Assembly: GCA_903881505.1 (NCBI GenBank)
Contig: CAIRTM010000084.1
Coordinates: 1-54,881 of the forward strand
Direction: 5' to 3'
DNA: 54,881 bases
DNA from: an uncultured delta proteobacterium
GTDB taxonomy: Bacteria > Desulfobacterota > WTBG01 > CAIYCZ01 > CAIRTM01
The position numbers were made by a program, and so were the translations under genes. Under the pieces are notes generated by a model. It had not been told where the DNA came from. It saw only the letters and a list, made by a program, of their open reading frames with translations, and did no database searches. Within the stretch, counting starts at the first letter, position 1; each line of letters starts with the position of its first letter. Positions 1 to 54,881 of the stretch are shown piece after piece.

Positions 1-885
1 GCGCTGCTGATCAAGAATGTGAAGGCTGGCTGAGGGTGCACGGCAGCGCTGGCTTCGGCCGGCGAGATTCCCCCGGGCGGGGAAGGAAAAATCACGGTAA
101 CCTTCAGGCCGGGCAGCCGCGACGGCGTGCAGAAAAAGACCATTCAGGTTGAGACCAACGATCCGGCAGCTGCGAACCTGGTGCTTGAGGTCAGCGCGCA
201 CGTTGAGGTGGCGCTGGCGATCAGCCCGGCGTCACTGGTGTTTCCGGACTTTGCCGCTTCAGCCGGCAGCGCGCAGCCGCTGTATGCGCGCATTACCGGC
301 AGCCAGAGCGCAACGGCGAAGATCACCGCGATTGAGTGCGCCAGCAGGCTGATCAACGTGGAGGTCAACCGGGAGGGTTTTGACGGTGATCCGGGCCGGC
401 AGGTAAAATTCAGCGTGCGGCCGGGCATGCCGGCCGGCCGGTTTCGCGAACGGGTTGTGTTCAAAACCGACAGCACAACGGCGCCCGAGTTGAGCCTGTC
501 CGTGACGGGCGAGGCGCTGGGGCCAATCAGCGTTACTCCGCGCCATCTCTCTCTTGGCACGATACAGCCGGGCGTTCCGGTGCGCAAAGTTATCCGGCTG
601 CAGTCGACACAGCCGGGCTATTCCTTCAGGGTCGTTGATGTCAAAAGCACGGGTGAAGGCATTACGGCTGAGCTGGTGACCCTTGCGCAGGGGAGCCGGT
701 ATGAGATCGCGGTCGGCCTTGCCGAAGGTTTTTCCGGGCCGGTGGTGCGCGGCGAGATCGTCATCACGACAGACGACAAGGACCAGGGCCCCATAACCGC
801 CAGGGTGTTCGGACGCATTGTGAAAATGCCCGTGCCTGGTCCCGTGCCCGAGGAGACTGTGCCGGGTGCTGATGATCCGGCCTGA
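1..885 (+). CDS. DUF1573 repeat protein, 3' part, candidate selenoprotein
   Basis: Read in frame from base 1, this is the C-terminal 294 residues of a protein that starts before the window. The first residues (LLIKNVKAG) lead into an in-frame TGA at 31-33, then GCTAALAS, IPPGGEGKITVTF and VQKKTIQVETNDP. That is the course of a DUF1573 domain, whose signature is a CGCT motif, and the TGA sits exactly where the first Cys of CGCT belongs. About 130 residues further on a second immunoglobulin-like domain follows (residues about 175-280) without a CGC motif. Without UGA recoding, translation could only restart at GTG 127, inside the domain. The protein is probably exported or cell-surface. A sequencing error or a true stop is the alternative to selenocysteine. 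LarE follows 62 nt downstream. Confidence 0.7.
31..64 (+). promoter_or_regulatory. Candidate UGA selenocysteine codon with downstream hairpin
   Basis: The TGA at 31-33 is followed by a 7-bp stem (47-53 pairing with 58-64) closed by a TTCG loop at 54-57. The loop begins 20 nt after the codon, within the range usual for bacterial SECIS elements. GGG at 34-36 could also pair with the C-run at 70-74 as a lower stem. The loop lacks the G in its first two positions that the standard bacterial model expects, so the hairpin is supportive rather than conclusive. Confidence 0.45.
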
Positions 886-947
886 AACGGAGCACATGAG
901 AGGCCGTTTCGGAAAAAAATGTATCGGAAAGCTGTCCCAGCGTTGCC

Positions 948-1760
948 ATGATAGCAGAAAAACAGCAGCACCTTGAAAACATTCTCCGGGAGATGAAAAA
1001 CGTTCTGGTCGCTTTTTCCGGCGGCTGCGACAGCACCCTGCTGGCAGCTGTAGCGCGCAACGTGCTCGGCGGCCGTTGTCTTGCCGTAACCGCGGTATCT
1101 GAAACCTATACACAGCGCGAGCGCGATGAAGCAAAACAGCTTGCCAATGATCTGGGCCTTCCCCACCGTGAAGTTGAAACCTGTGAAGTCGAGAATGAGA
1201 AATTCCGTGAAAACCCGCCCGAGCGCTGTTACTACTGCAAGCTCGAACTCTACACAGTGCTCGAGAAGCTGAAAAGACAAATCGGTGCGGCCTGGATTAT
1301 TGACGGCACGACAGCGGACGATTTTTCCGATTACCGTCCCGGAATGCAGGCAGCCCGCGAACACGGCGTGCGCAGCCCCCTGGCCGAAGCCGGATTTTCA
1401 AAGGATGACGTCCGAGCGCTTTCGCGTCGAATGGGCCTGCCCACGGCGGGCAAGGAAGCTCAGCCCTGTCTCGCGTCCCGCATTCCCTACGGCACGCCGA
1501 TCACCCACGAACGGCTGCACGCTATCGATCAGGCCGAAACCATCCTGCGCGAGGCCGGTTTCACGCAATCCCGCGTAAGGCATCACGGCGCGGTCGCCCG
1601 CATTGAAGTCGCCCCCGATCAGATCGGCCGCTTTGCCGATCCCGGCACCAGGCAACGCATCATGGAACAGATACAGGCGCTCGGATTTACCTGGGTGGCC
1701 CTTGATCTCGGAGGCTACCGCATGGGTAGCATGAACGAAGCGCTGCGCATAAAGCATTAA
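948..1760 (+). CDS. larE: LarE-family ATP-dependent sulfur transferase
   Basis: The 270-residue protein has the PP-loop SGGCDST (residues 24-30) that adenylates its substrate, and the LarE motifs CYYCK and CLASRIPYG. In lactate racemase maturation LarE inserts sulfur into the pyridinium mononucleotide made by LarB. It carries three Cys at 94, 97 and 174, with C174 near the sacrificial Cys of Lactobacillus LarE. A three-Cys set is the pattern reported for [4Fe-4S]-type LarE, in which the cluster rather than the protein Cys supplies sulfur; assignment to that class is inference. No larB or larC lies nearby, so the product may serve a distant nickel-pincer pathway or another thiolation reaction. 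Confidence 0.85.
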   Translation: MIAEKQQHLENILREMKNVLVAFSGGCDSTLLAAVARNVLGGRCLAVTAVSETYTQRERDEAKQLANDLGLPHREVETCEVENEKFRENPPERCYYCKLELYTVLEKLKRQIGAAWIIDGTTADDFSDYRPGMQAAREHGVRSPLAEAGFSKDDVRALSRRMGLPTAGKEAQPCLASRIPYGTPITHERLHAIDQAETILREAGFTQSRVRHHGAVARIEVAPDQIGRFADPGTRQRIMEQIQALGFTWVALDLGGYRMGSMNEALRIKH

Positions 1761-1848
1761 CCGCGCGTAGTTTCTGAATATGCTATAGGAAGGGTGATGT
1801 GCTTCGCGCCATTGCTTACGTGTTACAAATCAGTAAAAGTATCGAACC

Positions 1849-2508
1849 TCAGCTCCTTACAGCACTGTTGCCCAATTCATAGGCGCTCTTTAGAAAAGCC
1901 AGATTACGGACCCGGTCCTCATCAGCCCGTCCCGGGTCAAGCCCCAGTTTTGCGTAGGCATCACGAAGCTGCACGGCATCCATGCTGATCTGGCCGGCCA
2001 AAGCCAAGCCAGTTGCAGTGACAACGCTCAGCCTGTTCCCCTGCCCCAGCACGCCCGTGATGAATTCGAACAGCTCAACAACAGGACGGGCATCTTCCCC
2101 GGAAGGCTCGCCCATGGCAAGCAAAAGCACAAAATGCTTCCGCCACTCCTGCCAGGGCATATGCACAAGACCTGTTTCGGTAATGCGCACGTGCAGAAAA
2201 GAGCGGAACCGGTCGAGAATCATTTTGAGAGGCCCGGGCACATGGTGGAAATAGACCGGCGCTGCAAACACCAACACATCAGCAGCCAGTATCTTCTCAC
2301 TCAGTGCAGGCCAGCCGTCGTCGCGAACCGCGCAGCGCTTTATCAGGTTGCAGCGCAGGCATCCACGGCATGGCCCCACCCTGCTGCGCGCTGCATCGAT
2401 CACCTCAAGGCTTCCGCCTGCGCCGCAGAATCCTTCCGCATATGCGTTCAGCAATGCGGTTGAGTTGCCATTTTTCCGGGGGCTGGCTGCAAAGGCAAGA
2501 GCGTTCAT
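1849..2508 (-). CDS. Flavodoxin-family NAD(P)H-dependent FMN reductase
   Basis: The 219-residue protein starts with ASPRKNGNST, the FMN-phosphate loop of the NADPH-dependent FMN reductase/iron-sulfur flavoprotein family, followed by CRGCLRC and the flavin-binding APVYFHHVPG segment. The clustered Cys (CxxCxxC around residues 48-54) resemble those of iron-sulfur flavoproteins of anaerobes, although the spacing is not certain. It is probably a cytosolic flavin-dependent reductase. It is the last gene of the minus-strand greA operon, 18 nt after the SnoaL-like gene, and faces larE tail to tail. Confidence 0.75.
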   Translation of the reverse strand: MNALAFAASPRKNGNSTALLNAYAEGFCGAGGSLEVIDAARSRVGPCRGCLRCNLIKRCAVRDDGWPALSEKILAADVLVFAAPVYFHHVPGPLKMILDRFRSFLHVRITETGLVHMPWQEWRKHFVLLLAMGEPSGEDARPVVELFEFITGVLGQGNRLSVVTATGLALAGQISMDAVQLRDAYAKLGLDPGRADEDRVRNLAFLKSAYELGNSAVRS

Positions 2509-2526
2509 GGGGTTTACCGATACACG

Positions 2527-2901
2527 CTACCGCGCTGCGGGGACAAACGACGTATCCTTGAAATAATCACTGATATAGGTAATCAGGCTGTTTTCACAGT
2601 GGACAATCGTCACACCGCTGTTGCGGTACGGTTGATCGCTGTCAAGCCGCGCGCTGTTGGCCCACACAATGCAGGTTTTGCCGGAAGAGGCAATCACATC
2701 ATGCACGGCAAACTCAAGGTCGGGGTACTTGCGCAGCAGCGCCCTGAGAAAGACCAGCACCCTCTTTTTGCCTGCGACCACGGCTGTGCCGGGGAAGTCG
2801 AACTGTACCTCATCGGCGAGATAGGGCTCCAGCACAGACAGGTCTTTGCCGTTCATGGCTTCAAAAATAGCGCCCGGTGCGCCGGCCGGCACAGGCGTCA
2901 T
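2527..2901 (-). CDS. SnoaL/NTF2-like fold protein
   Basis: The 124-residue protein has the pattern of the SnoaL-like polyketide-cyclase/ketosteroid-isomerase fold: an N-terminal helix (FEAMNGKDLSVLEPYLADEVQFDFPG), a central helix-sheet segment (LLRKYPDLEFAVHDVIASSG) and C-terminal strands ending at ISDYFKD. The substrate cannot be inferred. It lies between the flavodoxin-like gene and the zinc-ribbon gene in the same operon, with short gaps on both sides. A clear Shine-Dalgarno site before the ATG was not seen, so the start is less certain than the fold. Confidence 0.65.
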   Translation of the reverse strand: MTPVPAGAPGAIFEAMNGKDLSVLEPYLADEVQFDFPGTAVVAGKKRVLVFLRALLRKYPDLEFAVHDVIASSGKTCIVWANSARLDSDQPYRNSGVTIVHCENSLITYISDYFKDTSFVPAAR

Positions 2902-2943
2902 AATGCACTACCCGGCTTGTCGATCATCATGCGGCCTCTTGAT

Positions 2944-3303
2944 CTATGCCTGCGGCCGGGCCTTGGCAAGCGCATCGATAACGAAACGCGCCCGTTCAAG
3001 CAGCTCCTCCGGGACCTCAATCAGCGCCCAGCCCTTTTGTGGAACAAAGATGCCGTCGAACGATGTGTCCTGAAAGGTGCGAACGAGCACCGGGATCCCC
3101 TCTTTGGCAAGAGCATCCCTGATGACATCGGCCTCAAACCGGTCTCCAGCTGTGGCAACCCGTACAAAGACCTCGCTCGTCTCGGCAGCGCGCGCAGCCT
3201 GCAGATCCCTCCACCTGGCTTCACTGATCAGCTCACAGCCGCACGCCTCGCACCGCGACACGGTGTCCACAAATTCATCCTCGCATTCAGGGCAGTATTT
3301 CAT
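2944..3303 (-). CDS. Zinc-ribbon plus DUF2007 small protein
   Basis: The 119-residue protein begins MKYCPECEDEF and pairs that CxxC with CEACG about 15 residues later, forming a zinc ribbon. The rest (residues about 40-115) matches the DUF2007 'putative signal transducing protein' layout, with FEADVIRDALAKEGIPVLV and a closing LLERARFVIDALA helix. The start at 3303 is chosen because a GGAGG ribosome-binding site lies 6 nt upstream; an in-frame ATG four codons earlier lacks one. It lies 24 nt after greA in the same orientation. A paralogue with the same architecture is at 52627-52968. Confidence 0.7.
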   Translation of the reverse strand: MKYCPECEDEFVDTVSRCEACGCELISEARWRDLQAARAAETSEVFVRVATAGDRFEADVIRDALAKEGIPVLVRTFQDTSFDGIFVPQKGWALIEVPEELLERARFVIDALAKARPQA

Positions 3304-3327
3304 AACGGCCTCCATTGATTCACAAAG

Positions 3328-3801
3328 TTACTCAAACCGTATTTCGACCACCGTATAGCTCCGTACGCCGCCAGGAGTTTTAACCTCGATAAAATCATCA
3401 ACGCGCCGGCCGATAAGGAAACGCGCCATCGGGGAACTGACGGAGATTTTTCCCCTGTCGACGTCAGCCTCATCGACACCGACAATCTGGTAGGTTACCT
3501 CGCCGCCGCGGTCTTCATCCTCAAGCACAACGGTCGCGCCGAACACCACACGGTCGGATGTTATCGCGGCCGGATCTATAACCTGGGCTCCGGCAAGCCG
3601 CTTTTCAATCTCCTTGATGCGCCCCTCGATAAAACTCTGTTTCTCCTTGGCCGCATCATATTCGGCGTTTTCCGACAGGTCGCCATGGGCAGCGGCAGTG
3701 GCGATTTCCTTTATGATCTCCTGGCGGTCGACCGTCTTCATCTTGCGCAGTTGTTCTTTAAGCGCTTCATTCCCTTTGCGGGTCATAACGTTATCGTGCA
3801 T
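3328..3801 (-). CDS. greA: Transcription elongation factor GreA
   Basis: The 157-residue protein is a full-length GreA. The N-terminal coiled coil contains the highly conserved segment GDLSENAEYDAAKEKQ, which carries the acidic tip residues that stimulate RNA cleavage in backtracked RNA polymerase. The C-terminal globular domain contains ISVSSPMARFLIGR. The start at 3801 gives the usual family length; an upstream GTG at 3825 would add eight residues. It is first gene of a minus-strand operon with the zinc-ribbon, SnoaL-like and flavodoxin-like genes. A strong promoter and a leader terminator precede it (3831-3926), which suggests attenuation. Confidence 0.93.
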   Translation of the reverse strand: MHDNVMTRKGNEALKEQLRKMKTVDRQEIIKEIATAAAHGDLSENAEYDAAKEKQSFIEGRIKEIEKRLAGAQVIDPAAITSDRVVFGATVVLEDEDRGGEVTYQIVGVDEADVDRGKISVSSPMARFLIGRRVDDFIEVKTPGGVRSYTVVEIRFE

Positions 3802-3830
3802 AAGGCTACACCCCGTTGTGTTCACTATCC

Positions 3831-3864
3831 GAAAAAGAACGGATGACCGGCTCCGGTCATCCGT
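3831..3864 (-). terminator. Intrinsic terminator in the greA leader
   Basis: On the minus strand a perfect 12-bp inverted repeat (3839-3850 with 3853-3864) is followed by TTCTTTTTC at 3831-3839, the form of a rho-independent terminator. It lies about 25 nt downstream of the probable greA transcription start and 30 nt before the start codon, with no minus-strand gene above it to terminate. It would release a leader RNA of roughly 55-60 nt. Confidence 0.75.
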
Positions 3865-3897
3865 TGTGATGCATATGGTTATGCGTTCGTGTTCCTA

Positions 3898-3926
3898 AGA
3901 ATACAGTGTAGACGAAGCGATGTCAA
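3898..3926 (-). promoter_or_regulatory. Sigma-70 promoter of greA
   Basis: On the minus strand a consensus -35 TTGACA (3921-3926) and a -10 TATTCT (3898-3903) are separated by 17 nt. Transcription would start near 3891, just upstream of the leader terminator. Confidence 0.8.
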
Positions 3927-4137
3927 TACTATTGGCACATCCCTGCAGCACATGAGAACCGGAAATACTGAACCAAAAAAAAAGAACACGGGACCACACC
4001 GGTTTGAAACTGTGCATGGCACGCCAGCAGTACCGTTTTTTCAATGCAGGCAGGAACGTCAGCACAGGCAATGAACCCTTGCGCCCCGGCTTTCCATGCG
4101 GCTGCAATCGAACCCGCCGCGCCTTCATAATAACTGC

Positions 4138-4166
4138 TTGACTTTTTAATATAGGTTGATTATCGC
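4138..4166 (+). promoter_or_regulatory. Possible promoter of the GGDEF gene
   Basis: TTGACT at 4138-4143 and TATCGC at 4161-4166 are separated by 17 nt, 45 nt before the start codon. The -10 is poor, so this is tentative. Confidence 0.4.
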
Positions 4167-4210
4167 TACACTGTACTGCAGCTTTTTACGCACAACAGCC
4201 TGGGACACCC

Positions 4211-5113
4211 ATGGAACTGGACTTAGGCGTTTATAAACATATCCTCGACAATCTGTCTGAAGGCGTCTATTTTCTCGACACCCGCAGGAAGATTACCTAC
4301 TGGAACAAAGGCGCCCAGACGATAAGCGGCCATTCCGGAAGCGATGTCATCGGCAAATGCTGTTCGGACAATATTCTGGTGCACATCGACCAGAACGGCA
4401 ATCCGCTGTGCGAAAACAGCTGTCCGGCAGCGCAGACACTGTGTGATGGGCAGAGGCGGGAAGCCGAAGTATACCTGCGCCACAAAATGGGCTATCGCCT
4501 GCCGGTGCGTACCTGCATCGACCCGATCTACGGAAGCGATGGCGAAATCATCGGAGCGGTAGAGTTATTTACCGACATTTCATCCAGCATGGCCCTGCGC
4601 CAGCAGGTTCAAGACCTCGAACAGATGGCCCTTTTTGACAGCCTGACTGAAATCGGCAACCGGCGGTACGCGCAGATGAATCTGCACGCGCGATTTAATG
4701 AAAAAAAGCGCTACGGCTGGGATTTTGCCCTGTTATTTGTCGATATAGACAATTTCAAGCCCATCAACGACCGTCTCGGACATGCGGTCGGCGACCGCGT
4801 GCTGACAATGGTCGCCAAAACGCTTGCAAGCAATGTGCGCTCCTTTGACTGCGTCTGCCGCTGGGGTGGGGATGAATTCGCCGTCATGCTGGTACACGTC
4901 AATCCGGACGCTCTTGCGTCAACCGCGGAAAAACTCCGCACGCTTATCAAATCATCCGCCTTTCCGGAACACGACGAGCTCATCGGTGTAACGGTATCAA
5001 TCGGCGCGACGCTTGTCCGCGACACGGACTCACCGGATGCTCTTCTGCAGCGCGCCGACGCACTGATGTACCGCAGCAAGAACGAGGGTCGCGACCGCGT
5101 TACCGTCGACTGA
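4211..5113 (+). CDS. PAS-GGDEF diguanylate cyclase
   Basis: The 300-residue protein has an N-terminal PAS domain (residues about 5-125) with an unusual number of Cys (CC, LCENSC, LC), then a short coiled linker and a GGDEF domain (about 140-300). The active-site motif GGDEF is intact at residues 219-223, and an RxxD product-inhibition site (R210-D213) stands five residues before it. It should therefore make cyclic di-GMP from two GTP and be subject to feedback inhibition. No membrane segment is visible, so it is a cytosolic sensor; the Cys-rich PAS may bind a metal or sense redox state (inference). It is monocistronic and faces the DUF1846 gene. Confidence 0.9.
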   Translation: MELDLGVYKHILDNLSEGVYFLDTRRKITYWNKGAQTISGHSGSDVIGKCCSDNILVHIDQNGNPLCENSCPAAQTLCDGQRREAEVYLRHKMGYRLPVRTCIDPIYGSDGEIIGAVELFTDISSSMALRQQVQDLEQMALFDSLTEIGNRRYAQMNLHARFNEKKRYGWDFALLFVDIDNFKPINDRLGHAVGDRVLTMVAKTLASNVRSFDCVCRWGGDEFAVMLVHVNPDALASTAEKLRTLIKSSAFPEHDELIGVTVSIGATLVRDTDSPDALLQRADALMYRSKNEGRDRVTVD

Positions 5114-5256
5114 CCCTTCTCACGCATCACCGCTGGGCAATAATCCCGATATCACCTTGAATTAAAGCCGGTCACCGCGGCGGACCCCGCATACGGCAGA
5201 TCCGATCAGTAAACGCCCGGACCTGCATCCGCGACAGGGGGGGGGCAGCGAGCCTG

Positions 5257-6774
5257 TTACTGGATAAATAAATTCTTGCTGGAGAACACCGCGTCGCTTG
5301 TCACGTTAACGCCCAGTCTGCGCAGGCCCTCCTCATCGCCTCGTGTGGGAATGTGCGTGCTGTGCATCTCGCAGCCGCGCAGCTCGGGCAGGCGGTCCAG
5401 GGCGAGCTGGGCCGCCGGGTTCGACATGGCACTGATGCTCAGCGCGATCAGGGTTTCCTCAAGGTCGAGACTGGCGCTTTTCATGTTCAGTATGCCGGTT
5501 TTAAAACCGGTAACCGACTCGGTGATGTTTTTCGGCAGCAGGTGCAGTTGTTTCGGTATGCCGGCCAGATGCTTGATGGCATTGATGACCAGGCTCGAGG
5601 CGGCGTGCAGCAGCGGCGAATTGTGACCGGTTATGAAGGCTCCGTCCGCAAGCTCGATCGCCGCTGCCACAACCGTGCCGTCGCTGCCGGCCAGGCATTC
5701 GCGCTCGCGCCGGGCCTCCTCGTTGGCGACGGCGATGACCCGGCGCTGCTCCAGGCTGATGTCGAGCTCGCGCATGAGCAGCTCAACGCGCTGGACCGTA
5801 TCATCATCGACAAAACCCATAACGCGTTCGCAGCGGTAGCGCAGGAAACGCCGGATGATTTCCTGGGCCGAGGCTTCGCGCACAAGCGCGTCGTCGGTTA
5901 TGGCAAACCCCACCTTGTTGACCCCCATATCGGTCGGCGAGCGGTATACCGACTGGCGGCCCGAGATACGCTCCAGGATGCGCCTGAGAACCGGAAAAAC
6001 CTCGACGTCACGGTTATAATTGACCGAGGTTTTGTTGTAGGCCTCGAGATGGAACGGATCGATCTGGTTACAGTCGCTGATATCGGCGGTGGCGGCCTCA
6101 TAGGCCACATTGACTGGATGCTTCAGGGGCAGATTCCATACCGGGAAGGTCTCAAACTTGGCATAGCCGACCTTGATGCCGCGCTTGTGCTCATGGTAGA
6201 GCTGCGACAGGCAGGTTGCAAGCTTTCCGCTTCCGGGACCGGGACCGGTCACCACGACGAGAGGATTGGCGGTTTCGATATATTCATTTGCGCCGTAGCC
6301 CTCTTCGCTGACGATCATGTCGACATCCGTCGGATAACCCTTGGTATAGCGATGCACACACACCCGGATGCCCCGGTGCTCGAGCTTGTTCTTAAAAACC
6401 CGCGCGGCAGGCTGATCGTCATAGCGCGTTATAACCACCGCGGTAATATGGATTCCCCAGTCCTTGAGATCGTCGATGAGCTTCAGCGCGTCGGTGTCGT
6501 AGGTTATGCCGAAATCTGCCCGCACCTTGCGTCGCTCAATGTCGCCGGAGTATATGCACAGGATAATATCGGCTTTTCCTTTCAGGTTCTGCAGCAGGCG
6601 CATTTTTACATTGGGATCGAATCCGGGCAGCACCCGGGCGGCATGGTAGTCATAGAGGAGCTTGCCTCCGAATTCAAGATACAGCTTCTCGCCCATCGCC
6701 TCCACGCGTTCGAGGATAGAGGCGGTCTGTTCGCGAAGGTATGCCTGATTGTCAAAGCCTGCGGGTTTGGACAT
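5257..6774 (-). CDS. DUF1846 family protein
   Basis: The 505-residue protein has the length of PF08903 (DUF1846) and its characteristic features: DIILCIYSGDIERRKVRADFGITYD near residue 90, the phosphate-binding-like GPGPGSGK (about residue 178) and HSTHIP near the C-terminus. The family is widespread in anaerobes and some pathogens; its biochemical role is not established. The start is supported by the family N-terminus (GFDNQAYLREQ). It is transcribed divergently from the alpha/beta hydrolase, with a good promoter at 6830-6859. Confidence 0.88.
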   Translation of the reverse strand: MSKPAGFDNQAYLREQTASILERVEAMGEKLYLEFGGKLLYDYHAARVLPGFDPNVKMRLLQNLKGKADIILCIYSGDIERRKVRADFGITYDTDALKLIDDLKDWGIHITAVVITRYDDQPAARVFKNKLEHRGIRVCVHRYTKGYPTDVDMIVSEEGYGANEYIETANPLVVVTGPGPGSGKLATCLSQLYHEHKRGIKVGYAKFETFPVWNLPLKHPVNVAYEAATADISDCNQIDPFHLEAYNKTSVNYNRDVEVFPVLRRILERISGRQSVYRSPTDMGVNKVGFAITDDALVREASAQEIIRRFLRYRCERVMGFVDDDTVQRVELLMRELDISLEQRRVIAVANEEARRERECLAGSDGTVVAAAIELADGAFITGHNSPLLHAASSLVINAIKHLAGIPKQLHLLPKNITESVTGFKTGILNMKSASLDLEETLIALSISAMSNPAAQLALDRLPELRGCEMHSTHIPTRGDEEGLRRLGVNVTSDAVFSSKNLFIQ

Positions 6775-6829
6775 GTTGCTGCCTGCGTTAAAAGCCGCCT
6801 ATTAAAAGTCACGAATCTTCAGCCTGAAA

Positions 6830-6859
6830 ACTATAATGCACATCAGGCGTCAGCGTCAA
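6830..6859 (-). promoter_or_regulatory. Sigma-70 promoter of the DUF1846 gene
   Basis: On the minus strand TTGACG (6854-6859) and TATAGT (6830-6835) are separated by 18 nt, about 55 nt before the start codon. Confidence 0.65.
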
Positions 6860-6888
6860 GCCAATATCGAAGCCGCCGGCGCAATCGC

Positions 6889-6917
6889 TTGTCAAAACAG
6901 ATACGATTATGTTAAAT
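6889..6917 (+). promoter_or_regulatory. Promoter of the alpha/beta hydrolase gene
   Basis: TTGTCA (6889-6894) and TTAAAT (6912-6917) are separated by 17 nt in the AT-rich stretch before the gene. It is divergent from the DUF1846 promoter about 30 bp away. Confidence 0.55.
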
Positions 6918-6953
6918 ATTAAATTTTGACTGCACCCATGTAACGACAGCACT

Positions 6954-7775
6954 ATGCCCAGTATGACCATTGATGACGCGGATTATTTCTATGCATCAGC
7001 GGGCTCTGCTTCCGCGATGCATCCCGCGCTCGTGCTGCTGCACGGCTCCGGCGGCGACAGCTCAGTATGGCATGAGCAGATTGCAGCCCTTGCAGGCGGA
7101 CAACATGTTATCGCAGTTGACCTGCCCGGCCATGGCCAATCAGGGGGAACACCCGCTGCCAGCGCTGAACACTACGCCCGCTGGCTCAAACTGCTTGCTG
7201 AAGCATTGGATCTGCCGGCGTTCGTGCTTGCAGGGCACTCAATGGGCGGCTGCATCGCCCAGCAGTTCGCACGCATGTACCCTGAAGCGCTCGCGGGCCT
7301 GATCCTTGCTGGAACCGGCCTGCGTTTTGAAATCCCTGCCGGATACTTTGATCTTCTCAGGCACGATTTCGATGAGGCATGCATGGTCTCCTGCCGCCAG
7401 GCATATGCCTGCGCCATGGCGGCCTCAGTGATTGAACGCGGCTGTGCCATGCTGCATCGCAACGGCCCCGGCGTTCTTAAGAGCGATCTGGAGCTGTGCG
7501 CAGCTTTTGACGGTACGCCCTGGGCCCATGGCATCAGCCTGCCCTGTCTTATCCTGTGCGGTGAGCTGGACGCCATAACGCCCCGAGCGCTTTCAGAGCG
7601 TCTGGCCATAACCATACCGGGCAGTTGCCTGGCATGCATCCCAAACGCCGGACACATGGTTATGCAAGAACAGCCTGAACTCTTTAACCGTGCAGTCGCT
7701 GATTTCATTGCGGAACAGAGCTGCGAACCGGCGCGTACAACCCTGCGAAAGAGATCACCCCAATGCCCGGCATAA
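6954..7775 (+). CDS. Alpha/beta-fold hydrolase
   Basis: The 273-residue protein has the complete alpha/beta-hydrolase set: the oxyanion strand LLHGSGGDSSVW, DLPGHGQSGG, the nucleophile elbow GHSMGG (Ser near residue 93), the acid in CGELDAITP and the base in NAGHMVMQEQP. It should be a cytosolic serine hydrolase of the esterase, haloperoxidase or BioH-like group; the substrate cannot be told. The start could be ATG 6954 or ATG 6963. It overlaps the following membrane-protein gene by 13 nt, so the two are probably co-translated. Confidence 0.85.
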   Translation: MPSMTIDDADYFYASAGSASAMHPALVLLHGSGGDSSVWHEQIAALAGGQHVIAVDLPGHGQSGGTPAASAEHYARWLKLLAEALDLPAFVLAGHSMGGCIAQQFARMYPEALAGLILAGTGLRFEIPAGYFDLLRHDFDEACMVSCRQAYACAMAASVIERGCAMLHRNGPGVLKSDLELCAAFDGTPWAHGISLPCLILCGELDAITPRALSERLAITIPGSCLACIPNAGHMVMQEQPELFNRAVADFIAEQSCEPARTTLRKRSPQCPA

Positions 7776-8293
7776 AAACACACTGCGCGCAGGCGGCGCT
7801 TTCAAGCGCCGCCCTGTATCCCTTTGCCGGAGGACTGAACGCTGCCGTTTTTGGTCTTTCGGTCGTGATGATTGACCTGGACCATGTTGTTGAGTATGTG
7901 CGCCAGACCGGATCATGGAAGGTCTGGGGCGTTTTCCCCTGTACCGCTATCGTGGACCGTAATCTCAAAAAGGGCTTTTATGTCTTTCATGCCTTTCACA
8001 CGGTTGAATTTCTGATACTTGCGGGGCTGCTCGGGCTGCTGCACCCCGCATTTTTTTATGTCGCTGCAGGAATTCTCTGGCACTGCGCGCTGGACATATC
8101 CATGCTTGCCAGAAGAAATCTGGCGTTTGTTCGTGCATTCTCTTTCGTGCAATACGCTCTCAGATCCCGCAGCCCGGGCACGATCACCCGCGTTCGCGAC
8201 CTGATCCAAAAAAAGGATGTACTCATTCCTGAGGACGGCTGGAACTACCCGCGCTGGATCGAGCACTGGCGGCGCTGCACACCCCTGTGCTGA
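7763..8293 (+). CDS. Membrane protein, possible metal-dependent hydrolase
   Basis: The 176-residue protein has about three hydrophobic segments and spaced metal-ligand-like residues: an early His (KTHC), IDLDHVVEY, FHAFH and WHCALD. This arrangement recalls the YdjM/DUF457 family of inner-membrane putative metal-dependent hydrolases, but similarity is weak by eye. Its gene begins inside the end of the alpha/beta hydrolase gene, which suggests a shared function. Downstream it meets the panE-like gene tail to tail after 9 nt. Confidence 0.5.
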   Translation: MPGIKTHCAQAALSSAALYPFAGGLNAAVFGLSVVMIDLDHVVEYVRQTGSWKVWGVFPCTAIVDRNLKKGFYVFHAFHTVEFLILAGLLGLLHPAFFYVAAGILWHCALDISMLARRNLAFVRAFSFVQYALRSRSPGTITRVRDLIQKKDVLIPEDGWNYPRWIEHWRRCTPLC

Positions 8294-8302
8294 AGACACC
8301 TG

Positions 8303-9274
8303 TCAGTGCGGCGCGGAGCCGTTCTGGGCGTGCGTGATTTCAAGCGCCCGCACCATGGCGGCAGCAACGCTGTTGCAGGGCGCCGGGCAGCCGTGCTCCC
8401 GGGCACGTTCAACAATGAAACCGTTCAGCGCATCAATCTCGGTTTTCTTGCCGCGCGAGATATCCTGCAGCATTGAGGGCAGGTGATCAAACGTGCGCGG
8501 AATCAACTCTCCGAACAGAACCTGCGCGTACTGGGCGGGGCCGTCATATGGCAGCTCGACGCCGCAGCAGGCTGCAACCGCGAATATTTCCTCGACCATT
8601 CGCAGCATTGAATCCTGCATGCCGGTTTCAAGCAGAGCGCCGTAATGCGTGTTCAGTATGGTTGCAAGGGCGTTCAGCGCGCAGTTATACAGCATCTTGC
8701 CCCACAGCAGACGCTCTATGCAGTCGGTTACCACTGTTCTGATGCCGGCCGATGAGAACACCTGCGCCAGCCGCCCGGCGCAGCACCGGTCGGCTGTTCC
8801 GGAAGCAGGCACGCCCAAAGCGGTTGCATCTGCCTCGACTGTAACGCGGACATGCCCGTTGTCTACGAACATCACCCCGAAAATAACCCGGCCGCCGATA
8901 ACGCGGTGCCAGCCGGCGTGCGCGGCAATGCATTCAATATTGCCCAGGCCGTTTTGCAGCGAGACAAAAAGGGTGCTTCCGGGGAGCACTCCCGCGCAGC
9001 CGCGCATGAGTGCATCCGTGTCGTATGACTTTACCGTCACCAGGGCCAGCTCGCACCTGGCGCGCTCCTGTGCAGGCATCTGCTCAACCGATGTATAGCA
9101 TGCAAGGCTGCCAACGCGGTGCCCGCCCCAGATGCCGTCGATCAGCAACCCCCGTTCCTGAATCGCATGCATGTGGGCCCGGCGGCCGATGAGAACCACC
9201 CGGTGGCCTGCCTGCGCCAGCAGACCGCCGAACGCAGAACCGATCGCCCCTGCGCCAAGTACGATAATATGCAT
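8303..9274 (-). CDS. Ketopantoate reductase family (ApbA/PanE-like)
   Basis: The 323-residue protein starts with the Rossmann motif GAGAIGS and has the ApbA N-domain signature VKSYDT, then QNGLGN, and a C-terminal domain with WGKMLYNCALNAL, whose Lys corresponds to the catalytic Lys of PanE. PanE reduces 2-dehydropantoate to pantoate with NADPH in coenzyme A synthesis. Many members of the family reduce other 2-oxo acids, and no pan genes are nearby, so a family-level name is safer. A promoter with a perfect -10 lies upstream at 9348-9376. Confidence 0.85.
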   Translation of the reverse strand: MHIIVLGAGAIGSAFGGLLAQAGHRVVLIGRRAHMHAIQERGLLIDGIWGGHRVGSLACYTSVEQMPAQERARCELALVTVKSYDTDALMRGCAGVLPGSTLFVSLQNGLGNIECIAAHAGWHRVIGGRVIFGVMFVDNGHVRVTVEADATALGVPASGTADRCCAGRLAQVFSSAGIRTVVTDCIERLLWGKMLYNCALNALATILNTHYGALLETGMQDSMLRMVEEIFAVAACCGVELPYDGPAQYAQVLFGELIPRTFDHLPSMLQDISRGKKTEIDALNGFIVERAREHGCPAPCNSVAAAMVRALEITHAQNGSAPH

Positions 9275-9347
9275 ATTCGCCCACCCCGTATATCCCTTGT
9301 TGATTCAAGCACAGAACCGCGTGTACCGTGCCGTAAGGCTGACTGCG

Positions 9348-9376
9348 ATTATAATGCATGCGCCAGCAAAGAACAA
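9348..9376 (-). promoter_or_regulatory. Promoter of the panE-like gene
   Basis: On the minus strand a perfect -10 TATAAT (9348-9353) is 17 nt from TTGTTC (9371-9376). A 12-bp palindrome TGTATGCATACA (9383-9394) lies just upstream and could be an operator. Confidence 0.5.
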
Positions 9377-9512
9377 ACCGCTTGTATGCATACATAAAGC
9401 GCATCCAATGCTGACGATGACTTTCTCATAAGGATGTGCTATAGTCGGACAACAGGCCGGGGTGCGACACATAATAAAACTATAAACAAAAAAACAGAGA
9501 AAAATCAAATAG

Positions 9513-12041
9513 ATGAAATACAGTACAGATGAATATGCTTTATATGCGCTGCTTCCCCATGTTTCAAAGGCATCGCGCTATCTGGGAAACGAGATCAACA
9601 GCGTCCGCAAAAATCCCGGCACAGTCGACATTACATTTGCATTTGCGTTTCCCGATATCTATGAAGTCGGCATGTCGCATACCGGCCTGCACATTCTCTA
9701 TGAGCGCCTGAACAGCTTTGAATGGATAGCCTGCGAACGCGTGTTTGCACCCTGGGTCGACATGATGGAACGCATGCAGGCGCGCGGGCTGAAGCTGCAC
9801 ACGCTTGAGAACCGGCTGGCGGTCAGCGGCTGTGATATTGTCGGTTTTTCAGTCGAGTACGAACTTGCCTGCGCTACCGTGCTGCGCATGCTTGAGCTCG
9901 CGGGCATTCCGCTTACCGCAGCATCGCGCGACGGCTCGTGGCCGCTCGTCATTGCAGGCGGTCCCTGCACCTACAACCCCGAACCGCTGGCTGACTTTTT
10001 CGACGCGTTTGTCATCGGCGAGGGCGAAGACGTTGCGATCGAAATCTGCGACGCAGTTCGTTCCTGGAAAACCCGCAGTTCCGGACGCGACAAGCGTGCC
10101 CTGTTGCACAGCCTGAGCGAAATACCCGGGGTGTATGTGCCGTATTTTTTCAGAACCGCAAACAACGGTTACGGCCTGCCCTGCGCTGTTACCTCCTGCA
10201 AGCCCGGCTATGAACTGGTGACCAAGCGCATCGTGAAAGGATTCAGCCGTGCGCCTTCCTGCACCGCGCCGGTTGTGCCCTATCTGCAGATTATCCATGA
10301 CCGTGCTGCCGTTGAAATCGCACGCGGCTGTACGCACGGCTGCCGCTTTTGCATGGCCGGCATGGTATACCGGCCCGTGCGTGAAAAGGATGCCGCAACG
10401 ATCTGTGAGCTTGCACGCTCCTGCCTTGCGGCAAGCGGCTATGAAGAGCTCGGCCTGCTGTCGCTGAGCTCTTCCGACCACAGCGCCATACACAACGTGC
10501 TGCCGGAGCTGATGCGTCATGCCCGGCAGGATATTACGGCTGTTTCGCTGCCGTCTCTGCGCGCAGACTCGCTTGCGCCGGCCTTAATGGACGAAATCAA
10601 AAAGGTGCGCAAAACCGGATTCACCATCGCTCCCGAAGCCGGAACGCAGCGGCTGCGAGATGTCATCAACAAGGGCATCACCCGCGATGAAATCCTGACA
10701 ACCGCATCCCGAATTTTCGCAGCGGGCTGGAACCTTGTTAAACTGTATTTCATGATCGGCCTGCCCACGGAAACCGACGAGGATCTCGACGGCATCATAG
10801 AACTGGCGCGCACCATTGCGGGCATCAATCACCGCAAGCAGGTAACGGTCAGCATTTCAACCTTTGTGCCGAAAGCGCACACGCCATTCCAATGGGAGGC
10901 ACAAGACAGCGCCGCCGAAATCATGCGCAAGCAGCGCTATCTGATTGAGCGACTGCGTGCTAAAAATATACAATGTAAATGCCATAACCACCATCTCAGC
11001 CTGCTCGAAGGCGTTTTCGCGCGCGGCGACAGGGCGCTCGGGCGTGTTATGATCGAAGCCCTTCGTCTCGGAGCCGGCTTCGAATCATGGTCTGAGCATT
11101 TCAAGCCCGGAATATGGGAGCAGGCGTTCAGATCAGCCGGCATCGATCCCGTTATGTATCTGAGCGCACGGCCGATTGATGCGCCCCTGCCCTGGGATCA
11201 TATCGGCTGCGGCGTCAGCCGGGAATTCCTTGCGCGCGAGCGCGACCTCGCACGTAACGGGGCCTTGACCCCCGACTGCCGCCGGGGCGCATGCCCGGGC
11301 TGCGGAGCGTGCGGCAGCCTTGACGCGCATCTTGAAATTGCGCAAACCGGACAGGCGATCACGCAGCCAGACGGCCTCCCATCCTGTGATGCCGCCGGTG
11401 ACACCGTGCTTCGCTACCGCATCGGCTATACGAAAACAGGGCCGGCCCGCTTCCTCAGCCACCTTGAACTTACCCGCGTTTTCTCGCGCGCGCTGCGGCG
11501 CGCCGCGATGCCGCTTAAATTTTCCGGCGGTTTTCATCCCATGCCGCGAATCACCTTTCACAGCGCATTGCCAGTCGGCCTTGAAAGCGAAGAGGAATTC
11601 TGCGACGTTCTTTTGCGCGAACTTCCGGCAGCATGCATGCTTGAGAACTGCCCCCGGCAGTTTCCCGAGGGCATACGCATCCTGAGCATCGAGCCGATTG
11701 CTTTGAAAAACAAAACCGTTCCTGTTAGAATGCGTTCCTACCGTGTGCGTCTGCCGGATGATGCAGCCGCGGCATCGGATCTGCAGCGGACCCGTGCCCT
11801 GCTTGAGCAATTCCGCACGCGGACCGGCCAGCCGTATGAGATGCAATCAAAAAAGGGCCCGCACACCCTTGATCTGAAACAGATAATCCACGGCCTGTCG
11901 ATCGCGGACGACGGTTCACTAACGCTGCACATCGATCCTGCCGCCGCGCGCGTTCCGCGCGTCAACGACATTATCGGTGAAATCTTTGAACTCTCAGCCG
12001 AAGAACGCACCTCTCTTGCCGTGCTGAAGCTGCGCGCATAA
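9513..12041 (+). CDS. TIGR03960 radical SAM protein fused to DUF2344
   Basis: The 842-residue protein has an N-terminal B12-binding-like region (FAFPDIYEVGMSHTGL, about residues 30-200), a radical SAM core with the canonical cluster motif CTHGCRFC near residue 275, and a C-terminal TIGR03936/DUF2344 domain (about 615-840; YRIGYTKTGPARFLSHLE). Many genomes carry the two as neighbours or as one fusion. A methylthiolation or other RNA or protein modification is often suggested, but the function is not settled. It is followed by RNase G, a linkage common for this family in bacteria. CPGCGACG at about residue 590 may hold an extra cluster. The start has only a weak ribosome-binding site. Confidence 0.9.
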   Translation: MKYSTDEYALYALLPHVSKASRYLGNEINSVRKNPGTVDITFAFAFPDIYEVGMSHTGLHILYERLNSFEWIACERVFAPWVDMMERMQARGLKLHTLENRLAVSGCDIVGFSVEYELACATVLRMLELAGIPLTAASRDGSWPLVIAGGPCTYNPEPLADFFDAFVIGEGEDVAIEICDAVRSWKTRSSGRDKRALLHSLSEIPGVYVPYFFRTANNGYGLPCAVTSCKPGYELVTKRIVKGFSRAPSCTAPVVPYLQIIHDRAAVEIARGCTHGCRFCMAGMVYRPVREKDAATICELARSCLAASGYEELGLLSLSSSDHSAIHNVLPELMRHARQDITAVSLPSLRADSLAPALMDEIKKVRKTGFTIAPEAGTQRLRDVINKGITRDEILTTASRIFAAGWNLVKLYFMIGLPTETDEDLDGIIELARTIAGINHRKQVTVSISTFVPKAHTPFQWEAQDSAAEIMRKQRYLIERLRAKNIQCKCHNHHLSLLEGVFARGDRALGRVMIEALRLGAGFESWSEHFKPGIWEQAFRSAGIDPVMYLSARPIDAPLPWDHIGCGVSREFLARERDLARNGALTPDCRRGACPGCGACGSLDAHLEIAQTGQAITQPDGLPSCDAAGDTVLRYRIGYTKTGPARFLSHLELTRVFSRALRRAAMPLKFSGGFHPMPRITFHSALPVGLESEEEFCDVLLRELPAACMLENCPRQFPEGIRILSIEPIALKNKTVPVRMRSYRVRLPDDAAAASDLQRTRALLEQFRTRTGQPYEMQSKKGPHTLDLKQIIHGLSIADDGSLTLHIDPAAARVPRVNDIIGEIFELSAEERTSLAVLKLRA

Positions 12042-12047
12042 ATTCTT

Positions 12048-12081
12048 CCGCTGTGCCGCTGTTTTCGCTGCGGCACAGCGG
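12048..12081 (+). promoter_or_regulatory. Perfect 12-bp hairpin in the RNase G leader
   Basis: A perfect 12-bp stem (12048-12059 with 12070-12081) encloses a 10-nt loop. It starts 6 nt after the stop of the radical SAM gene and ends 4 nt before the AAGGA ribosome-binding site of RNase G. No U-tract follows, so it is not a simple terminator. It could be a processing or autoregulation element. Confidence 0.7.
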
Positions 12082-12097
12082 CATTAAGGAACATCAC

Positions 12098-13621
12098 ATG
12101 CCGTCAGAATTGATCATCAATGTAACATCGCGCGAAACACGCGTTGCGCTTCTGGAAAACGGCGTACTGAGCGAACTGCACATTGAACGCGAATCCGACA
12201 GGGGTATCGCAGGCAACATCTACAAGGGCCGCATCCAGCGCGTTCTTCCGGGCATGCAGGCGGCCTTTGTCGATATCGGCCTGGCGCGCTCGGCGTTCCT
12301 TTATGTGGGCGATGTGTATACGGACAGCGCCGCCGAATCACTGCGCAGCGTTTTCAGGGATGAACAGGATGACCCTGAGCTCGCGGGAGATGCCGGCTAT
12401 GAGCCGCGTCGTCAGCACAGCGTTCCTATCGAAGAGCTGCTCGGCGACGGCCGTGAAATCCTGGCGCAGGTCATGAAAGAACCCATCGGCAGCAAGGGTG
12501 CACGCATTTCCTCCTATATCTCGCTTCCGGGCCGCTACCTTGTCTACCTGCCGGGCATTGATACCATCGCCGTCTCCCGTCGCATCTCAGATCCGGCCGA
12601 ACGCGAACGGCTGGAAAATATCACCAGGAGCATCCGCCCCGGAGCCTCGGGGTTCATCGTCAGGACCGCAAGCGAAGGCGCCACTGAAGATGAACTGCGC
12701 ATGGACATGGATTTCCTGGTCAAGCTCTGGGACAGTATTCAAAACCGCGTGCCGGCCGCCCCCGTACCGGCCATGCTGCACGAAGACCTGAGCGTGTCCC
12801 TGAGGGCTATCCGCGACCTGTACAGCAACAGCATAAAAAAAGTGACCGTTGACTCGGAAGCGACGTATCGTAATATCACCGCATTCATAGAAACGTTCAC
12901 TCCGCAGCTCAGGTTTTCAGTCGAGCTCTACGACAGTCCCGTTCCGATTTTCGATTCGCTCGGCATTGAGCTTGAAATCAGCCGCGCCCTGAACCGCACC
13001 GTATGGCTTAAATCTGGAGGCTATATCGTCATTGAGCAGACCGAAGCCCTGGTCGTTATCGACGTCAATACCGGGCGCTACGTCGGCAAGGGGAATCAGG
13101 CCGACACCATCCTCAAGACAAATCTTGAAGCGGTCAGGGAAATCGCCTACCAGATCCGGCTGCGCAATCTCGGCGGCATCATAATCGTTGACTTTATCGA
13201 CATGGAAAAAAAAGCCGACCGCCAGGCAGTGCTCAGCACCCTGCAGGAAGCGCTCAAGAAAGACCGGGCAAAAACGAACATCAGCGGCATGTCTGACCTG
13301 GGGCTTGTGCAGATGACGCGCAAGCGGGTGCGGGAAAACCTGCGCGGCCAGATGTGCGAGCCGTGCTCGCACTGCGAGGGGCGCGGCAGCATCAAGTCAG
13401 TGCAGTCGGTTGTCTATGACATCCTGCGCGCGGTGCGCAGGGAGGCCGGCACGCATAGTGAAGATAAAATCCTGGTCCTTGCGCACCCGGATGTAGTTAC
13501 CTACCTGTATGATGAAGAGCGCGATTACCTTGACGAACTTGAAAAAAAATTCCACAAAAAAATCGTCATCCGGGCGGACAACCGCAACCATAACGAGCAG
13601 TTCGATGTTTTCTCCCACTGA
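12098..13621 (+). CDS. rng: Ribonuclease G/E family endoribonuclease
   Basis: The 507-residue protein starts ELIINVTSRETRVALLENG, followed by an S1-like RNA-binding domain (GNIYKGRIQRVLPGMQAAFVDIG) and the DNase-I-like catalytic core with VVIDVNTGRYVG, whose Asp residues bind magnesium. The zinc-link CEPCSHCEGRG near residue 425 holds dimers together. The length fits RNase G rather than RNase E, which has a long scaffold tail. It processes rRNA and mRNA 5' ends. The start at 12098 has AAGGA upstream; an in-frame ATG at 12053 would cover the leader hairpin and is unlikely. Confidence 0.92.
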   Translation: MPSELIINVTSRETRVALLENGVLSELHIERESDRGIAGNIYKGRIQRVLPGMQAAFVDIGLARSAFLYVGDVYTDSAAESLRSVFRDEQDDPELAGDAGYEPRRQHSVPIEELLGDGREILAQVMKEPIGSKGARISSYISLPGRYLVYLPGIDTIAVSRRISDPAERERLENITRSIRPGASGFIVRTASEGATEDELRMDMDFLVKLWDSIQNRVPAAPVPAMLHEDLSVSLRAIRDLYSNSIKKVTVDSEATYRNITAFIETFTPQLRFSVELYDSPVPIFDSLGIELEISRALNRTVWLKSGGYIVIEQTEALVVIDVNTGRYVGKGNQADTILKTNLEAVREIAYQIRLRNLGGIIIVDFIDMEKKADRQAVLSTLQEALKKDRAKTNISGMSDLGLVQMTRKRVRENLRGQMCEPCSHCEGRGSIKSVQSVVYDILRAVRREAGTHSEDKILVLAHPDVVTYLYDEERDYLDELEKKFHKKIVIRADNRNHNEQFDVFSH

Positions 13622-13696
13622 GCCGGACGGGGCCCGGACTGCACCCGTAACCGCAGAACACATGAATCCTTCCCCGCCGCATGACGAACCGTGCCA

Positions 13697-14740
13697 TTAT
13701 TCGATACGCCGGCGCAACGCACGCAGATAATCGATCCTGCTGCGCATTCCCGCTGTCTGCTGCTCCAGCAGCTGAATGTTGTCAATACGGTTCTGGATGA
13801 AATCATCAATATCCTTGATGGATTCTTCAATCCGGCTGATGATCGCGAGATTGCCCTGATCGCGAGAAACCCCTGAACCCTGGAAACGGGTCTCGCTGCG
13901 CGCGCTGCCGAGGCTTGCTTCGGCAGCGCTGCGTTTTGTTTCGGCGTCCTGTATATCATCCCGGTACTGTTCAATGGTACCGAGCCTTGCTTTAACAGCA
14001 AGTTCGAGCTGCGCAATCTGATTGTCGATATCTCGTTTGGACTGCTGCCTGTCCTGCCGGACCAGATCCGACTCCGGCTCGCGGTTCAAACCCTGAAGTA
14101 TCCGCGCAGGATCCTTGGGCGTGAGGACAAGCTGCCCGGCCTGTGCGTTTATGGTGACGTCAAAGCTGCCAAGAAAATCCATGCCGAGAAGGCGCATATT
14201 TCCAACCGTGGCCTTGAGATTCTCAACCCGGGCCTCTCCCACCTCGACAGACGCAAGACGGACAAGCGGCATGTCAACAACACTGCCATCGGCAATAAGA
14301 CCTTTTACGCGGCGCGTTGACGCGGTCGAAATTTCAAGCATACGTGCGTCGGATTCGGTAATCATTGTGTTCGTGGCACCGGTGTCAAGCAAAAAAACTG
14401 CGGGGTGGCTGCGGTTGATAACGGCGTGCACAAAAATTGCGCTGCCCTTGGCATCATAATTTATGACGATGCGCCGGGCATCACGCGGGGAGGCTTCGCT
14501 CTCGGGCGCTGCGGTTCCGACATTCTCAAACGATATTTCGGGTGGTGCATCAGCTGACCGTCCGGCTGGAATAGCGGAGGGATTGTCAGTATAGCGGACC
14601 TTGCCGCTCTCATCGACATACCGGTAGAACCCCGACTGCGCACTGCCAGCGCGCGTACAGAGCGCGCAGGCAAGCATGGCTGCAACCAGCACGCCCGCAC
14701 GGTGCGAACGGCGGAAAAACAGTGCCGCGTACGCGGACAT
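13697..14740 (-). CDS. Exported retropepsin-like aspartic protease with DUF4124
   Basis: The 347-residue protein has a signal-like N-terminus (residues 12-34), a DUF4124 segment (FYRYVDESGKVRYTDNPSAIP), then a retropepsin-like domain (about 90-215) with LLDTGATNTM holding the catalytic Asp and LLGMDFL as the flap partner. The last 120 residues are a coiled coil. As single-lobed proteases of this kind act as dimers, the coil may be the dimer interface (inference). It is probably periplasmic. Its ATG overlaps the stop of the 59-residue membrane protein upstream by one base, so translation is coupled. Confidence 0.8.
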   Translation of the reverse strand: MSAYAALFFRRSHRAGVLVAAMLACALCTRAGSAQSGFYRYVDESGKVRYTDNPSAIPAGRSADAPPEISFENVGTAAPESEASPRDARRIVINYDAKGSAIFVHAVINRSHPAVFLLDTGATNTMITESDARMLEISTASTRRVKGLIADGSVVDMPLVRLASVEVGEARVENLKATVGNMRLLGMDFLGSFDVTINAQAGQLVLTPKDPARILQGLNREPESDLVRQDRQQSKRDIDNQIAQLELAVKARLGTIEQYRDDIQDAETKRSAAEASLGSARSETRFQGSGVSRDQGNLAIISRIEESIKDIDDFIQNRIDNIQLLEQQTAGMRSRIDYLRALRRRIE

Positions 14741-14919
14741 TACAGCGCGCCGCCCCTGTCGCCAGGAGTGCCGGATGAGGGTTTACGCCCGGAACCGTCC
14801 CGTCCGTCAGATCCGCCGCCCTGAGCGTCGTTCTTCCTGGCAAGCCGTGCCAGAGCTATGATACCGAATCCCAGGCACGCGCCGACCCCGATTTTGATAA
14901 GTGTGCCGATCCAGTCCAT
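14740..14919 (-). CDS. Small single-span membrane protein
   Basis: The 59-residue protein begins MDWIGTLIKIGVGACLGFG, with one membrane span over residues 4-24, followed by RLARKND and a hydrophilic Gly/Ser-rich tail. A GGAGG site lies 7 nt before the ATG, and the stop overlaps the start of the protease gene, which strongly supports it as a real gene although it is short. No family is recognised. It may anchor or chaperone the neighbouring protease; this is inference from coupling only. Confidence 0.65.
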   Translation of the reverse strand: MDWIGTLIKIGVGACLGFGIIALARLARKNDAQGGGSDGRDGSGRKPSSGTPGDRGGAL

Positions 14920-15043
14920 GGCTGTCCTCCCAGTTCCGCCTGTTTGTTCCGGCGGCCTGCCGTGCAGGCTGTGCCGTACAATTACATGGTCATATGCAGG
15001 ACACTCTCGCACCCTGTGCACAGCGACCGCCAGAGAGTTAGAG

Positions 15044-15805
15044 TTATAAAGGCGAATTCCCGCTGGACTGAACCGGAAACTCGACAACAAAGGTCGTGCT
15101 GCCCGGCATACTCTCGACCATGTAGCGGGGCCCGTAAGGGCTTAGCAGCCTGGCAACAGCGGCAATGCCGCCCGCAGAACCGATGACGGACGCCGGAGGA
15201 TGCGCAAGCGTGTCGAGGAGACCGCGGCGTGCCTGCTCGGTCATACCGCATCCGTTATCGCCGATGGTCACGCGGATGCAGGCGCCATCGAAGCGTACAT
15301 CCACGGTAAGAACCTTTTCCTCAATACCGCGCATGGCGGTCTGGGCATTATCGATAATCTCAATAAAACTGTTGGAAAAGTGCACATGAGCACCCATAAG
15401 CGGCGGCGCGGACAGGTCGAGATTGAAGCGCTTCTCGGTATTGTGCTTAAACTCCATGTCGGACAGGAGAAACTCAAGGTCATCGCGCAGCACAGCAGCT
15501 ATATTGACCGGCTGAACGTGATTTTGCACAGCTGTCACGCACCGATGCACCGCGCTTTTTACCAGCGTACTGACCCGCGTGCTGTTATCGATAATGAGGC
15601 CGATATCCCGCCGGAATTTTTCGAGTTCCTCCAGCGCCCCGGGATCAGTTACAAGGTTGGCCAGCCTGTCAAGGCGCAGCCGCGCGATGTCAGCCCGTCC
15701 CAGAATAGACGAAAGCGGCGTATTGATATTATGCGCCGTGCCCTTCAAAAGCGAACCGGTATAGGCGAGACTGTCGATTTGATCTTTGTCATACTGTTTA
15801 AGCAT
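15044..15805 (-). CDS. Sensor-less histidine kinase
   Basis: The 253-residue protein has a HisKA-like dimerisation segment with the phospho-acceptor His in GTAHNINTPLSSILG (about residue 25) and an ATPase domain with an N-box (EIIDNAQTAM) and G1 box (DNGCGM). The G2 box is unusual: GSAGGIAAVA replaces the typical glycine-rich GLGL. There is no sensor or membrane domain, so it is probably cytosolic and driven by a partner or by an unseen interaction. No response regulator gene is adjacent. AAGGA precedes the start. Confidence 0.8.
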   Translation of the reverse strand: MLKQYDKDQIDSLAYTGSLLKGTAHNINTPLSSILGRADIARLRLDRLANLVTDPGALEELEKFRRDIGLIIDNSTRVSTLVKSAVHRCVTAVQNHVQPVNIAAVLRDDLEFLLSDMEFKHNTEKRFNLDLSAPPLMGAHVHFSNSFIEIIDNAQTAMRGIEEKVLTVDVRFDGACIRVTIGDNGCGMTEQARRGLLDTLAHPPASVIGSAGGIAAVARLLSPYGPRYMVESMPGSTTFVVEFPVQSSGNSPL

Positions 15806-16007
15806 GTCGCGGATCCTTAAGCGGTTCGTTAACGATCGAAGATGATCTTCATGTTCACATGTATTGCTCTATGGAAATGTATGGTTTTCAATTGAGTGAA
15901 TGATAAAACATACCACACAATCATGACACGGCACAGAATTTTTTTCATAAATGCGCGATATGACGCTCTCACAGCGTGGTTCGGTAAGGCGGTTTCTGTA
16001 TGGCCGG

Positions 16008-16036
16008 TTGACATCGGTGCTCTTTTTTGATATTTT
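16008..16036 (+). promoter_or_regulatory. Sigma-70 promoter of the nitroreductase gene
   Basis: A perfect -35 TTGACA (16008-16013) and TATTTT (16031-16036) are separated by 17 nt in an AT-rich stretch, 35 nt before the start codon. It probably drives the nitroreductase-tmk-holB-ricT-pgsA run. Confidence 0.7.
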
Positions 16037-16070
16037 TTATTGATTTTTTAAACAATTAAAAGGAGCTCAT

Positions 16071-16643
16071 ATGGACGTGCTTCAGGCCATCGAGCAGCGC
16101 CGCAGCGTCCGGCGCTATAGACCCGAGATGCCGCCACGCAGCATCGTGCGCAAGGTGCTCGAAGCTGCGCGCATGGCCCCATCATGGGCCAACACGCAGT
16201 GCTGGGAATTCATCATAGTTTCCGATGCGGGCCTGAAGCGGGAACTTGCCGAAACACTGCCCGAGAAAAACCCGGCGCGCGCCGCCATGCTTCAGGCACC
16301 GCTTGTAATTGCCGCCTGCGCCCGCACAGGCCTGTCAGGCTATTTCAAGGGCCGTCCGGCCACCGACAAGGGTGACTGGCTCCTGTTTGACACCGCGCTG
16401 TCTGTGCAGAACCTCACGTTGCGCGCGCATGACCTCGGTCTCGGCACGGTCCATGTCGGTTTCTTCGACTCTGTCAAGGCAGCCGTCATCCTGCAGGTGC
16501 CCGCCGACATCACGGTGGTTGAACTGATGCCGCTGGGATACCCTGCTGACGGAGGAACTGCGACGCCGCGCAAACCCCTTGAGGAATTCGTGTTTTATGA
16601 GCGCTACGGTGCTTCATGCCATGCACCGGACGACCGTGTTTAA
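16071..16643 (+). CDS. Nitroreductase-family flavoprotein
   Basis: The 190-residue protein opens with VLQAIEQRRSVRRYRPE, the FMN-phosphate-binding start of the nitroreductase family, then MAPSWANTQCWEF and a C-terminal MPLGYPA segment that contacts FMN. Members reduce nitro groups, quinones or flavins with NAD(P)H as FMN-bound dimers; the substrate here is unknown. AAGGAG stands 6 nt before the ATG. The thymidylate kinase gene follows after 33 nt. Confidence 0.88.
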   Translation: MDVLQAIEQRRSVRRYRPEMPPRSIVRKVLEAARMAPSWANTQCWEFIIVSDAGLKRELAETLPEKNPARAAMLQAPLVIAACARTGLSGYFKGRPATDKGDWLLFDTALSVQNLTLRAHDLGLGTVHVGFFDSVKAAVILQVPADITVVELMPLGYPADGGTATPRKPLEEFVFYERYGASCHAPDDRV

Positions 16644-16676
16644 AACGCATTAAAGTCTCTTACAGGCTGTATCCTG

Positions 16677-17327
16677 ATGTTCATAACATTTGAAGGCATT
16701 GAAGGCTGCGGCAAGACAACCCAGATCAGCCTGCTGGCAGCAGAGCTTTCCCGGCAGGGACTTGCATGCTTTACAACCAGGGAACCGGGCGGTACGGCCA
16801 TAGGTGAAGCCATACGCGGGATATTTCTCCATTGCGCCAATGATGACATGCTGCCGGTCACCGAACTGCTCCTGGTAACGGCCGCACGTGCACAGCATGT
16901 TGAACGGGTGATCAAACCCCGCCTGCGCTCCGGCACAATAGTTCTTTGCGACCGGTATATCGATGCAACGGTCGCCTACCAGGGATATGCCGCCGGACTC
17001 GGCCGCGATATGGTCATGAGCAGCCATGAACTATTTGTCGGCACCCTGATGCCTGACCTGACGCTGCTGCTTGACTGCCCGGTTGCAATCGGTCTTGCAC
17101 GCTCGCGTGAACGAAACCGTGCGTCGGGAAAAGACGTGGATGAAGGCCGTTTTGAAGAGCGCGACTATGCGTTTCATGAACAGGTGCGCGCCGGTTATCT
17201 CGATCAGGCCCGGCTGGAGCCGGCCCGCTTTGAGATCATCCCTGCTGAAGGCACTCCCGGCGATATTCACCGGCATGTTGCTGGATCCGTTCTGCGGCGC
17301 CTGCAGGGAGACGCACATGCCGTTTGA
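16677..17327 (+). CDS. tmk: Thymidylate kinase
   Basis: The 216-residue protein has the P-loop EGIEGCGKTT (residues 6-15), REPGGT, the substrate motif DRYIDATVAYQG and the lid segment SRERNRASGKD. It phosphorylates dTMP to dTDP for DNA synthesis. The basic residues within the lid rather than the P-loop resemble the E. coli type. Its 3' end overlaps holB by 11 nt; tmk-holB-ricT is a widely conserved order. Confidence 0.93.
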   Translation: MFITFEGIEGCGKTTQISLLAAELSRQGLACFTTREPGGTAIGEAIRGIFLHCANDDMLPVTELLLVTAARAQHVERVIKPRLRSGTIVLCDRYIDATVAYQGYAAGLGRDMVMSSHELFVGTLMPDLTLLLDCPVAIGLARSRERNRASGKDVDEGRFEERDYAFHEQVRAGYLDQARLEPARFEIIPAEGTPGDIHRHVAGSVLRRLQGDAHAV

Positions 17328-18273
17328 CGCTATCATCGGCCAGAGCCGGCAGCTCACGATCCTGAAGCGCATGTTGACTGCAGGCACCATCGCTCATGCG
17401 CTTCTTTTCACCGGTATTGCCGGAGTAGGCAAACGCACGACCGCACGCGCACTTGCACAGGCACTTAACTGCGACCGCGGCGATGCTGATTTCTGCGGTG
17501 TCTGCCCTTCCTGTAAAAAAACCGAAGCCGGAACACATCCCGACTTCATCACAATAGCACCGGACAAAAACACCATTAAAATAGACCGGATTCGCTCCCT
17601 GCAAAGCAGCGTTGTCTACGCCCCGGTGGTGGGGCCGTGGCGCACCATCATCATTGATCAGGCCGAACGGATGAACAAGGAAGCCGCCAATTGCCTGCTC
17701 AAAACACTCGAGGAACCGCCGCAGGCAACGGTTCTGATACTCACGGCCAGCAGTTCCGCTCGGCTGCTGCCGACCGTGCTTTCGCGCTGCCAGAAAATCT
17801 CCTTCGCGCCCCTGTCGGACCATGACATCCAGACCTTGCTTGAGCGTGAAGGCATTCCATGCGACACAGCACTCCGGGCCGCGGCACACGCCCACGGCAG
17901 CCTGCACAGAGCCCGGCAATTGCTGGATGATTCTCTGGTCGAGGATTTTGAACGCCTCGCGACACTTATGACCGGGCCCGGCGCTGTTGAAGAGCGCTTT
18001 GAAACAGCCGCCATGCTCGCCAAATCCCCGGACAGGCTGCCGGTCCTTTTGATACTGTTTCTTGAGTGGCTGCGGGACGTCCGCCTGTGCATGCACGGGG
18101 CCCATGCAGATCAGCTGCTCAATCCAGGCCGGGCTGACGGCCTGATGCGGGCCGCACGGCAGATTGAGCCGACGCGCCTCACCAGCATGATTGAACACGT
18201 GTGCCGGCTTATGAACGACCAGCACAGCACATATAACATGCAGCTCGGCCTTGAGTCACTGCTGCTTTCATGA
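17317..18273 (+). CDS. holB: DNA polymerase III delta-prime subunit
   Basis: The 318-residue protein starts PFDAIIGQSRQLTILKRML and has a P-loop-like GIAGVGKRTTARALAQAL, a zinc module (CDRGDADFCGVCPSCKK) and LLKTLEEPP, the pattern of clamp-loader subunits. The arginine-finger region reads LPTVLSRCQKISF, the SRC motif. It works in the clamp loader that places the sliding clamp on DNA. The start at 17317 lies inside the end of tmk; initiation further upstream in the same frame would read through tmk in another frame and is rejected. Confidence 0.9.
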   Translation: MPFDAIIGQSRQLTILKRMLTAGTIAHALLFTGIAGVGKRTTARALAQALNCDRGDADFCGVCPSCKKTEAGTHPDFITIAPDKNTIKIDRIRSLQSSVVYAPVVGPWRTIIIDQAERMNKEAANCLLKTLEEPPQATVLILTASSSARLLPTVLSRCQKISFAPLSDHDIQTLLEREGIPCDTALRAAAHAHGSLHRARQLLDDSLVEDFERLATLMTGPGAVEERFETAAMLAKSPDRLPVLLILFLEWLRDVRLCMHGAHADQLLNPGRADGLMRAARQIEPTRLTSMIEHVCRLMNDQHSTYNMQLGLESLLLS

Positions 18274-18327
18274 ACCCAGCACAGACCATCAGGACGTGCG
18301 GCCGGGTACAACGGAGAACAGAAACGT

Positions 18328-19146
18328 ATGGCGACAGTTATAGGTGTTAAACTGAGGAAGCGCAACCGCGCTACACGGGCAGATGCCGGTGAGCTGCAGG
18401 TCAAGCTCGGAGACCGGGTGCTTGTTGAAACCCCGGACGGTATCAGCCTGGCAGAAGTGGTTCCGAGTCCCGGGCATACGGATGCCTGTGCATGCGCGGG
18501 CGCACCATGCGAAAAAGTGGTCGGGTTTGCCGAGGATACCGACATGCGACAGGAGGAACTCAATATACGCATGGAGCGCGACTACTTTGAGCTCTGCCAG
18601 AAAAAAATCACCCGGCATGCCCTGCAGATGAAGCTTGTTGATGTTGAAATTGTACCGGACGGCACCAAGGTTATATTTTATTTTGTTGCGGAAAACCGTA
18701 TTGATTTCCGCCAGCTGGTCAAAGAGCTGGCAGCTGATTTGCGCACGCGCATTGAAATGCGCCAGATCGGTGCTCGCAGTGAAGCACAGCGAATCGGCGC
18801 CCTCGGCTGCTGCGGCCGCGAGCTGTGCTGCTCGACGTTCCTGCAAAAGTTCGCTCCCGTTACCGTAAAAATGACGAAAGAGCAGGGCCTGCCGCTTGAC
18901 CCTGAAAAAATTTCAGGGGTGTGCGGCCGCCTGATGTGCTGCCTGGCATATGAATACGACTGCTACGTTGACATGCGCAAAGGCTTACCGAAAATAGGCA
19001 AGCGCATACAGACTGACCAGGGCGCAGGTAAAATCAAGCAGATCAACGTTCTGTCGCGCACCATGCTGATCGAAATGGATGACAACACCATGACCGAGCT
19101 CAAGCTTGAGGATTTCAAGCCGGACATGGTCTTAAAAAAACAATGA
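18328..19146 (+). CDS. ricT: RicT/PSP1-family protein
   Basis: The 272-residue protein has the PSP1 domain (about residues 25-190) with GCCGRELCCSTFL and GVCGRLMCCLAYEY, two Cys-rich motifs that in the Bacillus RicT (YaaT) group help bind [4Fe-4S] clusters in the RicAFT complex. CACAGAPC near residue 52 adds further Cys. In Bacillus the complex affects RNase Y-dependent RNA processing; here, without its partners in view, the role is open. It lies between holB and pgsA in the same direction. Confidence 0.88.
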   Translation: MATVIGVKLRKRNRATRADAGELQVKLGDRVLVETPDGISLAEVVPSPGHTDACACAGAPCEKVVGFAEDTDMRQEELNIRMERDYFELCQKKITRHALQMKLVDVEIVPDGTKVIFYFVAENRIDFRQLVKELAADLRTRIEMRQIGARSEAQRIGALGCCGRELCCSTFLQKFAPVTVKMTKEQGLPLDPEKISGVCGRLMCCLAYEYDCYVDMRKGLPKIGKRIQTDQGAGKIKQINVLSRTMLIEMDDNTMTELKLEDFKPDMVLKKQ

Positions 19147-19179
19147 CCGACCCGCACCCGAATGTCCCAGGAGAAGCGG

Positions 19180-19767
19180 ATGCCGAATACTGTATTCAAT
19201 CTTCCCAATATACTCACGCTGACGCGCATTACCGTATCGCCGGTCATCTTCGTGATCCTGCTGTACCGGCCGGGGCCGCTGATGAGCTTTCTGTCGGCGG
19301 TCGTATTTGCCGCCGCGGCAATAACTGATTTTCTGGACGGCTACCTCGCGCGGCGGCTGAACATGATTACCCCCCTTGGAAAATTTCTCGATCCCCTGGC
19401 TGACAAGATCCTGGTGGGCGTCGCCCTTATCATGCTCATACCGCTTGAGCGCGTGCAGCCCGTAGTCGTGGCGCTGATTATAGGAAGGGAACTGCTGGTC
19501 ACCGGTCTGCGGGTATATGCCATCAACGAAAGCATGGGCATCGAAACCAGCCGGCTGGCAAAATACAAGACGACCTTTCAGATCGTTGCCGTCGTTGGTC
19601 TGCTGCTGCACTATACCTACGATCTCGGCTTGGGCATGGTTGCATTTCCGGTCAATTTCCAGATAGCCGGCACGGCAATGCTCTACATTGCGCTTGGTAT
19701 TACGCTTTGGACCGGCATCGACTATTTCTACGGATTTTTCAAGCAGGCTCTTGGAAACCGGGAGTAA
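19180..19767 (+). CDS. pgsA: CDP-diacylglycerol-glycerol-3-phosphate phosphatidyltransferase
   Basis: The 195-residue integral membrane protein starts FNLPNILTLTRI and has the CDP-alcohol phosphotransferase signature: TDFLDGYLARRLNMITPLG followed by FLDPLADK, giving DGx2ARx8Gx3Dx3D. It makes phosphatidylglycerol phosphate from CDP-diacylglycerol and glycerol-3-phosphate. Four to five membrane spans are visible. The start at 19180 has AGGAG at 19169-19173; an in-frame ATG at 19162 lacks one. Confidence 0.92.
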   Translation: MPNTVFNLPNILTLTRITVSPVIFVILLYRPGPLMSFLSAVVFAAAAITDFLDGYLARRLNMITPLGKFLDPLADKILVGVALIMLIPLERVQPVVVALIIGRELLVTGLRVYAINESMGIETSRLAKYKTTFQIVAVVGLLLHYTYDLGLGMVAFPVNFQIAGTAMLYIALGITLWTGIDYFYGFFKQALGNRE

Positions 19768-19851
19768 AACCCGGTCATGGAACAAGGGTTAAACGCGTAT
19801 ACCCTGCAGGGCGCGCAGGGGGCAGTCGCCGCACGCCCAACCCTCCAAAGA

Positions 19852-21510
19852 TTATTTAAACACCGCGCCGGTGCTGGCTGATGTGACCATCAGGGAGTAG
19901 CGGTAGGCATACCCTGTTTTGATCTTCGGCTCCGGCTTCACCCAGTTTTTCCTGCGCCCTTCAAGTTCGGCCCCGTCAATCCTTAGACTGATGCTGCGGT
20001 TCGGAATATCGATCTCGATAACGTCACCGTCTTTGACCAGGCCGATCATCCCGCCCTCGGCAGCCTCAGGGGAAACGTGTCCAATAGCCGCGCCCTGCGT
20101 ACCGCCGCTGAAGCGGCCGTCCGTAATAAGGGCCACGGATTTTCCCAGCCCCATGCCAACGATCGCCGAAGTGGGGGTGAGCATCTCGCGCATGCCGGGA
20201 CCTCCCTTCGGGCCCTCGTAGCGGATGACCACCACGTCACCTGCCCTAATCTTTCCTCCCAGGATATCAGCCACCGCCGCCTCTTCGGAATCGAACACGC
20301 GCGCCCTGCCCATGCTGACGAGCATTTCCGGCGCGACAGCCGACTGTTTGACCACACAGCCGTCGGGCGCAAGGTTGCCGCGCAAAACAGCGATGCCTCC
20401 CTCGCTGTGATAGGCATTGTCAAGGCCGCGGATAACATCACTGTCAACCACGGCAGCCGCAGCAAGGCTGTCCGCAAGCGGAGCGCCGGTTGCGGTCATG
20501 CAGGCCGGATCAATCAGCCGCTTACATGCGAGTTCCTTCATGACAGCCATGATGCCGCCGGCGCTGTTGAGGTCCTCGATGTGATGGCTGCCGGCCGGGC
20601 TGAGCGAGCACAGGTGTGGAACCTGACGGCTGATCTCGTTGAACACCTCGAGATCAAGCGGCACGCCTGCCTCATGCGCAATCGCGGGAACATGCAGCAC
20701 CGTGTTGGTCGAACATCCCAGTGCCATGTCAACGGCGATCGCATTGCGGAACGCCGCGGTCGTGGCGATATCACGCGGTTTGATGTCGCGCTCAAAAAGT
20801 TCGACGATTTTCATGCCGGTCAGTTTGGCAAGCCTTCTACGGGCCGCAAAAACCGCCGGTATGGTGCCGTTACCGGGCAGGGCCATACCGAGGGCCTCGG
20901 TAAGGCAGTTCATGGAATTGGCCGTGAACATACCGGCGCATGAACCGCAGCCCGGGCAGGCATTGTCTTCAAGCAGCCTGAGCTGTAATTCGTCGATGCG
21001 TCCGCTCTTGAGCGCGCCGACGCCCTCGAACACGCTGATAAGATCTATTTTTTTGCCGCCCAGCCGTCCGCTGAGCATGGGCCCTCCGCTTATAAAAATT
21101 GCGGGGATATTGATACGCATGGCCGCCATCAGCATGCCCGGAATGATTTTGTCGCAGTTGGGAATCATGACCAGCGCGTCGAAGGGATGCGCCATCGCCA
21201 TGACCTCGACGGAGTCGGCAATCAATTCGCGGCTTGCAAGCGAATACTTCATGCCCTCATGATTCATGGCAATACCGTCACACACGCCGATGGTCGGAAA
21301 TTCAACCGGTGTTGCCCCGGCCAGGCGGATACCGTCCTTGACCGCGCGGGCGATAATATCCAGATCGATGTGACCGGGAACGATTTCATTGGCCGAATTC
21401 ACAACGCCGATGAGCGGCCGGGCAATTTCTTCGTCGGTATAGCCCATGGCCTTGAACAGTGAGCGGTGCGGGGCTTTTTCGATGCCTTGTTTCATCCTGT
21501 CGCTGCGCAT
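19852..21510 (-). CDS. ilvD: Dihydroxy-acid dehydratase
   Basis: The 552-residue protein is full length for IlvD. It has [30 protein letters not shown], the cluster Cys in NCDKI and the conserved [16 protein letters not shown], and the C-terminal GRFSGGT. It dehydrates dihydroxyacids in isoleucine and valine synthesis using an Fe-S cluster. The start at 21510 has GAGGAG upstream; upstream in-frame starts would add residues unrelated to the family. It is transcribed divergently from mutS2. No other ilv gene is in the window. Confidence 0.95.
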
Positions 21511-21677
21511 ATGTACTCCTCTCCCTGATTGCAATGCCGCATTGCACGCGTCACGGAACCGCGCATGGTGCACATTTCACGCGCCGAACGAAGCCGGGCG
21601 GCATTTTTTTATTTACAGACTACAAATTCCGCCTAAAATAATCAAACGGTTTTTATATGCATCATTCCGGAAGCGAT

Positions 21678-24098
21678 ATGGACGAACATGTCTTGGCTGT
21701 CCTTGAATTCGACAGGGTGCGCCTTTTTCTTGAAAGCTTCGCCCAGTCTGCCGGCGGACGCAGCCTGTGCCGCCGGACACGGCCGCAGACCCAGGCTGAG
21801 GAAGTGAGGATCCTGCAGCAGCAGACAACCGAAATGCTGGCCGAGCTTGAGCGTTCAGGCCCGCTCGCTCTCGGCGGAGTACACGACATCGAACGCGCGG
21901 TGCAGCAGACCCGCATGCAGAATTTCCATCTCGACCAGGAACAGCTGCTGAGCATCGCCGAAACGCTTGAGACCGCCGCATCGGTCAAGGCCTTTTTCGC
22001 GGGCCTGCAGGATACTTCCCCTGCGCTGTTTGACCAGACCGGACCGCTGATCACCCTGCCCGGCCTGGTCGGTCGCATTCGCGCAAGCATATCCTCCCGG
22101 GGGACTATTCTCGACAGCGCCAGCGAGCGGCTGGGAGAGCTTCGCCGACAGATGCGCTCCCTGCGCGCGCGCATCATGCACTGCCTTGGAAAATACCTGC
22201 ATGATGTCGACTTAAACTTTGCCGTCCAGGACGACTTCATAACCCTGCGCAACAATCGCTTTGTCATTCCTGTCAGAAACGACCGCAAAACGCTGATTCC
22301 CGGCGTTGTTCATGACCAGTCCCAGAGCAAAGCGACATTTTTTGTTGAGCCGCTCGATGTTCTCGAGCTGAACAACAGCTTGCAGATAACGCAGCGTGAT
22401 GAACAGCACGAAGAAATCCGCATCCTGACCGAGCTGACGCGAGCGGTTCAGGAACATGAGCAGATAATTCTGTCCAATCTCGGGATTCTCGAGGGGCTTG
22501 ATGCGATTCATGCCAGAGCCCGCTTGAGCAAAGCGCTGTCGGCACAACCGCCGTTTATCGGCGATGGCACTGCAATTGATCTGAAAAACTGCCGTCACCC
22601 GATACTCTCGGCCAGGTTCGTGCCCCCGCCTGACGACGGAAATAAAGACGCAGATACGTCAGTGCAGTCCGGATCCTGGCAGTTTGACAGATCCGGTGTT
22701 ACTGAAATTGATATCGTAAAGCCGGACGGAATCCGCACGCTGATCATCACGGGCGCCAATGCCGGCGGCAAGACCGTGGCCCTGAAAACACTGGGGCTGT
22801 TCGTGCTCATGCATCAATCAGGCATGCACCTTCCAACCGGCCCGCACGGACGTATTGCGGTGTATGAGCGTCTTTTTGCCGATATCGGTGATGAACAAAA
22901 CATTGAAGCCAGCCTGAGCACCTTCTCGGCTCATATGGAGCGTATAAAGACCGTCGTGCGTGCCGCGACACCCTGTTCGCTTGTGCTGCTCGATGAACTT
23001 GGTTCCGGTACGGACCCAGCAGAAGGCGGGGCACTGGCCGCCGCAATTCTTGATCACCTGCGTGCCCTGGGGTGTACAACATTGGTAACAAGCCATCTCA
23101 GTCTGCTTAAAACATACGCGTTTTCCCATGCTGATGCGGAGAACGTATCCGTTGAGTTCGACCCGCGGACGCACCGTCCCCTGTACCGGCTTGTATATGG
23201 TGTGCCGGGATTCAGCAATGCCTTAGCAATCGCGCGCGCGATCGGCATTCCCGAAGAGATTCTTCAAACAGCCGGCAGATATGCCGGCCAGGCCGACCGC
23301 CAGGCCGCGGACCTTCTGCAGGCACTGGAACATGCGCAGCGCACGTTTCGGGAACAATGCGCGCGTCTTCAGGAGCAGCACGGCCAGCATGTACTTTTGA
23401 ATGATGCATGCAGGCGTCTGCTTGCAACCATGCACAACCGGCGTGACAGTGCTCTGAAAAAATTCGAGGAAACTGCGCGGTCCCTGCTGCGCGATTCGGA
23501 AAACCGGCTGCGCGCCATCATCCGGCAGCACAGGCGCGACATCCGCGGCGGTGCCGGCGCGCGCACCGGAGCTGATGCACTGCGCCACGTGCTGGGCATC
23601 AAGCAGGAACTCAGCGGTCACTTTCCCGCCACGCATGCACGGCATCCGGGGCTAGACCGGGTTCAGCCCGGCCAAATTGTTACGGTCGTAAGCCTGAAAA
23701 AAAACGGCATGGTTTCGGCGGTCGACAGCGCAGCCCGCCGGGCCGAAATCAGCATCGGTTCCATGCGCGTCAATGCAGGATTTGAAGACCTGGCACCATC
23801 GTTGCCGCAGGCAACACCGCCCGGCGTGCCTGCGGCACGGCCCAATGCTCCGTATCTTGAAAAGCAGATCAACGTGATCGGAATGCGGGCTGATGAGGCC
23901 CTTCCGCTGATTGACAAGTGCATTGATAGTGCCCTTGTTCATGGTGCGGATGCCGTAGAAATAATTCACGGGCGCGGAACCGGCCGCCTCATGCGCGCGA
24001 TCCACGAACATCTGCAGGGGCATCCCGATATTGCACGCTTGACTTCAGGTTCCGGACAGCCTGGCGGAAGCGGCGTAACCCGCATTGAGCTGAAATAA
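21678..24098 (+). CDS. mutS2: MutS2 endonuclease family protein
   Basis: The 806-residue protein begins MDEHVLAVLEFDRV, the usual MutS2 N-terminus, which with GGAAG at 21669 favours this start over ATG 21657. The ATPase core has Walker A GANAGGKTVALK, LLDELGSGTDPAEGG as Walker B and TSHLSLLK. A coiled region precedes the C-terminal Smr nuclease domain (about residues 725-806) with IIHGRGTGRLM. MutS2 lacks mismatch-recognition domains and acts on recombination intermediates or stalled, collided ribosomes, depending on species. Confidence 0.93.
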   Translation: MDEHVLAVLEFDRVRLFLESFAQSAGGRSLCRRTRPQTQAEEVRILQQQTTEMLAELERSGPLALGGVHDIERAVQQTRMQNFHLDQEQLLSIAETLETAASVKAFFAGLQDTSPALFDQTGPLITLPGLVGRIRASISSRGTILDSASERLGELRRQMRSLRARIMHCLGKYLHDVDLNFAVQDDFITLRNNRFVIPVRNDRKTLIPGVVHDQSQSKATFFVEPLDVLELNNSLQITQRDEQHEEIRILTELTRAVQEHEQIILSNLGILEGLDAIHARARLSKALSAQPPFIGDGTAIDLKNCRHPILSARFVPPPDDGNKDADTSVQSGSWQFDRSGVTEIDIVKPDGIRTLIITGANAGGKTVALKTLGLFVLMHQSGMHLPTGPHGRIAVYERLFADIGDEQNIEASLSTFSAHMERIKTVVRAATPCSLVLLDELGSGTDPAEGGALAAAILDHLRALGCTTLVTSHLSLLKTYAFSHADAENVSVEFDPRTHRPLYRLVYGVPGFSNALAIARAIGIPEEILQTAGRYAGQADRQAADLLQALEHAQRTFREQCARLQEQHGQHVLLNDACRRLLATMHNRRDSALKKFEETARSLLRDSENRLRAIIRQHRRDIRGGAGARTGADALRHVLGIKQELSGHFPATHARHPGLDRVQPGQIVTVVSLKKNGMVSAVDSAARRAEISIGSMRVNAGFEDLAPSLPQATPPGVPAARPNAPYLEKQINVIGMRADEALPLIDKCIDSALVHGADAVEIIHGRGTGRLMRAIHEHLQGHPDIARLTSGSGQPGGSGVTRIELK

Positions 24099-24143
24099 TT
24101 GCTTTTCAGGCGAAACCCTACTATTTGACGACGAAATATCACC

Positions 24144-24172
24144 TTGACAGCCCCCTGCCGTACGGCTATAGT
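24144..24172 (+). promoter_or_regulatory. Strong sigma-70 promoter of the PPIase gene
   Basis: Perfect -35 TTGACA (24144-24149) and TATAGT (24167-24172) are separated by 17 nt; transcription would start near 24179, leaving a leader of about 50 nt. Confidence 0.8.
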
Positions 24173-24229
24173 TCCCCACATTTATGACCCATTTGTACAG
24201 ACCCGTCATACCTTGGAGAAGGAGCTTTT

Positions 24230-25222
24230 ATGAAGAACAGGTACATCAGCGCTGCTGCAGTTGTATGTGTATGTATTATGTCCGCACTCACCGTTCTGGG
24301 TCCAGCCCAGGCAAAGGACCCGGCCCCCGGCAATGAAGTTGTCGTGACCGTCAACGGCATACAGATCACCCGGGCTGAAATTGATGCCGATATCGAGCAG
24401 AAGCTGGCAAGCGTTGCCGGGAAAATGCCTCCTGAACAGCTCGAGCAGATTAAAACGCGCATGCAGGAAAAGGCGGTTGACCATTTCATAACAAAAACTG
24501 TGCTGTCGGCTGAGTGCGACAAAAACAAAATCAGCGTGACGCCGGAAGACATCGACAAAACGTTCGGGGAAATGACAAAAACCCTGCCCGAGGGCATGAC
24601 AGTCGACGACGCGCTTAAGACCAGCGGGATGACGCTTGAGTCCCTCAAAAAAGACATCGCATTCAACCTGCGGGTCAATAAGCTCATTGACGCCAACGTC
24701 AAGCAGCCTGCTCCGCCCACCGAGGCCGACGTGAAGCAGTTCTACGAACAGAACAAGAACTCGTTCGAGGTGAAGGAATCCGCGGAAGCGCGCCATATCC
24801 TCATCAAAACATCAAAAGATGATGATGAAAAAGTGCGGGCTGAAAAACGAGCGCGCATCGAAAAACTGCGCACGCAGCTGGTCGAAGGCGCTGACTTTGC
24901 AAAAATTGCCGCTGAGAACTCCGACTGTCCCAGCAAAAGCAGGGGCGGCAGTCTGGGCACGTTCGAGCGCGGCCGCATGGTGAAGCCGTTCGAAGATGCG
25001 GCATTCAGCCAGAAGATCAATGAGATCGGCCCGGTTGTCGAAACCCAGTTCGGCTATCATATTATTCAGGTGCAGAAAAGAACTCCCGCGACCCAGCGCC
25101 CGTTTGAGGAAGTCAAAGATCAAATCAAAGAACACCTTGAGCGAACCGCTAAAAACACCGCCGTGCGCGAGTACATCGAGGGATTGAAAAGCAAGGCGGC
25201 AATCGTTTACGGAAAGAAATAG
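24230..25222 (+). CDS. Exported parvulin-type peptidyl-prolyl isomerase
   Basis: The 330-residue protein has a signal peptide (residues 1-28, ending in PAQAK), a SurA-N-like helical chaperone region (about 35-175) and a parvulin/rotamase domain (about 185-280) with ARHILIKT, GADFAKIAAENSDCPSKS, GGSLGTF and FGYHIIQV. It should fold outer-membrane or exported proteins in the periplasm. SurA, PpiD and PrsA cannot be separated by eye; a single rotamase domain argues against full SurA. A strong promoter and AAGGAG precede it, and a terminator follows. Confidence 0.88.
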   Translation: MKNRYISAAAVVCVCIMSALTVLGPAQAKDPAPGNEVVVTVNGIQITRAEIDADIEQKLASVAGKMPPEQLEQIKTRMQEKAVDHFITKTVLSAECDKNKISVTPEDIDKTFGEMTKTLPEGMTVDDALKTSGMTLESLKKDIAFNLRVNKLIDANVKQPAPPTEADVKQFYEQNKNSFEVKESAEARHILIKTSKDDDEKVRAEKRARIEKLRTQLVEGADFAKIAAENSDCPSKSRGGSLGTFERGRMVKPFEDAAFSQKINEIGPVVETQFGYHIIQVQKRTPATQRPFEEVKDQIKEHLERTAKNTAVREYIEGLKSKAAIVYGKK

Positions 25223-25242
25223 TCACCATTATCTTGTATGCC

Positions 25243-25288
25243 GGGCGGGTTTTCAGCCACCGCGCTGTAAAATCCCGCCCGTTTTTTT
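25243..25288 (+). terminator. Terminator after the PPIase gene
   Basis: GGGCGGG (25243-25249) pairs with CCCGCCC (25274-25280), with partial pairing of the inner T- and A-rich flanks, followed by seven T (25282-25288). The thioesterase start codon lies only 13 nt further. Confidence 0.8.
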
Positions 25289-25301
25289 GGATACGAACGC
25301 A

Positions 25302-25715
25302 ATGAGGCCGTTTATTACAGAGTACCGCGTTACCTACGGCGACTGCGACCCATTTAACGTCGTCTACTATGCGAACTACCTGACCCTGTTTGAACGCGGC
25401 AGGACGGAACTGTTCCGCGCAATGGGCATCCCGTACGCCGACATTGAAAAACTGGGCATCTATGTCCCCGTCAGCGACGCACGCTGCCTTTATAAGCGCT
25501 CGGCCCGCTATGATGACCTGCTCATCATAGAGTCGGCAGTGCAGCAGGTCAAGCGCGCCAGCATCACCATCGCATACCGTATTTACAGGAACGAAATCCG
25601 CGAACTACTTGCCGAAGGCTACACCGTGCACGCATTTGTTAATGCAGAGGGTAAACCGCGGCGTATCCCTCAAAGCATTATAGATACAATCAGAGCATAC
25701 GATGCCGCCATCTAG
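25302..25715 (+). CDS. YbgC-like acyl-CoA thioesterase
   Basis: The 137-residue protein is a single hot-dog domain. It has VTYGDCDPFNVVYYANYLTLFERGRTEL, the 4HBT signature with the catalytic Asp in the DxxNVVYYANY segment, and VSDARCLYKRSARYDDLLII. Members hydrolyse short-chain or aromatic acyl-CoA esters, and some sit with Tol-Pal genes, which are absent here. The start at 25302 is the first ATG; a TTG at 25287 falls within the terminator T-run. No Shine-Dalgarno site is visible, so expression may depend on read-through. Confidence 0.8.
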   Translation: MRPFITEYRVTYGDCDPFNVVYYANYLTLFERGRTELFRAMGIPYADIEKLGIYVPVSDARCLYKRSARYDDLLIIESAVQQVKRASITIAYRIYRNEIRELLAEGYTVHAFVNAEGKPRRIPQSIIDTIRAYDAAI

Positions 25716-25768
25716 CGCAACGATGCGGCCTTTTTCGCGCTGCATCCCCACAATCCCCGGTAAATAAC

Positions 25769-25796
25769 TTGACATTATCTTCAGATACTATATACT
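25769..25796 (+). promoter_or_regulatory. Strong promoter of the initiator tRNA
   Basis: Perfect -35 TTGACA (25769-25774) and TATACT (25791-25796) are separated by 16 nt, 33 nt before the tRNA. Confidence 0.8.
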
Positions 25797-25828
25797 CGAA
25801 AAACAAACTGAAAGGCAACATGACCTGT

Positions 25829-25905
<77 letters not shown>

Positions 25906-25915
25906 CATATAAAAA

Positions 25916-25948
25916 ACATCCGGATGTCCTGTCCGGATGTTTTTTTTT
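25916..25948 (+). terminator. Terminator after tRNA-fMet
   Basis: ACATCCGGA (25916-25924) and TCCGGATGT (25932-25940) form a 9-bp stem, followed by eight T (25941-25948). Confidence 0.85.
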
Positions 25949-26377
25949 GCCTGTTCAATAGTTGCGCACGTCACCTGCGAGGGGCCTGCATGCAGCATAA
26001 TACTACATGCGGTAGCAATACAAATAATAAGCATGAACATTCACCAGCCATTGCGGCACTAAGCGATTGTTAAGCAAAACAATCGGACTCAATCGCAATG
26101 AATACGGCTTTATTCTTAAGAAATCTCTTTTAGTCCTTAAAAAGGGTTTTTGTCTTTTTTTCTAACCGTAAGCCTTGTTTTAAAAAAAATTTCCCTGATA
26201 TGTTTTTTTTATTTGCATTCTCCGTATTTTGTTGTAAAGTTACGCAAAAAGTAGCCGATTAAGTTATAAAATCTAAAAGCAAAGGCAGGGATATAAATAC
26301 ATACTGATTCACATGTTTTTCACCTCCGCAATGCGGAGGCTAACCGCCACAACCCACTTATACGAAAGGGGAAAAAA
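25949..26377. other. AT-rich intergenic region and leader of the Lys-rich gene
   Basis: No gene is seen in this 430-bp stretch. It is far more AT-rich than its surroundings and has many A and T runs. A 7-bp hairpin, CCTCCGC with GCGGAGG (26325-26340), lies in the leader of the Lys-rich gene and contains an anti-Shine-Dalgarno-like sequence. A possible -10 (TATAAA near 26265) has no clear -35. Confidence 0.5.
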
Positions 26378-26548
26378 ATGGCAACTGCAAAAAAAGCTCC
26401 GGCAAAAAAGGCTCCTGCGAAGAAGGCTCCGGCAAAGAAGGCTCCTGCGAAAAAGGCTGCTGCAAAGAAGGCTCCGGCAAAAAAAGCAGCTGCAAAGAAG
26501 GCTCCGGCAAAAAAAGCAGCCCCGAAGAAAGCAGCCGCCAAGAAGTAA
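26378..26548 (+). CDS. Histone H1-like Lys/Ala/Pro repeat protein
   Basis: The 56-residue protein is MATAKK followed by ten pentapeptides of the form A-(P/A)-(A/P)-K-K, with no other sequence. Roughly two residues in five are Lys. This is the composition of histone H1 C-terminal tails and of bacterial H1-like proteins, so a DNA-binding or nucleoid role is likely, but no globular domain is present. A purine-rich AAAGGGG site precedes the ATG, and a strong terminator follows. The synonymous codon mix (GCT, GCA, GCG, GCC) shows selection on protein sequence rather than simple DNA slippage. Confidence 0.85.
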   Translation: MATAKKAPAKKAPAKKAPAKKAPAKKAAAKKAPAKKAAAKKAPAKKAAPKKAAAKK

Positions 26549-26570
26549 TATCGTATTCTGCTGTAACAGA

Positions 26571-26605
26571 AAAGCAGGGCCGCTTTTGCGGCCCTGCTTT
26601 TTTTT
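26571..26605 (+). terminator. Terminator after the Lys-rich gene
   Basis: A 13-bp stem (26571-26583 with 26588-26600) with a TTTT loop runs into a T-tract to 26605. Confidence 0.88.
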
Positions 26606-26823
26606 AGCTGACGATACTGCCTGAAACAGCTTAACAGGCGATTCGTGCATAAATTCGCTGCATACAATCATGATGTTGCATTCGCAAAATGCTGCGGCTT
26701 TTCCAATTAAACCTTTCGAGAGAACCGAATCAAAGTGACACGGAATCCCTGCCGGTAATGCCGACTCATCACCTTGGGCTGCACCTGAAGTAACTGCACG
26801 GCACAGGCGTGAGTTGCAATTTT
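26606..26823. other. Intergenic region without recognised content
   Basis: Nothing coding, repetitive or structured was seen between the Lys-rich gene terminator and the terminator of the convergent oxidoreductase operon. Confidence 0.5.
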
Positions 26824-26850
26824 TTAAAAAAACCCGGGCCGAAGCCCGGG
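26824..26850 (-). terminator. Terminator of the flavoprotein operon
   Basis: On the minus strand a 7-bp GC stem (26833-26839 with 26844-26850) with a TTCG loop is followed by a T-run at 26826-26832. It lies about 40 nt after the last flavoprotein gene. Confidence 0.85.
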
Positions 26851-26888
26851 GATTGAAACATCAGACGTCTCCTGCTGTTTTAAAGCGG

Positions 26889-28415
26889 TTATTCGATAGG
26901 CATTGCCACACCCGGAGCCATGATGCCCCTGGGATCAACCGCCTTCTTGATGATCTTGGCCATCGAGAAGTGGTCGGGGCACTCGTTCCAGGTGCGCGCA
27001 TCACGGCCGACGCCGAGCGGCGCCATGCCGAACTCTTCGTTCATCTTCTGGAACAGGCCCTTGATTTCGCCGACCATCGGAAGGAACTGGCGGCTGGCGA
27101 AATCAAGCACGAAGATAACCTCACCGGCCGCGTTGCAGTGGCCGCCCATCGACAGGTAGGTCTGGCCGCAGCTGGCATACAGGCGGATGATCGGGTGCGG
27201 ATGATTCAGGAATTCCGGATTCTTGCGGCAGACGCCCTGATAGGCCTCCATGCCCTTCTTCATGAACAGCTCGAGTTTTTCCATGGTGTCGAACACGCCG
27301 CCGGAGACGAAAATACCTCCGGAATCATAGGTGCCGTTGAAGGTACCACAGATCTTCGGGCTGTTGCACTGCTGCCAGCCGGCTGCGTTGGCCTCGTGGC
27401 CGTCGAGAATTGAAACCATCCAGTCCGGGAACGGCATGCCGCCGTACTTTTTCAGCATTTTGATACAGGCATTGCGCTCGTAGGCAACACGCGCCTTGGT
27501 GCCGCGGAATCCCATGCCGACCATGTTGATGTCCTGGGTGGCCTTAACGAAATGGGCGCCCTCCTGCCAGTGCTGACTGGAGTAAAGGGCATGCGTCCAG
27601 CAGCCCGGCCCCATAACGGTCGCGCCGCAGGCGTACTCGCTGCGGATGATCGCGTTCATGGCTTCGCAGGCCTGTCTGAGTGTTTTGAAACCGACCCACA
27701 GGGAACCGACCTCCTGAGGGGTGGCGAAGAAACGGAATTCCATCTGGGTAACGACGCCGTAGCCAAGATTGGCAAAAAACGGGAGATAGGTCAATGCCGG
27801 GCCGGGGCCGTGCGGCCAGGCCGGTGAGCCCTCCTGCGCCATTGAACCGGTACGGATGATCTCGCCGTTTGAAAGCACCATCTCCATGCCGGTCGCACAG
27901 TTGATACCCATGCCGTCGAGATAGCCGGCCATCTTGTTCTGGCCGGTAAAGACCTGGTAGGGTACAAACAGCGACGTGCCCGGGCTGCCGCCGAAATAGG
28001 GACGGTAGCCCATGTGCTTATCGCGGATCAGCTGGCTGACCTGCAGGCCGGTGCAGCCCGGCTGGCAGCGAACCACCAGGCGGTCCTCATCGATATGCAC
28101 GCCCTGCATGCGGTGAAAATCAAAGCTGATGCCGAAATCGGCCTTGCCGGGAATGGAGCCGATGAGAAGCACGGTGCCGCCGCCGATCGCGTACAGCCCG
28201 ATCTTGTTCTCATTGGCCAGTTTCACAACCTTCTGCACATCGGCAGTTGATCCCGGAAACACCACGACCATGGGCTTGTTGGCCGGGTACATGGCCCCCT
28301 GGCCGAAATGGGTCAACACGTCATTGCCGAAATGGTAACGGCTCAGGTCATCCGTCCTCACCCAGTCCGCTCCCACTATTCTGGCAATTTTTTTGATCAG
28401 TTCTTCTTTTTTCAT
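26889..28415 (-). CDS. FAD-linked oxidase, PCMH type (4)
   Basis: The 508-residue protein has an FAD-binding PCMH domain (about residues 45-230; VVFPGSTADVQKVVKLANENKIGLYAIGGGTVLL, then CATGMEMVLSNGEIIRTG) and a C-terminal catalytic domain ending KKAVDPRGIMAPG. Family members oxidise p-cresol, vanillyl alcohol, glycolate or lactate. It is last in the operon and overlaps the HdrD-like gene by ATGA, so the Fe-S protein is its likely electron acceptor. The substrate is unknown; similarity to 4-cresol dehydrogenase flavoprotein is the closest impression. Confidence 0.82.
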   Translation of the reverse strand: MKKEELIKKIARIVGADWVRTDDLSRYHFGNDVLTHFGQGAMYPANKPMVVVFPGSTADVQKVVKLANENKIGLYAIGGGTVLLIGSIPGKADFGISFDFHRMQGVHIDEDRLVVRCQPGCTGLQVSQLIRDKHMGYRPYFGGSPGTSLFVPYQVFTGQNKMAGYLDGMGINCATGMEMVLSNGEIIRTGSMAQEGSPAWPHGPGPALTYLPFFANLGYGVVTQMEFRFFATPQEVGSLWVGFKTLRQACEAMNAIIRSEYACGATVMGPGCWTHALYSSQHWQEGAHFVKATQDINMVGMGFRGTKARVAYERNACIKMLKKYGGMPFPDWMVSILDGHEANAAGWQQCNSPKICGTFNGTYDSGGIFVSGGVFDTMEKLELFMKKGMEAYQGVCRKNPEFLNHPHPIIRLYASCGQTYLSMGGHCNAAGEVIFVLDFASRQFLPMVGEIKGLFQKMNEEFGMAPLGVGRDARTWNECPDHFSMAKIIKKAVDPRGIMAPGVAMPIE

Positions 28416-29572
28416 GAACGGGCCTCCTTTCCGGCATACCCAAGCGCCTGCGCCACCACAGACGTGATGTCAGCCATGGCGATGTTTTTCGGCCTGCCCT
28501 GATGCAGATTCGCGTTGCAGAACACGCAGGCGGTCAGCAGTGTCTGGGCACCGGTGGCCTTGATTTCGCGCCAGCGGTTGTCGGCATACTTTTTAGCAAG
28601 ATCGGGCCGGTTAAGGTTGACACCGCCGCCGGCGCCGCAGCACAGCGAATTGTTGCCTTTACGCCACATTTCAACCACATCAAGACCGAGCCGCTTCATG
28701 ATCTCGCGCGGCGCGGCATACTCCTTGGAAAAGCGCCCCAGATGGCAGGGATCATGATAGGTCACGGCTCCAAGTTTGAGCTTTTTGACCTTGATCTTTT
28801 TGCTCTTGAGCAGGTCTGCGCAGAAGCGCGTGATCGAAACAAACTCCGCTCCGCTACGGCTGAAGCGCTTCAGGACCGAAAGGCTCTCGGGGCTATAGAC
28901 AATGACGGTCTTAACTCCTGCCGCACACAGGCGGCTGTCGATTGCGGCGATTGACGCCTCGAGCTCGGCACGGAATCCGCCGTTCAACAGCGCGGTGCTG
29001 ACCGGAGGCAGAGGCTCGCTGATGAAACAGCCGACCTTTTTGCCGCTCTTTTTGATAATGAAGCCGATTTCCTTGAGTTTGGCCGCATTCGCAATGATCG
29101 TATTGTCGCCGAACAAAATGGTCGACGCCCTGCCTTCGGCCACATCCACAACGCCGTATCCCGCAAGCACGCCGAGGCAGTTTGTCCGGGGAATATCAAG
29201 CGTCTTCAGCGTACTTTTGATCGCCTTGGGCTTAAATTTGTCAGGGATGATGGCGCGCAGCTCCTCGAGGATCTCGTTGCTGGGAGTATGGCGGTAGCCG
29301 CGCTGGCAGAAATCATTGCAGTATCCGCACATCGTGCAGGAATACAGAATTTTCGCCAGGTCGTCGTTCCATTTCAGATCGCCCTGGGCGATGCCGCGGG
29401 CCAGGTACATCAGCCCGGAGGGCTCATACGCCCCGAACAGTGTCATACCGCACGGGCACTGGGTTGAAAATGCAACATCGGGCACCTCGTCCTGAACCAC
29501 GCCACGGCAGGTCCCGCATCTATTACAGCATAATGCTTTTTTCAGCAGTTCATCTTTAGTCAAGGCTATCAC
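28412..29572 (-). CDS. HdrD/GlpC-like Fe-S oxidoreductase with one degenerate CCG domain
   Basis: The 386-residue protein has ferredoxin-type motifs (CNRCGTC and CTMCGYCNDFC, about residues 16-85) and a C-terminal CCG domain with HDPCHLGR, CCGAGGG and CVFC, which in HdrB/HdrD/GlcF proteins holds a catalytic cluster. The first CCG unit has lost its Cys: the expected SCAGC segment reads YSPESLSVL. It is therefore likely a pure electron carrier for the flavoproteins on both sides. It overlaps the downstream oxidase gene and follows the upstream one after 6 nt. Confidence 0.85.
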   Translation of the reverse strand: MIALTKDELLKKALCCNRCGTCRGVVQDEVPDVAFSTQCPCGMTLFGAYEPSGLMYLARGIAQGDLKWNDDLAKILYSCTMCGYCNDFCQRGYRHTPSNEILEELRAIIPDKFKPKAIKSTLKTLDIPRTNCLGVLAGYGVVDVAEGRASTILFGDNTIIANAAKLKEIGFIIKKSGKKVGCFISEPLPPVSTALLNGGFRAELEASIAAIDSRLCAAGVKTVIVYSPESLSVLKRFSRSGAEFVSITRFCADLLKSKKIKVKKLKLGAVTYHDPCHLGRFSKEYAAPREIMKRLGLDVVEMWRKGNNSLCCGAGGGVNLNRPDLAKKYADNRWREIKATGAQTLLTACVFCNANLHQGRPKNIAMADITSVVAQALGYAGKEARS

Positions 29573-29578
29573 CTCCTC

Positions 29579-30856
29579 TTAGAGACCCAGTTTGCCCGGG
29601 TTCATGATGTTTTTGGGATCAACGGCCTTCTTAATGGACCGCAGTACCGTGTAACTGTCGGCATATTGTCTGGCGACCGCATCGGCAATCAGGGCAGAGG
29701 GGCGCGGAAACATAACGCCGGCCTTGAGCATTTTTCCGCAGATGCCGGCATAGGTCTTACGCACAGCGGCGATGTCGTCTTCACGGTAGCGCAGGTCGGG
29801 CTGCCAGTAAAAGCAGCCGCCGGCCTGCAGGGGCATCAGGATCTGGCCTGCGTTCTTCGGGATCAGAGCGCCGCAGGTGTCGATCTGCTTTGCGGTGGCT
29901 ATCGTCACGACAGGAGCCCAGGAGCCGCTGCGCCTGTGCAGAGCCGCCCCGGTCGGGGACTTGATCTCGGAAAGAATGGCCGCAGCCGCGGATGAGGCGC
30001 CCTTGATCGTGGTCCTGATTTTTCCACCAAGGTTTTTGGCGATCGCCTGGGCGTCCCTGTGCTTCATCTCAATCTCGGCCTTGTCAGCGCCGCGGTTGAC
30101 GATCACGACCGTCCAAGCGGCCATTCCTTTGGCGTCGGCACCGCCCAGCAATTCGCTCAGATAGGTCCTGTTCACGGCGAAGATTTCATGCGGCTCTTCG
30201 GTCGACTGAAAGGCCTTCAGCGCGGCGGCTGCCTGCTTGGCGCTGCGGCATTCATAAAAAAGCACTTCCGCCCTGGGGATATCCGTCTTCAGGGATACGG
30301 CCACCTTGGTGATGATGCCCAGCGTGCCCTGGGCCATGCAGTACAGTCGGGCGACCATCGCGAACGAAACGCCCCAGGAATATTTATCCGGGCGGTCCTG
30401 TTTCATGGCCATCTGACCGGTTGCAATGCGCTCGCCGTCCGCCCGGAAGCCTTCCATGGTCAGCATTTCCCAGGGATGGTACTTGGGCCACTGGTACAGG
30501 GGCATCATTTCAAGGTAGGTGCTCAGAATGGATGCGCTTTCAGGCACATCAATCGCCGTCAGGGTGCGCAACCCCGTCTTGGCGCAGTGTTTTTTGATAT
30601 CGGCAAACGTCACGCCGGGCTCAACCACGACATTGCGGTTCAGGTCGTCGTAGTAAAAGCCTTTCAGCCCGGACAAATCCACGGCAACGGCATTCTTAAC
30701 CGAAGGCAGATGCGTGTCCTGCAGGTTGGTGCCGGAGCTGACCGGTACAAGCGGTGTCTTGTCCCGGTTGGCCTTGCGGATGATCTCCTGAACCTCGGCT
30801 GCGCTGGCAGGCTTCAGCGTTTTGACCGGTTGATAATCGGTGAATAGGCTTTTCAT
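29579..30856 (-). CDS. FAD-linked oxidase, GlcD/GlcE type (3)
   Basis: The 425-residue protein has an FAD-binding PCMH domain (VQEIIRKANRDKTPLVPVSSGTNL, VDLSGLKGF, VVEPGVTFADI) and ends AVDPKNIMNPGKLGL, typical of the family. It is shorter than the other three oxidases of the island. The start at 30856 has AGGAGG upstream and its ATG overlaps the TGA of the SCP2-like gene. Electrons probably pass to the adjacent Fe-S protein, as GlcD/E pass them to GlcF. The substrate is unknown. Confidence 0.82.
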   Translation of the reverse strand: MKSLFTDYQPVKTLKPASAAEVQEIIRKANRDKTPLVPVSSGTNLQDTHLPSVKNAVAVDLSGLKGFYYDDLNRNVVVEPGVTFADIKKHCAKTGLRTLTAIDVPESASILSTYLEMMPLYQWPKYHPWEMLTMEGFRADGERIATGQMAMKQDRPDKYSWGVSFAMVARLYCMAQGTLGIITKVAVSLKTDIPRAEVLFYECRSAKQAAAALKAFQSTEEPHEIFAVNRTYLSELLGGADAKGMAAWTVVIVNRGADKAEIEMKHRDAQAIAKNLGGKIRTTIKGASSAAAAILSEIKSPTGAALHRRSGSWAPVVTIATAKQIDTCGALIPKNAGQILMPLQAGGCFYWQPDLRYREDDIAAVRKTYAGICGKMLKAGVMFPRPSALIADAVARQYADSYTVLRSIKKAVDPKNIMNPGKLGL

Positions 30857-31251
30857 CTCTTGCCACCTCCTTCCGTTACTTCCTGCAGCATCACCAGGAA
30901 GCTCAGGCACAGGGCACCGTTATGATGGTCGCAACGGGCCTTGATATTTTTCTGGTCATCATTCATGGCCACAAGAACGGGCGGAAATTTACCGGAGAGA
31001 AAAATTTCCTTGAACTTTGCGGCGTCGATCGACCATGCCAGAAACGGTTTTTTGGGCGTCTTGCGCTCCACCCGGATGCTGCGGCCGTCCCAGGCCACCA
31101 CAACAGGCTTTTTCTCGCCCTTGATCGCCAGGCAGACGAGATCGCCTTTCTGCGTGGCCGGATAGCCTTCGGGATTCAGGCGCTGCAGCCGGTCATTGAG
31201 CGCGGCATCAGCCTGCATCGCAGCTTCCCACTTCTTTAAAATAGCTTCCAT
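30853..31251 (-). CDS. SCP2-like small protein
   Basis: The 132-residue protein has a layout like the SCP-2 sterol-transfer fold: a central WDGRSIRVERKTPKKPFLAWSID strand region, FKEIFLSGKFPPVLVAMND and a C-terminal helix. That fold binds hydrophobic ligands, so it could present substrate to the oxidases; this is inference. It is first gene after the internal terminator and overlaps the oxidase gene by 4 nt. The family call is tentative. Confidence 0.5.
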   Translation of the reverse strand: MEAILKKWEAAMQADAALNDRLQRLNPEGYPATQKGDLVCLAIKGEKKPVVVAWDGRSIRVERKTPKKPFLAWSIDAAKFKEIFLSGKFPPVLVAMNDDQKNIKARCDHHNGALCLSFLVMLQEVTEGGGKR

Positions 31252-31317
31252 AAAAACCCCCTTGTTGAATTACCTTCAGCTCTCGCCATTGCTGCCGTTG
31301 CAGGCAGCAGTACAGTC

Positions 31318-31360
31318 AAAAAAAAATGGGGAGTCCTTCCGGTACGAAGAACTCCCCATT
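31318..31360 (-). terminator. Terminator inside the flavoprotein island
   Basis: On the minus strand a 10-bp stem (31325-31334 with 31351-31360) is followed by a T-run of at least seven (31318-31324). It ends the amidohydrolase transcript and separates it from the SCP2-like gene. Confidence 0.85.
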
Positions 31361-31437
31361 GTTTAAATCAAAAAATCGCGCGTTCCGTGATACCGCCGTT
31401 CGCATCCATGATCCGGTACATCCTTTCAGGCAGCAGG

Positions 31438-32460
31438 CTACTTGCTTTGCCAGTTGATGAATTTCCTGAAATTATCACCGGTCAGCTTCTGCTTGAATTC
31501 CTGCGATATCGGCATAAGCATGATGTTGTCAAGCATGGCCTTGTAAAACGGCAGGGTCATGGGATAGTCGGTGCCGTAGAACACCTTGTCGGGCATGAAA
31601 AATTCAAGGAAACGGATATGGTCCATGTCAAAATACTGGCGGAAGCGCATCAGGGTCGGCATGGGAATGACGATATCGGTGTACATGTTCTCATGCTTCA
31701 TCACGTTCCACAGGCCCATTTCCATGTTGTTGAAAATGCCGCAGTGCAGCTGCAGGATTTTCAGCTCGGGGAAATCCATGCCCACGTCGTCCAGATACAG
31801 CGGCGACTGGTACTTGGTGCGGGTGCCGGGCAGCTCTTCGCAGCCGGTGTGAAACTGCACGTGCAAGCCCAGCTCAACGCACTTCTCATACACCGGATAC
31901 ATCTCCTGCTGGTTGGGATACCCGGAGGTTGCGGTGTGAAACTTCAAACCCGGAAATCCGCATTCGTAGGCTGACTGCACCATATCAAGGGCAGCCTGTA
32001 CTCCGTAGCGGGTATGCACGCCGCCGACCGCGGTAAATCGGCCCGGATGCGCATCGATAAAGGTTTTTTTGACGTATTCATTCGGCACATACCAGCGCCA
32101 GCCGTCAGGATTGCCCGGATAGGGATCGGTCACGCCGTGAATGCACTGCAGGCACATGCCCTCGATATTGGCCTGGTCCATGCTCTGCACGAACACTTCG
32201 GGGGTCAGCGGCGGACACTGCTCGGCGGTTTCAATGATTGCAAAAGGATTGGGGTCACCCATCACGGCGCGGGCGCCCATCATGGTACGGGCGACAACCG
32301 AATTGCCGCACCAGAAATCCATGCATCCGGGGCGGTCGGCAATTCCGGCTTTTTCGAGACCGGCATGGCCGTGGCTGTCAAAGTGCCGGAACGGTTTAAA
32401 CTGCATCATCTTTTCAATGGTGCCTTCCACGTTTTCCTGTGGAGCGTTGTTTTCAGCCAT
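31438..32460 (-). CDS. Amidohydrolase-2 family protein
   Basis: The 340-residue TIM-barrel protein has the metal-ligand HxH-like start (HFDSHGH near residue 27), GLKFHTATSG, LQLHCG and the terminal YGTDYPM Asp. This family includes aromatic decarboxylases such as ACMSD and gamma-resorcylate decarboxylase as well as lactone hydrolases. Placement with aromatic-type FAD oxidases fits a ring-acid or lactone step in the same pathway (inference). It is the last gene before the island's internal terminator. Confidence 0.8.
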   Translation of the reverse strand: MAENNAPQENVEGTIEKMMQFKPFRHFDSHGHAGLEKAGIADRPGCMDFWCGNSVVARTMMGARAVMGDPNPFAIIETAEQCPPLTPEVFVQSMDQANIEGMCLQCIHGVTDPYPGNPDGWRWYVPNEYVKKTFIDAHPGRFTAVGGVHTRYGVQAALDMVQSAYECGFPGLKFHTATSGYPNQQEMYPVYEKCVELGLHVQFHTGCEELPGTRTKYQSPLYLDDVGMDFPELKILQLHCGIFNNMEMGLWNVMKHENMYTDIVIPMPTLMRFRQYFDMDHIRFLEFFMPDKVFYGTDYPMTLPFYKAMLDNIMLMPISQEFKQKLTGDNFRKFINWQSK

Positions 32461-32492
32461 GATAATTTCCTTTCATTGTCGATCGTAACGTA

Positions 32493-34187
32493 TTACAAAA
32501 CCTTTGTCATTTCGGCAAGCATCTCGGGAGCGATAACATCGGGCGTCGTTGCGTACGGGGGATTGGAGATGTTTTTCGGGTCAAACTGCTTCTTGAGATC
32601 CTTGACGATAAGATGCACGTTGAAAAACTTCGGACCAAGCAGATCGTAGGCCGGTCCGAGCAGGCACACGGCTGCACCGGCGCTCTTATCGGCCAGCATG
32701 CCCTTGAGCGAACCGAGAAGAAACTGGATCGCCTGGGCGGCTTTTTCGGGTTCCTGTTCGGGCCACAGGTCGGTCGTCATCAATGCGCCGTAGCCCTTCT
32801 CTGTCGGGCTGATCCAGCCGCCATGCAGACTGATGGGCAGCAGATCCTTGCCGAGTCCCTGCTCGCGCAGTTTGCGCTGTTCCCTGTTGGCGCGCAGGAT
32901 TTCATCGGTAACCGTATCGATGGAGTCAACGCACGCGGTGCCCTGATGGAAACAGTCGCTCGGGCGCGACAGGCGCATGGAATGGCCGACGCGGATCCAG
33001 TCATTGGTAATGCGCATCCACTTGATATAGCGTTCACGGTCAAGCGGATCAGGCGAATTCTCGCTCAGGAAGGTACCGCCCATTTTCTCGACAATACTCT
33101 TCAGAACCTTTTCTTCATAGTCGAGCTGCTCCACGCTTGTGATGGCAGCGGTTCCGACAATTGTATAGCCGTGCGGGTAGAAATCCTCCTCGGCGCCCTT
33201 GTGGAACTCTTCCTTGCTGCGCGCTGCCCAGGTCCACATGAACTGCTTGGCATTGTGCTGGACCACGATCGCCAGCTCGGCGCGTGCGATTTCATACTGC
33301 AGGTCACAGGCCCAGCGAAGCTGCTCTTCCTCTTTCTCCGGGTAGGCCTGCATGTGGGCAGGGAAGTCGATCATATACCAGCGCACTTTGTCTTTCGGGA
33401 AATGCGACTCCTTCAAAATAGCGTCACCCTGCGTCGGGAAGACCGTCGGCCCCGGCCACGGGAACAGGCGCATGGAAATTTTGGTCACCATGCCCATGCC
33501 GCCGGCGTGGCCGAACTGGGCGCCGCGGAAAAATCCGCGCAGGTCCGGCCCGGGACCGTCGTTCCACACCCAGTCTTCCTCGGCGCCTTCCTGGGCGATA
33601 TTGCCGCTGCGCAGGATTTCGCCGTTAGGCAGGACCACTTCAAAGGAAAGCAGCTGATTGGATCCAAGGCCTGAAATCCAGGAGTTGCCGTAGGCGCCAT
33701 GCCACTGGATATTTGCCAGGGCCGAGATCTGCGCGCCGGCAGGCGCGATCGCTACCGTGCAGCCGACCTTCATGGCCTCTGCCTGGCAGGCGGCAAAGTT
33801 GACATAGGGCTCGATAACCATGTACATGTTGTTCTTGTCGATTTTCAGAATTTTATCCATGTGTTTGGGGTCGATAATCACGACGCCCTTGGCCATGGCG
33901 GCCTGCGCCGGGTTGGGGAAGGCGCTGTTGATCATACCGGTGCCGCGCGGGATAAACACGAATTCATAGCGATTGGCAAGCTTAATAATGGACTGAACCT
34001 CCTCGGTGGAGTGCGGAAGCACCACGCACTGGGGACGCATCCCCACGCCGAGCTGCGAGCGCTGCACGCAGCCGTCCGCGGTCCACTGCACACGGGAATA
34101 CGACTGGCAGATCACGGGGTCGGTCGTCACATTGCCTTCGCCCACAACATCCTGCAGTGCCTTAAATGCTATCTCTGAAAAAGCCAT
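32493..34187 (-). CDS. FAD-linked oxidase, p-cresol methylhydroxylase-like (2)
   Basis: The 564-residue protein is the largest of the four and most like the flavoprotein of p-cresol methylhydroxylase: an FAD domain with VVLPHSTEEVQSIIKLANRYEF, GTGMINSAFP, ISALANIQWHGAYGNSW and a C-terminal segment QFDPKNISNPPY. Established members hydroxylate or dehydrogenate 4-alkylphenols with a cytochrome partner; no cytochrome gene is present here, so an Fe-S protein is the likely partner. It begins 62 nt after the preceding oxidase. Confidence 0.82.
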   Translation of the reverse strand: MAFSEIAFKALQDVVGEGNVTTDPVICQSYSRVQWTADGCVQRSQLGVGMRPQCVVLPHSTEEVQSIIKLANRYEFVFIPRGTGMINSAFPNPAQAAMAKGVVIIDPKHMDKILKIDKNNMYMVIEPYVNFAACQAEAMKVGCTVAIAPAGAQISALANIQWHGAYGNSWISGLGSNQLLSFEVVLPNGEILRSGNIAQEGAEEDWVWNDGPGPDLRGFFRGAQFGHAGGMGMVTKISMRLFPWPGPTVFPTQGDAILKESHFPKDKVRWYMIDFPAHMQAYPEKEEEQLRWACDLQYEIARAELAIVVQHNAKQFMWTWAARSKEEFHKGAEEDFYPHGYTIVGTAAITSVEQLDYEEKVLKSIVEKMGGTFLSENSPDPLDRERYIKWMRITNDWIRVGHSMRLSRPSDCFHQGTACVDSIDTVTDEILRANREQRKLREQGLGKDLLPISLHGGWISPTEKGYGALMTTDLWPEQEPEKAAQAIQFLLGSLKGMLADKSAGAAVCLLGPAYDLLGPKFFNVHLIVKDLKKQFDPKNISNPPYATTPDVIAPEMLAEMTKVL

Positions 34188-34249
34188 TGTTCCTCCTTCA
34201 TGCTGTCTGTGTGTATCAGCCGTTTTTTTCGTATGGACTCACACCATTT

Positions 34250-35737
34250 TTATAAAAGAATTTTTCCCGGGTTCAGCGTACGGTTCGGGTCAAGTATATT
34301 TTTAAGCTTTTTGATGGTCTCAAACGTATAACCGGCACGGGCATAAATCATGTCGGCCCAGTCATAATACGGCCGATAGAAGAATGCGCCTTCATTGATC
34401 AGCGTCTCAGCGGCTTTGCGCTGAAAGGCCTTCACATTTGCAAGATCAGCCCCTTGAGGATCGCAGGGAATATGGAACTCGACATGGCACACGCGGCATC
34501 GCTGGCGAGGCTGGATGTACATGCCCAGCTCGCGCGTATCGATCCCGTAGTCGCCGGCCAGCTTTGTGAAGCTGTTCCACAGGGCCGGCACCTTGTCGAG
34601 GCCGTTCTGGAAAACAATTTCAAGACAGGCGCCCTTTGCGCGGTCTTTCCAGTATACATCCTCCTGCCAAGGGCTGTTGAGCATGCCCTGCAGCTTGATG
34701 TTTGCATCATGCACCGCCTTGAGCCCTTCGGTGACGCTGCAGTGGAACTGGTCACAGATGTCTTTGACGGCTTTTTCTTCATAGGCAATGCGGTCCTCAG
34801 GGAAAAACTGGCCGCCCCAGAGGTTCAGCACGATCGTAAAATTGGGCAGCCTCTGCGCCAGTGCCGCAATGTCGGCGCCTTCGTCGGCCAGTATCGCGGC
34901 CAGGTCCATGGCGCTGAGCAGGAAGCACTCATGGCCTATCTCGCGGCGCTGAATAGTGTAAAGCGGCATCACCGCCTCTTCAATGGTGTTAAACGGCAGA
35001 AATACGATCTTCTGCTTGAGGGGTTTATGGAAGATCTTTACGTTCATGATATTGACGACGCCAAAGGTTCCCTGGCAGCCGGTGAGCAGCCTCCACCAGT
35101 CAATGCCGGGTCCGCCGCAACCGCACAGGTCTGAATGCGTCTTGTCGGGCATGTCTTCAGGAACCATGGCGTCAACCGACATGGCGCCGGTTCGCATCAT
35201 TTCACCCGTTCCCCATACAAGCTCTGAAGTACGGAAGGGTTCATCGCACTCGGTCTTGCAGGACAGCACGGGTTCGCGCTCGAGCACGCTGGTAATAACC
35301 GACTTGTCCTTGCGGGGCAGCAGCGGATTGAGGCACTGCATGCCGTGCTTGGCGAGCTCTTCGTTGACTTCACCAAACGTAACGCCTGCTTCCAGGAGCA
35401 CCCAGCGGTTGCGGGTATCGGTGCGGGGAATGCGCTTCATGCCGGACAGGTCAAGGATGATGCCGCCTTCCATGGGGATGCCGGTCCCGTAGGTGCCGGT
35501 TCCCGAGCTGCGCGGTACGACCGGAATGCGGTTGGCGTTGGCGTACTTGATAACCCCCATGATCTCGTCGCGAGTCATCACCCTGACAACAATATCGGGC
35601 ATGCGAGCGGGCATCAGGCTGGTATCGCATGCGTATTTCTTCAGGGTCTCAATGTCGGTGTGGACATTTTCGCTCCCGACCACTCCTGCGAGGGCCTCTA
35701 CGATACTCTGAACGGTTGTGGCTGCTGCTGAACTCAT
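34250..35737 (-). CDS. FAD-linked oxidase, PCMH type (1)
   Basis: The 495-residue protein has VMTRDEIMGVIKYANANRIPVVPRSSGTG, LDLSGMKRI, VLLEAGVTFGEV and a C-terminal ILDPNRTLNPGKILL, the FAD-binding-4/FAD-oxidase-C pair. The start at 35737 is chosen because GGAG lies 7 nt upstream; a GTG four codons earlier lies on top of that site. It is the first gene of the upstream transcript of the island. The substrate is unknown; a Cys-rich pair (CLVSCKTEC-like, around residue 165, and CGCGG near 210) is unusual for the family. Confidence 0.82.
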   Translation of the reverse strand: MSSAAATTVQSIVEALAGVVGSENVHTDIETLKKYACDTSLMPARMPDIVVRVMTRDEIMGVIKYANANRIPVVPRSSGTGTYGTGIPMEGGIILDLSGMKRIPRTDTRNRWVLLEAGVTFGEVNEELAKHGMQCLNPLLPRKDKSVITSVLEREPVLSCKTECDEPFRTSELVWGTGEMMRTGAMSVDAMVPEDMPDKTHSDLCGCGGPGIDWWRLLTGCQGTFGVVNIMNVKIFHKPLKQKIVFLPFNTIEEAVMPLYTIQRREIGHECFLLSAMDLAAILADEGADIAALAQRLPNFTIVLNLWGGQFFPEDRIAYEEKAVKDICDQFHCSVTEGLKAVHDANIKLQGMLNSPWQEDVYWKDRAKGACLEIVFQNGLDKVPALWNSFTKLAGDYGIDTRELGMYIQPRQRCRVCHVEFHIPCDPQGADLANVKAFQRKAAETLINEGAFFYRPYYDWADMIYARAGYTFETIKKLKNILDPNRTLNPGKILL

Positions 35738-35901
35738 ATTCTTCTCCACATGTAATAAGAAATATTGGTTCCCTGTTTTTGCCTGTTGTTTCTTCGTGTT
35801 CCCCGACAGACCGGCGTGATGATGCTGCCGGCTGATAGAAGTGATTTGTCCATGCGCTTTGCTGAAAGAACACTGAACAAAGCTACATTGAGAGGTAGAA
35901 G

Positions 35902-35928
35902 ATTAAACAAATTCAGAAATAAAGTCAA
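35902..35928 (-). promoter_or_regulatory. Possible promoter of the flavoprotein island
   Basis: On the minus strand TTGACT (35923-35928) and TTTAAT (35902-35907) are separated by 15 nt, shorter than ideal. The leader would be about 155 nt. A further 282 bp between the two genes holds nothing else recognised. Confidence 0.35.
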
Positions 35929-36030
35929 GGATAATCTTTAGCCTGCTAAGTACTTGGCGGCCTTAAGGATCAGGCATTTACTGGGGGGAACAACGGGTGG
36001 CACGCTCCTCAGGCAGGACCGGCCGAGCTT

Positions 36031-37110
36031 TCACAGGGCCGCCGGCTGAACATGATTATCAAGACAGGATGAGCGCGGCCAGGCTGTCAAGACAGCATGA
36101 ATAAGGGTTGCAAGGGGAATGGCGAAAAACACGCCCCAGAAACCCCACAGCCCGCCGAAAACAAACAGCGCCGAAATCGTGGCCACGGGGTGCAGATTGA
36201 CGACCTCTGCAAACAGAAGCGGTACAAGCAGCATTCCGTCCAGAGTCTGAACGACAAGATACGCCCCGGTGACATACAAAAAAGCGGGGCATACGCCGAA
36301 ATTGAAATAGGCAACCAGCACGACCGGAACCGTCACAACGGTTGCGCCGACATACGGAACCACCACGGAAAAGCCGACCATCAGGCTGAGCAGCATTGCA
36401 TAGGGCAGCTTGAAGAAGGCAAACACGATATACGAAGCCGCCCAGACAATACAGATTTCCCAGGCCTTGCCGCGGATATAGTTGCCGATCTGGCGGTCGG
36501 CATCACGCCAGACCTGCACGCTCAGGCTGCGCTCATGCGGCAGAAATCCGGTAAACCATACGATAATTTTATCTTTGTCCTTCAAAAAGAAAAAAACCAG
36601 CAGGGGTACGATGACAACATAGACCACAACGGTTATGAAACCGACCACCGAGTCAAAAATCCTGGCCATAATATTCTGACCGAACACGGCAAGCTCGGTC
36701 CGCAGGCTTGCAAGCAGGGTATCGATATGCTCATGTGATACGTAGCGGGGATATTTTTCAGGCAGCTGCGTGAGCATGAGCTGAACCTGATCGACCATAT
36801 TCGGAATCTGCTGTACGAGCTGGGTTACCTGCTTGATCAAAACCGGTATAAGGATCAGGCAGGCAGCCAGCAGCATGGCCAAAAAAACAGAAAAAACAAC
36901 GACAACCAGCACGATACGCGGCAGGCGGCTGCGCGCCAGGGCCTGGATAACACCTTCGAGCATGTAGGCGATTGCCACGGCCACGAACAGGGGCAGCAGC
37001 ATACGGCCCAGAAAGTAAATCACCAGAAAGCATGCCAGGAAAATGCCGCCCAGAATCACCACCTGCGGATTGGTGAACTGACGCTTAAGCCATGCGACAA
37101 CGAGATTCAT
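36031..37110 (-). CDS. AI-2E family transporter
   Basis: The 359-residue protein has the PF01594 pattern of about seven to eight membrane spans: PLFVAVAIAYMLEGVIQ, a periplasmic coil (VKQVTQLVQQIPNMVDQVQLM), DRQIGNYIRGK, VPYVGA and LHPVATI. The family contains exporters for small molecules, sodium and, in E. coli, autoinducer-2. The substrate is unknown. It lies 93 nt downstream of the SPOR-domain gene on the same strand, and a 10-bp hairpin without a U-tract sits between them (37161-37193). Confidence 0.88.
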   Translation of the reverse strand: MNLVVAWLKRQFTNPQVVILGGIFLACFLVIYFLGRMLLPLFVAVAIAYMLEGVIQALARSRLPRIVLVVVVFSVFLAMLLAACLILIPVLIKQVTQLVQQIPNMVDQVQLMLTQLPEKYPRYVSHEHIDTLLASLRTELAVFGQNIMARIFDSVVGFITVVVYVVIVPLLVFFFLKDKDKIIVWFTGFLPHERSLSVQVWRDADRQIGNYIRGKAWEICIVWAASYIVFAFFKLPYAMLLSLMVGFSVVVPYVGATVVTVPVVLVAYFNFGVCPAFLYVTGAYLVVQTLDGMLLVPLLFAEVVNLHPVATISALFVFGGLWGFWGVFFAIPLATLIHAVLTAWPRSSCLDNHVQPAAL

Positions 37111-37160
37111 GCGGACAACCTTCTCAGCCTCTCACGCCCTATCCTGCCCAGCGCGATGAT

Positions 37161-37193
37161 GGGTTGCGGCGTTCATGCATGCAGCCGCAACCC
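37161..37193. other. Intergenic 10-bp hairpin between SPOR and AI-2E genes
   Basis: GGGTTGCGGC (37161-37170) and its complement (37184-37193) enclose a 13-nt loop that contains ATGCAT. There is no U-tract on either strand, so it may be a processing or stability element. Confidence 0.5.
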
Positions 37194-37203
37194 GACACGG
37201 TCA

Positions 37204-38610
37204 TCAGTCCCTGCCGTTCTTTACTACGACGCTTTCGGGCACAAGCGCCTTGTGGATTTTCTCCTTGAGCGACTCGGCTTCTGCCCTGGTTTGAAAACGG
37301 CCGACCTTGACGCGGAACCAGGTGCCGCGCTGCCCAAGCTCAGCGCGCTCGACAAAGGCGTCATGGCCTTTGGCCCTGATGCGGTTCGCCTCGGATGCGG
37401 CAGTGTCTCTGCTGCGGTATGAGCCGACGTGCACGGTATAAAACGGGGCAGCCGCGGCAGCGGCGCGCTTCTTCGGCTGAGCAGCAGCCGGCGGAAGATC
37501 CGCGGGCACGCTCTGCAGGCCGGGGCTGTCCCGAACAGGCGCTGCAGACAGTACGTCCTTGTCTTGAGCAGGAGGCTGAGAAGGTCCTGCAGGCTTTTCT
37601 ATGCGGGGGGAAACAGTCTCAGGCTGCACAGCCGCCATGGCGTTGTCTGCGGATGCACCGGGCGTGCCTGCAGCCTCAGCAGGAGGTCCCCCGGCCGCCG
37701 CGCTTTCTGAAGGACCTGCCGTGCTGTCGGTAACACGCTCCGGCTGTGCTGCAGCACCTGATGCCGGCATGCCTGCGTCAGCAGCGGCACTGCCGGCTGA
37801 CGGCTCCCGGAGGGGCGCAGCAGACATGTCGGAAACGGAAGAACCTGCTGCGGGCCTCTGTGCATCGGCCTGTAGATTTTGCCCTGCCTTGAGCGCTGAA
37901 AGCGGCATCACGGTCCGCACGGTTAAGGGCTTTTCATCGCTGCTGCCGGCCGCAATGAACCGGTAGGCGTAATAGCCGACCCCGACAAGCATCACAACGA
38001 GCAGCGCAATTACCAGGGCGGGCCTGCGCCTGGTTTCGTCCGGGTTCGCCGAAACCAGGCTTGATCCATCGCCGTCAAATTCCGCCAGAACCGCCTGGCC
38101 GGCTGCGTTTTCATCAGGAAACACGCCGTCGGGCTCAAAGCTTTGGGGAAAAACGAACTCTTCGCTGTCCTCCTGCACGGCACCGTCAGATTTCTCTGTT
38201 TCAGCTTCCGCTGCATCGGGCGTCACCAGGCTCTGCTTTATGGAATCCAGCCGGTCCTGCAGCGATGCATCAGCATCACGAAAGACATCATCGACTGCGG
38301 ACGCGTGCTGCTCCGGCTCGTCAGCGCATACTTCCTGTACCTGCACAGGTTCATTGACAGTCGTGGAATCGTCATCATAGTCCTTGAGCACAAAAACCGC
38401 CTCCTGGTCAGGGGCGCCGCCGGCCGGTTCAGCGCCATCATCAATCAGGCTGTTAATGTCTTCTATAATGTCTTGCAGCGCGGGGTGGTCCTGCGCTCTG
38501 CTGCCGGCTGAGGCGCTGTCCTCAAGGCCTGCTGTCAGGGCGCCCCCGCAGATAGGGCATGTCTGCTTGCCTTCGCCCTTTATTTCAAGCTCACACGTTA
38601 AACAGTACAT
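37204..38610 (-). CDS. Zinc-ribbon, membrane-anchored SPOR-domain protein
   Basis: The 468-residue protein has a cytosolic zinc ribbon (CLTC...CPIC, residues 3-23), an acidic linker, one membrane span near residue 200 (PALVIALLVVMLVGVGYYAY), a long Ala/Pro-rich periplasmic linker and a C-terminal SPOR domain (about 385-460; FYTVHVGSYRSRDTAASEA). SPOR domains bind peptidoglycan stripped of stem peptides at division sites. A zinc ribbon plus SPOR arrangement is an unusual combination. The start at 38610 (MYCLTCE) fits the ribbon; an upstream ATG adds ten residues. Confidence 0.8.
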   Translation of the reverse strand: MYCLTCELEIKGEGKQTCPICGGALTAGLEDSASAGSRAQDHPALQDIIEDINSLIDDGAEPAGGAPDQEAVFVLKDYDDDSTTVNEPVQVQEVCADEPEQHASAVDDVFRDADASLQDRLDSIKQSLVTPDAAEAETEKSDGAVQEDSEEFVFPQSFEPDGVFPDENAAGQAVLAEFDGDGSSLVSANPDETRRRPALVIALLVVMLVGVGYYAYRFIAAGSSDEKPLTVRTVMPLSALKAGQNLQADAQRPAAGSSVSDMSAAPLREPSAGSAAADAGMPASGAAAQPERVTDSTAGPSESAAAGGPPAEAAGTPGASADNAMAAVQPETVSPRIEKPAGPSQPPAQDKDVLSAAPVRDSPGLQSVPADLPPAAAQPKKRAAAAAAPFYTVHVGSYRSRDTAASEANRIRAKGHDAFVERAELGQRGTWFRVKVGRFQTRAEAESLKEKIHKALVPESVVVKNGRD

Positions 38611-38719
38611 GAGACCTCTCCTTGCATGGGATGTCTGCATTGTTCAGCACACATATGAAGTACTTCCCGTAGGCAGCCTGCACCGGGCGCGGCCCCTGCG
38701 CACATCGTGGCGGTCGTTC

Positions 38720-39712
38720 TCAAACCGGCATATTCTGCAGCCCGCTGTCGCGCGCTATGCCGGTAATGTCCTCCCGCTCGAGGTCGAAAAGCGTTTCACG
38801 GGCATCCTGAAAGCCAACCGTGAAAATGCGCCGGGGCAGGACCGAGCCGATCACGGCAGCCGTAATGTTTTTAGCCTTAAAGAGCTCCATAACGCGCGCG
38901 CTCCTCTGTTTATCGACACACAGCACAAAACCATAACTTAAAAAAGCCTTCAGCCAGTCGATCAGAGTGAACGATTCAGGCTTCGGGATGCGGTCGATAT
39001 CGATATGCGCGCCGGTTTCGGATGTTTCCATCATGAGCGCGATGGTTCCGAGCAGGCCGGCATTGCTGACATCCTTGGCCGTCGAGCACAGCTGTGTTTC
39101 AGCCAGCCGGGGCAGCACGTCCAGACGCTCAAGGATCTGGGGGGTTTTTTTGCCTGAATTGGTATCCCAGGACAAAACAGGCCGGCACTGATAGCCCCTG
39201 CCGTCCAGATCAACGGCGAAAATGATATCCTGCCCCGGAACGGCGTTATTGCTGCGCAGCAGCCGGCTCGCCCTGCCCATGATGGCCACAGAGAGCTGTT
39301 TTTCAGCCGTGTCCGGATGCAGATGCCCGCCGACCATCGGGACCCGGAATTTCTCGCAGCCCTTGCGTATGCCGCGCGCGATCTCATCAAGGCTGCCGTC
39401 CGGCGGAGAGCCGATGACATTGACCATGGCCAGCGGGCGCCCCCCCATGGCATAGATATCGTTGACGCTTGCCATGACCGCGGCCTTGCCTGCGCCGTAG
39501 GGGTTGGCCTCCAGCAGGCCCGACCAGATGCCGTCAACGGCAAGCAGCAGGTATTCGCCGTTGTAATAGATGGCGGCCGCGTCTTCGCCGAAATCGGCAA
39601 CCGTATCCCCGTAATCGGTAACCGTCTGCAAAATATTGGTAATGCGGTAAATGTCGCGCTTGCGCGTCAGACCCGGATAGGAGCGGATCTGTGCAATAAT
39701 GTCGTTGAGCAT
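38720..39712 (-). CDS. AIR synthase-like protein, Sll0787/NitF type
   Basis: The 330-residue protein has the PurM fold with DFGEDAAAIYYNGEYLLLAVDGIW, MASVNDIYAMGGRPLAMVNV and GGHLHPDTAEKQLSVAIMG, matching the TIGR04049 AIR-synthase-related group (Sll0787) and NitF of the Nit1C cluster rather than PurM or SelD. PurM-fold enzymes activate an amide or carboxylate with ATP. It ends the eight-gene operon and has AGGGAGA before its start. Its chemistry is not established. Confidence 0.85.
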   Translation of the reverse strand: MLNDIIAQIRSYPGLTRKRDIYRITNILQTVTDYGDTVADFGEDAAAIYYNGEYLLLAVDGIWSGLLEANPYGAGKAAVMASVNDIYAMGGRPLAMVNVIGSPPDGSLDEIARGIRKGCEKFRVPMVGGHLHPDTAEKQLSVAIMGRASRLLRSNNAVPGQDIIFAVDLDGRGYQCRPVLSWDTNSGKKTPQILERLDVLPRLAETQLCSTAKDVSNAGLLGTIALMMETSETGAHIDIDRIPKPESFTLIDWLKAFLSYGFVLCVDKQRSARVMELFKAKNITAAVIGSVLPRRIFTVGFQDARETLFDLEREDITGIARDSGLQNMPV

Positions 39713-39733
39713 GGGGTCTCCCTGATCAATCCG

Positions 39734-40165
39734 TCACAGTGGTGCTTCCATTACCTGATGCGGCCGGTTGCAGACGAGAACCGTCTGTCCGGACGGAAAC
39801 CATCCAAGGGTTTTAAAAAACGCAACATTGTCCTGCTGCACGCAGGCCCTGAACTGCCGGGCCCCCTCATGCCTGACGCGTTCGACGCAGGCCTGAATGA
39901 GCTCCCGGCCGGCACGGCCGCGGTGGCCTTTGAGCACCGCCAGGCGCCCGCCCCACCACACGCCTCCGGCGTCGCAATAGATGCGCACGGTACCGATGAT
40001 CGCGTCGTTCGCAAGCGCCATATAATGAATCGCATGAGCGTCATGATCATCGCGGTCATCGCCGCTAAAGAGCTTCTGCTCGTCGACAAACACCTGACGG
40101 CGGATAGCGTAGCATGCCTGCAGTTCCTCTGGTGTCGCCGCTTCACGGCACTGCAGGGCGCTCAT
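39734..40165 (-). CDS. GNAT acetyltransferase, MSMEG_0567/Sll0786 (NitE) type
   Basis: The 143-residue protein is a GNAT domain: ACYAIRRQVFVDEQKLF, GTVRIYCDAGGVWWGGRLAVLKGHRGRAG and NVAFFKTLGWFP. This matches the TIGR04045 'nitrogen starvation N-acetyltransferase' family, including NitE of Nit1C, in which WWGGRL is typical. Its acceptor is unknown. It overlaps the radical SAM gene by ATGA, so the two are co-translated and probably act in one pathway. Confidence 0.85.
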   Translation of the reverse strand: MSALQCREAATPEELQACYAIRRQVFVDEQKLFSGDDRDDHDAHAIHYMALANDAIIGTVRIYCDAGGVWWGGRLAVLKGHRGRAGRELIQACVERVRHEGARQFRACVQQDNVAFFKTLGWFPSGQTVLVCNRPHQVMEAPL

Positions 40166-41256
40166 ACGGCGTCGTCCTCAAACAGGCTCAAGGATGAGCA
40201 CGCACCGCAGCGCACGCATCCCGCCTTCGATGCCTTCGATGACAAACCGTGTTCCTTCAGCACTGCGGCAACATCACGGTAGAGCCCGTCCATGTATTCC
40301 GGCGCGGGGGGGCGGCAGCGCTCAAGTTGCGTGCCCGGGACCGGGCGCAACGGCAGCACGTACGGGAACACGCCCATGCTGCAGAGCTCCCGGGCGCCCG
40401 CTGTCAGACTGTCAGCTGTTTCTCCAAGCCCGGCGATCAAAAAACTGCTGACCTGATTTGCGCCGAAAAGTCTGACGGCCTCCTGCAGGGCAGATCGGAA
40501 CCGGTCCTGACCCCAGCGGGCCTTGGCAGGCGCAACGCGCCTGAGAATATCCATATCCATCGTTTCAATATGTATACCGACGGTATCGACCCCGGCAGCG
40601 TGCAGCGATTCAAGCACGCCGCCTGATTCAGGCGGACAGATCTGTATGTGAACCGGCAGGCCCGCATGCTGTTTGATCATGTGCACGCATTCTGCCAGGT
40701 GCGCGGTTGCCGCAGGCTCATCCTCGCGGCAGCCGCAGGTCAGGGTGACATGGCAGGCCTGTCCGCTCAGGGCTGCATGGCGCGCGACCTCTGCCAGTTC
40801 AGCGGGTTGCTTGTAGAGGACGGTTCTGCCGTCGGAAAGCGACAGGCCGATCCCGCAGAAATGGCACTGCTCGCCGGTTGTGCGGCAGCTGCAGTCCTGG
40901 TAGACGGTGGAGGCGAGACAGCCGTGTCCGTGCAGCAGCGCCAGTGCCTGATACGGGGTGCCGGACACGGTCTGATGGCGGTAGAATTCCGGTGGCGCTG
41001 GCACCTGCAGGGGGCACACGGTTTGTCCATTGCGCTGCAGCAAAAAACCTCCCTGGCCATCGGGCACAGCGCGAAATGGTGATTGTTCCACAAACCAGCT
41101 GCAGGCTGGAACGCTCACGACGCGATTATCAATAATAATCCTGCGGCTGTCAGCCGGTCCTGCGCCCCCTGCCCTGCCCGGCATGCCCTCAGGTAACCGC
41201 AGGCCGGCGCTTTGCAGTTCAACGCGCAGGCGGCGCAGCTTTTCCCGGCTCAGCAT
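40162..41256 (-). CDS. Radical SAM protein, MSMEG_0568/NitD type, unusual Cys spacing
   Basis: The 364-residue protein has GCLASTVYQDC, CHFCGIGLSL and a C-terminal CVRCGACSSL, matching TIGR04043 (MSMEG_0568, NitD of Nit1C). The probable SAM-cluster Cys are spaced C-x8-C-x2-C rather than the canonical C-x3-C-x2-C, as is characteristic of the family. A TIM-barrel middle (VGIHIETMDMDILRRV, SSFLIAGLGET) follows the radical SAM pattern. The reaction is unknown. It overlaps the ABC ATPase gene upstream and the GNAT gene downstream. Confidence 0.87.
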   Translation of the reverse strand: MLSREKLRRLRVELQSAGLRLPEGMPGRAGGAGPADSRRIIIDNRVVSVPACSWFVEQSPFRAVPDGQGGFLLQRNGQTVCPLQVPAPPEFYRHQTVSGTPYQALALLHGHGCLASTVYQDCSCRTTGEQCHFCGIGLSLSDGRTVLYKQPAELAEVARHAALSGQACHVTLTCGCREDEPAATAHLAECVHMIKQHAGLPVHIQICPPESGGVLESLHAAGVDTVGIHIETMDMDILRRVAPAKARWGQDRFRSALQEAVRLFGANQVSSFLIAGLGETADSLTAGARELCSMGVFPYVLPLRPVPGTQLERCRPPAPEYMDGLYRDVAAVLKEHGLSSKASKAGCVRCGACSSLSLFEDDAV

Positions 41257-42032
41257 GACGGATTGCCGCCAGGGGCGGCGCTGTGCTCCCGGTCGAGGAA
41301 CCGCAAAATCCTGCGCCGGTACACGTTGAACTCGTCGCTGGTGACATCGCGGGGATACGGGACCTCAACCGGAATATCATCTCCCACGCGGGCCGGCCGC
41401 TGTGTCAGGCAGATCACGCGCTGTCCGAGATACACGGCCTCATCGATGTTGTGGGTTATCAGCAGTATGGTGCAGCAGGTCTGCCGCCACACCTCAAGCA
41501 GGAACTGCTGCATACAGGAGCGCGTCTGTGAATCAAGAGCGCCGAACGGCTCATCCATCAGCAGCACTTCGGCATTATCAATCAGGCTGCGCGCAATGGC
41601 GACACGCTGCTGCATGCCGCCCGAGAGTTCGACAGGGTAGCTGCGCTCAAAGCCGCTCAATCCGAAGCGCCCGACATACTCCATGGCCTGCGCGCGGCGC
41701 TGCGCTTTCGGCACATTTTTCATGGCAAGCGGAAATGCGATATTGTCAACGACCGTGAGCCAGGGGAACAGGGCGTAGCTCTGAAACACAAAACCGGTCT
41801 TTTCGCTGACCCCGCTGATCAGCTCACCGTCAAGCTGAATGGTGCCGCTCGTGGGCCGCGCAAGCCCGGCAATCAGGCGCAGCAGCGTTGATTTGCCGCA
41901 GCCGCTCGGCCCGATAATCGACACAAAAGAACCGGCATCGATGCTGAGCGAAATATCACTGAGCACGTTGACCGTGCCCGTGGCAACGCCTTTTGCAAAA
42001 GATTTATGCAAGCTGGAAATATGAAGCGTCAT
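41250..42032 (-). CDS. SsuB/TauB-like ABC transporter ATPase
   Basis: The 260-residue protein has Walker A GPSGCGKST, the Q-loop, signature LSGGMQQRVAIARSL, Walker B LLMDEPFGALD and the switch TH. It resembles ATPases of nitrate, sulfonate and taurine importers. The start at 42032 is the first ATG; a GTG three codons earlier is possible. It follows the permease gene after 36 nt and overlaps the radical SAM gene. No substrate-binding protein gene is present in the operon. Confidence 0.9.
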   Translation of the reverse strand: MTLHISSLHKSFAKGVATGTVNVLSDISLSIDAGSFVSIIGPSGCGKSTLLRLIAGLARPTSGTIQLDGELISGVSEKTGFVFQSYALFPWLTVVDNIAFPLAMKNVPKAQRRAQAMEYVGRFGLSGFERSYPVELSGGMQQRVAIARSLIDNAEVLLMDEPFGALDSQTRSCMQQFLLEVWRQTCCTILLITHNIDEAVYLGQRVICLTQRPARVGDDIPVEVPYPRDVTSDEFNVYRRRILRFLDREHSAAPGGNPSC

Positions 42033-42068
42033 GGCATCCACGCTGTCGAGGTATCAATAAACAAAGGA

Positions 42069-42851
42069 TCAAACCGCGCGCGGCTCGCGCGTTGCGATCA
42101 CGCGCTGCTGCAGAGCCTGCAGCAGCATGTCAAGCAGAAAACCGACCACGCCGATCAGCGCCATCCCGGCCAGAACATAATCGGGCCGCTGTATGTCGCG
42201 GGCCGTCATGATCATGTATCCCAGGCCGTAGCCGCTCTTCACGCCGGTGAACTCGGCCGCCACCAGCGTCATCCAGCCGATGCCCAGGCCTATGCGCATG
42301 CCCGTGCACACCGACGGCCAGGCTGCCGGCAGCAGCACGCGGGTGAAAATCCGCCGGTCGTCGGCGCCGCACACACGGGCCGCGTCGATCAGAATAGCGT
42401 CAACCGTGAGCACGCCTGTGACGGTGTTCAGCACGATCGGGAAAAAACAGCCGAGGAAAATTATAAATGCGGCCGACTGCAGCCCGATGCCGAACCACAG
42501 TATCGCCAGGGGAATCCAGGCAAGCGGCGGGATCGGGCGCACAATCTCGATCAGCGGCGTGCATAGAGTGCGCAGGCGGGCTGAACGCCCCAGAGCCAGG
42601 CCCAGCGGCAGGCCCGCGGCAAGCGCGGCCGCAAAACCGGCGGCGACACGCAGCAGACTTTCAAGACAGTGCCGATGCAGAAGTTTGCCGGCAGGAAGCC
42701 CGTTGAGCAGCAGCTCGAGCATGGCCTGCACGATCCTGTGCGGCGGCGGAATCAGCACAGGATTCACAAGCCCGGCCGCGCTCACAAGCTCCCACATACC
42801 GAGCAGCAGTGCGATGCAAACAATGCGTTCGTAGCGTTGCGGTATTGCCAT
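42069..42851 (-). CDS. SsuC/TauC-like ABC transporter permease
   Basis: The 260-residue protein has six hydrophobic segments and the permease EAA-like loop (AARVCGADDRRIFTRVLLPAAWPSVCTGMR) that contacts the ATPase. ISM-type IGLGIGWMTLVAAEF and GLGYMIM are typical of nitrate/sulfonate/taurine permeases. With the adjacent ATPase it would form an importer, but the periplasmic binding protein must be encoded elsewhere. It lies 42 nt after the HdrD-like gene on the same strand. Confidence 0.88.
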   Translation of the reverse strand: MAIPQRYERIVCIALLLGMWELVSAAGLVNPVLIPPPHRIVQAMLELLLNGLPAGKLLHRHCLESLLRVAAGFAAALAAGLPLGLALGRSARLRTLCTPLIEIVRPIPPLAWIPLAILWFGIGLQSAAFIIFLGCFFPIVLNTVTGVLTVDAILIDAARVCGADDRRIFTRVLLPAAWPSVCTGMRIGLGIGWMTLVAAEFTGVKSGYGLGYMIMTARDIQRPDYVLAGMALIGVVGFLLDMLLQALQQRVIATREPRAV

Positions 42852-42893
42852 AATGCCAGCCGTTTGGCGCTCCGCGGGCGGGTGCCGGACAGG

Positions 42894-44282
42894 TTACTCT
42901 TCCGCGTCTTCTGTATCCTCGTGGGTTGCCGGGGCAAGCCCCATGGCCATACACACAAGCTCGGTGATGTCGCGCATTTTAATCGGCGCATCCATGGCCT
43001 GAATGCCGATCTGAAGACCCTGGTAGCAGAACGGGCACCCCGATACCAGCTCGGTCGCGCCGGTCTGCACGGCATCCTTGACCCGCTTCTGGGAAATCTG
43101 GTTCTGCATGTCCGGGTAGCCGGACTTCAAACCGCCGCCCGCTCCGCAGCAGCGCGAGTTTTCGCGGTTGCGCTCCATCTCTACGAATTCAATGCCCGGA
43201 ATCAGGGAAAGCAGCTCGCGCGGCGCATCAAAAATGCCGGCATGGCGCCCGAGATGGCAGGGATCGTGATAGGTGACCTTCATGTTCAGGGGCTGTGTCA
43301 GCTTCAGCCTGCCCGCCTTGATCAGATCGATGACATATTCAAGCGTATGCTTGATCTCGAAGTTGAGCTTGCCATGGCGCGCATAGTCCTCCTTGATGGT
43401 CTTCAGGCATCCGGCGCACGAGGTCACCAGGGTAGAAGCCCCGAGGGCATTAAACTGCTCGATGTTTTCAGTACAGATGCGCTTGAAACTTGCGGCATCA
43501 CCCATGCGCAGCAGCACGCTTCCGCAGCATTTTTCCTTGTTGCCCAGGATGCCGTAGTCGACACCGGCAGCCTCGAAAATATTAACTGTATTAATGCCGA
43601 CCTCTTCAACGTTGGTATCATAGGAGGCGGTGCATCCGACGAAATACAGCACATCAGCCTTGTCTTTGCTGATGTCCTTGGGCACTTCATTGATGCGCTT
43701 CTTCTTCTTGGCGACCTTGCCCCAGCGGGCGCGCGAACTGCGCGGCTGCCCCCAGGGATTATCGTAATTCTTGGTCTTCAGCACCAGGTCCTGCTGCGTT
43801 GGCAGGGGCCCGAACCCGGTATCTACGATGCACTCGCGGATGCGCTCCCAGAGCTCGACCGTGTCTATTGCAACCGGGCAGACGAAATGGCACTGCATGC
43901 ACGTCGAGCAGGCATACAGGTCTTTGGCGAAACCACTCAGCTCCTGGGCGCTGACCTGTTTTTTCCCCAGGAGCTTGCCCAGGAAGCTTTCGGCGCTGAA
44001 CGCGCCGTACTGGCGGCGGATGATATCGCGGAACTGGGTTGCGCGGCCGCGCGGGGTCAGGGGCTCGCGGTTGTCCTGGTCATATGCGGGACACCAGTTC
44101 GAGCACTCGCCGCAGCGCGTGCAGGCGTCGAGCTCAAGCAGCTGGCGTGCGCTGAGTTTTTCGATCGGAAGCTTCGGCGCCGCGTTCTGCGCGGCCGGAG
44201 CAGATTCAGCCGCGGGTGCTGTTGCAGCGGACTCATGCCGGTCATCGGTTCCATTCATGGTAGTGTTGTTTTCATTATCCAT
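42894..44282 (-). CDS. HdrD-like Fe-S oxidoreductase with two CCG domains
   Basis: The 462-residue protein has two ferredoxin motifs (CTRCGECSNWC near residue 55 and CSTCMQCHFVC near 130) and two complete CCG units (VGCTASYDT with CCGS and SCAGC; HDPCHLGR with CCGAGGG and GCPFC). This is the arrangement of HdrD, DsrK and TmcB, which pass electrons between a membrane quinone side and a thiol or disulfide. The N-terminal 45 residues are Ala/Glu-rich and not conserved. It follows the membrane partner gene after 15 nt. Confidence 0.88.
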   Translation of the reverse strand: MDNENNTTMNGTDDRHESAATAPAAESAPAAQNAAPKLPIEKLSARQLLELDACTRCGECSNWCPAYDQDNREPLTPRGRATQFRDIIRRQYGAFSAESFLGKLLGKKQVSAQELSGFAKDLYACSTCMQCHFVCPVAIDTVELWERIRECIVDTGFGPLPTQQDLVLKTKNYDNPWGQPRSSRARWGKVAKKKKRINEVPKDISKDKADVLYFVGCTASYDTNVEEVGINTVNIFEAAGVDYGILGNKEKCCGSVLLRMGDAASFKRICTENIEQFNALGASTLVTSCAGCLKTIKEDYARHGKLNFEIKHTLEYVIDLIKAGRLKLTQPLNMKVTYHDPCHLGRHAGIFDAPRELLSLIPGIEFVEMERNRENSRCCGAGGGLKSGYPDMQNQISQKRVKDAVQTGATELVSGCPFCYQGLQIGIQAMDAPIKMRDITELVCMAMGLAPATHEDTEDAEE

Positions 44283-44297
44283 GGCAATCTTCCTTCT

Positions 44298-45065
44298 CTA
44301 TGCTCGTTCCGAAGCATCCAGTACAATTTCAATCGGGCTGACAAATATATGCCAGGCCTTGCTGAACGGTATAAACGCAATGAATATAAACGAAATCACC
44401 GCATGAGACCATACCCAGGCCGTGTAGCTCGCGGCACCGATGCCGGCAGCCTGCAGCAGCTGCGAGAGCGTCATGCCGGCAAACGAATACCAGGCCACAT
44501 CGGCATACTGCGGGTCCATCAAACGGAATGCCTCGCAGATAAATCCGCTCAGGCCGATCGCGGTCAGAAGCACAAGCGAGGTCGTATCCTTTGCAATGGT
44601 TTCAAGCTGTCTGGTCCTGACGACATAGCGGCGGATGATGGCGATCGCAAGACCGAACAGCATGGTCAGGCCGAACACGTCGCCCCAGACATCAAGCACG
44701 CGGGAACCGCCGCCGTGGAAAAACGACTGTGCCAGAAACGATTCAGGGGCGCTGAAGTGGCTGATGAATGCCATCAGCGAAGTCTGCGCCAGCAGGCCCA
44801 TGAACCCGATGAAAATGCAAAAATGCATCAGCCAGCGTACAAAGCTGATTTTCAGGATCTGGGCCTGGAACACAACGTCGGTGATGAAGGAACGTGCGAC
44901 CGCCGCGCTGTTGAGTGTGCGGTGCAGGCTCCTGGCCTTGCCCTGGCGCCACAGCGCCAGCGTGGTTAAAATTCCGGCTATGCACAGCAGCACGGCGATA
45001 ACGGTCACCGTGTACAGGGCCGCGGTGGCTTCAAAATACAGGTACATACGCGTTGTTTCTCCCAT
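44298..45065 (-). CDS. HdrE/NarI-like membrane cytochrome subunit
   Basis: The 255-residue protein has five to six membrane spans and spaced His residues (WLMHFCIF, SHF, WSHAVISFIF) suited to bind heme b, as in the NarI, HdrE and DsrM family. It should carry electrons between quinone and the HdrD-like subunit made by the next gene. GGAG stands before the ATG. The spacing of 20 nt from the upstream gene and 15 nt to the downstream one supports one operon. Confidence 0.82.
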   Translation of the reverse strand: MGETTRMYLYFEATAALYTVTVIAVLLCIAGILTTLALWRQGKARSLHRTLNSAAVARSFITDVVFQAQILKISFVRWLMHFCIFIGFMGLLAQTSLMAFISHFSAPESFLAQSFFHGGGSRVLDVWGDVFGLTMLFGLAIAIIRRYVVRTRQLETIAKDTTSLVLLTAIGLSGFICEAFRLMDPQYADVAWYSFAGMTLSQLLQAAGIGAASYTAWVWSHAVISFIFIAFIPFSKAWHIFVSPIEIVLDASERA

Positions 45066-45085
45066 GTGGCAACTCCCTTGTGCGG

Positions 45086-46336
45086 TTAGTATACGAATTG
45101 ATGACAGGCCTGAGCGCGGCCTGCGCGGGCTTTTGTCCTTGCCGGCTGCGACGAGATAGCCGCAGCCGAGCCATGGCCGGCCGTGTACAGCGCGGAAAAA
45201 TACATGTTCATGAACGCTGCGGCCGACTGGCGTAAATCGCGGAACAGTTCTTCAGCGCAGCCGCAGAGCGCATCCGTGCGCAGCGCGCGAAGGTTCACGC
45301 TGCAGCGGAAAAGCGCTTCGCCCAGGCGCTCGATGTCCGCGCTGCTGCAGCAGCCCTGCAGGCAGCGTGTGTCGAGCGCGCGGGCCCGCTTCCAGATGGC
45401 CTCAAGGAAAATGCGTATCTTCTCCGGGTCATAGACCTTGGCGCCGATCAGCCACTGATAGCGCGAGCGCTCAAGGGCAAGGGCCATGATGCGGGCATTG
45501 CTGAGCTCGGATAAAAAGGCGCGGAACCCGGCGCGGCCCGCCGGATCGGCAGGGGCCTGCCTGTGCGCAGGCTCACCGGAAGCGCGCGCCCCGGCCAGGC
45601 AGTCGAACATGATCCGGTTTGCTTCCGGAAAGTCCGGGTGCTCGAAGTGCGGCCCGAACAGGTAGATGACACCCCGGCCGCAGCATTTGCGCGCAGCGGC
45701 AACATTGCCGATCAGGGTTTCGGCTGCGACCGACTCCTCGACCAGGAACTCGCTTGCTTCGGTGAAGCCCGCATACGTTGCAAGCACCTCGATGTCGTCG
45801 GAGGCAATCATGGCCGGGCCGCCGTACAGCGGCGCATGCACGGAGCGCTCTTCATGGGGAGCAGCGCCGCAGCGCATCCCCACCTCTTCGCGCACCGGGT
45901 GAAACACATAGCGGCAGCCATAGGCCGTGCAGTATTTTTCAGGCCGCTGCAGGGCCGGCGGCAGGCAGCGGGTCAGGTTGGCGATTTTTGCATTGACAAA
46001 ATTGAAATAGTGCAGCGGTTCAAGCGAGGACTTCAGCAGCAGGTACGCCCCTGCGCAGGCGCCGATATAGGTGCCGCCGTCGCGGATAAACCTCTCGATC
46101 GCGCGCGCCCCCAGCCCGCCCAGGGCCGCGGCGATGGCGAACGTGTCCCCGCCTGAGACGAAAAAAACGTCGGCAGCCTCAAGCGCTCCGCCGCGCACGG
46201 CGGCTTCATCCACAAACACAACCGGGCCTGCATGTTCACGATCGAACATATCGGCAAACCAGGTCCACGAGTGTGAGGCCCCCTCACCCGTATACACGGC
46301 AATGCGCGGCTGTTTTTTTCTGTGCAGGTCTGGCAT
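45086..46336 (-). CDS. BPL_N/glutamine-amidotransferase-like protein with unknown C-domain
   Basis: The 416-residue protein has an N-terminal class I amidotransferase-like domain (about residues 8-260) with VSGGDTFAI, GTYIGACAGAYL, where the nucleophilic Cys follows GA, and YLFGPHFEHPDF. This matches the BPL_N group (N-terminal domain of some biotin-protein ligases). The C-terminal 150 residues are helical, Cys- and Ala-rich and match no family I know. It is the first gene of the operon. The start at 46336 is 52 nt after the likely transcription start; an upstream in-frame start at 46381 would leave almost no leader. Confidence 0.72.
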   Translation of the reverse strand: MPDLHRKKQPRIAVYTGEGASHSWTWFADMFDREHAGPVVFVDEAAVRGGALEAADVFFVSGGDTFAIAAALGGLGARAIERFIRDGGTYIGACAGAYLLLKSSLEPLHYFNFVNAKIANLTRCLPPALQRPEKYCTAYGCRYVFHPVREEVGMRCGAAPHEERSVHAPLYGGPAMIASDDIEVLATYAGFTEASEFLVEESVAAETLIGNVAAARKCCGRGVIYLFGPHFEHPDFPEANRIMFDCLAGARASGEPAHRQAPADPAGRAGFRAFLSELSNARIMALALERSRYQWLIGAKVYDPEKIRIFLEAIWKRARALDTRCLQGCCSSADIERLGEALFRCSVNLRALRTDALCGCAEELFRDLRQSAAAFMNMYFSALYTAGHGSAAAISSQPARTKARAGRAQACHQFVY

Positions 46337-46394
46337 TGGGCCGATCACACGAACGACAGTTAGCGGGCAAATAGTTAACACTTATGAAAAATAA

Positions 46395-46423
46395 GCTATA
46401 CCAGAGAATCAGTTTATTTTCAA
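46395..46423 (-). promoter_or_regulatory. Promoter of the eight-gene operon
   Basis: On the minus strand TTGAAA (46418-46423) and TATAGC (46395-46400) are separated by 17 nt; transcription would begin near 46388. Confidence 0.6.
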
Positions 46424-46577
46424 GCCGTTTCAGGGAATTGCCGCGCCCCGGCAGCAGGCAGTCCGTGAAACGTCCACGTGAGTCCCGCTGCCCGCTGTCC
46501 GCGGAGCCCACCCCGTCCACGGCATCCAGCACCGATCAAAACCCTGTTTCTTAAACCCTCCTTTTCAATGCCGAAAA

Positions 46578-46639
46578 GCGCGCTCCAACCTCCAAAACCA
46601 GGCGATTAAAAAAACGAAATCAGGAATACTGAAAGGTTG
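46578..46639 (+). repeat. Left direct repeat flanking the biosynthetic cluster
   Basis: This 62-bp sequence matches 51496-51557 in the same orientation at 57 of 62 positions, and weaker similarity continues about 35 bp further in both copies. It encloses the adenylation/carrier/methyltransferase/ThuA genes with the copy on the other side. No coding sequence or insertion-sequence end is recognised in it. Confidence 0.85.
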
Positions 46640-46836
46640 CATTTAAAAAAACAGTCCGACCCCGATGCACCGATACCGACACCCATACACTCTCAGCCAT
46701 CCCGGAAGAAGATTTCGGAGGCTTCTTAAAAACGTACGAGGAATGTAGCGAGACAGACATGTTTCGCTTTCATGCAGGCATATTTTGTCTTTTCCCTATG
46801 CTGTTTTTTTGCTATTATTTAAGTTCATATGCAATC

Positions 46837-46860
46837 TTGTTCTACCAGCGTGCAGAACAA
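46837..46860. promoter_or_regulatory. Possible operator of the biosynthetic cluster
   Basis: TTGTTCT and AGAACAA are perfectly complementary 7-bp arms with 10 bp between them, about 95 bp before the adenylation gene. Confidence 0.35.
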
Positions 46861-46956
46861 CGTACGACGCGTGGCGCTCCGTAAAAATTATCAGCACGGC
46901 ACCGCCGGATATCGAACGCATAACAGGTTCACCGCTGAAGACACCCGTTAATCTTG

Positions 46957-48480
46957 ATGAATTTTCAAACGCGAAGCCACAGCATCGGTGAAGTAATACA
47001 GCGCATCGCTCTTACGGACCCGGCATCGCTGGCCATACTTTCCTCAGGATATAGGCCTTTCTCCTATGCACAACTGCTTGATCAGATAAACTGCGTTGCT
47101 CAGTCCCTGAAGGCTTTGGGATTTGACGCATCCGGCCGTATTGCAGTGTATGTCAAAGACAGCGCACAGGCTGCACTGGCTGTCGTTGCGGTCGCATGTT
47201 CGGCGGTGGCGGTTCCCCTTGACCCGTCTCTTGAAGAAACTGAAATCGCACTGCGCCTGCGGCTCATAGATGCAGACGCATGCTGCGCGCTGCATGGTGA
47301 AACGACTGCGGCGAGAAATGCGGCTCTGCGGTGCGGAATCCCGTTTATTGAACTTATCCCCGCAGACGACCAAACGCTGGGATTTTCCCTGTCTGCCGCA
47401 GAAGGAGTGCTGAAACGGCAGCATCACACTTCCGTACCTGACACCACCGCTGTCATTTTTCAGACTTCCGGTACTACTGCCGAGCCCAAGCTGGTGCCCT
47501 GCCTTCATTCTAATGTTCTTGCCACCACCAGCAATGCCCGCACATGGTTTAATCTCGGCGCACACGACCGGTGCCTGTGCCTTGCGCCGCCGTATTACAG
47601 CCATGGCCTTACCTTAACCATACTTGCGCCGCTTCTCTCGGGCGGCAGCGTGGCATTTCCATCGAGCCTGTTCCGGGTGAGCCTGCCTGAATGGTTTGAA
47701 ATGCTTGGCCCGACATGGTTTTCGGCTTCACCCGCAATGCTCCTGATGATTTCTGAAATGCTTGAAACAGTTCCAACGGGGCTGAAGCATCAGCTCAGGT
47801 TTGCCAGTTCCGGCGGCGCACAGCTGCCCGCGACCGTCCGTGCAAGCCTTGAGCGCTTGCTGGGAATTCATATTCTGGAGCACTACGGTATGACGGAAGC
47901 CAGCCAGATTTCCGCAAACCTGCCTCCGCCGGGACGCAACAAACCGGGGACGGCGGGCATCCCGCCGTCGGGCACCGTCATGATCGCAGGACCGGATGGC
48001 AATCACGCGCCGCAGGGTGAAACAGGCGAAATTCTGGTCCGGGGTTCCAATGTCATGCCCGGGTATATACACAACCCGGCATGCAACCCGGAGGCGTATC
48101 GCGACGGCTGGTTTCGGACCGGTGACCTGGGTTACTTTGACAATGAAGGTTTTCTGCACATCAACGGCAGGATCAAGGAACTGATCAACCGCGGGGGCGA
48201 AAAAATTTCACCATTTGAAATTGAAGCTATTCTGATGCAGCATCCGCATGTCCTCGAGGCCGCCGCCTTTGCGGTGCCGCACCCCCGCCTGGGCGATGAT
48301 ATCGGCGCTGCCGTGGTTTTGCAGCCGGGGACAACTGTTGCCGCTGACGAATTCCGCCGCTTTATGCGCACGAAGACATCCTGGAACAAAATCCCCAGGC
48401 GGGTGCATGTCGTGGAAAGCATCCCCAGGGGGCCCGGCGGAAAGGTCCTGCGCAATCACATGAGCGGAGTTTTTTCATGA
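46957..48480 (+). CDS. Free-standing adenylation (AMP-forming) enzyme
   Basis: The 507-residue protein is one complete adenylating domain: IFQTSGTTAEPK (P-loop, about residue 165), YYSHGLTL, HYGMTEAS, the hinge GWFRTGDLGYFD, GRIKELINRGGEKI and C-terminal PRGPGGKVLR with the catalytic Lys. It is most like acyl-CoA synthetases and acyl-AMP ligases, so an acyl or aryl acid rather than an amino acid may be its substrate; the pocket was not read. Its stop overlaps the next gene by ATGA. No Shine-Dalgarno site is seen before ATG 46957. Confidence 0.85.
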   Translation: MNFQTRSHSIGEVIQRIALTDPASLAILSSGYRPFSYAQLLDQINCVAQSLKALGFDASGRIAVYVKDSAQAALAVVAVACSAVAVPLDPSLEETEIALRLRLIDADACCALHGETTAARNAALRCGIPFIELIPADDQTLGFSLSAAEGVLKRQHHTSVPDTTAVIFQTSGTTAEPKLVPCLHSNVLATTSNARTWFNLGAHDRCLCLAPPYYSHGLTLTILAPLLSGGSVAFPSSLFRVSLPEWFEMLGPTWFSASPAMLLMISEMLETVPTGLKHQLRFASSGGAQLPATVRASLERLLGIHILEHYGMTEASQISANLPPPGRNKPGTAGIPPSGTVMIAGPDGNHAPQGETGEILVRGSNVMPGYIHNPACNPEAYRDGWFRTGDLGYFDNEGFLHINGRIKELINRGGEKISPFEIEAILMQHPHVLEAAAFAVPHPRLGDDIGAAVVLQPGTTVAADEFRRFMRTKTSWNKIPRRVHVVESIPRGPGGKVLRNHMSGVFS

Positions 48481-49628
48481 ACGCTTCGGGGATTTCAAAC
48501 CTGTCCGGTGATTGTTTGGAGAACATGCTGCTTACGCTGTGGCGGCGCGCTCTCAACAATCAGCAGGTAACGGTTGATGACGATTTTTTTGAGTGCGGCG
48601 GTGATTCATTGCTTGCATCCAGGGTACTGCTTGAGATCGAGCAGTGTACGGGGGAAAAAATTTCAACGTCCCTGATATTTGAAACCGGTACGATCCGGGA
48701 ATTACTGAAAAGGCTCGGGCAGGAGGCTCAGAAGCACGATCTTCCGGGGCCTGAAAACGGACACATTATCCATTTGTTCCATGGTGATTTCAGAAGCGGC
48801 GGCGTCCCGGTAATGTCTTTTGTCAACATGCTCGGCAGCGATCATAGAATCCATGCAATCCAGCCCCATATACCCCGTGACGATGATCCGTTGATCTCCA
48901 TAGAGGATATGGCCAGGCAGAGGCTCCCGGACATTATTGAAATCCAGCCGGACGGTCCCTATATCCTGGCGGGGCACTGCAATGGGTCCGTGGTTGGATT
49001 TGAAGCGGCGCGACTCCTGGCTGCTATGGGCAAAGAAGTTAAAGCGGTCGTGATGATAGATCCTTTGATTGTTTCAGTGAGGAAATCGGCACAGCTGCTC
49101 CTCAAAGCACACGACTTCATTATGCGCCTGATGAATGTTCCGGAAAACAGGCGCTACATGCGCCTGCTCGAAACCTGGAAAAAAATGTACCGTTTTGACA
49201 GCATCACGAAGGATAAATGGCGGCTTGCATACCTGGTCAGGGTCTGCAAAAAAATAGCGGAAATAAGCACACGGATGATCGACAGGCCGCATCCAGTCCG
49301 CTGCCTGCCGCATCGCATCCCGATGAACGTTCTGTCGCCGGTGAAAGCGGGTCAAGGAGGCCATGAAGAACGTCCGCCTGCCGTCGTGGAGAACCTGGAA
49401 ACCATGGACAGCAGAATGCTCTATTTTCTGAAGGTCCTGTTTGACTATACCCCTGCCGCGCTGGATGTACCCGTGTTATACATATCCTTGGAATACAGCG
49501 GCTACGCATGGAGGCGCATTTCCCGAAATACCGAATTTTTCAACATCTGCCGCGGGGCACACCACTTCTGGGAGAAGGAGTATGCGCCGCTTATATTCAA
49601 AAAAATACGGGAATTCATCAACCGGTGA
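48477..49628 (+). CDS. Carrier protein-thioesterase with Cys nucleophile
   Basis: The 383-residue protein has a phosphopantetheine carrier domain (residues about 10-80) with CGGDSLLA, Ser44 being the attachment site, then a type I thioesterase domain (about 95-380). The nucleophile elbow reads GHCNG, with Cys168 in place of Ser. Asp195 is 27 residues on, the same spacing as in surfactin thioesterase, and His362/363 (GAHHF) complete the triad. The adenylation enzyme probably loads Ser44, and the thioesterase releases the product. Cys thioesterases in some peptide synthetases form strained lactones; whether this one does is unknown. Confidence 0.88.
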   Translation: MNASGISNLSGDCLENMLLTLWRRALNNQQVTVDDDFFECGGDSLLASRVLLEIEQCTGEKISTSLIFETGTIRELLKRLGQEAQKHDLPGPENGHIIHLFHGDFRSGGVPVMSFVNMLGSDHRIHAIQPHIPRDDDPLISIEDMARQRLPDIIEIQPDGPYILAGHCNGSVVGFEAARLLAAMGKEVKAVVMIDPLIVSVRKSAQLLLKAHDFIMRLMNVPENRRYMRLLETWKKMYRFDSITKDKWRLAYLVRVCKKIAEISTRMIDRPHPVRCLPHRIPMNVLSPVKAGQGGHEERPPAVVENLETMDSRMLYFLKVLFDYTPAALDVPVLYISLEYSGYAWRRISRNTEFFNICRGAHHFWEKEYAPLIFKKIREFINR

Positions 49629-49633
49629 CCTGC

Positions 49634-50635
49634 ATGCATGCACTGTCGAACAACCCTGTCTACGATATCTGCCTGTCCTACCAGAAAACGGCGGCCATGG
49701 CCGCCGCTGTAAAGCTGAATATTTTTACGGTGATCGGATCAAGCCGGCTGGAAGCCGGGCACATCGCGGAACGTACCGGCTGTTCAACGCGCGGGGTGCG
49801 CATCCTGTGTGACTTCCTGTGCGTCATCGGCCTGCTGGAAAAAAACAATGGCCTGTACTTTCTGCCGGATGCTGCCGCGCGGTTCCTGGACCGGTCATCG
49901 CCCGACTGCATGGCCGACATCATAGACTTCTTCGGCGCGCCCGCGACCCTGTCAATGGTGATGGATGATCCAGCCCTGTATGTCCGGTCCGGTGGGGCCG
50001 CGGGAGTATCCCATGTGTCTCCGGACAATCCCGTCTGGATAGCGTTTGCTCAGGCCATGGTTCCTTTCGCCGCGGTCGAAGCCAAGCGTACCGCAGCCTA
50101 CATAACGAAGAAAGCGCTGCAGCCGCGCACTGTGCTTGATGTCGCGGCAGGCCACGGACTGTTCGGCATAGAAGTGGCGAAATTGCGAATGGAGGCTTCC
50201 GTCACGGCAATCGACTGGCCCGGCGTTCTCGAAATTGCGAAACAAAACGCCGCCGGCGAAGGCCTGTCCGCACGATACAGCTTTCTCAGCGGCAATGCGT
50301 TCGAACTGGATTGGGGGTGCGGCTACGATCTGATTCTGCTGGCGAATATCCTGCATCATTTTGATCCGGACGATTGTGTCAGGATGCTGCAAAAGGCGCA
50401 CCGGTCTCTGGGCGCGCGCGGTTCTGTGTTTGTAATTGAAATGATCCCGAATCCTGATCGCGTATCTCCGCCGGAGCAGGCTGCCTTCGCTTTTTTCATG
50501 CTTGCCACAACCCCGCATGGAGATGCATATACCGCGCATGAGTATGAAGCCATGGCAAACAGGGCCGGATTGTCTCTGGCGGATTCCATGCGCCTCCTGC
50601 CAACAGCGCAAACGCTGATGGTGTTTTCATTATAA
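49634..50635 (+). CDS. COMT-like SAM-dependent O-methyltransferase
   Basis: The 333-residue protein has an N-terminal winged-helix dimerisation domain (about residues 5-95; AAAVKLNIFTVIG, TRGVRILCDFLCVIGLL) and a C-terminal class I methyltransferase with VLDVAAGHGLFGIEVAKL (SAM loop), then ILLANILHHFD (catalytic His region) and IEMIPNPD. It matches the hydroxyneurosporene/acetylserotonin O-methyltransferase type. The start at 49634 lies 5 nt after the preceding stop; a further upstream in-frame start would overlap that gene by 120 nt and lacks family sequence. Confidence 0.85.
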   Translation: MHALSNNPVYDICLSYQKTAAMAAAVKLNIFTVIGSSRLEAGHIAERTGCSTRGVRILCDFLCVIGLLEKNNGLYFLPDAAARFLDRSSPDCMADIIDFFGAPATLSMVMDDPALYVRSGGAAGVSHVSPDNPVWIAFAQAMVPFAAVEAKRTAAYITKKALQPRTVLDVAAGHGLFGIEVAKLRMEASVTAIDWPGVLEIAKQNAAGEGLSARYSFLSGNAFELDWGCGYDLILLANILHHFDPDDCVRMLQKAHRSLGARGSVFVIEMIPNPDRVSPPEQAAFAFFMLATTPHGDAYTAHEYEAMANRAGLSLADSMRLLPTAQTLMVFSL

Positions 50636-50753
50636 TCTGTAACAGGCAGCGACCGTAACGCCCGCTTCGGGCGACATTGCGCCGCAGACTTTTTAATCAA
50701 CCTTTTGTGCAAACCCGGCGGCGATTTCAACCTTCACGGGAAAACAGGCATAC

Positions 50754-51401
50754 ATGACCACTATAATGATTCTTACCGGCGGATGGCCGGATCACAATCC
50801 TGCAGGCATCGGTGGTTTTCTTGAGGCGTGCATCGGCTCCGGTTATAGGATATCACGCGCATCCGATCTTGCTGTATTGCGTCCTGATATATTATCAGGG
50901 GTCGACCTGCTGGTTTTGAACTGGACGTTCGGTGACATTACAGACGACCAGGCCCGGGCCCTGATTGATGCCGTAGGGGACGGAATGGGCCTGATGGCCT
51001 GGCACGGCGCCACGAGCGCCTTTCTGGCCAACCGCCCGTATAAGTTCCTTCTCGGGGGACAATTTGTCGACCATCCGGGAGGTGATCACGTCGCCTACAG
51101 GATTCACTTTTCAGATGATCCCCTGACAAAGGGAATTGCCGACATTGACGTTGTCACGGAACAGAACTATTACCTGATAGACCCCTCCGTGAAGATAGTT
51201 GCCACAACCCGTATTCAAAGCAATGAGAAGCCATGGGTGTACGGCGTTGAAGTTCCCGTTGTCTGGACAAGGAACTGGGGGAAGGGAAAAGTCCTGTACT
51301 GCGCCCTTGGTCATAAAAAAGAAGATATTGATTCACCATCGGTCAGACAATTACTATCCAGAGCCGTACCCTGGCTTGCACGAGGCGCACAAACAGGATA
51401 A
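50754..51401 (+). CDS. ThuA-like protein
   Basis: The 215-residue protein has the ThuA/glutamine-amidotransferase-like fold: ILTGGWPDH, LLVLNWTFGDI, GLMAWHGATSAF, GGQFVDHPGG, the Asp in HFSDDPLTKG and WTRNWGKGKVLYCALGH. ThuA proteins are linked to trehalose or 3-keto-sugar metabolism, but their role is mostly uncharacterised. It follows the methyltransferase after 118 nt in the same direction and may be a separate transcript. Its link to the other cluster genes is only positional. Confidence 0.8.
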   Translation: MTTIMILTGGWPDHNPAGIGGFLEACIGSGYRISRASDLAVLRPDILSGVDLLVLNWTFGDITDDQARALIDAVGDGMGLMAWHGATSAFLANRPYKFLLGGQFVDHPGGDHVAYRIHFSDDPLTKGIADIDVVTEQNYYLIDPSVKIVATTRIQSNEKPWVYGVEVPVVWTRNWGKGKVLYCALGHKKEDIDSPSVRQLLSRAVPWLARGAQTG

Positions 51402-51622
51402 CACCTGCCGGGGCTGCTGCCGATAGGTGCAGCGCTGGTCGCCGGGGAAGCAGCACGGCAACGCAAAACGAATGCCGCCTGTGTACCGCCACAATGCGCG
51501 CCCCAGGCTCCAAAACCAGGCGATTTAAAAAACGAAATCAGGAATGCTGAAAGGTTGTGTTACAAAAGCAGGGTCCGGCCCCGATACTGCGATAGCATCC
51601 GGGATGAAGCGCGGCGGACACG
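51402..51622. other. Intergenic region holding the right direct repeat
   Basis: The stretch between the convergent ThuA and methyltransferase genes holds the right repeat copy and no gene or clear terminator. Confidence 0.5.
51496..51557 (+). repeat. Right direct repeat flanking the biosynthetic cluster
   Basis: Partner of 46578-46639, same orientation, 57 of 62 bases identical. The two copies are about 4.9 kb apart and enclose the four-gene cluster. Confidence 0.85.
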
Positions 51623-52477
51623 TCAGGGATGCTTCTTTTCACGGGCGCGGTCCTGTTGTTGTGCATCCGGCTCCGCGGTTTTCCCCGACAGCCCTGCCAG
51701 TTTGTTCCTGACGTACTTTTTTAATGCTTTTCGAAACAACTTCCAGCTCCCTGTTACGGACTGCATCGTAGTGCCCGCGGACTGCAGCTGATTTTTCACG
51801 GACTGCAGCTGATCGACTTTTGAGAGGTATATGTCGGGGTGCACCAGGGATATCGGATACGCAGTGTCATGTTCATCCGCCGCAGGAGGCGCAATCCGGT
51901 GCACGTGTCCTTCTGCGGCAAACAGCAGAATATTTTGCCGGTACCAGGCGGGAATCTGCCGGTCATTCCAGATGTTTCGACGTACAACGTCCAGCGCTTT
52001 ATAGCCCCTCCCGGCGAAAACATCGGCCCACCAGCCAGGCCACTGTTCGTTGACATGACTGATGCCGCCCTGAAACGGGATGGCGGCGGAAAATAATATG
52101 AAATCGGACGCAGCTGCTAAAGAATCGACGAAACCGCCGGCGTTTCTCTCGGGCAGGTGCTCTGCCACTTCCAGAGAAATGGCCAGGTCGTATCTCCTGT
52201 CAAAAGCAATGCGTTCATCAAAGGTTACCTGGCGAAAATTTTTTTGTGGAATCTCGAGAAGATCCGGCTCGACCCAGGATCCGTCTAATCCCTGGATCTC
52301 CCCTACGCCTTTTTCCTGCAGAACAGACAGCCATGTCCCCACGCCGCAGCCAAAGTCAACCGCCGAATGCACCGGAGGCAGGGCATCGAGCACAATCGAC
52401 AAAACGGCTCTTGCAGAGTACACGGTTGCCTGGTGACGACCCCTGTAGAAATCGCGTCCATAGGTATTTTTCTGCAT
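51623..52477 (-). CDS. Class I SAM-dependent methyltransferase
   Basis: The 284-residue protein has a methyltransferase domain (about residues 20-180) with AVDFGCGVGTWLSVLQ, LDGSWV, DLAISLEVAEHLP and FSAAIPFQGG. This resembles methyltransferases found in polysaccharide or lipopolysaccharide clusters. The last 80 residues include a coiled segment (LSKVDQLQSVKNQLQSA) and a charged tail. GAGGAAG precedes the start. The target is unknown, and it is transcribed opposite to the biosynthetic cluster beyond the right repeat. Confidence 0.8.
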   Translation of the reverse strand: MQKNTYGRDFYRGRHQATVYSARAVLSIVLDALPPVHSAVDFGCGVGTWLSVLQEKGVGEIQGLDGSWVEPDLLEIPQKNFRQVTFDERIAFDRRYDLAISLEVAEHLPERNAGGFVDSLAAASDFILFSAAIPFQGGISHVNEQWPGWWADVFAGRGYKALDVVRRNIWNDRQIPAWYRQNILLFAAEGHVHRIAPPAADEHDTAYPISLVHPDIYLSKVDQLQSVKNQLQSAGTTMQSVTGSWKLFRKALKKYVRNKLAGLSGKTAEPDAQQQDRAREKKHP

Positions 52478-52626
52478 GTCTTCCTCGAGTCAAGGGACAG
52501 ATAACGGGAGCAGCAGCCCTTTTAAATGCCTTTATCTCCCCACGCAATGTCATGGTTATCTTATGAATTCAGTCAATAAAATCCCCGATGACGCTATGCT
52601 TCAGCTTGATTTCATGAATAAGGCTT

Positions 52627-52968
52627 TCATAACGCCGCATCCGCAGTATTGAGCGGATTATCAGGTAGGTCATCCCACGTAAGGGAATCTGCAATCTCCA
52701 AGGCTTTTTCATAATCATCTGTAGCAACCAGCAATGTTGACGGGCCTCCGCCATAAAGTCCATTGGCACGCACAATATGAAATCGTATCTCTTCCGCTTC
52801 AAATACCGATTGCAGAAATGCTATTTCAGCTGGGTTGCTGGAAGCCTTTAATGTTTTAAATTGAATACCAATTTCTTCTTCTGGTAGCTCGTGAACCAGG
52901 GGAATAGTGCAATCTGCACATTCATAAAATCCATCGCGATATTCACATTTGCATTGTGGACAATACAT
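52627..52968 (-). CDS. Zinc-ribbon plus DUF2007 small protein, AT-rich copy
   Basis: The 113-residue protein begins MYCPQCKCEYRDGFYECADC, a zinc ribbon, followed by a DUF2007-like domain (NPAEIAFLQSVFEAEEIRFHIV, LLVATDDYEKALEIAD). It has the same architecture as the gene at 2944-3303, but its DNA is markedly more AT-rich than almost all other genes in the window, which suggests later acquisition. A perfect TATAAT (53010-53015 on the minus strand) lies about 40 nt upstream in one copy of a 12-bp repeat. Function is unknown. Confidence 0.7.
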   Translation of the reverse strand: MYCPQCKCEYRDGFYECADCTIPLVHELPEEEIGIQFKTLKASSNPAEIAFLQSVFEAEEIRFHIVRANGLYGGGPSTLLVATDDYEKALEIADSLTWDDLPDNPLNTADAAL

Positions 52969-53304
52969 ACATTGTTCTTTTATGGATTTATTTTTGTTCT
53001 AACAATTGATTATACGACAGTCTTCATTTCTTGAAATAGAGGGGGTTGTTCGCATGTTAAGTATTGCAAATTTTTAACACTGTCAATTTATTTATATTAT
53101 TGAATTCGCTTGGACGGCCTAATATCATGATATACGACAGTCGTGTTGCATCGAAAAATTGGCACGGCAGGGGTATTGTGCAGACAGGATAGAGGACCGG
53201 ATGCCTGAGCGGCTCCCGGCATGTCAGGCATGTAAGCTTTTGACTTTCAACCCCGTCGTTTCGCAGCCTGCACGGGATCGGACCGCCGCAGGAAGCCGCG
53301 CTGC
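52969..53304. other. Intergenic region with a 12-bp direct repeat
   Basis: No gene is seen. TATACGACAGTC occurs at 53011-53022 and again at 53131-53142, 120 bp apart, in an AT-rich stretch. The right half is GC-rich. Confidence 0.5.
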
Positions 53305-53342
53305 AAAAAAAAGGAGCCGGTGTCCCGCGTTCGGGAACCGGC
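53305..53342 (-). terminator. Terminator of the sigma factor gene
   Basis: On the minus strand a stem of two GC-rich segments (53316-53342, with one small internal mismatch) and an AACG loop is followed by eight T (53305-53312). Confidence 0.8.
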
Positions 53343-53385
53343 CCGTGAAGGTAAACAAGGCAGGAATCGCCCCGCAGATAAACTG

Positions 53386-54762
53386 CTATACGGCTTCCTC
53401 GTACAGAAACGCCCTCAGCGCGCTGCCCTCTCCCGAGTGGCGGATCCTGCGAAGCGCGTTGGTTTCAATCTGCCTGATGCGCTCGCGGGAAAGCTGGAAT
53501 TTCTCTCCGATTTCCTCGAGCGTGTGCTCGGCCTCGCCGCCCACGCCGAAGCGCATGCGCAGGATGCTCTCATCGCGCTCCGAAAGCCCCTTGAGCAGAC
53601 GGTCGGTGATCTCGTTGAGCTGTGTGTCTTCAATCTGATCAAGCGCTGAAGCCGGCCCCCGGTCGGGGATGCACTCATGCAGGTTGCTGCCGTCATCGCT
53701 GAACGGGGTCTCAAGCGAAATGGGGTCCCTGGTCAGCTGCAGCGCGAAATACAGGTTGCCGGAATCATGCAGCGCCTCTTCGGCGATATCGACCCGGGAG
53801 GATTCATCGGTCGTGCTGCGCAGCAGCTTCTTGATCTTTTCGTTAATGTAAATCGGCACGCGTATCGTCGATGACTTTTCTTCGATGGCCCGGATAACGG
53901 TCTGCCTGATCCACCAGCTGGCATACGTGCTGAGCCGATTGCCCAGGCGGTAGTCGAATTTTTCAATCGCCCGTATGAGGCCGATATTGCCTTCCTGGAT
54001 CAGGTCAGGCAGCGTCAGGCCGCGGTTGCCGTATTTTTTTGCAATGCCCACGACAAGTCGCAGATTAGAGCTGATCAGCCGCTCTTTTGCCTGCTGGGAG
54101 GCTGCACTGGCCTCACGGTAACGCTTCAAAAGCGCAATAAGCGCAGGCCGCACGCCTGTTTTAACGCGGGGCTTCATGCAGTGATACAGGCCGCGCACGG
54201 CGCCGGTCCGGTACAGCTTCACCAGGTCTATTGCCCGGCACTGCTGTTCGAGCTCGGCGGCGAGCTGATGCTGCTGTGCCGTGAGTTTCTTTTTCATATA
54301 GGCGCTTGTGCCGGGCTGCGAGGCCCGCGCGGCAAGATCGCTGACCGCGGATGCGCCTGCGCTGACCCTTGACATCATGTCAATGAGCGCACGGGAGGCT
54401 TCACTGAGCGGACCATCGGGAGCCGCGTTCCTGCCGGGTTCAGTCTGCCTGTGGTCCAGGCAGGGATCAAGCAGCTTCACCCACCGCTGCAGCAGTTCTG
54501 CTTTTGCGGATTCAGACTCATGATAGACCCGTGCTAAACCGTATTCCTCTTCGCGGCTCAAAATAGGCCAGTTCTTGACCTCATTGAGGTATGCATAGAC
54601 AACGTTGCACCCCGAGGATTTATGCCCAGCTGAGCCGGATTCATGCCTTGTTTCGCATTCATCCTCGTCCGCATAGTCCTCAAGGTCCTCGGCTGCTGCC
54701 AGGCTCAGGCCCGCTTCCTCAAGTTCTTCGCTTTCCATTGTCCCCTGATATTCGCTGTCCAT
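53386..54762 (-). CDS. Group-2 sigma-70 factor (RpoD/RpoS-like)
   Basis: The 458-residue protein has an acidic N-terminus, region 1.2 (VVYAYLNEVKNWPILSREEEYGLA), an insert of about 120 residues, region 2 (LISSNLRLVVGIAKKYGNRG, LPDLIQEGNIGLIRAIEKFDYRLG, YASWWIRQTVIRAI), region 3 (RVPIYINEKIKKL) and region 4 (TLEEIGEKFQLSRERIRQIE). Region 1.1 of a housekeeping sigma appears absent, so it is more likely an alternative sigma near RpoS. It should recruit RNA polymerase to consensus-like promoters. The start at 54762 precedes the acidic stretch. Confidence 0.88.
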   Translation of the reverse strand: MDSEYQGTMESEELEEAGLSLAAAEDLEDYADEDECETRHESGSAGHKSSGCNVVYAYLNEVKNWPILSREEEYGLARVYHESESAKAELLQRWVKLLDPCLDHRQTEPGRNAAPDGPLSEASRALIDMMSRVSAGASAVSDLAARASQPGTSAYMKKKLTAQQHQLAAELEQQCRAIDLVKLYRTGAVRGLYHCMKPRVKTGVRPALIALLKRYREASAASQQAKERLISSNLRLVVGIAKKYGNRGLTLPDLIQEGNIGLIRAIEKFDYRLGNRLSTYASWWIRQTVIRAIEEKSSTIRVPIYINEKIKKLLRSTTDESSRVDIAEEALHDSGNLYFALQLTRDPISLETPFSDDGSNLHECIPDRGPASALDQIEDTQLNEITDRLLKGLSERDESILRMRFGVGGEAEHTLEEIGEKFQLSRERIRQIETNALRRIRHSGEGSALRAFLYEEAV

Positions 54763-54797
54763 ATCGTTTGCCCCGGATATGTTGGTATTTGATTTAA

Positions 54798-54825
54798 AAA
54801 ATATACAACGAACATGCCAAGTCAA
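54798..54825 (-). promoter_or_regulatory. Possible promoter of the sigma factor gene
   Basis: On the minus strand TTGACT (54820-54825) and TATTTT (54798-54803) are separated by 16 nt. The inverted-repeat arm 54810-54820 lies between and over these boxes. Confidence 0.4.
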
Positions 54826-54879
54826 TTATTGAAGCAAAAAAATTAAAAAATAAAGGTAAAACAAAAAATTGGCATGTTC
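54810..54879. promoter_or_regulatory. 11-bp inverted repeat around the sigma gene promoter
   Basis: GAACATGCCAA (54810-54820) and its exact complement TTGGCATGTTC (54869-54879) are 59 bp apart centre to centre in an A-rich stretch. The inner copy overlaps the possible promoter. The window ends two bases later, so further copies may lie beyond. Confidence 0.65.
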
Positions 54880-54881
54880 CC

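Follow-up and report, generated by a model that had tools for sequence, protein, structure and literature searches.

A DUF1573 gene with UGA as a probable selenocysteine codon in a Desulfobacterota-type genome

Introduction

The window studied here, a stretch of 54,881 nucleotides that makes up contig C84 of a genome of 3.16 Mb in 149 contigs, opens with a reading frame that carries a TGA codon inside a conserved domain and continues for hundreds of codons behind it. This raises the question whether the TGA is a real stop, an artefact or a codon for an amino acid, and if the last, for which one. A sequence-only reading had proposed selenocysteine (Sec) in a candidate new selenoprotein. Our analysis leads to the conclusion that the gene whose 3' part lies in the window encodes a selenoprotein of the known DUF1573/UGC family, that the genome is of the Desulfobacterota type (Thermodesulfobacteriota), and that Sec is incorporated at UGA 31-33 under the direction of SelB, a reading to which we assign a probability of about 0.96. 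The features of the locus are collected in Table 1.

Table 1. Features at the beginning of the window
Feature	Position	Strand	Basis
Probable DUF1573 selenoprotein gene, 3' part	1-885	+	294 codons with UGA as Sec; ordinary stop 883-885; synteny with G001:C29
141-base stretch, same as the ends of C109 and C40	1-141	.	Sequence identity; upstream sequences differ
DUF1573 (HYDIN/VesB-like Ig) domain, C-terminal two thirds	4-201	+	Profile match
UGA, putative selenocysteine codon, first position of UGC(T) motif	31-33	+	Frame-1 reading, alignment column
Putative SECIS hairpin, arms 47-53 / 58-64, UUCG loop 54-57	47-64	+	Folding and comparison; 20 nt after UGA
Second hairpin UUCCCC-CGGGC-GGGGAA, possible further SECIS part	68-84	+	Nearly frozen synonymous sites
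Two further predicted beta-sandwich domains of a three-domain exported protein	202-882	+	Alignment-based model of orthologue L143, homology

Results

Reading frame and contig end

Frame 1 translates as ALLIKNVKAGUGCTAALASAGEIPPGGEGKITVTF..., with the single TGA shown as U, and is closed by an ordinary TGA stop. Residues 2-67 of the read-through translation match PF07610 (2.2e-15) as well as HYDIN/VesB, a related family of Ig-like domains, so that DUF1573 does lie on both sides of the TGA as had been read from the window alone. The curated cut-off of PF07610 (26.1 bits) is passed by the truncated window protein with 56.9 bits and by the full-length orthologue with 95.8 bits. As a 252-residue frame opens at GTG 127, the product could instead be a short protein that starts after the TGA, with the upstream frame belonging to a separate or degenerate gene. 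However, such a start would fall in the middle of the DUF1573 domain, the Cys-type orthologues L029, L030 and L038 are single full-length proteins, and positions 31-126 are conserved both as protein and as RNA, which makes this alternative highly improbable.

The sequence-only reading had stated that without recoding the frame could only start mid-domain. GTG 127 does lie there, but the impression of a mid-domain start is explained by the position of the frame at the very beginning of a contig. Bases 1-141 recur without a difference at the ends of contigs C109 and C40 (the latter on the reverse strand), and on each of these contigs a 5' end of its own, with a signal-like N-terminus, runs in frame into the common KNVKAGUGCT. 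This identity looks like a k-mer overlap at a branch of the assembly graph, in sequence shared by two paralogues. G001, a congeneric genome, has both paralogues complete. On G001:C29 the paralogue is preceded by a ROK kinase gene, and the genes downstream are of the PP-loop/LarE-like and FMN-reductase types, an arrangement that matches C40 plus the window; the paralogue on G001:C1 corresponds to C109, and a glycogen phosphorylase-like gene comes after it. The ROK kinase and the FMN-reductase were named by Pfam search, and the names LarE and phosphorylase are what we take these neighbours to be from inspection of their sequences. Based on the synteny with G001:C29, we therefore place the 5' end of the window gene on C40 and regard C109 as the second paralogue.

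In the window's own genome the two paralogues have 42% identity over the 90 nt just upstream, yet share at least 141 identical bases; those of G001 are 90% identical over the corresponding stretch. The identical tract around the UGA in the paralogues (L002, L003) is a possible sign of recent gene conversion or strain mixing. Directly downstream of the window gene, at 948-1760, lies the PP-loop ATPase gene resembling LarE, in a neighbourhood conserved with G001. Among relatives the neighbour genes are partly conserved, with the FMN-reductase gene present in some and a small lipoprotein-like gene in others, and therefore no pathway can be named.

The TGA falls on a conserved Sec/Cys column

DUF1573 is present in all 11 genomes of the order, and apart from G008 each of them has one or more copies that contain a single TGA. 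A hand count of the 150 DUF1573 matches listed for 297 genomes of the phylum, the weakest matches being left out, gave 76 with exactly one TGA, distributed over 60 genomes, and none with TAA, TAG or two stops. For alignment, 60 further regions among the listed matches were fetched. Each of the 76 distinct TGA-type sequences has its TGA on the column of the first Cys of the CGC motif, and 26 other distinct sequences have TGC or TGT at this column. The alignment with homologues thus bears out the earlier placement of the TGA exactly on the first Cys. The second Cys of the motif is usually kept and is replaced in some branches (UGS, UGT, UGV); it is missing in this way from the UGA-type sequences L122, L123, L129, L133, L134, L136, L137, L139 and L140, and a Cys directly precedes Sec in L129, L134, L136, L137 and L139. 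TGA-type relatives also occur in MAGs labelled Acidobacteriota, CSSED10-310 and Gemmatimonadetes, although such labels can be wrong.

Viewed by itself, the window has at the contig end a frame that is truncated, as it might be in a pseudogene or through a sequencing error; the gene would then be broken, and its TGA either a genuine stop or artificial. The comparative data refute this: dozens of independent genomes, as well as two paralogues here, have this codon at the identical column, other stop codons are absent from the matches listed, and coding conservation runs for about 280 residues downstream. We consider the chance of a broken gene to be negligible.

Selenocysteine machinery

As the sequence-only reading had suggested, we searched the genome for selA, selB, selC and selD, and all were found: selB with 374 bits, selA with 562 bits, a tRNA-Sec with UCA anticodon, and selD. 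The selD gene carries its own in-frame TGA (L024:1525-1527), followed by a 7-bp SECIS-like stem with a GG-containing loop in exactly the same register as the hairpin of the window. No support was found for the proposal that UGA is read genome-wide as another amino acid (e.g. Trp, code 4/25). This proposal is contradicted by the dedicated Sec tRNA together with selA, selB and selD, by the presence of Cys and not Trp at the column in relatives, and by the TGA at 883-885 with which the window gene itself ends, and we give it next to no credence.

Genome G008, which belongs to the same family and is 97% complete, has two DUF1573 copies that are both Cys-type (L029, L038), and it yielded no selA match and no selB above the cut-off. 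Since selA was found in 269 of the 297 phylum genomes, it is too common for a co-occurrence test beyond this negative case. Four TGA-type genomes are among those in which selA was not found: G053, G092 and G181 had no match, and G280 is absent among the matches listed. In G092 and G181 selB is partial or fragmented. G053 (L091, L223) is a single-contig genome with a UGA-type DUF1573 gene, a full selB and no selA match.

A hairpin downstream of the UGA

The hairpin noted earlier, a 7-bp stem with a tetraloop at a SECIS-like distance, was recovered at 47-64, with six Watson-Crick pairs and one G-U pair. Folded alone, the window sequence was not more stable than shuffles (z 0.1 to 0.8), so that the hairpin becomes convincing only through comparison with relatives; an Rfam search gave no meaningful match. 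In 15 close TGA-type sequences, 98.5% of the cells of this hairpin and the one behind it were paired, with changes on both sides in 16 cells, and the pair at columns 18-33 was seen as C-G, U-A, G-C and G-U. The covariation score exceeded all 500 shuffles (0/500 as good) and all slid controls, and RNAalifold independently recovered the same two helices. When stability was compared with that of synonymous recodings, the region +13..+42 gave a mean z of -1.83 in TGA-type sequences (n=76) vs -0.59 in Cys-type sequences (n=26; p = 9e-7, a value that overstates the number of independent cases because the sequences compared are related). The control region +55..+99 showed no such difference. These comparisons indicate selection on the hairpin over and above the constraint of coding in TGA-type genes, and much less of it in Cys-type genes.

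The bacterial SECIS (bSECIS) model places the apical loop 16-37 nt after the UGA, with a loop of 3-9 nt, an upper stem of 4-16 bp, an MFE of at most -7.5 kcal/mol and a G in one of the first two positions of the apical loop, and some real elements fail the model (PMC13188914). The window hairpin has a spacing of 20 nt, a 4-nt loop, a 7-bp stem and -12.7 kcal/mol; its UUCG loop has no G in the first two positions. Among close relatives, the loop starts with G in L031, L033 and L043 and not in the others.

A second hairpin

Behind this element, codons +12 to +17 (ATT CCC CCG GGC GGG GAA) have 95% pairwise synonymous identity in 14 TGA-type sequences, vs 43% upstream and 42% further downstream, which we take as an effect of selection at the RNA level. 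All six pairs of the hairpin at 68-84 form in 20 of 71 TGA-type sequences vs none of 24 Cys-type sequences, and the region +37..+66 is somewhat more stable in the TGA-type genes (p = 0.007, again among related sequences). The distance from the UGA to the loop is 40 nt, which is more than the usual 16-37 nt; the loop carries the G that the first loop is without. An extended SECIS may be the most natural guess. That DUF1573 Sec insertion in this lineage uses a two-hairpin SECIS, and that the IPPGGEG peptide and its codons alike are frozen by selection on the RNA, is a tentative proposal that we hold at somewhat less than even odds.

Predicted architecture of the protein

Full-length relatives have about 350-430 residues. 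AlphaFold applied to the window protein alone gave a poor model (pLDDT 39.9). An alignment-based model of the G001 orthologue (L143) reached a mean pLDDT of 86.6. In this model a helix at the N-terminus precedes a series of beta strands, which we interpret as three beta-sandwich domains. The first of these is DUF1573, and U88-G89-C90 sits where one of its strands begins. A Foldseek search against the PDB returned only general Ig-like multidomain proteins, with ciliary central-pair proteins on top; this speaks for an Ig-like fold and says nothing about function.

Discussion

Taken together, the reading of UGA 31-33 as selenocysteine is strongly supported at the sequence level, because the genome contains the Sec machinery, the Sec/Cys column is kept in dozens of genomes and the SECIS hairpin covaries. 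According to the mechanism we propose, SelB would bring Sec-tRNA(UCA) to the UGA, guided by the hairpin at 47-64, and Sec would take the place held in relatives by the first Cys of CGC. The product would be a protein of about 370 residues, for which an export signal at the N-terminus and three beta-sandwich domains of the Ig-like type, with DUF1573 as the first, are predicted. Outside the cytoplasm, Sec and the second Cys (U-G-C) would probably be joined as a redox pair in a selenenylsulfide; the actual insertion of Sec, the export and the redox role are what we infer for this protein.

While the selenocysteine reading held up, the novelty suggested by the sequence-only reading did not. That reading had been made with no list of selenoproteins for comparison, and 'DUF1573 domain-containing protein' (pfam07610/PF07610, UGC) is tabulated among the bacterial selenoproteins by two reviews (PMC9312934, PMC13188914). 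The source that both reviews cite for the DUF1573/UGC entry is Zhang and Gladyshev 2007, a paper on the Olavius algarvensis Delta1 symbiont. A new selenoprotein family is refuted by these tables, which attribute the entry to the 2007 paper, and has hardly any probability left; that the gene joins the known DUF1573 selenoprotein family is well supported.

The locus adds a clear case to a family for which the two reviews give no more than a row in a table, with a single Sec motif. UGA-type DUF1573 genes occur in about 60 of the 297 phylum genomes among the matches listed, often in several copies, and gene callers that stop at UGA would shorten all of them. The second conserved hairpin raises the testable question of how far bacterial SECIS elements extend.

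Compared with known systems, the window hairpin agrees with the bSECIS consensus (PMC13188914) in stem length, loop size, spacing and stability, but differs in the lack of an early G in its loop and in the presence of a second conserved hairpin further downstream. Cys-type DUF1573 proteins (L029, L030, L038) are of the same length and have the CGC motif, with 37-41% identity to the orthologue over the full length for L030 and L038; they differ in that Cys replaces Sec and that selection for a hairpin behind the motif is slight or absent. With the DUF1573 selenoprotein of the Olavius algarvensis Delta1 symbiont, as far as the review-table entry describes it, the window gene has in common the domain, the UGC motif with Sec at the first Cys and a related bacterial group, whereas the organism is a different one and the protein encoded here is a predicted three-domain protein.
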